Under the pieces are notes generated by a model. It ran no database searches. It was not told the origin of the DNA and saw nothing but the letters and a program-made list of their open reading frames with translations. A DNA stretch of 39,280 nucleotides, taken from positions 1 through 39,280 of the forward strand of contig JADCHE010000057.1 in NCBI GenBank assembly GCA_020248665.1. Direction: 5' to 3'. Source of the stretch: Burkholderiales bacterium (lineage in GTDB: Bacteria > Pseudomonadota > Gammaproteobacteria > Burkholderiales > Burkholderiaceae_E). Both the position numbers and the translations under genes were made by a program. Positions 1 to 39,280 of the stretch are shown here, in pieces (the first letter of the stretch is position 1; every line of letters starts with the position of its first letter).

Positions 1-1359
1 GTGGCGCCGGAAGCCCTCGCCTAGGCACTTGCGGATCGCCTCCTTGGTGCCGGCGAGCAGGCCCTCGGCGTCGGTGTACTCGATGATCTCGAGCCCCGCC
101 TCGGCGAGCGGGCCCGCGGCCTCGATCTCGACGTGCGGTGGCAGCAGCGCCGACAGCAGCCGCACCACCTCGCGCGGGCTGCGGTAGTTGGCGCGCGCGT
201 GCAGCGTCACCCAGCCGGGCAGCGGCGCGGGCTCGCGCTGGTAGAGCGCCTGCATCGCGTCCTCGAGCCAGATCACGCGCGCGTCGGGCTTCGCGTGGCG
301 CAGCACCTGGTCGCGCCAAGCGATCGGGAAGTCCTGCCCTTCGTCGACGACGACGGTGTCGAACAGCCAGCGCGCGTCGAGCGGCACCGACGCCGCCGCG
401 CGCTCGAGCCGTTCGAAGCCGTCGGGCGCGGACAGGTCGACGCTACGCCCCGCGTCGCGCAGCAGCCGCTGGCACAGCGTGTGGAAGGTGCAGACCTCGC
501 CGCCCGGCGGCACGACCGCCGCGAAGTGGTCGGCGAGCGGGCGGTTGTAGCAGACGTAGAGCGGGCGCAGGCCGCGCCGAACCGCGTCGCGGTGCTCGGC
601 GAGCGCGAGCTGCGTCTTGCCCGAGCCGGCAGTGCCGTCGACGTGCAGCCGGAACGGCGCGAACTCGAGCTGGCGCGCCCAGTGCGCGAGCCCGCCCGAG
701 ATCCGCGTGACCAGCGCCTGCGCCTGTCCGACCAGCGCGTTGACGTCGGTCTCGAGCTCGACCACGTCGCGCAAGAACCGGTCGACCTGCTGCCAGGCGG
801 GTCCATGAGGGGGCGCGTGCCCGCCCGACGGTCCGGGCCGGCCCGCGGGCAGCGCCTCGCGGATCACCGGCACCAGCCGGTCGCGCCGCGACGCGTCGAC
901 GAGACGGTCGGCCGACAGCCCCGCGGTCTCGGCGCGGCGCACCGCGTAGTCGGGGCAGTAGAGCAGGTAGTCGATGCGGATCGACTCGCAGCCCGGCCGG
1001 CGCGCGAGCTTGTCGCGCAGCGCGGCGACGGTGTGCGCGATCTGCACCGGCACGTTGCGGATGCGCCCGCGCTCGCGCTTGAGCAGCCCTTCGGCCCCCT
1101 CCTCGAGGAAGCCGGTCTTCTGCTCGACGAGCAGCACGTCGCCCTGGCGGTTGACGATCGCGAAGTCCATCTCGCCGAACACCGAGAAGCCGCGCTCGAC
1201 GGTCGTCCAGTGGACCGCGTGGTAGACCGTGTAGTCGTCGGGCAGCCCGCGCGCGAGCAGCTCGAGCGTCTCGCGGTGTCGCTGCGCCGAGGCGGGCAGC
1301 GCGGCGGCGGACGCGACGCTCGCGATCTCACGCCAGCCGTCCGGAATGATGCGGGCCAT
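1..1359 (-). CDS. NERD-domain, UvrD/DUF2075-like helicase (3' end beyond window)
   Basis: The minus-strand frame is open from the ATG at 1359 to the left edge, giving 453 visible residues; the C-terminus is missing. An in-frame TAG lies four codons upstream of the ATG, so this is the only possible ATG start. Residues about 35-90 look like a NERD nuclease-related domain (acidic residue in GEMDFAIV, then LVEQKTG, an E-x-K pattern). A P-loop follows (GTAGSGKT, Lys248) and a Walker B (VVVDEGQD, Asp339-Glu340), then an ALYQR motif as in superfamily 1 helicases. Seen: domain order and motifs. Known: NERD-helicase proteins are linked to DNA or RNA processing, with poorly defined roles. It lies 68 nt downstream of the receptor gene on the same strand and could be cotranscribed. 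The missing part should hold the second helicase core domain. Confidence 0.85.
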   Translation of the reverse strand, partial: MARIIPDGWREIASVASAAALPASAQRHRETLELLARGLPDDYTVYHAVHWTTVERGFSVFGEMDFAIVNRQGDVLLVEQKTGFLEEGAEGLLKRERGRIRNVPVQIAHTVAALRDKLARRPGCESIRIDYLLYCPDYAVRRAETAGLSADRLVDASRRDRLVPVIREALPAGRPGPSGGHAPPHGPAWQQVDRFLRDVVELETDVNALVGQAQALVTRISGGLAHWARQLEFAPFRLHVDGTAGSGKTQLALAEHRDAVRRGLRPLYVCYNRPLADHFAAVVPPGGEVCTFHTLCQRLLRDAGRSVDLSAPDGFERLERAAASVPLDARWLFDTVVVDEGQDFPIAWRDQVLRHAKPDARVIWLEDAMQALYQREPAPLPGWVTLHARANYRSPREVVRLLSALLPPHVEIEAAGPLAEAGLEIIEYTDAEGLLAGTKEAIRKCLGEGFRRH

Positions 1360-1427
1360 CGGCGGATTCTAGCCGGGCGCGCTTCGAGCCATTGCCGCGG
1401 GTGCCGGCCGGCTCGCGCTCCCCGGCC

Positions 1428-3548
1428 TCAGAACGTGCGCGACACGCTCGCCCCCGCGAACCAGCTGCGCGTCGGCGACGGCTCGAAGAAACGCCGCTGG
1501 CCCTCGTTGACGATCACCGAGCCGACGTAGTTCGCGCCGGTCAGGTTGTCGATGCGCAGCGACGCGGCGAACCGCCACGGCCCGACGACGTGGCGCCAGC
1601 CGACGCGCGCGCTCGCGATCGTCGACGAGGCGGCCGCGTCGGTGTTGCGGTCGTCGACCGCGATCGATCCGGTGTGCAGCACCTCGACGCCGGCGAACGG
1701 CCCGCGCACCGGATCGGGCGCCCAGCCGAGCCCCGCCCAGACGCGGCGCGAGGGCACGCCCGGCACGCGGTTGCCCGCCGCGACCGCGTCGGCGCCGCTG
1801 CCGAACGCGTCGACGAACTCGGCCGTCAGGAAGGTCGCCGCGGCCTGCGCGCGCCACGCGGGCGCGAGCCGCGCGGTCCACGCGACCTCCACGCCGCGAC
1901 GCTCGGTGCGCCCGGCGTTGCGGAACGTGCTGCGGCCGCCGACGTTGCTCGCGACCACGATCTCGTCGTCGGTGCGCGCCGCGAACAGCGCGACGTCGAT
2001 CGCCTGCGCGTGGGTCGGGCGCCACTTCGCGCCGAGCTCGGCGTGCGTGCTGCGCGACGCGGCGAGCCCGAGGTTCGGTCCGCTGCCGCCGTCGCTGCGG
2101 TAGGCGAGCTCGGCGAAGGTCGGCGTCTCGAAGCCGCGGCCGAGGTTGGCGTAGACGTTGAGCCGCTCGCTCGCATGCCAGGTCACGCCCGCGACAGGGT
2201 TGGTCGCGCTGTAGGTGGTGCGGCCGGAGTCGTCCGGATTGCCCGGCACGACGAACGCGTCGTCGACGCGGAACGCGATGCGGCTCGTGCGTACGCCGCC
2301 GGTCCAGGTGAACGCGCCCGAGGTCCACGCGAGCTGACCGTACGCGTCGGTCGACTGCACGACGTTGTCCTCGTCGCGCTTGAGCGCGCCCTGCACGCCG
2401 GCGTTGTTGACGAAGCCGCGGCGGCGCTCGGCCATCCGCTCGGCCTCGAGGCCGACCGTCGCGCGCAGCGCGCCGCCGGCGAGGCGCGCACGCTGCGACC
2501 ACTGCAGCCCGAGGCCGCCGTAGCCGCGGTCGAGGTCGACGATGCCGCCGGCCGAGGTCGGCGACTGCTGCGCGGCGAGGGGCACCGACAGCGCCTGGTA
2601 CACGTCGCGCTGGCCGCCGTGCACGCGCGCGGTCAGCGTGCGGTCGGCGTCCACCGGATGCTCGACCACCAGCCCGAACTGGCGCTGCGCGACGGTCTTG
2701 CGGGCCTGCTGCGCGACCGACGCCGGGCTCGCCTGCCGCGGGTCGGCCTCGAGCTGCGCGCGCGTGAGACCGCCCGGGTCGAGCGCGCGCGGCTGATCGA
2801 AGTCCTGCGCGACCAGCGTCGCGCGCGTGCCTGCGGCGGTCGTCGTCTCGAGCACCGCGCCCGCCGAGCGCCGCTCGGCCGACGACCATGCGCGATAACC
2901 GTCGGTCTCGAGCCGGGACACGTCGAGCGCGCCCGACACGCCGCCCACCACGCCGCTGGCCGACAGCCCGTAGCGCCGCGTGCCGAACGAGCCGAACCCG
3001 ACCTCGCCGCCCGCCTCGCCCGGCTCGCGCCCGCGCCGCGAGAACACCTGCACGACGCCGCCCGCCGCGTTGCCGTAGAGCTGCGCGAGCGGGCCGCGCA
3101 GCACCTCGATCCGCTCGGCCGCCGCGAGGTCGATCGCCGAGGCCTGGCCCTGTCCGTCGGGCATCGTCGCGGGGATGCCGTCGACCATCAGCCGAACGCC
3201 CCGGATGCCGAAGGTCGCGCGCGCGCCGAAGCCGCGGATCGACAGCTGCGGATCCTGCGCCCAGTTCTGCCGGTCGAGCGCGACGACCCCCGGGATGCGC
3301 GCGAGCGACTCGCCGAGGTGGATCCCCGGCCCCGCCTCGCGGATCGTCTCGCGCCCGATCGACTGGACTGCGGCCGGCGCATCGAACGCGCGCTGCTCGG
3401 CGCGGCTCGCCGAGACGACCACCTCGTCGAGCGCCGACGACGCCGCGCCGGGCTCGGACGCGGGCTGCGCGGAGACCGCCTTCGCGGCGAGCAGGCTCGC
3501 CGCGAGCAGCGTCGCGCAGCACGGGACCAGACGGGGGACGGGTGGCAT
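1428..3548 (-). CDS. TonB-dependent outer-membrane receptor
   Basis: 706 residues. A signal peptide (residues 1-27, cleavage likely after AVSA) is followed by a TonB-box-like DEVVVSA (41-47). The plug domain (about 55-165) carries the typical SIRGFGARA and RIEVLRGP segments, and the rest is a 22-strand-type barrel ending in Phe, the usual signal for barrel assembly. It would import a metal chelate or similar large solute across the outer membrane using TonB energy. The frame stays open upstream, but the start at 3548 is fixed by the signal peptide. Substrate cannot be read: no siderophore-synthesis or inner-membrane transporter gene is adjacent. A GATAAT element sits just before the start codon (see separate entry). 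It is divergent from the CoA-transferase gene. Confidence 0.9.
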   Translation of the reverse strand: MPPVPRLVPCCATLLAASLLAAKAVSAQPASEPGAASSALDEVVVSASRAEQRAFDAPAAVQSIGRETIREAGPGIHLGESLARIPGVVALDRQNWAQDPQLSIRGFGARATFGIRGVRLMVDGIPATMPDGQGQASAIDLAAAERIEVLRGPLAQLYGNAAGGVVQVFSRRGREPGEAGGEVGFGSFGTRRYGLSASGVVGGVSGALDVSRLETDGYRAWSSAERRSAGAVLETTTAAGTRATLVAQDFDQPRALDPGGLTRAQLEADPRQASPASVAQQARKTVAQRQFGLVVEHPVDADRTLTARVHGGQRDVYQALSVPLAAQQSPTSAGGIVDLDRGYGGLGLQWSQRARLAGGALRATVGLEAERMAERRRGFVNNAGVQGALKRDEDNVVQSTDAYGQLAWTSGAFTWTGGVRTSRIAFRVDDAFVVPGNPDDSGRTTYSATNPVAGVTWHASERLNVYANLGRGFETPTFAELAYRSDGGSGPNLGLAASRSTHAELGAKWRPTHAQAIDVALFAARTDDEIVVASNVGGRSTFRNAGRTERRGVEVAWTARLAPAWRAQAAATFLTAEFVDAFGSGADAVAAGNRVPGVPSRRVWAGLGWAPDPVRGPFAGVEVLHTGSIAVDDRNTDAAASSTIASARVGWRHVVGPWRFAASLRIDNLTGANYVGSVIVNEGQRRFFEPSPTRSWFAGASVSRTF

Positions 3549-3552
3549 CGCA

Positions 3553-3563
3553 CCGATTATCGG
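3553..3563 (-). promoter_or_regulatory. Palindrome CCGAT-T-ATCGG with GATAAT -10-like core upstream of the receptor gene
   Basis: An 11-bp palindrome ends 5 bp before the receptor start codon. Read on the minus strand it contains GATAAT (3561-3556). If this is a -10 box, transcription would begin at or within a nucleotide or two of the ATG at 3548, giving a leaderless or nearly leaderless mRNA. No convincing -35 box is visible, so the call rests on the -10 likeness and the symmetry only. It could instead be an operator. Confidence 0.3.
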
Positions 3564-3674
3564 GGGTCGTGCGCGGCCGCGCGCGCTCGACCCCGCGATC
3601 CACCGGCCGGGCGTCTCGTTTGCGCGCGCGGCGCCACGCTGCGATGCTCGCGGCTCCACACGAGGAGACGCCCC

Positions 3675-4889
3675 ATGACCGCCCCCACCGACCGCGCGCC
3701 CGATACGCCGGGCGTGCTCGCCGGCACGCGCGTGCTCGACTTCGGCCGCTACATCGCGGGCCCGCACTGCGCGGCGATGCTCGGCGACCTCGGGGCCGAC
3801 GTGATCCGCGTCGAGCGGCCCGGCGGCGGCGAGGACCGCGGCGTCGCGCCGGTCACCGAGGGGGGTGACGGCGGCACCTTCCTGCAGATGAACCGCAACA
3901 AGCGTGGCATCACGCTGAACCCCGGCTCGCCCGCGGGCCGCGAGGTCGTGCGCCGGTTGGTCGCGGGCGCCGACGTCGTCGTCGCGAACCTGCCGCGCGC
4001 CGGCCTCGTGTCGCTCGGCCTCGACTGGGCCACGCTGTCCGCGGTCAACCCGCGCATCGTGCTCGTCACCGCGTCGGCCTACGGCTCGACCGGCCCGTGG
4101 GCCGACCGGGTCGGCTTCGACGCGGTCGCGCAGGTGATGACCGGCGGGGTCTACATGACCGGCACCGAGGCGCAGCCCTATCGCGCCAACGTGAACTGGG
4201 TCGACTTCATGACCGCCGCCAACTGCACGATCGGCGCGCTCGCCGCGCTGATGTCGCGCGCGCTCACCGGCCGCGGGCAGGTGGTCGAGGGCTCGCTGCT
4301 GCGCTCGGCGATGGTCGCCAACAACCCGCTGATGATCGAGCAGGCGCTGCGTGCGCCGAACCGCCGGCCCACCGGCAACCGCGGCCAGACCGCGGGCCCG
4401 GTCGACCTGTTCCGCACCCGAGATGGCTGGATCGTGCTGCAGGTCGTCGGCCAGGGCATCTTCGAGCGCTGGTGCGACCTGGTCGGCGAGCCCGGCTGGA
4501 AGTCGGACCCGCGCTTTCGCGACGACCTGTCGCGCGGCGAGCACGGCGAGCTGCTGTCCGAGCGAACCCAGCGCTGGTGCGACGAGCGCTCGACCGACGA
4601 GGCGCTGACCGCGCTCGGCGGCGCGCGGATCCCGACCGGCCCGGTGCTGACGCCGCAGCAGGCGCTCGACCATCCGCAGGTTCACGCGGGCGGCTACCTG
4701 CAGCAGGTCGCGCACCCGGACTCGCCGGTGCCGGTGCCGATCGCCGCGCCGCCGTTCCTGCTCGGCGGCGCGCCCACGCCGATCCGCCTGCGTCCGCCGC
4801 GGCTCGGCGAGCACACCGACGAGGTGCTGCGCGAGCTCGGCTACGACGCGGCCGCGATCGCCGCGCTGCGCGCCGACGGCGTCGTCTGA
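3675..4889 (+). CDS. CaiB/BaiF family (class III) CoA-transferase
   Basis: 404 residues, the usual length for family III CoA-transferases, which move CoA between organic acids via an aspartyl-CoA intermediate. The N-terminus has the family pattern ([14 protein letters not shown], then [17 protein letters not shown], then [10 protein letters not shown]). Asp177, in VNWVDFMTA upstream of [12 protein letters not shown], is in the position of the catalytic aspartate. The ATG at 3675 has GAGGAGA 6-12 bp upstream. Acyl substrate unknown; no acyl-CoA dehydrogenase or hydratase is adjacent, so it may act in catabolism of a carboxylic acid. The nearest upstream gene, the receptor, is divergent across 126 bp. 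Confidence 0.92.
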
Positions 4890-5149
4890 AGCCGGCGGGC
4901 GTCTCGCCGACGGGACGGTCCGACCCTGGCGCATCGTCAGGCCGACGAACGGCGCCGACGGACGGCGCCCTGTGCGTGACCCGCATCACTCGGGACACCG
5001 CGGACCCGGGTGATCGCCCGGGGTCCCCCGGTGGCGCCCGTGTGGCGGGCCGCCCGACCGGGTCGATACAGTGTGGACATGCTTCGGACACCCGGATCGC
5101 CGTGTCGCGGAGCTGCCCCGGCCGACGTGCCGCTCTACACCGACACACC

Positions 5150-6694
5150 ATGAACCGCCTCTCGCTCCGTTCCCGCCTCATGCTGCTGGCCGGCGTCCCG
5201 CTGGCGGCGCTGCTGCTCGTCGCCGGATTGGCCGCGTGGGGCGTCGAGCGCGGCACCGCCGCGCTGCGCACCGCCTACGAAGACCGCGTGGTCCCGCTCA
5301 AGCAGCTGAAGACGATCGCCGACATGTACGCGGTCAACATCGTCGACACCGCGCACCAGGCCCGCGACGGCGCGCAGACCTTCGAGCAGGCCCGCGCCTC
5401 GGTGGACACCGCGCAGAAGACCATCGGCACCGAGTGGAAGGCCTACACGGCGACGACGCTCACCGAGGCCGAGAAGCGCGGTGTCGATCTGACCCGGGCG
5501 GCGATGTCGAAGGCCGACGAGGCGGTCGCGAAGCTCGAGTCGATCCTTGCGGCCGGCGACAAGGCCGCGCTGACCGCGTTCGCCGCACGCGAGCTCTATC
5601 CGGCGATCGACCCGGTGTCGGCCGAGATCAACGCGCTCACCACGCTGCAGCTCGACGTCGCGAAACAGCTCTACGAGGAGAACGAGCACCGCGGCACCGC
5701 GCTGCAGTGGACGATGGCCGCGATGCTCGCGACGGCGATCACGGTCGCGCTGGTGCTCGCGACCTGGGTCACGCGCACCCTGCTGCGCACGCTCGGCGGC
5801 GAGCCTGAGGCTGCGGTCGAGATCGCCCGCACGGTCGCGTCGGGCGACCTGTCGCGCGACATTCCGCTGCAGTCCGGCGACGCGTCGAGCCTGATGGCCG
5901 CGCTCGCCGCGATGACCGGCGCGCTGCGCACCATCGTCGGCGACGTGCGCTCGGGCGTCGACCAGATCGCCGGCGCCTCTCGCCAGATCGCAGCCGGCAA
6001 CCAGGACCTGTCGCATCGCACCGAGGAGCAGGCGAGCTCGCTGCAGCAGACCGCGGCGTCGATGGAGGAGATGACGGCGGCGGTCTCCCAGAACAGCGGC
6101 TCGGCGCGTGAGGCCTCGGCGCTCGCCGGCGACGCGAGCCGCTCGGCCGCGCACGGCGGGCAGGTGGTCGGCGAGGTCGTGCGGACCATGGGCGAGATCG
6201 CCGCGCAGAGCAAGCGCATCTCGGACATCATCGGCGTCATCGACGGCATCGCGTTCCAGACCAACATCCTCGCGCTCAACGCGGCAGTGGAGGCCGCACG
6301 CGCCGGCGATCAGGGCCGCGGCTTCGCGGTCGTGGCGAGCGAGGTGCGCAACCTGGCGCAGCGCAGCGCCGGGGCCGCCAAGGAGATCAAGACGCTGATC
6401 ACCGACAGCGTCGTGCAGGTCGACGCCGGCAGCCGGCTCGCCGCCGACGCGGGCACCGCGATCGACGAGGTGGTGCGCCGCGTGCACGCGGTCAGCGACC
6501 TGATCTCCGGCATCAGCACCGCTTCGGAGGAGCAGTCGAACAACGTGTCGCAGGTCAACCAGGCGATCGGCCAGCTCGACCAGGCCACGCAGCAGAACGC
6601 CGCGCTGGTCGAGGAGAGCGCGGCCGCGGCCGAGAGCCTCGCCGAACAGGCACGCCAGCTCGCCGACACGGTCGCGGTGTTCCGGCTGCCCTGA
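5150..6694 (+). CDS. Methyl-accepting chemotaxis protein
   Basis: 514 residues. A first membrane segment (about 10-30) is followed by a helical periplasmic sensor (about 35-183, four-helix-bundle type, rich in Ala/Glu/Lys), a second membrane segment (about 184-208), a HAMP-like linker starting [21 protein letters not shown], and the cytoplasmic signalling hairpin with its conserved tip (about 355-415, [18 protein letters not shown]). It would sense a periplasmic ligand and control CheA. There is no C-terminal NWETF-type CheR tether; the protein ends VFRLP. The LGGEP linker is characteristic of betaproteobacterial receptors. No che or flagellar gene is nearby, and I see no sigma-28 box in the 260 bp upstream. 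Ligand unknown. Confidence 0.93.
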
Positions 6695-6710
6695 GTTCGC
6701 CGTTCCCCCC

Positions 6711-6732
6711 GGCCCCGCGTCGGCGCGGGGCC
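6711..6732 (+). terminator. Hairpin after the chemoreceptor gene
   Basis: A perfect 9-bp stem (GGCCCCGCG / CGCGGGGCC) with a 4-nt loop starts 16 bp after the stop codon. No U-tract follows, so it may be a 3'-stabilising or pausing hairpin rather than an efficient intrinsic terminator. Confidence 0.45.
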
Positions 6733-6843
6733 CGCGGCCCGTACCGACTCGTCCGAGCGGTCCGGGCCGCGGCCGTCGTGGCGTGGCCGTGCCGCGTCCG
6801 AATGCGGAACGTCGCGCGCCGCCGCGTGGGCTAAGCTGCGTCG

Positions 6844-7749
6844 ATGAGGTGGCGCGACGGGTTCGAGCTGTGCGTGCTGGCGCTGCTGTGGGGCAGCGCG
6901 TACCTGTTCATCCGCTCGGCCGTGCCCGAGTTCGGCCCGGTGCCGCTGATCGCGCTGCGGCTCGGCATCTCGGCGCTGGTGCTCGCGCCGCTGCTGGTCG
7001 GACGCGGCGGACTGCGCGCGCTGCGGCGCAACGCGGGGCCGCTGCTGGTGCAGGGCGTCGCGTTCAGCGCGATCCCCTTCGTGCTGCTCGCCTGGGCATC
7101 GCTGTCGATGAGCGCCGGCCTCACCGCGATCCTCAACGCGACCTCGCCGCTGTTCGCCGCGCTCGTCGCGCACCTGTGGCTCGCCGAGCGCATCGGCCGC
7201 TGGCGCGCGCTCGGCCTCGCGATCGGCTTCGCCGGCGTGCTGGTGCTGGTCTGGGGCGGCGTGGACTTCCGGCCTGGCGGCACCGGCTGGGCGCTGGTCG
7301 CGATGCTGGTCGCGTCGTTCCTGTGGGGCGTCGGCGGTCACTGGACGCGCGTGAAGCTCGGCGGCGCGAGCCCGGTCGCGATCTCGGTCGGCACGCTCGC
7401 GGTGTCCGCGCTGCTGCTCGCGCCGTTCGCGGTCGCGACCTGGCCGTCGCAGCCCCCGAGCGCGCGCGCCTGGGCCGAGGTCGTCGTGCTCGGCGTCGCG
7501 TCCTCGGGGCTCGGCTTCCTGCTCTATTACCGGCTGGTGCGCAACATCGGCGCCGTCCGCGCGACCTCGGTGACCTTCCTCAACCCGCCGGTCGCGATGA
7601 TCGCGGGCGCGCTCTACCTCGGCGAGGGGGTCACGCTGCAGATGCTCGCCGGCACCGCGGTGATCCTCGCGGGCACGGGGCTCGCGCTCGGGCTGGTCGG
7701 CCCGCGCGCCGCACCGGTGACCGCAGCGCCGCAGGCGGTGCAGCGATGA
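6844..7749 (+). CDS. EamA/DMT-family inner-membrane exporter
   Basis: 301 residues with about ten hydrophobic segments arranged as two EamA repeats (about 8-135 and 150-285). Family hallmarks are the LLWGSAYLFIR start, NATSPLFAALVAHLWLAERI in the first repeat and FLNPPVAMIAGALYLGEGV in the second. Members export amino acids and other metabolites; the substrate cannot be predicted. The stop overlaps the ychJ-like start by 4 nt (ATGA), so the two are translationally coupled. A TAAGCT element at 6832-6837 lies so close that the transcript could begin at the ATG; I see no ribosome-binding site before it. Confidence 0.9.
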   Translation: MRWRDGFELCVLALLWGSAYLFIRSAVPEFGPVPLIALRLGISALVLAPLLVGRGGLRALRRNAGPLLVQGVAFSAIPFVLLAWASLSMSAGLTAILNATSPLFAALVAHLWLAERIGRWRALGLAIGFAGVLVLVWGGVDFRPGGTGWALVAMLVASFLWGVGGHWTRVKLGGASPVAISVGTLAVSALLLAPFAVATWPSQPPSARAWAEVVVLGVASSGLGFLLYYRLVRNIGAVRATSVTFLNPPVAMIAGALYLGEGVTLQMLAGTAVILAGTGLALGLVGPRAAPVTAAPQAVQR

Positions 7750-8150
7750 CACGCGCGCCCGCGTCGTCGAAGACGGCGTGCCCCTGCGGCCGCGCGGCCG
7801 CCTACGCCGAGTGCTGCGGCCGCTGGCACGACGGCCCGCTGCGGCTCGCCGCGCCCGACGCCGAGGCGCTGATGCGCTCGCGCTATTCGGCCTACGTGCT
7901 CGGCCTCGTGCCCTACCTGCTCGACACCTGGCACCCGTCCACACGCCCGGCCGCGCTCGAGATCGACGTCGCGGGCACGACCTGGCTCGGGCTCGAGGTG
8001 CGCGCGCACCGGCGTGTCGACGCCACGCACGCCACGGTCGAGTTCGTCGCGCGCAACCGCGTCGGCGGGCGCGGCCACCGCCTGCACGAGACCGGCCGTT
8101 TCGTTCTCGAGGCCGGACGCTGGTGCTACGTCGGCGGCACGCTGCGCTGA
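7746..8150 (+). CDS. ychJ: YchJ-family (UPF0225) protein
   Basis: 134 residues. The N-terminus has the SEC-C-like zinc motif (CPCGRAAAYAECCGRWH, residues about 12-28), followed by the family signature LMRSRYSAYVLGLVPYLLDTWHPSTRP and a small NTF2-like fold. YchJ proteins are widespread, cytoplasmic and of unknown function; a metal-binding or SecA/ribosome-related role has been guessed from the SEC-C motif only. It is coupled to the EamA gene by an ATGA overlap. Length matches the short YchJ form carrying a single SEC-C motif. Confidence 0.88.
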   Translation: MTRAPASSKTACPCGRAAAYAECCGRWHDGPLRLAAPDAEALMRSRYSAYVLGLVPYLLDTWHPSTRPAALEIDVAGTTWLGLEVRAHRRVDATHATVEFVARNRVGGRGHRLHETGRFVLEAGRWCYVGGTLR

Positions 8151-8224
8151 CGCGTCGCTGCCCTATCATCGGCCGGACCGAGGCGCGGTGCGCCCGACGC
8201 CGCGCGCGAACCGAGGAGACCCGA

Positions 8225-9226
8225 ATGACCCGCCCCCCGACCCACGCCGGGCGCCGCCGCGCGATCGCGACGCTCGCCGCGCTGCCCGCGCTCGCCACCG
8301 CACCGGGCACCCGCGCGCAGGCCTTCCCGGCGCGCCCCGTGAAGATCGTCGTGCCGCACGCGGCCGGCGGCAACTCCGACGCGTTCGCGCGGATCGTCGC
8401 GCAGCGCCTGTCCGAGCGGCTCGGCCAGTCGGTCGTCGTCGAGAACCGAACCGGCGCGGGCGGCACGATCGCCTGCGCGAGCGTCGCGCGCTCGCCCGCC
8501 GACGGCTACACCGTGGTCGTCGCCGACAACGGCACGCACGCGGTCGCGCCGCAGCTCTACGGCTCGCGGCTGCAGTACGACGTGTTCAAGGACTTCACGC
8601 CGGTGTCGCTGGCGGCGACCTTCCCGACCGTGCTGCTGCTGCACCCGTCGGTGCCGGCGAGCACGCCGCGCGAGTTCGTCGCGCTGGTGAAGTCCCAGCC
8701 CGGCAAGCTGACCTACTCGTCGGCCGGCACCGGCAACGGCTCGCACCTCGCGCAGACGATCTTCCTGCACGCAGCCGGCGGGCTCGACATGATCCACGTG
8801 CCCTACAAGGGCGGCGCGCCGGCGATCCAGGCGCTGATCGCCGGCGAGGTGCAGATGACCGCGGTCAGCGTCAACACCTCGCTGCCGCACATCCGCTCCG
8901 GCCGCGCGAAACCGCTCGCGCTGGCGTCGAGCAAGCGTTCGCCCGCGCTGCCCGAACTGGCAACGCTCGGCGAGTCCGGCATCGCCGGCGCCGAGGCCGA
9001 CAACTGGCTCGCGGTGCTCGCGCCGCCGAACCTGCCGGCCGACGTCGCCGCGACGCTGACGCGCGAGTTCAACGCCACGCTGACACTTCCGGATGTCAGG
9101 GAAAGACTCGCCGGACTCGGACTCGAGGTGGTCGCGGCCGGACCGCAGCCCTACCTCGACCTGCTCAAGGTCGACGTGGCCAAGTGGACGGAGGCGGTCA
9201 AGCGAAGCGGGGCCGTGGCGGAGTGA
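8225..9226 (+). CDS. Bug-type tripartite tricarboxylate transporter receptor
   Basis: 333 residues. An N-terminal export signal with an Arg cluster (GRRRAIATLAALPALA) could be Tat-type; mature protein probably starts near QAFPARPVKIVVPHAAGG. The body carries typical Bug segments (VVVENRTGAGGTIA, HVPYKGGAPAIQALIAGEVQM). It binds a carboxylate or related solute in the periplasm for a TctAB-type secondary transporter. No tctA or tctB gene is present, so it is an orphan, as most of the many Bug genes in Burkholderiales are. A good ribosome-binding site (GAGGAGAC) lies before the ATG. TATCAT at 8164-8169 could be a -10 box. Confidence 0.92.
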   Translation: MTRPPTHAGRRRAIATLAALPALATAPGTRAQAFPARPVKIVVPHAAGGNSDAFARIVAQRLSERLGQSVVVENRTGAGGTIACASVARSPADGYTVVVADNGTHAVAPQLYGSRLQYDVFKDFTPVSLAATFPTVLLLHPSVPASTPREFVALVKSQPGKLTYSSAGTGNGSHLAQTIFLHAAGGLDMIHVPYKGGAPAIQALIAGEVQMTAVSVNTSLPHIRSGRAKPLALASSKRSPALPELATLGESGIAGAEADNWLAVLAPPNLPADVAATLTREFNATLTLPDVRERLAGLGLEVVAAGPQPYLDLLKVDVAKWTEAVKRSGAVAE

Positions 9227-9287
9227 GCGGCCCGGCCGATCGTCGGCCGCCGGAACGGCGAATCCAGGGCCGGGCGCGCGCTGACGC

Positions 9288-9295
9288 GTTGCAAC
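9288..9295. repeat. GTTGCAAC palindrome, upstream copy
   Basis: A perfect 8-bp palindrome that recurs at 9382-9389, the two copies being 94 bp apart, about nine helical turns. A related half (GTTGCAC) lies at 9354-9360 over the -35 box of the candidate small RNA promoter. The arrangement suggests operator sites for one regulator, possibly with looping. Between the copies is an imperfectly spaced stem, CGAAGACCC (9304-9312) / GGGTCTTCG (9332-9340). Confidence 0.35.
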
Positions 9296-9354
9296 AGACG
9301 GAACGAAGACCCTTTGTCATAGTCGGAATGCGGGTCTTCGGGCAGGGGGGGGTG

Positions 9355-9383
9355 TTGCACCAGGTTCGCCCGAAAGATTATGT
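9355..9383 (+). promoter_or_regulatory. Sigma-70-like promoter of the candidate small RNA
   Basis: TTGCAC (9355-9360) and TTATGT (9378-9383) are separated by exactly 17 bp, with an A+T-rich run around the -10 that stands out in this G+C-rich window. The predicted start is about 9389-9391. No protein start follows within a plausible distance; an intrinsic terminator does, 60 bp downstream. Confidence 0.55.
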
Positions 9384-9389
9384 TGCAAC
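9382..9389. repeat. GTTGCAAC palindrome, downstream copy at the predicted transcription start
   Basis: Second perfect copy of the 8-bp palindrome, lying between the -10 box and the predicted start of the small RNA, a typical position for a repressor operator. Confidence 0.35.
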
Positions 9390-9480
9390 GCACCAGCAAC
9401 CTGGTTAACATCCCGTCTGTCTCCTCCACCTCCTCAATGGTGGTTTCAGCCCGCGCCGCTCGGCGCGGGCTTTTTCTTTC
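9390..9480 (+). ncRNA. Candidate small RNA with an anti-Shine-Dalgarno hairpin loop
   Basis: About 90 nt with three predicted hairpins. Hairpin 1 is ACCAG/CTGGT (9392-9405). Hairpin 2 is CCACC (9426-9430) / GGTGG (9439-9443), whose 8-nt loop is TCCTCAAT. Hairpin 3 is the terminator at 9448-9471. The stretch 9427-9434, CACCTCCT, is identical to the anti-Shine-Dalgarno 3' end of 16S rRNA, and a second C/T-rich run, CTCCTCC, precedes it. Known: small RNAs with CCUCC-type loops occur in several proteobacteria, and an Rfam family of toxic small RNAs from Betaproteobacteria exists; I cannot test membership. Inferred: it could pair with ribosome-binding sites and repress translation. No open frame with a start signal is evident within it. 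Confidence 0.6.
9448..9480 (+). terminator. Intrinsic terminator of the small RNA
   Basis: A perfect 10-bp stem, AGCCCGCGCC (9448-9457) / GGCGCGGGCT (9462-9471), with a 4-nt loop is followed by TTTTTCTTTC. This is the best-formed intrinsic terminator in the window. The remaining gene-free stretch, 9481-9690, shows no convincing feature. Confidence 0.85.
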
Positions 9481-9690
9481 CGGCGCCGGTTCCGCGCTGC
9501 CGCACCGGGCGTCGGCGGCGACCGCCCCGTACCATCCGCCGGACTCGATCCCTGCCTCGACACATGTCCTTGCGTTGAATAGGGCTGATCGGAATGCGAA
9601 CCGTTACCGTACGTTCAGGCTGAGCGGGCCGCGTCCGACCGCAGCCGGGACGAGCCGGGGGCGGCCGGGCCCCGGCTGCGCGCGCCGGCC

Positions 9691-10863
9691 TCAGCCCGGC
9701 CGCCGGCCCCGGTGCAGGTCGTGCGTGACGAACGGTTCCGCCGGCCGGTCGAGCCAGTCGGGGTGATCGAGCGTGCCGCGCAGGTCGGCGAGCCCGCGCG
9801 CCCAGTGCCTGCGCATCGACAGCGCCGAGAACTGGTAGTCCTTGAAGTGGCCCTCGTTGTCGTCGTCGTCGTAGATCAGGTGCACGACGTTGACGCGACG
9901 GTCGTCGGCGAGCTCGGCCGCGCGCCTGACCGCCGGGTGGTCGCGATGCTTCGCGGGCACCAGATCGAGCAGCTCGCGCAGCAGCGCCGCGGTGCGCTGC
10001 TCCTCCTGCAGCCGGTCCGTGACCCAGCGGGTGCGGCTCGAGAACTGGATGTCCTTCTGCCGGTTGGCCACCTCGGCGAGGTCGCGCGGCGCAGCGCCCT
10101 TCGCGCTCCACAGGTCGACCTGGAACGCGAGCACGTCCTCGCCGCGCGGCGCGCCGTCGAGCACCGCCTGCAGCGGCGTGTTCGACACCAGCCCGCCGTC
10201 CCACCACCACGCGCGGCCGACGCGCACCGCGCCGAAGCCAGGCGGCAACGCGCCCGAGGCCATGAAGTGCTCTGGCCCGAGCCGCTCCTCGGTGCTGTCG
10301 AAGTACCTGAAGTTCCCGGTCTCGACGTCGACCGCACCGACCGACACGCGCGGCGCGTGCCTCGAGGCGATGCGGTCGAAGTCGACGAGGCGCTCGAGCG
10401 TCTCGCGCAGCGGCGCGGTGTCGTACCAGCTCGCCGCCTCGGGGCCCGGCCGGTGCAGCGCCCAAGGCGGCGGCACGCGAGGCCGGAAGAAGCCGTTCTG
10501 GCCCTCGATCAGGGCGCGCCACGCCTCGCCCGCGTAGAGCGCCGCCATGCCGCCCTCGAAGGCGTGCAGCCACGGCTCGAGCATCGCGGGCACCGCGTTC
10601 AGCGGCGAGGCCGGCAGCGCCGGCGGGCGGCAGATCGTGTCCCAGAACGCCTGCAACCGCTCGACGCGCCGCTCGGGCGGATTGCCCGCCCACACCGCCG
10701 CGTTCAGCGCGCCGATCGAGATGCCGGCGACCCAGTTCGGCTCGACGCCGGCCTCGGCCAGCCCCTCGACGACGCCGCCCTGGTAGGCGCCGAGCGCGCC
10801 GCCGCCCTGCAGCACGAGGGCAACGACGGGGTAGCGCGCGGCGATCCCGGCGCAGTGCTTCAC
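9691..10863 (-). CDS. Patatin-like phospholipase with DUF3734-type C-terminus
   Basis: 390 residues. The patatin catalytic parts are present: oxyanion loop QGGGALGAY (19-27), nucleophile elbow GISIG with Ser49, and the dyad aspartate in WWWDGGLV (Asp222). The C-terminal 140 residues, with FQVDLWSAKG and RVNVVHLIY, look like the DUF3734 extension seen on many proteobacterial patatins. It would hydrolyse acyl esters of lipids; no signal peptide is visible. The GTG at 10863 overlaps the stop of the ccdB-like gene (GTGA), so it is translationally coupled to a toxin-antitoxin pair, which is unusual. The frame is open further upstream but would then run through the toxin gene. Confidence 0.88.
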   Translation of the reverse strand: MKHCAGIAARYPVVALVLQGGGALGAYQGGVVEGLAEAGVEPNWVAGISIGALNAAVWAGNPPERRVERLQAFWDTICRPPALPASPLNAVPAMLEPWLHAFEGGMAALYAGEAWRALIEGQNGFFRPRVPPPWALHRPGPEAASWYDTAPLRETLERLVDFDRIASRHAPRVSVGAVDVETGNFRYFDSTEERLGPEHFMASGALPPGFGAVRVGRAWWWDGGLVSNTPLQAVLDGAPRGEDVLAFQVDLWSAKGAAPRDLAEVANRQKDIQFSSRTRWVTDRLQEEQRTAALLRELLDLVPAKHRDHPAVRRAAELADDRRVNVVHLIYDDDDNEGHFKDYQFSALSMRRHWARGLADLRGTLDHPDWLDRPAEPFVTHDLHRGRRPG

Positions 10864-11177
10864 GGGCCGCTCAGCACTGCATCGACCGCGTCGACCAGCA
10901 CCGCGCTCGACGCGCGCAGGCTCGCCACCGGCCGCCCGAGCAGCCTCGCGGGGATGCCCGCCATCTCGTGCGGGTACATCACCACCTCGACGCCCTGCAC
11001 GTCGAACGACGGGCACAATCGCCTGGGTGCGGCCTTCATCGTGGCGTCGCGCAACCGCAGCGGTGCGACGAGCCGCGTCGGCAGGTCGGCGAGCAGGTCG
11101 GACTGCAGGTCGACGACGTAGGGCACGCGGCCGCGGGTCGCCGGCTCCGGGTTGCGATGCACGTCGAACTGCGCCAT
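10860..11177 (-). CDS. CcdB-like toxin
   Basis: 105 residues, close to the 101 of plasmid F CcdB. It keeps the family pattern: MAQFDVHRN start, YVVDLQSDLL (CcdB has FVDVQSDI), RLVAPL, RLCPSFDVQG and MYPHEMAGIPARLLG (CcdB: MTTDMASVPVSVIG). CcdB poisons DNA gyrase, and in the F protein the final Trp-Gly-Ile is needed for killing. Here the protein ends VLSGP and contains no Trp at all, so gyrase poisoning may be altered or lost. The start at 11177 lies 5 nt after the antitoxin stop; its own stop overlaps the patatin GTG. Confidence 0.82.
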   Translation of the reverse strand: MAQFDVHRNPEPATRGRVPYVVDLQSDLLADLPTRLVAPLRLRDATMKAAPRRLCPSFDVQGVEVVMYPHEMAGIPARLLGRPVASLRASSAVLVDAVDAVLSGP

Positions 11178-11182
11178 CGCGT

Positions 11183-11449
11183 TCAGAACGCGCGCAGGGT
11201 CGCGCCGGAGGTGCCTTCGCGCTCGACCTGCTCGCGGTAGGCGTCGAGCCACTCCCGGTGCGCCTCGACGAACTGCCTGCGGCGCGCGCGCAGGCTCGCG
11301 CCCGAGGGACGCGTGACCGACTCCCACTGCTCGAACGAGACGATCACGGTGTCGGGCCGGCCGTCCTTCTCGACGATCACCGGACCCCGCTTCGCCTCGC
11401 TGCACACCTGGCCGAACCGGTTCTTCGCGTCGGTCGCGCTGATCCTCAT
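11183..11449 (-). CDS. Phd/YefM-type antitoxin
   Basis: 88 residues. The N-terminus (RISATDAKNRFGQVCSEAKRG, then PVIVEKDGRPDTVIVSFEQWESV) is the Phd/YefM DNA-binding fold; the C-terminal half is charged and helical (RARRRQFVEAHREWLDAYREQVERE), as expected for a toxin-wrapping tail. Phd/YefM antitoxins usually pair with Doc or RelE/YoeB toxins; the next gene, 5 nt downstream, is CcdB-like, normally partnered by CcdA. An ATG at 11488 is also in frame but lies in the promoter, so 11449 is preferred. Likely autoregulates through the palindromic site at 11466-11480. Confidence 0.82.
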   Translation of the reverse strand: MRISATDAKNRFGQVCSEAKRGPVIVEKDGRPDTVIVSFEQWESVTRPSGASLRARRRQFVEAHREWLDAYREQVEREGTSGATLRAF

Positions 11450-11465
11450 GCCCACCCCGTATCGA

Positions 11466-11485
11466 TGGCCAGATTGGCCATTGTA
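11466..11485 (-). promoter_or_regulatory. Promoter/operator of the antitoxin-toxin-patatin unit
   Basis: On the minus strand TACAAT (11485-11480) resembles a -10 box 30 nt upstream of the antitoxin ATG. Overlapping it are two 6-bp palindromes, TGGCCA at 11475-11480 and at 11466-11471, separated by 3 bp, so that the 15 bp also form one larger inverted repeat. This is the expected geometry for an autoregulatory antitoxin operator. I see no good -35 box. Confidence 0.5.
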
Positions 11486-11536
11486 CATCGGGACGACCTG
11501 CGCCGGACGTCCCGTGCGCCCGGCCCGGCCCTCCGC

Positions 11537-12556
11537 TCAGGCCGCCCGCTCGCGCGCCAGCCGCGCGCCCTCGACCAGCGCGCGCAGCTTCGCCGCCGCG
11601 ATGCCGCGGTCCATCGGCGCCATCCCGCAGTTGGTGCAGGGGACGATCCGGTCCGCCGGCACGTAGCGCATCGCGCGGCCGATCGTCTCGGCGACCTGCT
11701 CCGGCGTCTCGACCGCGTCGTTCGCGACGTCGATCACGCCGATCAGCACGTCCTTGCCCTTCAGCAGCCCGAGCACGTCGTCGGGAATGCGGCTGTTCGC
11801 GACCTCGAGCGAGACCTGGTCGATCCGGCTCGCCGCGAGCGCCGGGAAGATCGCCTCGTACTGCGTCCAGCGATCGCCGAGCGAGGTCTTCCAGTCCTTG
11901 TTCGCCTGGATGCCGTAGCCGTAGCAGATGTGCACGCCGGTCGTGCAGGTCAGCCCCTCGATCGCGCGGTGCAGCGACGCGATGCCCCAGGTCGGCACGT
12001 GCTCCATGAACACGTTGTAGGCCGGCTCGTCGAACTGGATCACGTCGACGCCGTCGGCCTGCAACGCGCGCGCCTCCTGGTTCAGCAGCTCGGCGAACGC
12101 CATCGCGAGCGTCTCGCGCGAGCCGTAGTGCGCGTCGGCGACCGTGTCGACGATCGTCATCGGGCCGGGCAGCGTGAACTTGATCTTCTTCGTCGTGTGC
12201 GAGCGCATGAGCTGCGCCTCGGTCGCGTGAACGCGGCCCGTCAGGCGCAGCGGGCCGACGACCTGCGGCACCATCGCATCGTAACGATTGTTACGGATGC
12301 CCATCCTCACCTTGTGCTCGAAGTCGATGCCCTCGACCGCCTCGAGGAAGCCGTGCACGAAGTGCTGCCGGCTCTGCTCGCCGTCGGTGACGATGTCGAC
12401 GCCCGCGTCCTCCTGCTCCTTGAGCCACAGCAGCGTCGCGTCGCGCTTGGCCTGCGCGAGCGCATCGCCCTCGGCCTTCCAGGTGGGCCAGAGCTTGTGC
12501 GTCTCGGCGAGCCAGGCGGGCTTGGGCAGGCTGCCGGCGATGGTGGTGGGGAACAT
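11537..12556 (-). CDS. Core MetE-type (B12-independent) methionine synthase
   Basis: 339 residues, corresponding to the C-terminal catalytic half of MetE. The zinc ligands of MetE have clear counterparts: His209 and Cys211 (GVHICYGYG), Glu251 (QVSLEVANSR) and Cys310 (PCTNCGMAP). The start FPTTIAGSLPKP and DGVDVIQFDEPAY also fit. It would transfer a methyl group to homocysteine or to a similar thiol; the methyl donor for such short MetE forms is not known from sequence. GAGGAGACC precedes the ATG. MetY, which makes homocysteine, is 4.4 kb away. No DUF1852 (MesX) partner gene, which accompanies the MesD type, is adjacent. Confidence 0.85.
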   Translation of the reverse strand: MFPTTIAGSLPKPAWLAETHKLWPTWKAEGDALAQAKRDATLLWLKEQEDAGVDIVTDGEQSRQHFVHGFLEAVEGIDFEHKVRMGIRNNRYDAMVPQVVGPLRLTGRVHATEAQLMRSHTTKKIKFTLPGPMTIVDTVADAHYGSRETLAMAFAELLNQEARALQADGVDVIQFDEPAYNVFMEHVPTWGIASLHRAIEGLTCTTGVHICYGYGIQANKDWKTSLGDRWTQYEAIFPALAASRIDQVSLEVANSRIPDDVLGLLKGKDVLIGVIDVANDAVETPEQVAETIGRAMRYVPADRIVPCTNCGMAPMDRGIAAAKLRALVEGARLARERAA

Positions 12557-12583
12557 GCGGGGTCTCCTCGGATCCGGATCGGG

Positions 12584-12603
12584 CCGAGAGGGTAACCCCT
12601 CGG
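12584..12603 (-). terminator. Hairpin in the cnoX-metE intergenic region
   Basis: CCGAG-A-GGG / CCC-CTCGG with a 3-nt loop and one bulge lies between the CnoX-like stop and the methionine synthase start; a 10-bp palindrome GATCCGGATC follows at 12571-12580. It could end the upstream transcript or act in the leader of the downstream gene. No U-tract and no riboswitch consensus that I can recognise. Confidence 0.25.
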
Positions 12604-12706
12604 GTGCCGTCCCGACCGCAGTGGGGTCGTCGGGGCCGTCGCCCACAGGACCCCGGCCTGCCGTCACCGCCGAGTTCGCCGTCGTGGCTGGCGGCGCACG
12701 GCGCGT

Positions 12707-13561
12707 TCAGCGCACGTTCAGCGCCGCTCCCAGCCTGCGCCGCCACTCCGACACCAGCTGCGGCTGCGCGCTCGCCAGCTCGAACACCTGCACCATCCGC
12801 TTGCGCCCGACGTCGTCGTGGAACGCACGGTCGCGCTGCACGATCTCGAGCAGCTGCTCGAGCGCCTGCGGCCACTCCTTGTACTCGATCCAGTACTCGG
12901 CGAGGTCGAGCCGCGCCTGCAGGTCGCCCTCGTTCGCGCGCACGCGCCCGAGCAGCTCGTGCGGCGCCGGCGGCTTCGCGGCCTCGACCGCCGCGGCCAC
13001 CTGCTGCGCCATGCCCTGCACCTGCGGGTCGGCCTTCGCCTGCGCCGACAGCGCGTCGAGCTGGCCCTGCGCGGCCGAGGGCTCGCCAGCACCCAGCAGC
13101 AGTTGCGCGTAGAGCAGCCGTGCCGAATCGTTCGAGGGATCGAGCGCGATCGCCTTCTTCACGTGCTCGGTGGCAGAGGCCTGGTCGCCCCGGTCGAGCG
13201 CGGCGCCCGCCTGGTCGAGCTCGAGGTCCGACGGATTCGGCATCAGCCGGTCGATGAACTCGCGCAGCTTGCCTTCGGGCAGCGCGCCCTGGAACTGGTC
13301 GACCGGCTGGCCGCCGACGAACGCGTAGACGGTCGGGATCGAGCGGATGCGGAAGTGCTGCGCGAGCTGCTGCTGCGCATCGGTGTCGACCTTCACCAGC
13401 CTGAATCGCCCTTCGTAGGCCTGCTCGAGCTTCTCGAGCATCGGGCCGAGCGTCTTGCAGGGCCCGCACCACGGCGCCCAGAAGTCGACCAGCACGGGAA
13501 CCTCCATCGAGGCGTCGATCACGTCGGCCTGGAAGGTCTGCAGGGTGGTGTCGGTGCTCAT
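12707..13561 (-). CDS. cnoX: CnoX/YbbN-type thioredoxin with TPR tail
   Basis: 284 residues. A thioredoxin domain (about 1-110) with the redox motif WAPWCGPCK and the cis-proline loop RSIPTVYAF is followed by helical TPR-like repeats (about 115-284). This is the CnoX (YbbN) layout: a holdase that hands clients to GroEL and DnaK. E. coli CnoX has lost the first cysteine (SxxC), whereas this protein keeps CxxC, so it should also be redox-active, as reported for the Caulobacter protein. The stop codon lies inside an 11-bp tandem duplication (12704-12724). It is divergent from the NnrU gene. Confidence 0.9.
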   Translation of the reverse strand: MSTDTTLQTFQADVIDASMEVPVLVDFWAPWCGPCKTLGPMLEKLEQAYEGRFRLVKVDTDAQQQLAQHFRIRSIPTVYAFVGGQPVDQFQGALPEGKLREFIDRLMPNPSDLELDQAGAALDRGDQASATEHVKKAIALDPSNDSARLLYAQLLLGAGEPSAAQGQLDALSAQAKADPQVQGMAQQVAAAVEAAKPPAPHELLGRVRANEGDLQARLDLAEYWIEYKEWPQALEQLLEIVQRDRAFHDDVGRKRMVQVFELASAQPQLVSEWRRRLGAALNVR

Positions 13562-13682
13562 GGCGGGCTCGCGGGGCGGGGCGGCGGAAGACGTCCGATT
13601 CTAGTCGGTCCGCGCGCCGGCACCGCGCGACGCCGGCTCGGCCGTGCGGGTGCTAGCATCCCGCCGGAGGGAGGGGGTCGCG

Positions 13683-14261
13683 ATGATCGTGATGGTGCTG
13701 GGGCTGGTGCTGTTCCTCGGCGTGCACTCGGTGCGGGTCGTCGCCGACGACTGGCGCGCCGCGCAGATCGCCGCGCGCGGCGAGGGTGCCTGGAAGGGCC
13801 TCTATTCGCTGCTGTCGATCGCCGGCTTCGTGCTGCTCGTCTACGGCTACGGACTGTCGCGCACCGCGCCGGTGGAACTGTGGAGCCCGCCGGTCTGGAC
13901 CCGGCACCTCGCATCGCTGCTGACGCTGGTGTCCTTCGTGCTGCTGGCCGCCACGTACGTGCCGGGCACGCGGATCGGGGCCGCGGTGGGCCACCCGATG
14001 GTGCTGGGCGTCAAGACCTGGGCGCTCGCCCACCTGCTCGCCAACGGGCGGCTCGCCGACGTGGTGCTCTTCGGGGCGTTCCTCGTCTGGTCGATCGTGC
14101 TGTACGCGGCGTCGAGACGCCGCGACCGGCGCAATGGCACCCGGTACGTCGCGGGCCCGGCGTCACGCGACCTGATCGCGGTCGTCGTCGGCGTCGTCGC
14201 CTGGGCCGCGTTCGCGTTCTGGCTGCACGCGTGGCTGATCGGCGTGCGGCCCTTCTCCTGA
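13683..14261 (+). CDS. NnrU-family membrane protein
   Basis: 192 residues with about five hydrophobic segments and the NnrU signatures FLGVHSVR near the N-terminus, WKGLYSLLSIAGFVLLVYGYG and GHPMVLGVKTWALAHLLANG. NnrU was named in denitrifiers for a role linked to nitric oxide or nitrite metabolism, but most members lie outside nitrogen-oxide gene clusters, as here. A strong GGAGGGAGGG lies before the ATG and TAGCAT at 13654-13659 may be a -10 box. The next gene, a b-type cytochrome, follows after 48 bp on the same strand. Confidence 0.88.
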   Translation: MIVMVLGLVLFLGVHSVRVVADDWRAAQIAARGEGAWKGLYSLLSIAGFVLLVYGYGLSRTAPVELWSPPVWTRHLASLLTLVSFVLLAATYVPGTRIGAAVGHPMVLGVKTWALAHLLANGRLADVVLFGAFLVWSIVLYAASRRRDRRNGTRYVAGPASRDLIAVVVGVVAWAAFAFWLHAWLIGVRPFS

Positions 14262-14309
14262 GGCGCCGCGCCGCCGCAGGCCGCGCGACGGCCCCGACCC
14301 GAGACCCGC

Positions 14310-14906
14310 GTGCGACATCCGCTCTCGATACGGCTCCTGCACCTCGCCCTGATCGCGGGCGTGGCCGTGCAGCTCTTCACCAGCGAGTTCATGAAGGCGC
14401 CCCGCCCGGGCCGGGTGCTCACCGAGTGGCAGCTCGGCACCTTCGTCGTCCATGACCGCATCGGGCTGGTCGTGCTCGGCACGCTCGCCGCGATGGTGCT
14501 GCGCCTCGCCGCGATGCGCCGACCCGGCGGGCTGCGGCACGTGCTGCCGTGGACGGCCGCGGCCGGGCGCACGTCGCTGCGCCGGGAGCTCGCGGGGCTC
14601 GTCGCGCGGCCGCTCGAAGGCGCAGCGCGGCTCTTCACCGTCGCGCGCGCCGTCCAGGGCGCGGGCCTCGCGCTGCTGCTCGTGCTGGGCGCGACCGGCT
14701 GGGCGATGCACGGGCCGCTGTCGCGCGGCGAGCCACTTGAGGGCGTGCTGCGCCTCGTCCGGGAAGTCCACGAGAGCGCCGGCGACCTGCTGTGGGTCTG
14801 GCTCGGCGTGCACGCCGCGATGGCGCTCCCGGCCCTGCTGAGCGGCCGCACCGCAGTGCTCGACGTCTTCCGCTTCGGCCGCCGGGACGGGCCGTCGCAT
14901 TCCTGA
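14310..14906 (+). CDS. Cytochrome b561-type membrane protein
   Basis: 198 residues, GTG start. Four histidines lie in or beside hydrophobic helices (His11, His48, His154, His168), the expected set for two b-haems in a four-helix di-haem cytochrome. The segment VREVHESAGDLLWVWLGVHAAMALPALL is typical of the last two helices. It would carry electrons between the quinone pool and a periplasmic partner such as a c-type cytochrome. The linker between helices 2 and 3 (about 68-112) is longer and more basic than usual. Probably cotranscribed with the NnrU gene. Convergent with the oxidoreductase gene. Confidence 0.82.
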   Translation: MRHPLSIRLLHLALIAGVAVQLFTSEFMKAPRPGRVLTEWQLGTFVVHDRIGLVVLGTLAAMVLRLAAMRRPGGLRHVLPWTAAAGRTSLRRELAGLVARPLEGAARLFTVARAVQGAGLALLLVLGATGWAMHGPLSRGEPLEGVLRLVREVHESAGDLLWVWLGVHAAMALPALLSGRTAVLDVFRFGRRDGPSHS

Positions 14907-14930
14907 GCGGCCGCGCGCCCCGGGCCCGCC

Positions 14931-15920
14931 TCAGCCGCCGAGCTCGACGACGATCTTGCCCGGCGCCTCGCGCCGCTCGAGCGCGGCGAGCGCCTCCTTC
15001 GCGCGCTCCAGCGGAAACGTCGCGCCCACCAGCGGCCGGAACACGCCCTCGGCCGCGAGCCGCGCGATCTCGGCGCGGATCGTCGGCGCCTCGGCCGGCC
15101 GCTGCCGGGTCCACTCGCCGGCCCGCACGCCCACCACCGAATAGCTCTTGATCAGCACGTGGTTCGCGGCCACGCTCGGGATCCGCCCCGCCGCGAAGCC
15201 GACCACCAGCAGCCGCCCGCCGAACGCGATGCACTTCGTCGAGCGGTCGAACACGTCGCCGCCCACCGGGTCGAAGATCACGTCGGCGCCTCGCCCACCG
15301 GTCAGCGCCTTGACCTGCGCGGCGAAGTCGCCGCGCGAGGACAGCCGGTGCGTCGCACCGAGCGGGCGCAGCCGCTCGAGCCAGTCCTCGCGCGTGCCCG
15401 TCGCGATCACGGTCGCGCCGAGCGCGGCGCCGAGCTGTACCGCGGCCGCGCCCATGCCGCCCGTCGCACCGTGCACCAGCAGCGTCTCGCCGGCGCGCAA
15501 CGCGCCGCGCACGACCAGCGCCACGTAGGCGGTGAGCGCGCCGACCTGCCAGCCGGCCGCGCTCGCCCAGTCCCAGCCCGGCGGCACCGGCGACAGCGCG
15601 TGCGCGGGCACGACCGCGCGCCGCGCGATCGCGCCGGTCTTGTCGGACACGCAGACCGCGTCGCCGAGCGACCATTCCGTGACGCCCTCGCCCACCGCCT
15701 CGACCACGCCCGCGCCCTCCATGCCGATCGTGTAGGGCAGCTCGGGCCGGTGCTGGTAGCCGCCGCGGGTCATCAGCAGGTCAGGGAAGTTCAGCGCGGC
15801 CGCGCGCATCGACACCGCGACCTCGCCCGGGCCGGGCGCGCGCGCATCGAGCGCCTCGAGCGAGACGCCCGACAGGTCGCCGGACAGGCGGGTGCAGCGC
15901 AGCGCGGTCGTGGTGGGCAT
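14931..15920 (-). CDS. Zinc-free MDR family NADPH:quinone oxidoreductase
   Basis: 329 residues. The N-terminal GroES-like half (AAALNFPDLLMTRGGYQ, GMEGAGVVEAVGEGV) leads to a Rossmann half with LLVHGATGGMGAAAVQLGAALGA and the QOR-type GADVIFDPVGGDVF. No zinc-binding cysteine cluster is seen, as in quinone oxidoreductases. It would reduce quinones or related carbonyls with NADPH in the cytoplasm. It starts 34 bp downstream of the thioesterase gene on the same strand, so the two probably form an operon acting on acyl or aromatic intermediates. Confidence 0.9.
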   Translation of the reverse strand: MPTTTALRCTRLSGDLSGVSLEALDARAPGPGEVAVSMRAAALNFPDLLMTRGGYQHRPELPYTIGMEGAGVVEAVGEGVTEWSLGDAVCVSDKTGAIARRAVVPAHALSPVPPGWDWASAAGWQVGALTAYVALVVRGALRAGETLLVHGATGGMGAAAVQLGAALGATVIATGTREDWLERLRPLGATHRLSSRGDFAAQVKALTGGRGADVIFDPVGGDVFDRSTKCIAFGGRLLVVGFAAGRIPSVAANHVLIKSYSVVGVRAGEWTRQRPAEAPTIRAEIARLAAEGVFRPLVGATFPLERAKEALAALERREAPGKIVVELGG

Positions 15921-15954
15921 CGGTCGCTCCGTCGCGCCGCGGGGCGCGTCGTCG

Positions 15955-16830
15955 TCAGTCGAAGATCGCGGTCGTCTGATGGCTGACCGCGACCGGGCGG
16001 CGCGCGTCGTCCCAGACGCGCGCGGTCTGGCTGGTGTAGCCCGCCGCTGCGTGTCGGGTCTCGGTGTGCAGCATCAGCCAGGTGCGCGGATCGACGGTGC
16101 GCGAGTCGACGAGCAGCTCGAGCAGCCAGGTCAGCGACGCGCCCGGCGCGCGCTTCGAGAGCGTCGCCATCACCGGCGACGGCGGCAGGTCGCACAGCGC
16201 GACCACGTTCGCCTCGCGCACCTCGGGCGCGTCGAGCGCGGGCGGCAGCGGCGCGCCGCCCCGGCCCGGGTCGTCGCCGTCGACGGACTCGCGCAGTCGC
16301 GCCCACATCGACGAGGGCTTCATCGGCGAGCCGCTGTACGGCACGGCGCCGCCGGCCCAGCGCTGCCGGTAATGCTGCAGGAAGCCCGGCATCCGGTCGG
16401 GCAGGTACGGGGCCTCGCGCAGCTGCGCGGGCAGGCGCAGCTCGGACGGCATCGGCATGTCGGCGAGCGCCTTCGACTCGCGCGACGCGCCGTACATCCC
16501 GACCACCACCGCGGCCGGCCGGCCGCCGCTGTGCAGCGTGCACTGCACGTGCGTGATCGCGCGGCCGCGCCGCAGCACGAGCGCCTCGGCACGCGCCTCG
16601 CCCGGGTCGACCGACGCGACGAAGGTCATCTGCAGCGCGCGCAGCGGCAGCTCGGGTCCGACCGCGGCGCGCATCGCGAGCGCCGCGAACGCGCCCTGGA
16701 TGCCGCCGAAGGCGACGCGGCCCTGCAGCCAGTCGGTGGTCACGTCGGCGACGAAGGTGGCGCGGTCGCCGTCGGTGCGGGCCGGCCGCGAGACGATCGT
16801 CGAGAAGGTCCGCATCGAAGGAAAAGGCAT
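15955..16830 (-). CDS. TesB-like double-hotdog acyl-CoA thioesterase
   Basis: 291 residues from the ATG at 16830; a second ATG at 16815 is possible, and neither has a strong ribosome-binding site. The N-terminal hotdog contains WLQGRVAFGGIQGAFAALAMRAAV and FVASVDPGEARAEALVLRRGR; the C-terminal hotdog contains SLTWLLELLV and LMLHTETRHAAAGYTSQTARVWDDA, ending with HQTTAIFD. This matches TesB-like proteins that hydrolyse acyl-CoA. The substrate is unknown. It is divergent from metY with only 89 bp between the starts and is followed by the quinone oxidoreductase. Confidence 0.85.
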   Translation of the reverse strand: MPFPSMRTFSTIVSRPARTDGDRATFVADVTTDWLQGRVAFGGIQGAFAALAMRAAVGPELPLRALQMTFVASVDPGEARAEALVLRRGRAITHVQCTLHSGGRPAAVVVGMYGASRESKALADMPMPSELRLPAQLREAPYLPDRMPGFLQHYRQRWAGGAVPYSGSPMKPSSMWARLRESVDGDDPGRGGAPLPPALDAPEVREANVVALCDLPPSPVMATLSKRAPGASLTWLLELLVDSRTVDPRTWLMLHTETRHAAAGYTSQTARVWDDARRPVAVSHQTTAIFD

Positions 16831-16919
16831 GAGCTCGTGCCGGGCGCGCGGGGCGCCCCGAGACACCCGAGGATGCCACAATCGCCGCCCCGCCCCGTTC
16901 CGTTCCCCCAGGAGACCCC

Positions 16920-18197
16920 ATGCGCATCGAGACGCTCGCCGTGCACGCCGGCTACTCGCCCGACCCGACCACCAAGGCGGTCGCGGTGCCGATCTACCAG
17001 ACCGTCGCCTATGCGTTCGACAGCGCGCAGCACGGCGCCGACCTGTTCGACCTGAAGGTGCCGGGCAACATCTACACGCGGATCATGAACCCGACCGAGG
17101 ACGTGCTCGAGAAGCGGCTCGCCGCGCTCGAGGGTGGCATCGCCGCGCTCGCGCTCGCCTCGGGCATGGCCGCGATCACCTACGCGATCCAGACCATCGC
17201 CGAGGCCGGCGACAACATCGTGTCGGCCTCGCAACTCTACGGCGGCACCTACAACCTGTTCGCGCACACGCTGCCCCAGCAGGGCATCCAGACGCGCTTC
17301 GCCGACGCGCGCGACCCGGCCTCGTTCGCGAAGCTGATCGACGACCGCACGAAGGCGGTGTTCTGCGAGTCGATCGGCAACCCGCTCGGCAACGTCACCG
17401 ACTTCGCCGCGCTCGCCAAGGTCGCGCACGACGCGGGCGTGCCCCTGATCGTCGACAACACCGTGCCGAGCCCTTACCTGTGCCGGCCGTTCGAGCACGG
17501 CGCGGACATCGTCGTGCACTCGCTCACCAAGTACCTCGGCGGCCACGGCAACAGCGTCGCCGGCGCGATCGTCGATTCCGGGAAGTTCCCGTGGGCCGAC
17601 CACGCGAAGCGCTTCCCCCGGCTCAACGAGCCCGACGTCTCGTACCACGGCGTCGTCTACACGCAGGCGCTCGGGCCGGCCGCCTACATCGGCCGCGCGC
17701 GCGTCGTGCCGCTGCGCAACACCGGCGCGGCGATCTCGCCGATGAACGCGTTCCTGATCCTGCAGGGCATCGAGACGCTCGCGCTGCGGATGGAGCGCAC
17801 CTGCGAGAACGCGCTCGCGATCGCGAGGTATCTGCGGTCGCACCCGAAGGTCGAGTCGGTCAACTACGCGGGCCTGCCCGACCATCCGGAACACGCGCTG
17901 GTGCAGCGCTACATGGGCGGGCGTGCGAGCGGCATCCTGTCGTTCACGCTGAAGGGCGAGGCCGGGCGCGAGGGTGGCGCGCGCTTCCTCGACGCGCTGA
18001 AGCTGTTCACGCGGCTGGTCAACATCGGCGACGCGAAGTCGCTCGCGACGCACCCGGCCTCGACCACGCACCGGCAGCTGAACCCGCAGGAGCTCGCGAA
18101 GGCGGGCGTCTCCGAGGGCATGGTGCGGCTGTCGGTCGGCATCGAGCACGTCGAGGACCTGCGCGAGGACCTGGAGCAGGCGCTCGCGGCCGTCTGA
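16920..18197 (+). CDS. metY: O-acetylhomoserine sulfhydrylase (MetY)
   Basis: 425 residues, the usual MetY length (cystathionine gamma-synthases are nearer 380-400). The PLP lysine is Lys204 in [15 protein letters not shown]. Other family features are [25 protein letters not shown] at the start, [24 protein letters not shown] and [19 protein letters not shown]. It makes homocysteine from O-acetylhomoserine and sulfide, feeding the methionine synthase 4.4 kb upstream. CAGGAGACC precedes the ATG. The leader is too short for a SAM riboswitch. An inverted repeat ACGGAC/GTCCGT (18198-18218) follows the stop and may be a weak terminator. Confidence 0.93.
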
Positions 18198-18359
18198 ACG
18201 GACCGATCGACCGTCCGTCCCGATGTGACCGTTCCGAGACCGAAGCGCCGCGCAAGCGATCCCGTACCGACCCGGGATCGATCCGTGGCGCGACCACACT
18301 GGCTCCATGGACGCCACGCACGGTGCGCGGCGTCGGACACCCACCCACAGGAGCCTCGC

Positions 18360-18536
18360 ATGAAGACCTTCGCCAAGTTCGCCGCCCCCGTCGCCCTCGT
18401 CCTCGCGTCCTTCGGCGCGCAGGCTGGCGAAGGCCCGGCCCAGATCGAGATCCAGCAGCCCGTCGTGCAGTCGGGCGCCCCGGCGCCGGCCGCGAAGGCC
18501 ACCGCGCAGCAGCAGCCCATCCTGCCGGGCGCCTGA
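18360..18536 (+). CDS. Small secreted protein of unknown function
   Basis: 58 residues. A clear signal peptide (MKTFAKFAAPVALVLASFGAQA) leaves a mature peptide of about 36 residues, GEGPAQIEIQQPVVQSGAPAPAAKATAQQQPILPGA in composition terms: rich in Gln, Pro and Ala, no cysteine, no net charge. CAGGAG lies 8-13 bp before the ATG. I do not recognise a family. It sits alone between metY and the c-subunit gene. The coding signal rests on the signal peptide and ribosome-binding site. Confidence 0.6.
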   Translation: MKTFAKFAAPVALVLASFGAQAGEGPAQIEIQQPVVQSGAPAPAAKATAQQQPILPGA

Positions 18537-18639
18537 CGCCCGCCGCGGCCGGCCGCGCGCCGGCACGCACCGACCGACGCCCGCAGCGCCCCCGTGCGCC
18601 GCGGGCGCCGTCGCGTCCGGAGCCGCCCGCGTCGGATGA

Positions 18640-18954
<315 letters not shown>

Positions 18955-19056
18955 GCCGCGGCGGGCGCGACCCCTCGGTTCGCCGGGCGGCGCACCCGGC
19001 GCGACGCCCGCGCCGTCCGCGTGCGAGCATCGGGTCGCACGATGGAGGCGACCGCG

Positions 19057-19908
19057 ATGGGCGACGGCACCAAGGCCACCAGGGCCACGAAGGACAAGCG
19101 CGGCGAGGGACGGGCGGACGTACCGCAGGACCGGGTGCACCTCTCGAAGAAGGACTACGAGGCCCGCCTCGAGCCGCTCGAGCTCGAACTGAACCGGCTC
19201 GCGCGCTGGGTGCAGGCCACCGGCGCGCGCGTGCTGGTGCTCTTCGAGGGCCGCGACGCCGCGGGCAAGGGCGGCGCGATCAGCGCGATCTCCGACGTGC
19301 TGAACCCGCGGCAGTGCCACGTCGTCGCGCTGCCGAAGCCCGACGAGGTCGAGCGCACGCAGTGGTACTTCCAGCGCTACGTGCCGCACCTGCCCGCGTC
19401 CGGACAGATCGTGCTGTTCGACCGCAGCTGGTACAACCGCGCCGGCGTCGAGCGCGTCATGGGCTGGTGCACCGACGACGAGTACCGCCACTTCCTGCGC
19501 CAGGCGCCGGTGTTCGAGAAGATGCTGGTCGAGGACGGGATCCTGCTCTTCAAGTACTGGCTGACCGTGGACCAGGCGCGCCAGGAGGAGCGCTTCCGCG
19601 AGCGGCTGGAGGATCCGCTCAAGCGCTGGAAGCTGTCGCCGATCGACCTGAAGTCGCGCGAGAAGTACCGCGAGTACGGCAAGGCGCGCGACGCGATGCT
19701 GAAGGCGACCCACACGAAGCACGCGCCGTGGACCCTGGTCGAATTCGACGACCAGCGGCTCGGCCGCCTGACGCTGATCCGCGACCTGCTCGACCGCGTG
19801 CGGGACGGCGACGTGCCGCCCGAGACGGTCGAGTTCCCGCCGCTGCCTGGGCCGCCCCAGCGCGAACGCTTCGACGGGCCGCTCAGGCCGATCCCGCCGG
19901 CGCGCTGA
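19057..19908 (+). CDS. ppk2: Polyphosphate kinase 2 (PPK2), single-domain
   Basis: 283 residues from the ATG at 19057, chosen because GGAGG lies 8 bp upstream; an ATG at 19042 and a GTG at 19021 are also in frame. The Walker A loop is FEGRDAAGKGGAI (Lys71), the Walker B segment is FDRSWYNRAGVERVMG (Asp122), and the lid region with RQEERFRERLEDPLKRWKLSPID follows. This is the one-domain PPK2 layout, transferring phosphate between polyphosphate and nucleoside di- or monophosphates in the cytoplasm. The N-terminal 30 residues are charged and low complexity. It follows the lone subunit c gene by 102 bp. Confidence 0.93.
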   Translation: MGDGTKATRATKDKRGEGRADVPQDRVHLSKKDYEARLEPLELELNRLARWVQATGARVLVLFEGRDAAGKGGAISAISDVLNPRQCHVVALPKPDEVERTQWYFQRYVPHLPASGQIVLFDRSWYNRAGVERVMGWCTDDEYRHFLRQAPVFEKMLVEDGILLFKYWLTVDQARQEERFRERLEDPLKRWKLSPIDLKSREKYREYGKARDAMLKATHTKHAPWTLVEFDDQRLGRLTLIRDLLDRVRDGDVPPETVEFPPLPGPPQRERFDGPLRPIPPAR

Positions 19909-19927
19909 GGCGAGCGGCCGCGCGCCG

Positions 19928-20167
19928 CTAGAGCCGGTTGTGCGTGCCGTCGCACAGCGGCGCGCGTGCGGAGCGCTTGCAGCCGCAGAACCAGACCTTG
20001 CCGTCGTGGGCGGCGGTGTACTTCACGGGTTCGAAGCCGGTGCCGCGGTGGCTGCCGTCGCAGAACGGCTGCTTCGCGCTGCGCCCGCAGGCGCACCACC
20101 AGTAATCGGTGCCGGCCTTGACGTCGACGGGCAGGGGCGAGGTCATCGGGGTCTCGGGTGTGCTCAT
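19928..20167 (-). CDS. Double CDGSH iron-sulfur protein
   Basis: 79 residues with two complete CDGSH [2Fe-2S] motifs: WCACGRSAKQPFCDGSH and FCGCKRSARAPLCDGTH, each C-x-C ... P-x-C-D-G-(S/T)-H. Each would hold one cluster with three cysteines and one histidine. Prokaryotic members of this kind are soluble and their roles (redox or cluster transfer) are mostly unknown. The start at 20167 is the first ATG; an alternative is the Met at residue 8. It is convergent with ppk2 and divergent from the rhodanese lipoprotein gene. The 255 bp to that gene show no clear promoter. Confidence 0.88.
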   Translation of the reverse strand: MSTPETPMTSPLPVDVKAGTDYWWCACGRSAKQPFCDGSHRGTGFEPVKYTAAHDGKVWFCGCKRSARAPLCDGTHNRL

Positions 20168-20422
20168 CGTGGCCTGGTGCGATCGCCCCGGGCGTCGGGA
20201 CGCGCCCGGAGTCTAGTCGCGTCCTCCGCGGGACCGTCCGTGCCCGAGTCGGCTGCACGGACATCGCGGCCGGGCGTCGACGCGCCGGGTTGACGACGGT
20301 CAAGCCTGCCGCGCGCGAGCCGCTCCCGCTGTGGCGGCGTTGCGCGGGATCAATCCTCGCGGACGCGACCGGCGCGACGCTCCTTCGCGAGCCCCGATCC
20401 CACCTCGACGAAGGAGACCCTC

Positions 20423-21415
20423 GTGGACCGCTCCCCGACCGTGTTCGATGTCCTCCGGCGCCGCGTGCTGGCGCCCTTGGCGCTGACCCTCACCGCGACC
20501 GGATGCGTGCAGGCGCCGCCCGCGCCCGGCTCGCCGGCCGCGCCGTCCGCCGCGGCACCGGCCGTCGCATCCGCTCCCGCTGCGCCGGCGGCCGCACCCG
20601 CCCTGCCGCCCTCGGTGGTCGCCCTCGGTGCGGCCGCGAAGCGCCAGGTGCCGATGCTGGATGTCGCGGGGCTCGAGGCGGCGATCGGGGGCGGTCGCGC
20701 CGGGCTCCTCGTCGACGTCAGGGAGCCCGACGAGTACGCGGCCGGCCACCTGCCCGGCGCGATCAACATCCCCCGCGGCACGATCGAGATCGCGATCTGG
20801 CCGCGCGTCGGCGGCGCGTCCACGCCCGACCTCGCGCGGCCGATCACGCTGTACTGCGGGACCGGACTGCGCTGCGCGCTGGCGGCGCGGTCGCTGCGCG
20901 AGTTGGGGTTCACCGCCGTATCGGCGGTGGAAATGCGGTTCCCGGCGGACTGGGTGAAGGCGGGGCTGCCGATCGAGCGCTCGCCCGACCCGGTGTGGGT
21001 CGTCGCGCGCGAGCTGCGCCTGCCCGTGCCGGCCCCAGCCGTCTGGGCGACCGTGCGACCGTTCGACCGGCTGCACGTGTGGCACCCGACGATGGCGTCG
21101 ACGCGGATGGACGGCGACCCGTCGCGACCGGGCGCCGTGCGCGAGCTGACGACGAAGTCCGGGGCGGTCGTGCGCGAGGAGCTGCTGTCGCTCGACGACG
21201 CGGCGATGACGGTGCAGTACCGGATCCTCGAGTCGCCGCTGCCGGCCCGCGACGTGATCGCGACGCTGCGGGTGATCCCGGTCGCCGAGGGCTCGCTCGT
21301 CGTCTGGAGCTCCAGCTTCCGGCCGCGCGGCGAGGCGAAGCAGGCGCCCACCCGGGCGGCGGTCGCGTCGATCTACGAGGCCGGCTTGAAGGGCCTGGGC
21401 GAGACGGTGCGCTGA
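20423..21415 (+). CDS. Lipoprotein with rhodanese domain fused to an SRPBCC domain
   Basis: 330 residues, GTG start with AAGGAGA upstream. Residues 1-28 are a lipoprotein signal with the acceptor Cys28 (LTATGC). A linker of Ala and Pro (30-62) leads to a rhodanese domain (about 75-170) with LLVDVREPDEYAAGHLPGAINIPRG and the active loop YCGTGLR (Cys145, Arg150). Residues about 185-330 look like an SRPBCC/polyketide-cyclase fold (LPVPAPAVWATVRPFDRLHVWHP, then VREELLSLDDAAMTVQYRILESPLP). The protein should be membrane-anchored in the periplasm, handling sulfane sulfur, with the SRPBCC part binding a hydrophobic ligand. I do not know this fusion. Confidence 0.82.
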   Translation: MDRSPTVFDVLRRRVLAPLALTLTATGCVQAPPAPGSPAAPSAAAPAVASAPAAPAAAPALPPSVVALGAAAKRQVPMLDVAGLEAAIGGGRAGLLVDVREPDEYAAGHLPGAINIPRGTIEIAIWPRVGGASTPDLARPITLYCGTGLRCALAARSLRELGFTAVSAVEMRFPADWVKAGLPIERSPDPVWVVARELRLPVPAPAVWATVRPFDRLHVWHPTMASTRMDGDPSRPGAVRELTTKSGAVVREELLSLDDAAMTVQYRILESPLPARDVIATLRVIPVAEGSLVVWSSSFRPRGEAKQAPTRAAVASIYEAGLKGLGETVR

Positions 21416-21537
21416 AGGCCCGGCCGGCGCGTCTTCGGGCGCGACCCGCACCGCCCGATCGGCGCGGATCGCCCGGTTGACGGGGTCGGTGGCCCGTGCC
21501 ATCTTCGGCGCCCCTTTGCCCCCGAGCGCGCCGCGCC

Positions 21538-21768
21538 ATGCCCGCCCCCGACGTGCGCACCGACCCGAGCTTCCTCTCCGACTTCGCCGCCGCGTGGAAC
21601 GAGCACGACGTCGATCGGCTGATGGCGTTCATGGCCGACGACTGCGAGTTCCGCACCGCCGACGGCGCCGCGCTCGAGGTCGACTGCGTCGACGTGTCCA
21701 CCTTCCACGACGGCCGCATCGCGATGAAGGACACCTTCCTCGAGACGCGGATCGCCCGCACGCCCTGA
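21538..21768 (+). CDS. Shortened NTF2/SnoaL-like protein
   Basis: 76 residues. The first part, FLSDFAAAWNEHDVDRLMAFMADDCEF, is the N-terminal helix-strand of a SnoaL-like NTF2 fold, and the last part, VDCVDVSTFHDGRIAMKDTFLETR, is its final two strands. The middle of the fold, some 50 residues in usual family members, is absent, and the frame is kept. It is probably an internally deleted gene and may not fold as a normal cone-shaped NTF2 domain. It begins a short plus-strand run with the DUF3830 and glutathione transferase genes. Confidence 0.6.
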   Translation: MPAPDVRTDPSFLSDFAAAWNEHDVDRLMAFMADDCEFRTADGAALEVDCVDVSTFHDGRIAMKDTFLETRIARTP

Positions 21769-21784
21769 ACCCACCGCCACGCCC

Positions 21785-22195
21785 ATGAGCCGAATCCTCA
21801 TCACCGCCGCCGGTCGCCGCTTCGTGGCCGAGACCAACCCCGACGCGCCGAAGACCGTCGAGGCGTTCATGAAGCTGCTGCCCTACCGGCAGAAGATCAT
21901 CCACGTGCGCTGGAGCGGCGAGGCCTGCTGGATCCCGCTCGGCGACTTCGAGCTCGGCGTCGGATTCGAGAACCACACCTGCCACCCCTCGGTCGGAGAC
22001 GTGCTGTTCTACCCCGGCGGCTTCAGCGAGACCGAGATCCTGCTCGCCTACGGCTCGTGCTCGTTCGCCTCGAAGATGGGCCCGCTCGCGGGCAACCACT
22101 TCCTGACCATCGTCGAAGGCAGGGAGCAGCTGCGCCCGATGGGCGTCGAGGTGCTGTGGGAAGGGGCGAAGGACATCGTGTTCGAGAAGCTCTGA
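21785..22195 (+). CDS. DUF3830 family (cyclophilin-like fold) protein
   Basis: 136 residues matching DUF3830: RILITAAGRRFVAE at the start, TVEAFMKLLPYRQKIIHVRWSGEACWIPLGDF in the middle and ENHTCHPSVGDVLFYPGGFSETEILLAYG. These proteins have a cyclophilin-like beta-barrel and often lie in catabolic operons of Burkholderiales; no activity is established. It starts 16 bp after the shortened NTF2-like gene and is followed 25 bp later by the glutathione transferase, so the three are probably one transcript. Confidence 0.85.
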   Translation: MSRILITAAGRRFVAETNPDAPKTVEAFMKLLPYRQKIIHVRWSGEACWIPLGDFELGVGFENHTCHPSVGDVLFYPGGFSETEILLAYGSCSFASKMGPLAGNHFLTIVEGREQLRPMGVEVLWEGAKDIVFEKL

Positions 22196-22220
22196 CCCAC
22201 ACCGATCGAGGAGAAGATCC

Positions 22221-22919
22221 GTGCTGAAGTTCTGGTACAACAACGCGCCCAATCCGATGAAGGTCGCGCTGATGCTCGAGGAGCTCGGCGTGCCCTACGA
22301 GCCGATCCCGGTCGACACCCGCAAGGGCGAGCAGCACGCCGAGGCGTTCCGCGCGGTGAACCCGAACGCGAAGGTGCCGGCGATCGAGGACGACGGCATC
22401 GTGGTGTTCGACAGCAACGCGATCCTGCTGTGGCTGGGCGACAAGCACGGCCGCTTCGTGCCGGCCGACCTGCGTTCGCCGGCGCGCGCCGAGATGCTGA
22501 GCTGGCTGATGTTCGTCGCGAGCGGCATCGGCCCGTACTCGGGCCAGGCGGTGCACTTCCGCGTCGCCGCGCCCGAGCCGAAGGCCTACGCGCTGAACCG
22601 CTACGACTTCGAGGCGCACCGCCACTGGAAGATCCTCGACGACCGGCTCGCCTCGCGCCGCTGGCTCGCCGGCGACGACTACGGCATCGCCGACATGGCC
22701 TTCTGGGGCTGGGCGCGGCTCGTGCCCTTCGTGCTGGGCGTCGAGAATCCGTGGACGCAGTACCCGAACGTCAAGCGCCTGCTCGACGAGATCTCGGCGC
22801 GTCCGGCGGCTGCGCGCGTCGAGGCGCTGCGCAACAGCCACCAGTTCAAGACCGAGAACGACGCCGAGGCGATGCGGGCGATGTTCCCGCAGAACGAGCG
22901 GCTGAAGAGCGCGGGCTGA
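22221..22919 (+). CDS. Glutathione S-transferase (YfcG-like)
   Basis: 232 residues, GTG start with GAGGAGAAG upstream. The N-terminal thioredoxin-like domain (about 1-80) contains WYNNAPNPMKVALMLEELGVPYE, the cis-proline in KVPAIED and the glutathione-binding DSNAILLWLGD. The helical C-terminal domain has WLMFVASGIGPYSGQ, LDDRLASRRWLAGDDYGIADMAFWGW, with the N-capping box Asp. This resembles the Nu-class disulfide-bond oxidoreductases. It would act on a glutathione adduct or disulfide in the cytoplasm. Convergent with the DUF1254 gene. Confidence 0.9.
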   Translation: MLKFWYNNAPNPMKVALMLEELGVPYEPIPVDTRKGEQHAEAFRAVNPNAKVPAIEDDGIVVFDSNAILLWLGDKHGRFVPADLRSPARAEMLSWLMFVASGIGPYSGQAVHFRVAAPEPKAYALNRYDFEAHRHWKILDDRLASRRWLAGDDYGIADMAFWGWARLVPFVLGVENPWTQYPNVKRLLDEISARPAAARVEALRNSHQFKTENDAEAMRAMFPQNERLKSAG

Positions 22920-22964
22920 GGGCACGGGCGAACCGGGCGCAGGCCCCCTTCGCCGCTCGACTGG

Positions 22965-22996
22965 CCGGCGTGCGCGGGCACCCCGCGCAGCGCCGG
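22965..22996. terminator. Long hairpin between two convergent genes
   Basis: CCGGCG-TGCGCGGG (22965-22978), loop CAC, CCCGCGCA-g-CGCCGG (22982-22996) forms a 14-bp stem with one bulged G. It ends exactly before the stop codon of the DUF1254 gene and lies 46 bp after the glutathione transferase stop. No U-tract on either strand; it probably blocks read-through by structure. Confidence 0.45.
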
Positions 22997-23542
22997 TCAG
23001 CGCGCCGCCGCCTCGCGGATCGGCTCGCAGCGCAGCGAGCGCCGCGCGGCCTCGGCCGCCTCGCGCTGCGAGGCGCCGCCCTCGAGGTGCACGCGCATCA
23101 GCAGCAGCCCGCGCGCGCTCGGCGAGTCGACGCGCGTCGCACCGCCGGGCAGCGCGACCGGGGCCGCGCCGATGCGCGCGAGCACCAGGTCCACCGGCCG
23201 CCCGGCCGCGCCGCGGTCGTTCAGCACGAACCAGGTGTCGGTGTCCGACGCGTACAGCGCGATCGACCAGTAGCCCGGCGCGCCGGGCTCGGCGCGCACG
23301 CGCAGCGGCGCGGCCGACACGTCGTACGCGCACAGCGCGTACAGCAGGTCCGGGTTCGGCAGCACGACGCGGCGTGCGCCCGCGTCGACCGGCGGCGGCC
23401 GCAGCACGCCGTCCCCCGCCTCGGCGACCACGCCCGAGATCACGCGCTGCATGATCGCCCGCGGCAACGCCCACACCGCGAGCGCGTGCACCGCGACGGC
23501 GACGGCGACGAACGCCGCAACGCGCAGCGCGCGGCCGCTCAC
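22997..23542 (-). CDS. Membrane-anchored DUF1254 protein
   Basis: 181 residues, GTG start overlapping the stop of the upstream gene (GTGA). One N-terminal membrane helix (about 6-28) is followed by a DUF1254-type domain with VVLPNPDLLYALCAYDVSAAPL, YWSIALYASDTDTWFVLNDR and, near the end, DSPSARGLLLMRVHLEGG. DUF1254 and DUF1214 usually occur as parts of one polypeptide; here they are two separate anchored proteins, with DUF1214 encoded first. Function is unknown; the domain would face the periplasm. Confidence 0.78.
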   Translation of the reverse strand: MSGRALRVAAFVAVAVAVHALAVWALPRAIMQRVISGVVAEAGDGVLRPPPVDAGARRVVLPNPDLLYALCAYDVSAAPLRVRAEPGAPGYWSIALYASDTDTWFVLNDRGAAGRPVDLVLARIGAAPVALPGGATRVDSPSARGLLLMRVHLEGGASQREAAEAARRSLRCEPIREAAAR

Positions 23543-24144
23543 CGGCACGCCCCGATCGGCTCGACGCGGGGCAGCGCGAGCCCGCGCGGATCGCGCGCGA
23601 CCGACGTGGCGGGCACGTAGAGCCGCAGCACCAGCACCAGACCGCGGTCGCCCGGCGTCGGCAGCCAGGCGCGCGCGGGTGGCTCGGGCGCGACGGGGCC
23701 GGTGACGATCTCGAAGCGAGCGCCGTCGGCCGCGTCGGCGCCGAACGCGTGCCGGCCGGCGTCGTTCGCGAACAGGAAGTGGTCGTCCGCGTAGGCGGCG
23801 ACGCTCCAGAAGCGCGCGCCCGGCACCGGTCCCGAGATCCGGTAGCGGCAGCGCGAGCGCAGCGGCGCGCCGTTCGCGTCGGTGCGCGCGAGCCAGTACA
23901 TCGTCTCGTCGCGGCCGAGCGCGAGCAGCCCGCCGACCGCGACCAGCGCGCGCACGTACGGGCCGGCCTGCGCCGTGCCGATGCGCTCGTCGAAGACCCA
24001 GCCGTCGCGCGCAGGCAGCGCTCGGCCGGCGACCCACAGCGTCGCCGCGGCGCTCGCCACGCCGAGCACGACCGCGAGCACGAACCACGCGAGCGCGCGC
24101 AGCGTACGTCGCCCGCGCGACGCTACGGCGGCCGCGACGCTCAC
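23539..24144 (-). CDS. Membrane-anchored DUF1214 protein
   Basis: 201 residues. One N-terminal membrane helix (about 14-40) is followed by a DUF1214-like domain: YWLARTDANGAPLRSRCRYRISGPVPGARFWSVAAYADDHFLFAND, then WLPTPGDRGLVLVLRLYVP near the end. It overlaps the SDR gene stop by 4 nt (ATGA) and the DUF1254 start by 4 nt (GTGA), so all three should be translated as a coupled unit. The role of DUF1214/1254 proteins is not established. Confidence 0.8.
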   Translation of the reverse strand: MSVAAAVASRGRRTLRALAWFVLAVVLGVASAAATLWVAGRALPARDGWVFDERIGTAQAGPYVRALVAVGGLLALGRDETMYWLARTDANGAPLRSRCRYRISGPVPGARFWSVAAYADDHFLFANDAGRHAFGADAADGARFEIVTGPVAPEPPARAWLPTPGDRGLVLVLRLYVPATSVARDPRGLALPRVEPIGACR

Positions 24145-24974
24145 CGCCCGCGGTCCCGCGCGCGCTTCGCGAACGCGGTGATCCAGGCCGAGGTGCGCCC
24201 GGGCGCGAGCCGCGCGATCAGGTCGCCGAGCCGCGCGTCCGCGCCGATCAGCAGCCGCGTGTCGCCGCGCTCGAGCGCACGCACGATCGCCCCCGCGGCG
24301 TCCGCGGGCGACGTCCGCGCCATCCGCGCGAACTGCGCGGCGAGGTCCTCGGGCGAATCGGCGATGCCGCCGAGGTCGACCACCCGCGCCGACTCGGCGA
24401 TCCGGGTGCGGATGCCGCCGGGCAGCACGACCAGCACCTGCACCCCGGCCTCGCGAAGCTCCTCGCGGAGCACGTCGGAATAGGCGCGCACCGCGGCCTT
24501 CGAGGCCGCGTACATCGACTGCGTCGGCGTCGCGCCGAGCGCGAACACGCTCGAGAGGTTGACGATCGCGGTGTCGGGCCGGCGCGCGAGCTGCGGTACG
24601 AACGCCCGGCAGCCCCGGACCACGCCCCAGAAGTTCACGTCCATCTGCCAGCGCGCGTCGGCCTCGGGCATCGTCGCGGCGGGCGCGACGACCGACACGC
24701 CGGCGTTGTTGACGACGAGGTCCGCGCCGCCCCAGCGGGCCTCGGCGCGGGCCGCGAGCGCGTCAGCGGTCGCCGGGTCGACGACGTCGCAGTCGAGCGC
24801 GTCGACGTCCGCGCCGCGCCCGCGCAGCGCGGCGGCCACCGCGTCGAGCCGCGCGGCGTCGCGGTCGGCGAGCAGCAGCTTCGCGCCGCGGGCCGCGAGC
24901 GCGCCGGCGAGCGCCTCGCCGATGCCGGAGGCCGCGCCGGTGACGACCGCGCCGCGGCCGTTCAGCGAACGCAT
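24141..24974 (-). CDS. Short-chain dehydrogenase/reductase
   Basis: 277 residues, classical SDR: cofactor loop TGAASGIG (12-19), NNAG (89-92), catalytic Ser141/142, Tyr155 and Lys159 (YAASK). Asp38 after the second strand suggests NAD(H) preference. The C-terminal extension (about 190-277) resembles SDRs that act on lipid-like or steroid substrates. It is the first gene of the SDR-DUF1214-DUF1254 unit and is divergent from the AroE-like gene across 66 bp. Substrate unknown. Confidence 0.9.
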   Translation of the reverse strand: MRSLNGRGAVVTGAASGIGEALAGALAARGAKLLLADRDAARLDAVAAALRGRGADVDALDCDVVDPATADALAARAEARWGGADLVVNNAGVSVVAPAATMPEADARWQMDVNFWGVVRGCRAFVPQLARRPDTAIVNLSSVFALGATPTQSMYAASKAAVRAYSDVLREELREAGVQVLVVLPGGIRTRIAESARVVDLGGIADSPEDLAAQFARMARTSPADAAGAIVRALERGDTRLLIGADARLGDLIARLAPGRTSAWITAFAKRARDRGR

Positions 24975-25040
24975 CGGGATGCGCGACCGGTCCGCGCGGA
25001 TGCGCTACGGTGACGGCCTTCGGAGACCAGGGAGACCCGC

Positions 25041-25868
25041 ATGGCGGCAGCATCGACGGACCAGGTGGACTTCGTCAACGGCGGCACCCGGCTCTTCGGC
25101 ATCGTCGGCGACCCGATCGCGCAGGTGCGTTCGCCGGAGATGGTGACCTGGGAACTGCGCCGGCGCGGCCTCGACGCGGTGCTGGTGCCGATCCACGTGT
25201 TCGAGGCCGAGTTCGACGCGGTGCTGCCGGCGCTGATGCGTGTCGCGAACCTCGATGGGCTGGTGTTCACCATCCCGTTCAAGCGGCGCGCCTGCGCGCT
25301 CGCCGCGAGCCTCGGCGCGCAGGCGCGCGCGGTCGGCGCGATCAACGCGCTCGCGCGCGGCGCCGACGGCCGCTGGCACGGCGAGATCTTCGACGGGCTG
25401 GGCTGCGTCGAGGGGCTGCAGCGCGCGGGCGTCGCGGTCCGCGGCGCGCGCGTGATGCTGGTCGGCCTGGGCGGCGCAGGCACCGCGATCGCCGCGGCGT
25501 TCGCCGCCGAGCGGCCCGCGTCGATGCGGCTCTTCGACCTCGACGCGGCGCACTGCGGGCGCGTTGCCGCGATGGTGCAGGCCGCGAGCCCGGTCACCGA
25601 GGTCGAGGTCGGCCCGCCGGTCGTCGACGGCGTCGACCTGCTGGTCAACGCGACGCCGGTCGGCATGCTCGACGACCCGCGCCTGCCGATCGAGGCGGCG
25701 AGCCTGCCGTCGTCGCTCGTGGTGTTCGACGCGATCGTGAAGCCGGAGGTCACGCCGCTGCTCGCGTTCGCCGCGTCGCAGGGCTGCCGCGCGATCGGCG
25801 GTCGCGAGATGATGCGCGGGCAGATCGCGCGGATCGTCGACTTCCTCGCGGCGACGCGGCGGGGCTGA
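25041..25868 (+). CDS. Shikimate dehydrogenase-like oxidoreductase (divergent AroE paralogue)
   Basis: 275 residues with the AroE two-domain fold. The catalytic Lys81 (FTIPFKRRA) and Asp118 (GEIFDGLG) and Asn102 (INALA) are present, with the Rossmann loop LVGLGGAGTAIA at about 140-151. The substrate pocket differs from true AroE: the S-x-S-P motif reads V-R-S-P (Ser31 kept, first Ser replaced), the following His/Asn is Val, and Asn-Thr-Asp-Gly is Ile-Phe-Asp-Gly. It may act on quinate, a deoxy analogue or another cyclic hydroxy-acid. Such paralogues are common in Burkholderiales. Confidence 0.85.
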   Translation: MAAASTDQVDFVNGGTRLFGIVGDPIAQVRSPEMVTWELRRRGLDAVLVPIHVFEAEFDAVLPALMRVANLDGLVFTIPFKRRACALAASLGAQARAVGAINALARGADGRWHGEIFDGLGCVEGLQRAGVAVRGARVMLVGLGGAGTAIAAAFAAERPASMRLFDLDAAHCGRVAAMVQAASPVTEVEVGPPVVDGVDLLVNATPVGMLDDPRLPIEAASLPSSLVVFDAIVKPEVTPLLAFAASQGCRAIGGREMMRGQIARIVDFLAATRRG

Positions 25869-25879
25869 TCCGGGCCCGG

Positions 25880-27133
<1,254 letters not shown>

Positions 27134-27196
27134 GGGGCGGGCCCGCGACGCGTACGGTGCGCGGCCGTCATCGCGCCGCGCCGGCGGGCGGTGCGC

Positions 27197-27892
27197 TCAT
27201 CCGAGCGCGAGCGGTCCGGGTGCGAGCGCGACCGCGTCGCGCCCCGCTCGGAACAGCCAGCCGTCGTGTGGCCCGTGCAGCATGACCGCGCCGTCGCGCA
27301 CCGCGAGCCAGTCGCCCTCGGGCAGCCCGATCACCGTGTCGCGCGGCGAGAGCACCAGGTACTCGGCCAGGCGCTGCCGGCGCGTCTCGCCCTGGTGGCC
27401 GGGCGGCATCGCGTCGGTGTAGTGGCAGTTCAGCTGGAACGGCACCAGCGCGAGCGAGCCGAGCCCGCCCGGTTCGACGATCGGCATGTCGTTGGTCGTG
27501 CGGATCGTCGGGCAGGCGAGCACCGAGCCCGCGCTCCAGCCCACGTAGGGCAGCCCGCCGAGCGCCGCGTCGCGGATCGGCCCGAGCCAGCCGCGCCGGC
27601 GCGACTCGCGCAGCAGCCGGAAGGTGTTGCCGCCACCGACCAGCACCAGCTCGGCCGAGGCGAGCGCGGCCGCCGGATCGTCGGCGCGGTGCGCCGGCAC
27701 GATCTCGAGGTCGAGCGGCGCGAGCGCCGCGCGCACGTTCGCCGCGTAGTCGTCCCACGCGATCGTCGTGCCGGCGAACGGCAGGAACAGCGCCCGGCGC
27801 CGCCCGGCCGCGGCCTCGGCGATCGCGTCGAGCGCGTGCGCGAGGTAGCGGCCGTCGGGCATCCGCGAGTTGGACAGCAGCAGCAGGTTCAT
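27197..27892 (-). CDS. pepE: Dipeptidase E (peptidase S51)
   Basis: 231 residues, close to E. coli PepE (229). Catalytic residues fall at the same numbers as in the E. coli enzyme: Ser120 in VGWSAGS, Asp135 in RTTNDMP and His157 in LNCHYTD. It is a cytoplasmic serine peptidase that splits dipeptides with an N-terminal Asp. The ATG at 27892 fits the family start MNLLLLSNSR; longer in-frame versions run into the TPP-riboswitch region and are rejected. Divergent from cytX; the MFS gene follows on the same strand and might import or export a peptide product. Confidence 0.95.
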   Translation of the reverse strand: MNLLLLSNSRMPDGRYLAHALDAIAEAAAGRRRALFLPFAGTTIAWDDYAANVRAALAPLDLEIVPAHRADDPAAALASAELVLVGGGNTFRLLRESRRRGWLGPIRDAALGGLPYVGWSAGSVLACPTIRTTNDMPIVEPGGLGSLALVPFQLNCHYTDAMPPGHQGETRRQRLAEYLVLSPRDTVIGLPEGDWLAVRDGAVMLHGPHDGWLFRAGRDAVALAPGPLALG

Positions 27893-28046
27893 CGCGACCG
27901 GACCGTGGGCGACGACGCGCAGTGTAGGCCAGCGCGGCCCGCGCGCGCCGGCCGAGGCGTGCCACCGGTCGCGGAACGCCCGCGCCGCCACCCGGCCTCG
28001 CGATCGCGTACACTGCGCGCCTCGCGCGGGGCTCGCCCGCGCGCAC

Positions 28047-28136
28047 TGCTGGGGGTGCCGTGCCCGCGCGCGTCGCGGGTCGCGGCTGAGAGAGTCCCCT
28101 CGAACCTGATCGAGGTCATCCTCGCGTAGGGAAGCA
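28047..28136 (+). promoter_or_regulatory. TPP riboswitch (THI element) ahead of cytX
   Basis: The conserved THI-box parts are all present in order: GGGGTGCC (28052-28059), GCTGAGAG (28085-28092), ACCTGATC (28104-28111), then GGTCATCCTCGCGTAGGGA. P1 pairs TGCT (28047-28050) with AGCA (28133-28136). The ribosome-binding site of cytX, AGGGA (28128-28132), is itself part of the conserved 3' end of the aptamer, and the ATG begins 4 nt after P1. Binding of TPP should therefore hide the site directly. An 8-bp hairpin (28023-28043) precedes the aptamer and TACACT at 28009-28014 may be the -10 box. Confidence 0.93.
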
Positions 28137-28140
28137 CACC

Positions 28141-29454
28141 ATGTCGACGTCCGTCGTCCGCAATTCCGCGCTCGTCCCCGTTCCCTCCGCCGACCGGCCA
28201 TTCGGCTGGCGCGACCACGCCTCGCTGTGGCTGAGCCTCGGCGTCGGCCTGCTGGTGATGCAGGTCGGCTCGTTCCTCGTGCCCGCGATGGGCACGCAGG
28301 CGGCGCTGCTCGCGATCGTGGGCGGCTCGGTGCTCGGCGCCGGCCTGCTCGCCTGGACCGCGAAGATCGGCTGCGACAGCGGCCTGTCGAGCGCGGGCCT
28401 GATGCACGCGACCTACGGCAGCGCGTTCGCGCGGCTGCCGATCGTGCTCAACATCGTCCAGCTGGTCGGCTGGACCACCTTCGAGCTGGTGGTGATGCGC
28501 GACGGCGTGGTCGCGATCCTGCGGCAGGCCGGCCTGCTCCCGCCCGCGGCGCCCGCCGCGCCCGAGGCCGCGCTCGCGCTGACCTCGCCGTGGTCGATGC
28601 CCTGGCCGGCGACGGTCGCCACGCTCGCGTTCGGCGCGGTGCTGGTGCTGCTGGTGAACGGGCAGATGACGACGCTGGTGCGCCGCTTCATGAGCCGCTT
28701 CGGGCTGCCGCTGGTGGTGCTGTCGCTCGCGTGGCTGACCTGGCAGTTCCTCGGCCGTGCGCAGGCGCAGGGCTGGGAGGCGATCTGGAACCGGCCCGGC
28801 ACGGGCGGCATGAGCACGCTCGGCGCGCTCGACCTGGTCATCGCGATGCCGATCTCCTGGCTGCCACTGGTCGCGGACTTCTCGCGGCACGGCCGCGACG
28901 GCCGCGGCGCGCTCGCCGGCACCTGGCTCGGCTACGCGATCGCCAACGCCTGGTGCTATGCGCTCGGCGTGCTGGTCGCGCTGACCACGCCGTCGGCCGA
29001 CCTGGTCGCCGCGCTGCTGCTCGCGCAGGGCGGCCTGGTCGCGCTCGGCCTCATCCTGATCGACGAGCTCGACAACGCCTACGGCGACGTCTACTCCGGC
29101 GCGGTCGCCGGCCACAGCCTCGCGCCCGGCGGCAGCGTGCGGCGCTGGGGCGTCGTGATGGCGATCGCCTGCACCGCGCTCGCGCTGGTGCTGCCGATGC
29201 ACGGGCTCGAACCGTTCCTGCTGATGCTGTCGTCGGTGTTCGTGCCGCTGTACGGCACGATCCTCGGCCGCCTGGGCGGGGCGCGCGACGTCGCCGCGCG
29301 CGTCGGCGCGATGGCGGTGGACTGGACGACGGTCGGCATCTGGGTCGCCGGTGTGGCCTGCTTCCACCTGCTGCCGAAGCTCGCTCCGGTGCTCGGCGCG
29401 GCCCTGCCGACGCTCGCGCTGACCTTCGTGCTGGCGCGGCTGACGCGGCGCTGA
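28141..29454 (+). CDS. cytX: NCS1-family hydroxymethylpyrimidine transporter CytX
   Basis: 437 residues with about twelve membrane segments and NCS1 features (ASLWLSLGVGLLVMQVGSFLVPAMG, VGWTTFELVVMRDG, AMPISWLPLVADFSRHGRDG). CytX proteins are the NCS1 carriers found next to thiamine genes or under TPP riboswitches and are predicted to import hydroxymethylpyrimidine for thiamine synthesis. The riboswitch immediately upstream supports this assignment and implies repression when TPP is plentiful. No thi gene follows: the next gene is a luciferase-like oxidoreductase beyond a strong hairpin. Confidence 0.93.
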   Translation: MSTSVVRNSALVPVPSADRPFGWRDHASLWLSLGVGLLVMQVGSFLVPAMGTQAALLAIVGGSVLGAGLLAWTAKIGCDSGLSSAGLMHATYGSAFARLPIVLNIVQLVGWTTFELVVMRDGVVAILRQAGLLPPAAPAAPEAALALTSPWSMPWPATVATLAFGAVLVLLVNGQMTTLVRRFMSRFGLPLVVLSLAWLTWQFLGRAQAQGWEAIWNRPGTGGMSTLGALDLVIAMPISWLPLVADFSRHGRDGRGALAGTWLGYAIANAWCYALGVLVALTTPSADLVAALLLAQGGLVALGLILIDELDNAYGDVYSGAVAGHSLAPGGSVRRWGVVMAIACTALALVLPMHGLEPFLLMLSSVFVPLYGTILGRLGGARDVAARVGAMAVDWTTVGIWVAGVACFHLLPKLAPVLGAALPTLALTFVLARLTRR

Positions 29455-29528
29455 GCGGGCCGCCGACCGGCCTGCGATCCGGCCCCGGACCGGGCTCGAC
29501 GCCCGCCGCCGCGACCTCCCGCACATCC

Positions 29529-29559
29529 CGGCCGCGGCGCGGCCGTTGCGCCGCGGCCG
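29529..29559. terminator. 12-bp hairpin after cytX
   Basis: CGGCCGCGGCGC (29529-29540), 7-nt loop, GCGCCGCGGCCG (29548-29559) is a perfect 12-bp stem, 74 bp after the cytX stop. It lacks a U-tract. It may separate the cytX transcript from the downstream oxidoreductase gene, for which CACAAT (29589-29594) may be a -10 box. Confidence 0.4.
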
Positions 29560-29622
29560 CCCGCCCCCGGTGATCGGGCGCGTCCTGCTGCACAATGAGC
29601 GGTCCCGACCGACGAGCCGACC

Positions 29623-30642
29623 ATGATCCCGCTGTCCGTCCTCGACCTCGTCCCCGTGCGCCTCGGCGACACGCCGGCCGACGCGCTGCGCAAGTCGCTC
29701 GACCTCGCCCGCCACGCCGAGCGCTGCGGGTTCACCCGCTACTGGGTTGCCGAGCACCACAACATGACCGGCATCGCCAGCTCGGCGACCTCGGTCGTCA
29801 TCGGCTGGCTCGCCGGCGGCACCAGCACGATCCGCGTCGGCTCCGGCGGCGTGATGCTGCCGAACCACTCGCCACTGGTGATCGCCGAGCAGTTCGGCAC
29901 GCTCGAGTCGCTGTACCCGGGCCGCATCGACCTCGGCCTCGGGCGCGCGCCCGGCACCGACCAGACGACGATGCGCGCGCTGCGCGTCGACCCGCGCGCG
30001 GCCGAGCACTTCCCCGACGACGTCGCCGCGCTGCGGATGCTGTTCGACGAGGCCGAGCCCGGCCAGGCGGTGCGCGCGGTGCCCGGGGCGGGCCTGAAGG
30101 TCCCGCTCTGGATCCTCGGCTCGAGCCTGTACGGCGCGCAGGTCGCCGCCTACTTCGGGCTGCCCTACGGGTTCGCGTCGCACTTCGCGCCCGACGAGCT
30201 CGACGCGGCGCTGCACGTCTACCGCGGGCAGTTCAAGCCGAGCGTCCAGCAGGCGCGCCCGCACGCGATGCCCTGCATCAACGTCGTCTGCGCCGACACC
30301 GACGACGAGGCGCGGCGGCTCTTCACCAGCCTGCAGCAGCGCTTCGTCGACATGGTCCGCAACCGGCGCGGCCTGCTGTCGCCGCCGATCGACGACATCG
30401 AGACCTACTGGACGCCGCACGAGAAGGCGCACGCGATGCGGATGCTCGCCTGCTCGTTCGTCGGCTCGCCCGAGACGGTGCGCCGCGAGCTGCAGCGCTT
30501 CGTCGAGCGCACGCGCTGCGACGAGCTGATGGTGAGCGCCGCGATCTTCGACCACGACGCGCGCAAGCGCTCGTACGCGCTGCTCGCCGAAGTCGGCCGC
30601 GCGCTCGAGCCGGCGCGCGGCGCCGCGTTCGAGGCCGCCTGA
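29623..30642 (+). CDS. Luciferase-like (LLM) flavin-dependent oxidoreductase, YhbW type
   Basis: 339 residues. Signatures are [83 protein letters not shown] and [23 protein letters not shown]. This is the MsnO8/YhbW group of the bacterial luciferase-like family, TIM barrels that use reduced FMN and oxygen; the substrate of YhbW-type proteins is unknown. No flavin reductase is adjacent. The start ATG fits the family N-terminus. Confidence 0.93.
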
Positions 30643-30706
30643 GTTCCCGCCGGCGCCGCGAGGCGGCGCAGCGCCGTCCGATCCGTCACCGCCCGGAGGG
30701 TCCGTC

Positions 30707-31306
30707 GTGTCCGATCGCAGCTTCGAGTTCTTCTTCGACGTCGCGTCCGCCTACAGCTGGATCGCGAGCACGCAGGTCGAGGCGCTCGCCGCCCGGACGG
30801 GCGCGCGGGCGGTCTGGCGGCCGTTCGTGCTCGGCTTCGCCTTCAAGGCGACCGGCAACGAGACCCCCGCGCGGATCCCCGCCAAGGCGGCCTGGATGAA
30901 GGCCGACCTCGGCCGGTGGGCGCGCCGCTACGGCCTCGCCTACACCTACCCCTCGCGCTTCCCGATCGCGTCGATGGGCGCGCAGCGGCTGCTGGTCGCC
31001 GCGCGCCGCCTCGAGGGCGAGGCCGCGGTCCCCCGGCTCGCCGCGACGCTGTTCGACGCCGCCTGGGGCCACGACCGCGACATGACCGATCCGCGGGTGC
31101 TCGCGCGCTGCGCGCAGGACGCGGGCTGCGACCCGGAGCGGCTGCTCGCGGCGCTCGAGGCGCCAGAGACCAAGGCCGAGCTGAAGGCGAACACCGACGA
31201 CGCGATCGCCCGCGGCGTCTTCGGCGCGCCCGCGTTCTTCGTCGACGGCGAGCTGCACTGGGGCAACGACCGGCTCGACTTCGTCGAGGACGCGCTGCGC
31301 CGATGA
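30707..31306 (+). CDS. 2-hydroxychromene-2-carboxylate isomerase-like (DsbA/kappa-GST fold)
   Basis: 199 residues, GTG start with GGAGGG upstream. The thioredoxin-fold start FEFFFDVASAYSWIAS carries Ser14 at the glutathione-activating position used by kappa GSTs and NahD. Other family parts are RPFVLGFAFKATGNETP, YTYPSRFPIASM and GVFGAPAFFVDGELHWGNDRLDFVEDAL at the end. Members isomerise glutathione adducts in aromatic degradation; here there are no ring-cleavage genes, so the substrate is open. Its stop overlaps the next open frame (ATGA at 31303). Confidence 0.9.
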   Translation: MSDRSFEFFFDVASAYSWIASTQVEALAARTGARAVWRPFVLGFAFKATGNETPARIPAKAAWMKADLGRWARRYGLAYTYPSRFPIASMGAQRLLVAARRLEGEAAVPRLAATLFDAAWGHDRDMTDPRVLARCAQDAGCDPERLLAALEAPETKAELKANTDDAIARGVFGAPAFFVDGELHWGNDRLDFVEDALRR

Positions 31307-31716
31307 CCGTCGGCGGCGCCGTGCGCGCGACGCTCGTGCTGCTGGAGACGAAGACGGCGTCGGGCGCGCGCCGGGAGGCCGACGGCGACCCGCGCACCTG
31401 GGTCTGGAACCGCGGCGAGCGCACGCAGCCGTCGCTCGATGGCGTCGCCTGGCCGGAGTGCGTCGAGACGCCGGCCGGCGCGGGCGCGCCACCGATCGCC
31501 GTGCCCTTCGTCGCGCGCGGCAACGAGCCGCTCTGGCGGCTCGACCTCGACGCCCGGCGCATCCGCTTCGTGACCGGCCTCGACGCCGCGCCGGTCGAGG
31601 CGCCGACCCCCGCGCCGCGACGACGGCGCGGGCCGGGTGCTCGCGCGACGCTGACCCGAACCGTTCCACCCCCCTCCGGAGGAGAGCCGACATGGCCAAG
31701 GAGTACCCGCAGCTGA
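31303..31716 (+). pseudogene. Probable remnant of a COG3650-like small envelope protein gene
   Basis: A 137-residue frame begins at an ATG overlapping the isomerase stop. It contains AVPFVARGNEPLWRLDLDARRIRFVT, resembling the GNEPxW core of COG3650/META-type envelope proteins, preceded by SGARREADGDPRTWVWNRGE. It has no signal peptide and lacks the C-terminal strands with paired cysteines that such proteins normally carry. After residue about 105 it becomes Arg/Pro-rich and runs 25 nt into the AhpD-like gene in another frame. I read it as a decayed gene, but a short functional protein is not excluded. Confidence 0.4.
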
Positions 31717-32042
31717 TCGCCGACATCGGCACGATGACGAAGAAGATCCGGGCCGAGGCGCCGGGCACGATGGCCGGCTTCGACGCGATGGCCAAGGCGA
31801 CGATGGCCGACGGTGCGCTGACGCACGGCCAGAAGGAGCTGATCGCTCTCGCGATCGGCGTGGCCACGCGCTGCGACGGCTGCATCGGCTACCACGCGAA
31901 GGCGCTCGTGCGCGCGGGCGTGCCGCGCGCGCAGCTGGTCGACATGCTCGCCGTCGCGACCTACATGGGCGGCGGCCCGTCCCTGATGTACGCGGCCGAC
32001 GCGCTGCGCGCGTACGAGCAGTTCGGCGGCGCGTCCGAGTGA
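31692..32042 (+). CDS. AhpD-like carboxymuconolactone decarboxylase-family protein
   Basis: 116 residues. The AhpD-type redox signature is complete: Glu49, Cys61-x-x-Cys64 and His68 in KELIALAIGVATRCDGCIGYHAKAL. YdfG-like single-domain members act as small thiol peroxidases or reductases, or are of unknown role. GGAGGAGA lies before the ATG. It is preceded by the probable remnant gene and followed 34 bp later by the MOSC gene on the same strand, so the two may be cotranscribed. Confidence 0.92.
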   Translation: MAKEYPQLIADIGTMTKKIRAEAPGTMAGFDAMAKATMADGALTHGQKELIALAIGVATRCDGCIGYHAKALVRAGVPRAQLVDMLAVATYMGGGPSLMYAADALRAYEQFGGASE

Positions 32043-32076
32043 CCACGCGTTTTCCGGGCGCGGCGACGCGATCGCG

Positions 32077-32610
32077 ATGACCCGCGCCGACGGCGGCCTG
32101 CGCGCGCTCGCCGCGACCTTCCCGCGCGCGGGACGGCTCGAGGCGATCGTGCTGCGCCCGGCGCGCGGCGAACCGGCGCGCCGCGTCGAGGTCACGCTCG
32201 CGATCGCGGCGCGCGGCCTCGACGGCGACCGTGGCGCGCTGCGCGCATCGCGCACGCCGCGCGTCGGCGCGCGCCAGGTCACGCTGATCCAGGCCGAGCA
32301 CCTGCCGGCGATCGCCGCGCTGGTCGGCCTCGACGCGGTCGCGCCCGAGGCGCTGCGGCGCAACCTGGTGGTGTCGGGCGTCAACCTGGTCGCCGCACGG
32401 ACGCTCTTCCCCGACGTGCCGCTGCGGCTGCGTCTCGGCGACGCGGTGGTGCTCGAGGTGACCGGCCCCGCGGAGCCGTGCTCCAGGATGGAGGTCGCGC
32501 TCGGCCCCGGCGGCTACGTCGCGATGCGCGGCCACGGCGGCGTCACCGCGCGGGTGCTCGAGGGCGGGCCGCTGCGGGTCGGCGACGCGGTTCGGGTGAC
32601 GGTCGGTTGA
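32077..32610 (+). CDS. MOSC-domain protein
   Basis: 177 residues. The MOSC fold is recognised from GRLEAIVLRPARGEPARRVEV, GLDGDRGALR, RQVTLIQAEHLPAIA, RRNLVVSGVNLVA, LRLGDAVVLEVTGPAEPCSRME and GVTARVLEGGPLRVGDAV. The conserved Cys in EPCSRME is the likely sulfur or molybdenum-cofactor contact. Stand-alone MOSC proteins (YiiM/YuaD type) reduce N-hydroxylated compounds or have unknown function. It ends 3 bp before the convergent toxin gene. Confidence 0.92.
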   Translation: MTRADGGLRALAATFPRAGRLEAIVLRPARGEPARRVEVTLAIAARGLDGDRGALRASRTPRVGARQVTLIQAEHLPAIAALVGLDAVAPEALRRNLVVSGVNLVAARTLFPDVPLRLRLGDAVVLEVTGPAEPCSRMEVALGPGGYVAMRGHGGVTARVLEGGPLRVGDAVRVTVG

Positions 32611-32613
32611 GCC

Positions 32614-33147
32614 TCAGCCCTCGGTGCCCAGGTGCCGGCGCGCGGCGCGGTCGAGCGCCGCGTCGAAGGTGACCAGCGGCGCGCGCAGCTCGGCCGCGAG
32701 CCACAGGTAGGCCGCGTCGTACGGCGTGATGCCGTAGCTCATCGCGAGGCCGGCGATCGCGGCCGGGTCGACCGGCGCGCGCTCGATCGCGAGCGCGCGG
32801 AAGTCGGCGAGCCCCTGCGCGGCCACCTCGCCGAGCCCGGCCGCGGCCTTGCGCGCGGCGACGCTCGCGATCTCGTAGTCGACCAGCCACGGCGCGTGCA
32901 GCGTGGTGCCGGCGAGTGCGCGCAGCGCGTCGTCGCGGCCGGGCTCGTCGAACAGCACCGCGGCGAGCACCGCCGCGTCGACGACGACCGGGTGGCGCGC
33001 GCGCAGCGCGAGCGAGGGTTCGGCGACGCGCACCCGCGCGGTCCGGGTGGCGGCGCGGCCCGTGTCCCGGTCCCCTGCGCGGCCCACCTCGCGTCCGCCT
33101 TCGCCCCCGGCCTCGCGGCCCCGGCGGCCGGTCGCGGCGGCGCTCAC
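32614..33147 (-). CDS. PIN-domain (VapC/FitB-like) toxin
   Basis: 177 residues from the GTG at 33147, which overlaps the antitoxin stop (GTGA). PIN acidic residues are Asp57 (VVVDAAV), Glu92 (VDYEIAS), Asp144 (TPYDAAYL) and Asp162 (VTFDAAL), giving a metal-dependent ribonuclease site. The first 50 residues are a low-complexity Gly/Arg/Glu stretch not typical of VapC; a GTG at 33033 would give 139 residues, the usual size, but has no visible ribosome-binding site. Likely cleaves tRNA or other RNA when released from its antitoxin. Confidence 0.85.
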   Translation of the reverse strand: MSAAATGRRGREAGGEGGREVGRAGDRDTGRAATRTARVRVAEPSLALRARHPVVVDAAVLAAVLFDEPGRDDALRALAGTTLHAPWLVDYEIASVAARKAAAGLGEVAAQGLADFRALAIERAPVDPAAIAGLAMSYGITPYDAAYLWLAAELRAPLVTFDAALDRAARRHLGTEG

Positions 33148-33443
33148 CGCCCGCTGCGCTCCGCGCGCAGCAGCTCGGCCGCGCGTGGTCCGCCGCGCAC
33201 CGGCTTCGGCCGGCGCGCGAGGTGCTCGCGCGCGATCTGCTCGATCGGGCGCGCGTCCGGACGGGGCGCACGCGCCGCGGGCGAAGCCCAGCCGAGCGCC
33301 GGCGACGCGGCCGCCTCCTCGGCCGCCGCGCGCTCCACGATCGCCATCAGCTCGCCCTGCAGCGAGCGGTGGTGGCGCGCCGCGCGCTGGCGCAGCGCGG
33401 CGGCGATCGACTCGGGCACGTCCTTGATCGACAGGTTGGGCAT
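33144..33443 (-). CDS. FitA-like ribbon-helix-helix antitoxin
   Basis: 99 residues. The N-terminus, MPNLSIKDVPESIAAALRQRAARHHRSLQGELMAIVERAA, is the FitA/Arc-type ribbon-helix-helix DNA-binding fold; the rest is a flexible, Ala/Pro/Arg-rich tail expected to wrap the toxin. It overlaps the PIN toxin start by 4 nt, the standard layout for VapBC/FitAB pairs. The palindrome at 33468-33478, 25 bp before its start codon, is a likely autoregulatory operator. The divergent AAA ATPase gene starts 107 bp away and may share this control region. Confidence 0.87.
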   Translation of the reverse strand: MPNLSIKDVPESIAAALRQRAARHHRSLQGELMAIVERAAAEEAAASPALGWASPAARAPRPDARPIEQIAREHLARRPKPVRGGPRAAELLRAERSGR

Positions 33444-33467
33444 CGGCGCTCCGCACCAGGGCTTGGC

Positions 33468-33478
33468 GCCATTATGGC
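33468..33478. promoter_or_regulatory. Palindromic operator GCCAT-T-ATGGC with -10-like box
   Basis: A perfect 11-bp palindrome lies between the FitA-like antitoxin and the divergent AAA operon. On the minus strand it contains CATAAT (33476-33471), a plausible -10 box 28 bp from the antitoxin ATG. Position and symmetry fit a ribbon-helix-helix antitoxin site; no convincing -35 is seen. Confidence 0.45.
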
Positions 33479-33550
33479 TCCATTCCGGAACCGTTGCGGT
33501 CCGCCGCGCGACGCGCCGAGACTCGGCCCTCCTCCCGATGGAGCCGCGCC

Positions 33551-34768
33551 ATGCAGCCCGTCCCCGCCCCCTCCGGCGACGACGCCGCCCCCGAGCACCT
33601 GCGCACGATCACGCTCGGCCGCGCGAAGGCGCTGATCCGCGCGATGGCGCACGAGCAGAGCCTGCTGCTGCTCGCGCCCCCGGGCATCGGCAAGTCCGAC
33701 ATCGTGTTCGAGGCGGCCCGCGAGGCCGGGCTGCCGTGCCGCTCGCTGCTCGGCACGCAGATCGCGCCCGAGGACGTGAGCGGCGTGCCTCGGATCGTCG
33801 GCGAGCGCTCGGTGTTCTGCCCGCCGCGCACGCTGCTGCCCGAGGACGGCCGCCCGTTCTGCCTGTTCCTCGACGAGCTGCCCGCCTGCGCGCCCGACGT
33901 GCAGAAGGCGTTCTACTCGCTGCTGCTCGAGCGCCGGATCGGCGAATTCGCGCTGCCGCCGGGCAGCTGGGTGGTCGCCGCCGGCAACCGCGTGCAGGAC
34001 CGCGCGCTGGTGCGCTCGATGAGCTCGGCGCTGGTCAACCGCGTGACCGTGCTGAACCTGCGCGCCGACGTCGGCGAGTGGCTCGGCTGGGCGGGCGCGC
34101 ACGGCGTGCGGCCCGAGGTGCGGCGCTTCGTCGCCTGCCTGCCCGAGTCGCTGGTGCGCGCGGTGCCCGACGTGCCCGCGCCGTTCTCGACGCCGCGCGC
34201 GTGGGCGGCGTTCTCGCGCGCGCTCGATCTCGCCGAGGCGCGGGGCGCGCTCGACGCCGACGCGCGCCGCGCGCTCGCGTTCGGGCGGCTCTCGCCGCGC
34301 GACGCCGCGGTGTTCTGCGCGATCGCAGACGAGACGGCCGCGCCGCTGCGCGAGCTCGGCGACTACCTCGTCGAGCCCGCGACGCTGCCCGAGGGCCTGT
34401 CGGCGCGCTGGTTCGTGCTCGACTGCATCCGCCAGCACCTGAAGGCCGGCACGCTCCCCTCGGTCGAGGCTCCGGTCGTCGACCGCTTCCTGCGCGCGCT
34501 GCCGGACGAGCACCAGCTCGCGGTGGTCACCGATCTGGTCGAGCGATGGGCCGACCTCGGCGGCGAGGCCGCGATGCACGCGCTGCTCGCCCGGGTCGCG
34601 GCGCTGCCGTCGCGCGGGGCGCCGGACGGCGGCGCAGGCGCCGACGCCGCCGTCGCCACGGACTGCGCCGCCGGCGGATCGGCGACCGACGCCACGCCAG
34701 CGCCGGCCTCGCCCATCGACGCGGTGCCCCTCGGCGCCGGCGACCTGCCGCACGGGTCCGCCGCGTGA
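33551..34768 (+). CDS. MoxR-like AAA+ ATPase
   Basis: 405 residues. Walker A is APPGIGKSD (Lys48), Walker B is CLFLDELPAC (Asp108-Glu109), then a sensor-1-like VVAAGNRVQD and an arginine-finger region SALVNRVTVLNL, as in AAA ATPases paired with von Willebrand A proteins. The last 50 residues are Ala/Gly/Asp-rich and probably disordered. Its stop overlaps the GTG of the metallopeptidase/VWA gene. Known: MoxR-type ATPases remodel or load metal into partners together with VWA proteins. No partner substrate is evident beyond the LCCL protein. Start at 33551 is the first ATG after the control region. Confidence 0.88.
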   Translation: MQPVPAPSGDDAAPEHLRTITLGRAKALIRAMAHEQSLLLLAPPGIGKSDIVFEAAREAGLPCRSLLGTQIAPEDVSGVPRIVGERSVFCPPRTLLPEDGRPFCLFLDELPACAPDVQKAFYSLLLERRIGEFALPPGSWVVAAGNRVQDRALVRSMSSALVNRVTVLNLRADVGEWLGWAGAHGVRPEVRRFVACLPESLVRAVPDVPAPFSTPRAWAAFSRALDLAEARGALDADARRALAFGRLSPRDAAVFCAIADETAAPLRELGDYLVEPATLPEGLSARWFVLDCIRQHLKAGTLPSVEAPVVDRFLRALPDEHQLAVVTDLVERWADLGGEAAMHALLARVAALPSRGAPDGGAGADAAVATDCAAGGSATDATPAPASPIDAVPLGAGDLPHGSAA

Positions 34769-36075
34769 ACGCGCCGCACGCCGCCCCCGACCGCGACGCC
34801 GAGCGCCGCCGCGTCGAGCGCGCGCTGCGCCGCGCGACCGTGCCGTTCCCCTACCTCGCCGGCCTCTGCGCCGAGGCGCGCGTCGCGATCGACGACCGCG
34901 TGCCGACGATGGGCGTGTTCGCGTCCGGCCGGATGCTCGCGAACGCCACCTTCGTCGCGCGGCTGGACGACGCGGACCTGCTCTTCGTCGTCGCACACGA
35001 GCTGCTGCACCTCGCGCTGCGCACCCACCGCCGCGCGGTCGGCGCCGACCGGATGCAGTTCAACGTCGCGCACGACTACATCATCAACGACCTGCTGCGC
35101 GGGGCGCTCGGCACGACGCGGATCCCCGCCGGCGGCCTCGACATGCCCGGCGCGCGGCTGCGCTCGGCCGAGGAGGTGCTGCTGGAGATGCGCCGTGCGG
35201 CGCGCGCGCGCGGCGACGGCGACGACGCGCCGCGGCGGATGTGGCGGGTCGCCGAGGACGGGTCGCCCGGCGACCTGCAGGGCGGCGGACCCGGCGACGA
35301 CGGCGGCGACGACGGCGGCGACGTGCTCGCCGACGCCACCGAGCGCGACTGGTTCGGCGAGGACCGCGACGCGCAGCGCGCACGGGCCCGCGAGGTCGAG
35401 GCGGCCGCGCGGCGCGGCGTCGCCATCGCCCGAGCGACCGGCGCGCTGCGCGGCTCGCTGCTCGCGCAGATGGGCCTGCTGCCCGGCGACTCGGGCGACG
35501 ACGTCGACGCCGAGCGCGGCGCTTGGCGCGCGCCGCCCGCGCTCGCGCTGCAGCGCTGGATCGAGTCGGTCGCCGCCGGCCCGCGCACCTTCGAGCGCGC
35601 GCCGCGCCGCGCCCCGCCCGACGCCGGCGTGGTGCTGCCCGGCCGACGCCGCGAGGGCGCGCTGCTGGTCGTCGTGCTCGACACCAGCGGCTCGATGGTC
35701 GCCTCCCTGGGCCGCGCGCTCGGCGCGCTCGCCGACGCCTGCGACGCGATGGGCATCGACCGCGTGCGCCTCGTGCAGTGCGACGCGGCGGTGACCGCCG
35801 ACGACCTCGTCGGACCCGCCGACCTCGCGCGGCGCCGCCTCGATGGCTGGGGCGGCAGCGACATGGGCCCGGCGCTGCGCCATCTCGCAGCCGACGCGAC
35901 CGTGCGCGCGGCGGTCGTGCTGACCGACGGCGACGTGCTCGTGCCGGACGGGCCCTGGCCGTTCGAGCTGCTGTGGCTGCTGCCGCCGGACGCGTCGGCG
36001 TCGTTCGCGCCGGCGCAGGGGCGCGTGCTGCGGCTGACCGATTCCGACCGACCGGACGCGAGGAGTGGAACGTGA
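34765..36075 (+). CDS. DUF2201-type metallopeptidase-like protein with VWA domain
   Basis: 436 residues, GTG start overlapping the ATPase stop. The N-terminal part (about 10-140) is a zincin-like domain with VVAHELLHLAL (His78-Glu79-x-x-His82), matching the DUF2201 putative metallopeptidase. A variable Gly/Asp-rich region (about 165-195, DDGGDDGGD) follows. The C-terminal von Willebrand A-like domain has a MIDAS motif DTSGSM (Asp306, Ser308, Ser310) and VLTDGDVLVPDGPWPF. It would work with the upstream AAA ATPase. Whether HExxH is proteolytic is unknown. The stop overlaps the start of the LCCL gene. Confidence 0.87.
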   Translation: MNAPHAAPDRDAERRRVERALRRATVPFPYLAGLCAEARVAIDDRVPTMGVFASGRMLANATFVARLDDADLLFVVAHELLHLALRTHRRAVGADRMQFNVAHDYIINDLLRGALGTTRIPAGGLDMPGARLRSAEEVLLEMRRAARARGDGDDAPRRMWRVAEDGSPGDLQGGGPGDDGGDDGGDVLADATERDWFGEDRDAQRARAREVEAAARRGVAIARATGALRGSLLAQMGLLPGDSGDDVDAERGAWRAPPALALQRWIESVAAGPRTFERAPRRAPPDAGVVLPGRRREGALLVVVLDTSGSMVASLGRALGALADACDAMGIDRVRLVQCDAAVTADDLVGPADLARRRLDGWGGSDMGPALRHLAADATVRAAVVLTDGDVLVPDGPWPFELLWLLPPDASASFAPAQGRVLRLTDSDRPDARSGT

Positions 36076-36476
36076 AGGTGATCCAGGAACTGGTGCAGTG
36101 GTTCGACCGCCGCGGCCTGCTGAGCGAGGCCGACCTCGCGGCGCTGAACGAGCAGGGCCTGCTCGCGCAGGACGCGCCGCGCACGATGCTCGAGCACTGC
36201 GGCCGCATCGGACGCGGCTGGTGCTTCCGCGTCGTCGGCGAGCTCGAGGGCCCGGTGTGGGGCACCGACGTCTACACCGGCGACTCGTCGGTGGCGAGTG
36301 CGGCGGTGCACGCGGGGCTCGTCGGGCCGGGCGCGAGCGCGGTGCTGCGGGTGGTCGTCGTCGAGCCGCCCGAGCGCTTCGAGGGCTCGCTGCGCCACGG
36401 CGTCGCGAGCCGCGACTACGCGCGCTACGACACCGCGTTCCGCTTCGAGGCGATGCCGTCGTCGGACGAGGGCTGA
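36072..36476 (+). CDS. LCCL-domain protein
   Basis: 134 residues, GTG start overlapping the VWA gene stop (GTGA). After a helical N-terminus (VIQELVQWFDRRGLLSEADLAALNEQGLL) comes an LCCL-like domain: WCFRVVGELEGPVWGTDVYTGDSSVASAAVHAGLVGPG, matching the usual VWGTDIYTDDSSVAAAAVHAG pattern. LCCL domains are best known from extracellular animal proteins; the bacterial versions are poorly studied. No signal peptide is seen, so this one appears cytoplasmic. Three genes in a row joined by 4-nt overlaps imply that its product works with the ATPase and VWA protein, perhaps as target or adaptor. Confidence 0.82.
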   Translation: MKVIQELVQWFDRRGLLSEADLAALNEQGLLAQDAPRTMLEHCGRIGRGWCFRVVGELEGPVWGTDVYTGDSSVASAAVHAGLVGPGASAVLRVVVVEPPERFEGSLRHGVASRDYARYDTAFRFEAMPSSDEG

Positions 36477-36544
36477 GCCCGTCGGCGACGTCCGCACGGG
36501 CGCGGCGTCCGCACCCCGGAGCACAGCGCGTTCCCGCGGAAACG

Positions 36545-36572
36545 TTCACGTCGTCCCCGATCGGGCTACGAT
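36545..36572 (+). promoter_or_regulatory. Possible promoter of the NTF2-like gene
   Basis: TTCACG (36545-36550) and TACGAT (36567-36572) are 16 bp apart; the start codon is 30 bp downstream. Moderate match only. Confidence 0.35.
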
Positions 36573-36602
36573 CGGCATCCCGCCCCCGACGACCGCGCCG
36601 CG

Positions 36603-37100
36603 ATGGACACACCGACCTTCACCCGCCTGCTCGACCGGATGATGCGCGCCGCCGAGGCCGGCGACGGCGACGCGTTCGCCGCCTGCTTCACCGACGACGC
36701 GGTCTACCACGACTACATCTACGGCCCGCACGCCGGCCGCGCCGAGATCGGCCGGATGCTGGTCGAGCTGTTCCGCCGCGACGCCGGTCCGGACTACCGC
36801 TGGGAGATGCTCGATCCGCTCTGCGAGGGCGACACCGGCTACGCGTGGTCGCTGTCGAGCTTCACCTCGACGGTGCCCGAGTTCGCCGGGCGCACCGTCG
36901 TCATCGACGGCATGAGCCGCTTCCGCCTGCGCGACGGCCTCATCGCCGAGTACGTCGAGTCGGTCAACGGCTGCGTCGCGATGGCACAGCTCGGCGTGGC
37001 ACCCGAGCGGATGGCGAAGGTCGCGAGGAAGTGGGCGGACCGGCTGCTCGCGCGGCCGCAGACGCAGGCGTTCGTCGCGCGCGGCAAGCGCATGGCCTGA
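36603..37100 (+). CDS. NTF2/SnoaL-like protein
   Basis: 165 residues with a full SnoaL-like fold: RMMRAAEAGDGDAFAACFTDDAVYHDYIYGPHAGRAEIGRMLVELF at the start, VVIDGMSRFRLRDGLIAEYVESVN at the end of the fold, then a helical tail of about 40 residues. Such proteins are isomerases, hydrolases or binding proteins with no shared substrate. Unlike the shortened homologue at 21538, this one has the complete middle section. It is convergent with the OFA-type carrier gene (7 bp gap). Confidence 0.85.
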   Translation: MDTPTFTRLLDRMMRAAEAGDGDAFAACFTDDAVYHDYIYGPHAGRAEIGRMLVELFRRDAGPDYRWEMLDPLCEGDTGYAWSLSSFTSTVPEFAGRTVVIDGMSRFRLRDGLIAEYVESVNGCVAMAQLGVAPERMAKVARKWADRLLARPQTQAFVARGKRMA

Positions 37101-37107
37101 CGGCGGC

Positions 37108-38409
37108 TCAGGCGCGCGCCATCCTGCCCGCGACCACCCGCACTCCGCTCGGCGAAGCCCGGTAGATCGCGACGATCGACAGCAGCGACACGCCGATCGC
37201 GATCCAGAACGCGATCGCGTAGCTGCCGGTCGCATCGTGGATCGTGCCGGCCAGCCACGGCCCGGCCGCGCCGCCCGCGATCGACGCGAGCGACAGCGTC
37301 CCGAAGATGCTGCCGTAGTGCCTGCCCTCGAAGATCTCCGCCGGCATCGCGCCGAACACCGAGGTCATGCCGTAGCCGAGCACGCCCTGCAGCAGCACCA
37401 TCGTCCACAGCAGCAGCGGGCTCGGGAACGACGGCAGCACCAGCAGCGCGACGTAGGTGCCGACGAAGCCCAGGCTGCCGATCGCCCACACCGGCTCGCG
37501 TCCGATCCGGTCCGACAGCTGCCCGAGCGCGATCTGACCGGGCACGCCGGCGAGGCTCACCATGCCCAGGGCGAAAGCCGCCTGCGCGGCCGAGAAGCCG
37601 TTCTCGACGAGGTACTTGGTCTGGTGGACCTGCACCAGGTACCACGCGAGCAGGCCGCAGAAGTAGCCGAGCGCGAGCCACCAGAACCGTGCGGTGCGCA
37701 TCGCGCGCGAGAGCGTCCAGTCGGTCGCGGCCCACGCTGCATCGACGACGTTGGTGCGCTTCGCGGCGCCCGCGCCCGGCACCGGGGCCGGGTCGCCGTC
37801 AGGCTGCAGCCCGAGGTCCTGCGGCCGGCGTTGCAGCAGCAGGTTCAGCGGCACGAGCACGACCAGGGCGACCACCCCGAGCGCGATGCACGCGGCGCGC
37901 CAGCCCGAGCGCTCGATCAGCGTCTGCAGCGCCGGCATCAGCAGGATCGAGCCGGCCCCGACGCCCGAGAACGCGATGCTCATCGCCAGCCCGCGCCGAC
38001 GCACGAACCACGCCGGCAGCCACAGGCCCTGCCCCGAATAGCCGAGCACCACGCTGCCCGCGCCGACCAGCATCCCGAGCGTCAGGTACAGGTGCCAGGG
38101 CGCGCTCGACAGCGTCGCGAGCAGCAGCCCCGCGCCGGTGGCGAGGACACCGATCTCGCAGGTGAAGCGCGGCCCGCGCGCATCGACCGTGCGGCCGATC
38201 AGCGGGCTCAGGATCGCCGACACCACGAAGCCGAACGAGAACACGCCCGCGGTGACGCCGCGGTCCCAGCCGAACTCGTCGAGGATCGGAGGGTAGAGCA
38301 GCGAGAACGCGGTGCGCGCGTTGACGGCGATCGCCATCGACACGAACACCACGGCCACGACGACCCAGCCGTAGTAGAACGGCAGGCGGCGGGCGAGCGA
38401 CTGCAGCAC
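37108..38409 (-). CDS. OFA-type MFS transporter
   Basis: 433 residues, GTG start with CAGGAGACC upstream. Twelve hydrophobic segments; the N-terminus (FYYGWVVVAVVFVSMAIAVNARTAFSLLYPPILDEFGWDRG) is the hallmark of the oxalate/formate-antiporter branch. The MFS loops SPLIGRTVDARGPR and GQLSDRIGREPVW are intact. Members in Betaproteobacteria carry monocarboxylates, but the substrate is not predictable here. A central loop (about 200-225) is Pro/Ala-rich. 188 bp of non-coding sequence lie upstream, with an 11-bp direct repeat (38565-38575, 38585-38595). Confidence 0.92.
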   Translation of the reverse strand: MLQSLARRLPFYYGWVVVAVVFVSMAIAVNARTAFSLLYPPILDEFGWDRGVTAGVFSFGFVVSAILSPLIGRTVDARGPRFTCEIGVLATGAGLLLATLSSAPWHLYLTLGMLVGAGSVVLGYSGQGLWLPAWFVRRRGLAMSIAFSGVGAGSILLMPALQTLIERSGWRAACIALGVVALVVLVPLNLLLQRRPQDLGLQPDGDPAPVPGAGAAKRTNVVDAAWAATDWTLSRAMRTARFWWLALGYFCGLLAWYLVQVHQTKYLVENGFSAAQAAFALGMVSLAGVPGQIALGQLSDRIGREPVWAIGSLGFVGTYVALLVLPSFPSPLLLWTMVLLQGVLGYGMTSVFGAMPAEIFEGRHYGSIFGTLSLASIAGGAAGPWLAGTIHDATGSYAIAFWIAIGVSLLSIVAIYRASPSGVRVVAGRMARA

Positions 38410-38597
38410 GGCGGGGGTCTCCTGCGCGACACCCGCGGGCCGGGCGTCGAGGCCTCAGGGTAGCCGATCGGACCGCGCCGGGGCCAGCGGTGCGGGACGG
38501 CTCGGAACGGGCGCGATGACGGCGGCGGTCATGGCCGGGCGGCACGGCCGCGCTGCCCGCGACCGGTCCGGGCGCACCGGGCGCGGTCCGGGCGCGC

Positions 38598-39280
38598 TCA
38601 CTCGCCCCGCGCCGCCCCTGCCCCGCCCAGCGCCGCGATCCGCGCCCGCAGCGCCGCGTCCGTCAGCACGCCGAAGTGCGCGTCGACGCGCCGCCCCGCC
38701 GCGTCGAAGAAGAGCGTCGTCGGCAGCCCCGCCGAGCCGACCTCGGGCCCCAGCCGCGAGCCGGTGTCGAGCAGCACGTCGCGCAGCTCGAGCCCCTCGC
38801 GGCGCAGCCAGCCGCGCACCGCCGCCTCGCCCTCGCCCTGGTTGACGAGCAGCACCGCGACGCCCGGCTCGCGGCGCTGCGCGGCGGCGAGCACCGGCAT
38901 CTCCGCGCGGCACGGCGCGCACCAGCTCGCCCACAGGTTGACCACCGCGGGCCGGCCGCCGGCGGCCTCGGCGAGCGTCGTCGCGCGCCCTCCGTCGAGC
39001 GCGACCAGCGCGACCGCCGGCATCGGCGGCCGATCCCACCGGCCGAGCGCGAGCGCGCCCGCGCCCCAGGCCGTCGCGGAGACCGCGGCGCCGATCGCGA
39101 GCGGCCTGCGGATCGCCGGCACGCGCAGCCCGCGCCACGCGAGCCACGCGAGCGCCACCGCGACCCCGGCAGGCGCGTACCAGCCGCCGTCGCGCACGTC
39201 GAGCACCGACAGGGGCGACGCGGCATAGGCGTCGCGGTTCAGCGCGACGAACGCGACGCGCGCGGCGAGCAGGCCGGCGA
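38598..39280 (-). CDS. TlpA-like thiol-disulfide oxidoreductase with membrane N-terminus (5' end beyond window)
   Basis: The frame is open to the right edge, so the start is outside the window. The visible N-terminal part (ALNRDAYAASPLSVLDVRDGGWYAPAGVAVALAWLAWRG) resembles the Lgt-like membrane region found on some betaproteobacterial TlpA proteins; a second hydrophobic helix follows. The thioredoxin-like domain has WASWCAPCRAEMPVL and the cis-Pro loop GLPTTLFFDAAGR. It should reduce periplasmic disulfides, for example during cytochrome c maturation, with the membrane part as anchor or electron source. An internal GTG at 39206 is possible but would cut the membrane region. Confidence 0.83.
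   Translation of the reverse strand, partial: AGLLAARVAFVALNRDAYAASPLSVLDVRDGGWYAPAGVAVALAWLAWRGLRVPAIRRPLAIGAAVSATAWGAGALALGRWDRPPMPAVALVALDGGRATTLAEAAGGRPAVVNLWASWCAPCRAEMPVLAAAQRREPGVAVLLVNQGEGEAAVRGWLRREGLELRDVLLDTGSRLGPEVGSAGLPTTLFFDAAGRRVDAHFGVLTDAALRARIAALGGAGAARGE

Follow-up and report, generated by a model that had tools for sequence, protein, structure and literature searches.

A predicted PhaR operator at the promoter of an RF02278 small RNA gene suggests a link between carbon storage and translation control in Burkholderiales

The window (the whole stretch of 39,280 nucleotides that was analysed) encodes a small RNA (sRNA) of the known Rfam family RF02278, and the promoter of this gene carries a predicted operator for PhaR (Table 1). 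The sRNA itself is ordinary; what is new is its upstream regulation. We consider it likely that this RF02278 sRNA acts at ribosome-binding sites, is repressed by PhaR, is released by poly-hydroxybutyrate (PHB) and curbs carbon uptake. Family membership, a covarying structure, a conserved promoter with its dyad and a phaR gene in the same genome were observed directly; the transcription start, PhaR binding, the direction of control and the targets are the parts that we infer. Regulation of the window sRNA by PhaR is a strong prediction from its sequence.

Table 1. Positions of the sRNA gene, its predicted control elements and other features in the window
Feature	Position	Strand	Basis
Candidate target site GAGGAGAC before the TctC-type receptor gene (8225-9226)	8213-8220	+	Complementary to the sRNA 5' end over 8 nt
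Possible further PhaR-like site, about 100 bp 5' of the predicted operator	9281-9297		1 mismatch to the 17-mer palindrome
Promoter: -35 TTGCAA (9383-9388), 17 nt, -10 TAACAT (9406-9411)	9383-9411	+	Read from the sequence; homologue footprint
Predicted operator for PhaR, TGCAACGCACCA, which overlaps the -35 box	9384-9395		Exact match to TGCRNYGCASMA
RF02278 sRNA (Betaproteobacteria toxic / double-hairpin), about 61 nt	9418-9478	+	Rfam covariance model and fold
Unpaired 5' UGUCUCCU (site 1), a seed directed at ribosome-binding sites	9418-9425	+	MFE fold, homologues
Hairpin 1, stem CCACC/GGUGG, loop UCCUCAAU (site 2)	9426-9443	+	Fold and covariation
Hairpin 2 and U-tract, intrinsic terminator	9448-9478	+	Terminator scan and covariation
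Phd/YefM-type antitoxin gene	11186-11488	-	PF02604, 37.7 bits versus cut-off 29.8
TPP riboswitch	28041-28149	+	62.8 bits versus gathering score 54.3

The RF02278 covariance model matched the sRNA over its full length (cmscan against Rfam, model positions 1-64, 62.2 bits versus a gathering score of 50, E-value 2.5e-10), so that a new member of the betaproteobacterial toxic sRNA family, which the initial annotation had put forward for an Rfam check, is indeed present. Membership in MmgR (RF00519; 19.4 bits versus a gathering score of 41), SorY and anti-hemB was rejected, the RNA scoring below the gathering score of each. The initial annotation had placed the 5' end near 9390 and described three hairpins in about 90 nt. 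We put the 5' end most likely at 9418, just 3' of the -10 box, because the RF02278 model begins there and the promoter positions, with their spacing, are conserved in homologues. Position 9390, like the first hairpin of that description, falls between the -35 and -10 boxes and would therefore not be transcribed; a start at 9418 gives an RNA of about 61 nt with two hairpins. Nor is the stretch without an open frame, as had been stated: a mechanical ORF of 128 aa (9380-9766) crosses it, although nothing marks this ORF as a gene.

The predicted fold of the RNA is stable (-31.2 kcal/mol, z -6.35), and none of 200 shuffled sequences was as stable. Hairpin 1 has a 5-bp stem (9426-9430 with 9439-9443) and holds UCCUC in its loop (9431-9438), as had been read from the letters; hairpin 2 is a 10-bp terminator stem, and the terminator scan returned a strong terminator at 9448-9471 followed by the U-tract already recognized. 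Homologues were drawn from a set of 118 RF02278 genes, which combines 58 over-cut-off hits from relatives with 60 loci hand-picked among the matches listed for a sample of the order to span families. In an alignment of 45 of these sequences, selected by us, the two-hairpin structure leaves 87.6% of cells paired versus 75.3% after shuffling, with a covariation score of 0.345 versus 0.139; neither value was reached by any of 500 shuffles, and slid versions of the structure gave at most 43.9% of cells paired and a covariation of 0.168. Two weaker measures were reached by some shuffles (pairs changed on both sides by 5 of 500, pair types by 130 of 500). Helix 1 is paired in 99.1% of cells, with three of its five pairs changed on both sides (CG to UA and CG to AU among the paired changes), and helix 2 in 79.7%, with five of seven. 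Compensatory changes, for which the initial annotation had proposed to look, are therefore seen in both hairpins of the RNA, and covariation backs the two-hairpin structure that characterizes RF02278.

The octamer CACCTCCT, which we take, as the initial annotation did, to equal the 16S anti-Shine-Dalgarno sequence, lies at 9427-9434 as given there. Only its UCCU is unpaired in the predicted fold, and it has two matches in the window versus 0.55 expected (two or more in 10 of 100 shuffles). On its own it is weak evidence, the statistical weight coming from the Rfam match; this match and the covariation overruled a reading of the octamer as a chance occurrence. GTCTCCTCC stands at RNA positions 2-10 in 113/118 homologues, the window copy included, and an unpaired 5' CU tract of the UGUCUCCUCC type is a trait of RF02278. 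The unpaired 5' UGUCUCCU and the loop UCCUC can both face ribosome-binding sites.

RF02278 was found over the cut-off in 40/61 relatives, in 119/299 genomes sampled from the order and in 3/274 genomes drawn from the class, all three of the latter belonging to the same order. In the class draw, 20 more genomes from other orders had matches of E 1e-6 or better that stayed below the cut-off, and none of 14 control genomes had an over-cut-off match. The core pattern of the window-type RNA matched 10 contigs, all metagenome-assembled, nine of them titled Burkholderiales bacterium; the window-type RNA in the metagenome-assembled L104 (CAMCXH010000112.1) stands under the title Bordetella parapertussis, which may be a mislabel. 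Some lineages carry 6-9 RF02278 matches, as seen in G043 (eight over-cut-off copies) and other f8 genomes, and some copies stand in tandem at a spacing of about 380 nt (in G043, C1:1646160 and 1646538). For Herbaspirillum seropedicae SmR1, a PHB-making laboratory strain, four RF02278 copies have been reported (PMC7011215).

Two layouts were distinguished. In the short layout, to which the window copy belongs, transcription of the RNA begins at a promoter of its own and the dyad described below lies at -35 to -31 (26 loci). In the leader layout the dyad is mostly at -92 to -57 (41 hits), with a leader 5' of the RNA, which resembles the processed RNAs S17 and ncS27. In all eight leader-layout loci tested rplM lies just downstream, and the rplM neighbourhood of leader-type copies (L002 307-369, L136-L143) was seen to be stable across genera. 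In the window's own genome (218 contigs, 5.07 Mb) a single further copy is over the cut-off (C159:307-369, 69.9 bits), and rplM (ribosomal protein L13, PF00572) starts 127 bases downstream of it. Among ten same-genus loci the Bug-receptor neighbour of the window copy was found at five and its patatin neighbour at three, with absence at two of them (L134, L135) saying little, since less than 1 kb of upstream sequence is present there. The RNA is thus not confined to the neighbourhood that it has in the window.

The promoter-like pair with a 17-bp spacer noted initially can be read in the sequence, but a consensus scanner returned 0 sites for it. T-35, T-12, A-11 and T-7 are invariant in 20/20 homologues with the dyad at -34, the position it has in the window. 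At positions that had not been selected for (T-35, C-24, A-23), the same 20 loci are also invariant. When the dyad spacing was relaxed to -35 to -31, TA at -12/-11 together with T at -7 was found in 22/26 loci.

Published PhaR sites have the consensus TGCRNYGCASMA in Bradyrhizobium (PMC6201568) and the palindrome YTKNTGCRNYGCANMAR in Ralstonia (PMC12849132), and a like palindrome is given for the Sinorhizobium PhaR site (PMC12542648). Such a site in the core promoter is a trait of PhaR-controlled promoters, and the window has it: the 12-mer is matched exactly and the 17-mer, at 9380-9396, with 1 mismatch. The dyad, TTGCRNYGCA, was first noticed by eye in aligned upstream regions, and TGCRNYGCA was used as the search core. 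Of the 118 RF02278 genes, 76 have this core in the 150 nt upstream and 18 have it at -300 to -151, while 63 other half-site dyads put through the same test gave a mean of 0.98 and a maximum of 4 of 118. The published flank SMA, which lies outside the search core, accompanies 67/83 core sites (63/76 loci), compared with 5/56 when 399 kb of the window's own genome were examined. By genus, at least one locus carries the core in 45 of the 50 genera with phaR. As a positive control we used phasin genes, the known PhaR targets, searching from -200 to +30 of the alignment-placed start, a wider range than for the sRNA genes (150 nt); the core is present at 28/29 loci (30 loci, one dropped because it gave no alignment), and the phasin gene of the window's own genome bears the same operator. 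As a negative control, 6S RNA genes have the core within 150 nt upstream at 1/25 loci (26 loci, with 14/31 genomes over the 6S cut-off; one locus dropped as it had no upstream sequence).

phaR (PF07879) was found in 202/299 order genomes and in 50/61 relatives including the window's own genome, where it lies on contig C216 (E-value 6.0e-31). The core was present at 0/12 loci from genomes at least 95% complete that gave no phaR hit; four of these loci are in genomes among the 20 listed of 97 phaR-less ones, and eight were assigned by absence from the list of 202. It was present at three loci without a phaR hit (G004, G019 and G024), where the genomes are 91, 78 and 57% complete. The association between phaR and the core gave a Fisher P-value of 0.00024, which is not a clean probability because the loci are related by descent, and 60 of the 118 loci behind it were hand-picked.

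An unlikely alternative to control by PhaR is that the RF02278 sRNA does act at ribosome-binding sites but that the TGC dyad is bound by another regulator, or by an activator. The case for PhaR as the binder is one of sequence evidence, and the exact core is missing at 30/103 loci of phaR-bearing genomes. Many of these are second or third copies; they include three of four rplM-type copies examined from the same genus, six of the eight G043 copies and the two phaR-bearing genomes from genus g2. The second copy of the window's own genome has its core hit off-position at -19 and a one-mismatch dyad at the promoter. At several phaR-less loci an AT-rich dyad was seen by eye, so regulators may interchange. 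Against another regulator stand the exact published PhaR consensus with its flanks, the same dyad at nearly all phasin loci, and its absence from all 12 loci of near-complete genomes that lack phaR. The AT-rich dyad, which resembles ATATTAGA..AAT.CTAATA and takes the place of the PhaR-like site at promoters (L162, L163, L165, L199-L202), was observed in the phaR-less genomes G249, G226, G311, G160, G278, G122 and G154 and also in two genomes of a phaR-bearing genus (G270, G291). Counting it at phaR-less loci with a pattern that misfits the dyad spacing yielded 0 near and 1 far.

Across the window's own genome the PhaR motif shows no clear excess over a reversed control (20 versus 23 and 32 versus 25); only its location is informative, not the whole-genome count. 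The possible second site upstream of the sRNA gene is one of the 32 one-mismatch 17-mer places in 5.07 Mb, for which the reversed-pattern control gives 25, and is weak evidence when taken alone. Other sites were seen between an adh_short (phaB-like) gene and phaR (C216:26106-26118), before a ptsN-like gene (C122:2978-2994), before an acetate-CoA ligase gene (C68:12824-12840) and between uvrB and an aromatic aminotransferase gene, with several more inside genes. Those at the phaR, ptsN-like and acetate-CoA ligase genes form a candidate PhaR regulon and would fit a carbon regulon.

Blocking of ribosome-binding sites is the likely action of the sRNA, judged from its relatives. The initial suggestion that it could cover many such sites agrees with what has been demonstrated or predicted for them (PMC11722255, PMC5688073). 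In Bordetella, 92 genes rise without S17, 70 of them with complementarity at or near ribosome-binding sites, and a reporter showed direct repression of BP2158 by S17, with no effect on two of the four other candidates tested (PMC11722255). For the double-hairpin RNAs of Burkholderia cenocepacia, 55-80% of predicted interactions fall in the ribosome-binding-site region (PMC5688073), and ncS27 affects phenylalanine, tyrosine and carbohydrate genes (PMC10987360). In the window, the neighbouring gene for a TctC-type solute receptor carries GAGGAGAC on the 5' side of its ATG, at a distance of four bases. Of five orthologues of this gene, four have GAGGAGACAC 5' of an ATG that lies upstream of the aligned part, and in the fifth (G007) it was not found. 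Over 438 kb, sites of extended complementarity showed no significant enrichment 5' of start codons (5/27 versus a background of 9.7%, P-value 0.18). A duplexfold of the sRNA with the Bug leader was given no weight because it opened both sRNA hairpins.

It is highly improbable that the RNA is genuinely toxic, that is, causes growth arrest or addiction by sequestering ribosomes or by blocking most translation. Such an action could be read into the anti-Shine-Dalgarno-like sequence at 9427-9434 and into the Phd/YefM-type antitoxin gene 1.7 kb off, although nothing ties that gene to the RNA. The family name itself goes back to toxicity of E. coli clones (Kimelman 2012, as cited in PMC4603805 and PMC5688073). 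The word "toxic" describes an overexpression effect and not a natural role. The conserved promoter has a regulator-type site, and the genome carries two copies. Overexpressed S17, which has defined targets, leaves exponential growth of E. coli unimpaired and impairs entry into stationary phase only modestly (PMC11722255), and overexpression of ncS27 slows growth on some substrates with no effect on others (PMC10987360). Growth inhibition is not uniform among relatives (S17, PMC11722255). That no RNA is transcribed and a CU-rich stretch lies 5' of a terminator by chance can practically be dismissed: the octamer alone is near chance and the scanner gave no consensus promoter, but the Rfam E-value, the covariation, the promoter footprint in 20 loci and the conservation of the RNA in different gene neighbourhoods all stand against it.

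The window sRNA resembles ncS03, ncS05, ncS27 and ncS62 of B. cenocepacia (PMC5688073) in its full-length match to the family model, its two hairpins, the CU-rich unpaired 5' end and loop, the length of about 60 nt and the U-tract. With Bordetella S17 it shares the proposed repression directed at ribosome-binding sites, and the S17 authors report a similar 5' end, with 2 mismatches to the RF02278 RNA bdhR1 in the 5' region (PMC11722255). S17 differs in being processed from a 190-nt precursor to 67 nt (PMC11722255), whereas the window RNA probably starts directly at 9418. The closest precedent for the proposed control is MmgR (alpha-r8, RF00519) of Sinorhizobium, a short Hfq-dependent sRNA with an unpaired CUCCC in the Rfam consensus, a promoter bound and repressed by PhaR (AniA) and a place in PHB physiology; gel shifts show binding of S. 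meliloti PhaR to the MmgR promoter, and repression of MmgR by this protein is reported (PMC12542648). MmgR belongs to a different, alphaproteobacterial family, for which NtrC nitrogen control has also been reported. A further parallel is the phasin gene phaP1 of Ralstonia eutropha, which has YTKNTGCRNYGCANMAR near its -35 box and start site and whose repression is relieved by PHB granules (PMC12849132), as we propose for the window sRNA. The described targets of the PhaR regulon are phasin genes (PMC12849132), and no RF02278 target was found in the literature searched.

In the circuit that we propose, the CU-rich 5' end and hairpin loop of the trans-acting RF02278 sRNA would pair with purine-rich ribosome-binding sites and lower translation of uptake and catabolic genes, as relatives suggest. 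The position of the operator over the -35 box suggests repression, so that without PHB, PhaR would bind there and keep the sRNA off. PHB granules sequester PhaR (PMC12849132), and the RNA would therefore be made when carbon is stored: once granules form and take up PhaR, the sRNA may damp further carbon import. In glucose medium ncS03, ncS05 and ncS27 rise 8.0-, 6.9- and 4.3-fold (PMC5688073), which fits the PhaR model if this may be extended to those genes.

Regulation of sRNA accumulation in B. cenocepacia has been called unknown (PMC5688073), an unidentified repressor has been postulated for S17 (PMC11722255), and according to a 2021 review (PMC8401924) the part played by riboregulation when Cupriavidus necator makes PHB "remains undeciphered". 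Among the matches listed in the open-licence literature we found no paper that joins PhaR with RF02278, and the main texts of PMC5688073, PMC11722255, PMC7011215, PMC10987360 and PMC4603805 make no mention of PhaR. For three copies, Sass 2017 (PMC5688073, Fig. S3) mentions "a common upstream motif", so the present motif may already have been noticed there. As far as the open-licence literature was searched, the predicted PhaR operator at an RF02278 gene appears to be an unreported regulatory link. RF02278 is widespread, and this operator would name its regulator, linking carbon storage to translation control. Overall, and with somewhat less confidence than for the window sRNA, we suggest that RF02278 is probably the RNA arm of PHB-granule sensing across Burkholderiales, shutting down carbon import and catabolism. 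If this is true, the circuit would parallel that of alphaproteobacterial MmgR while being built on a different RNA family, a case of convergent wiring.
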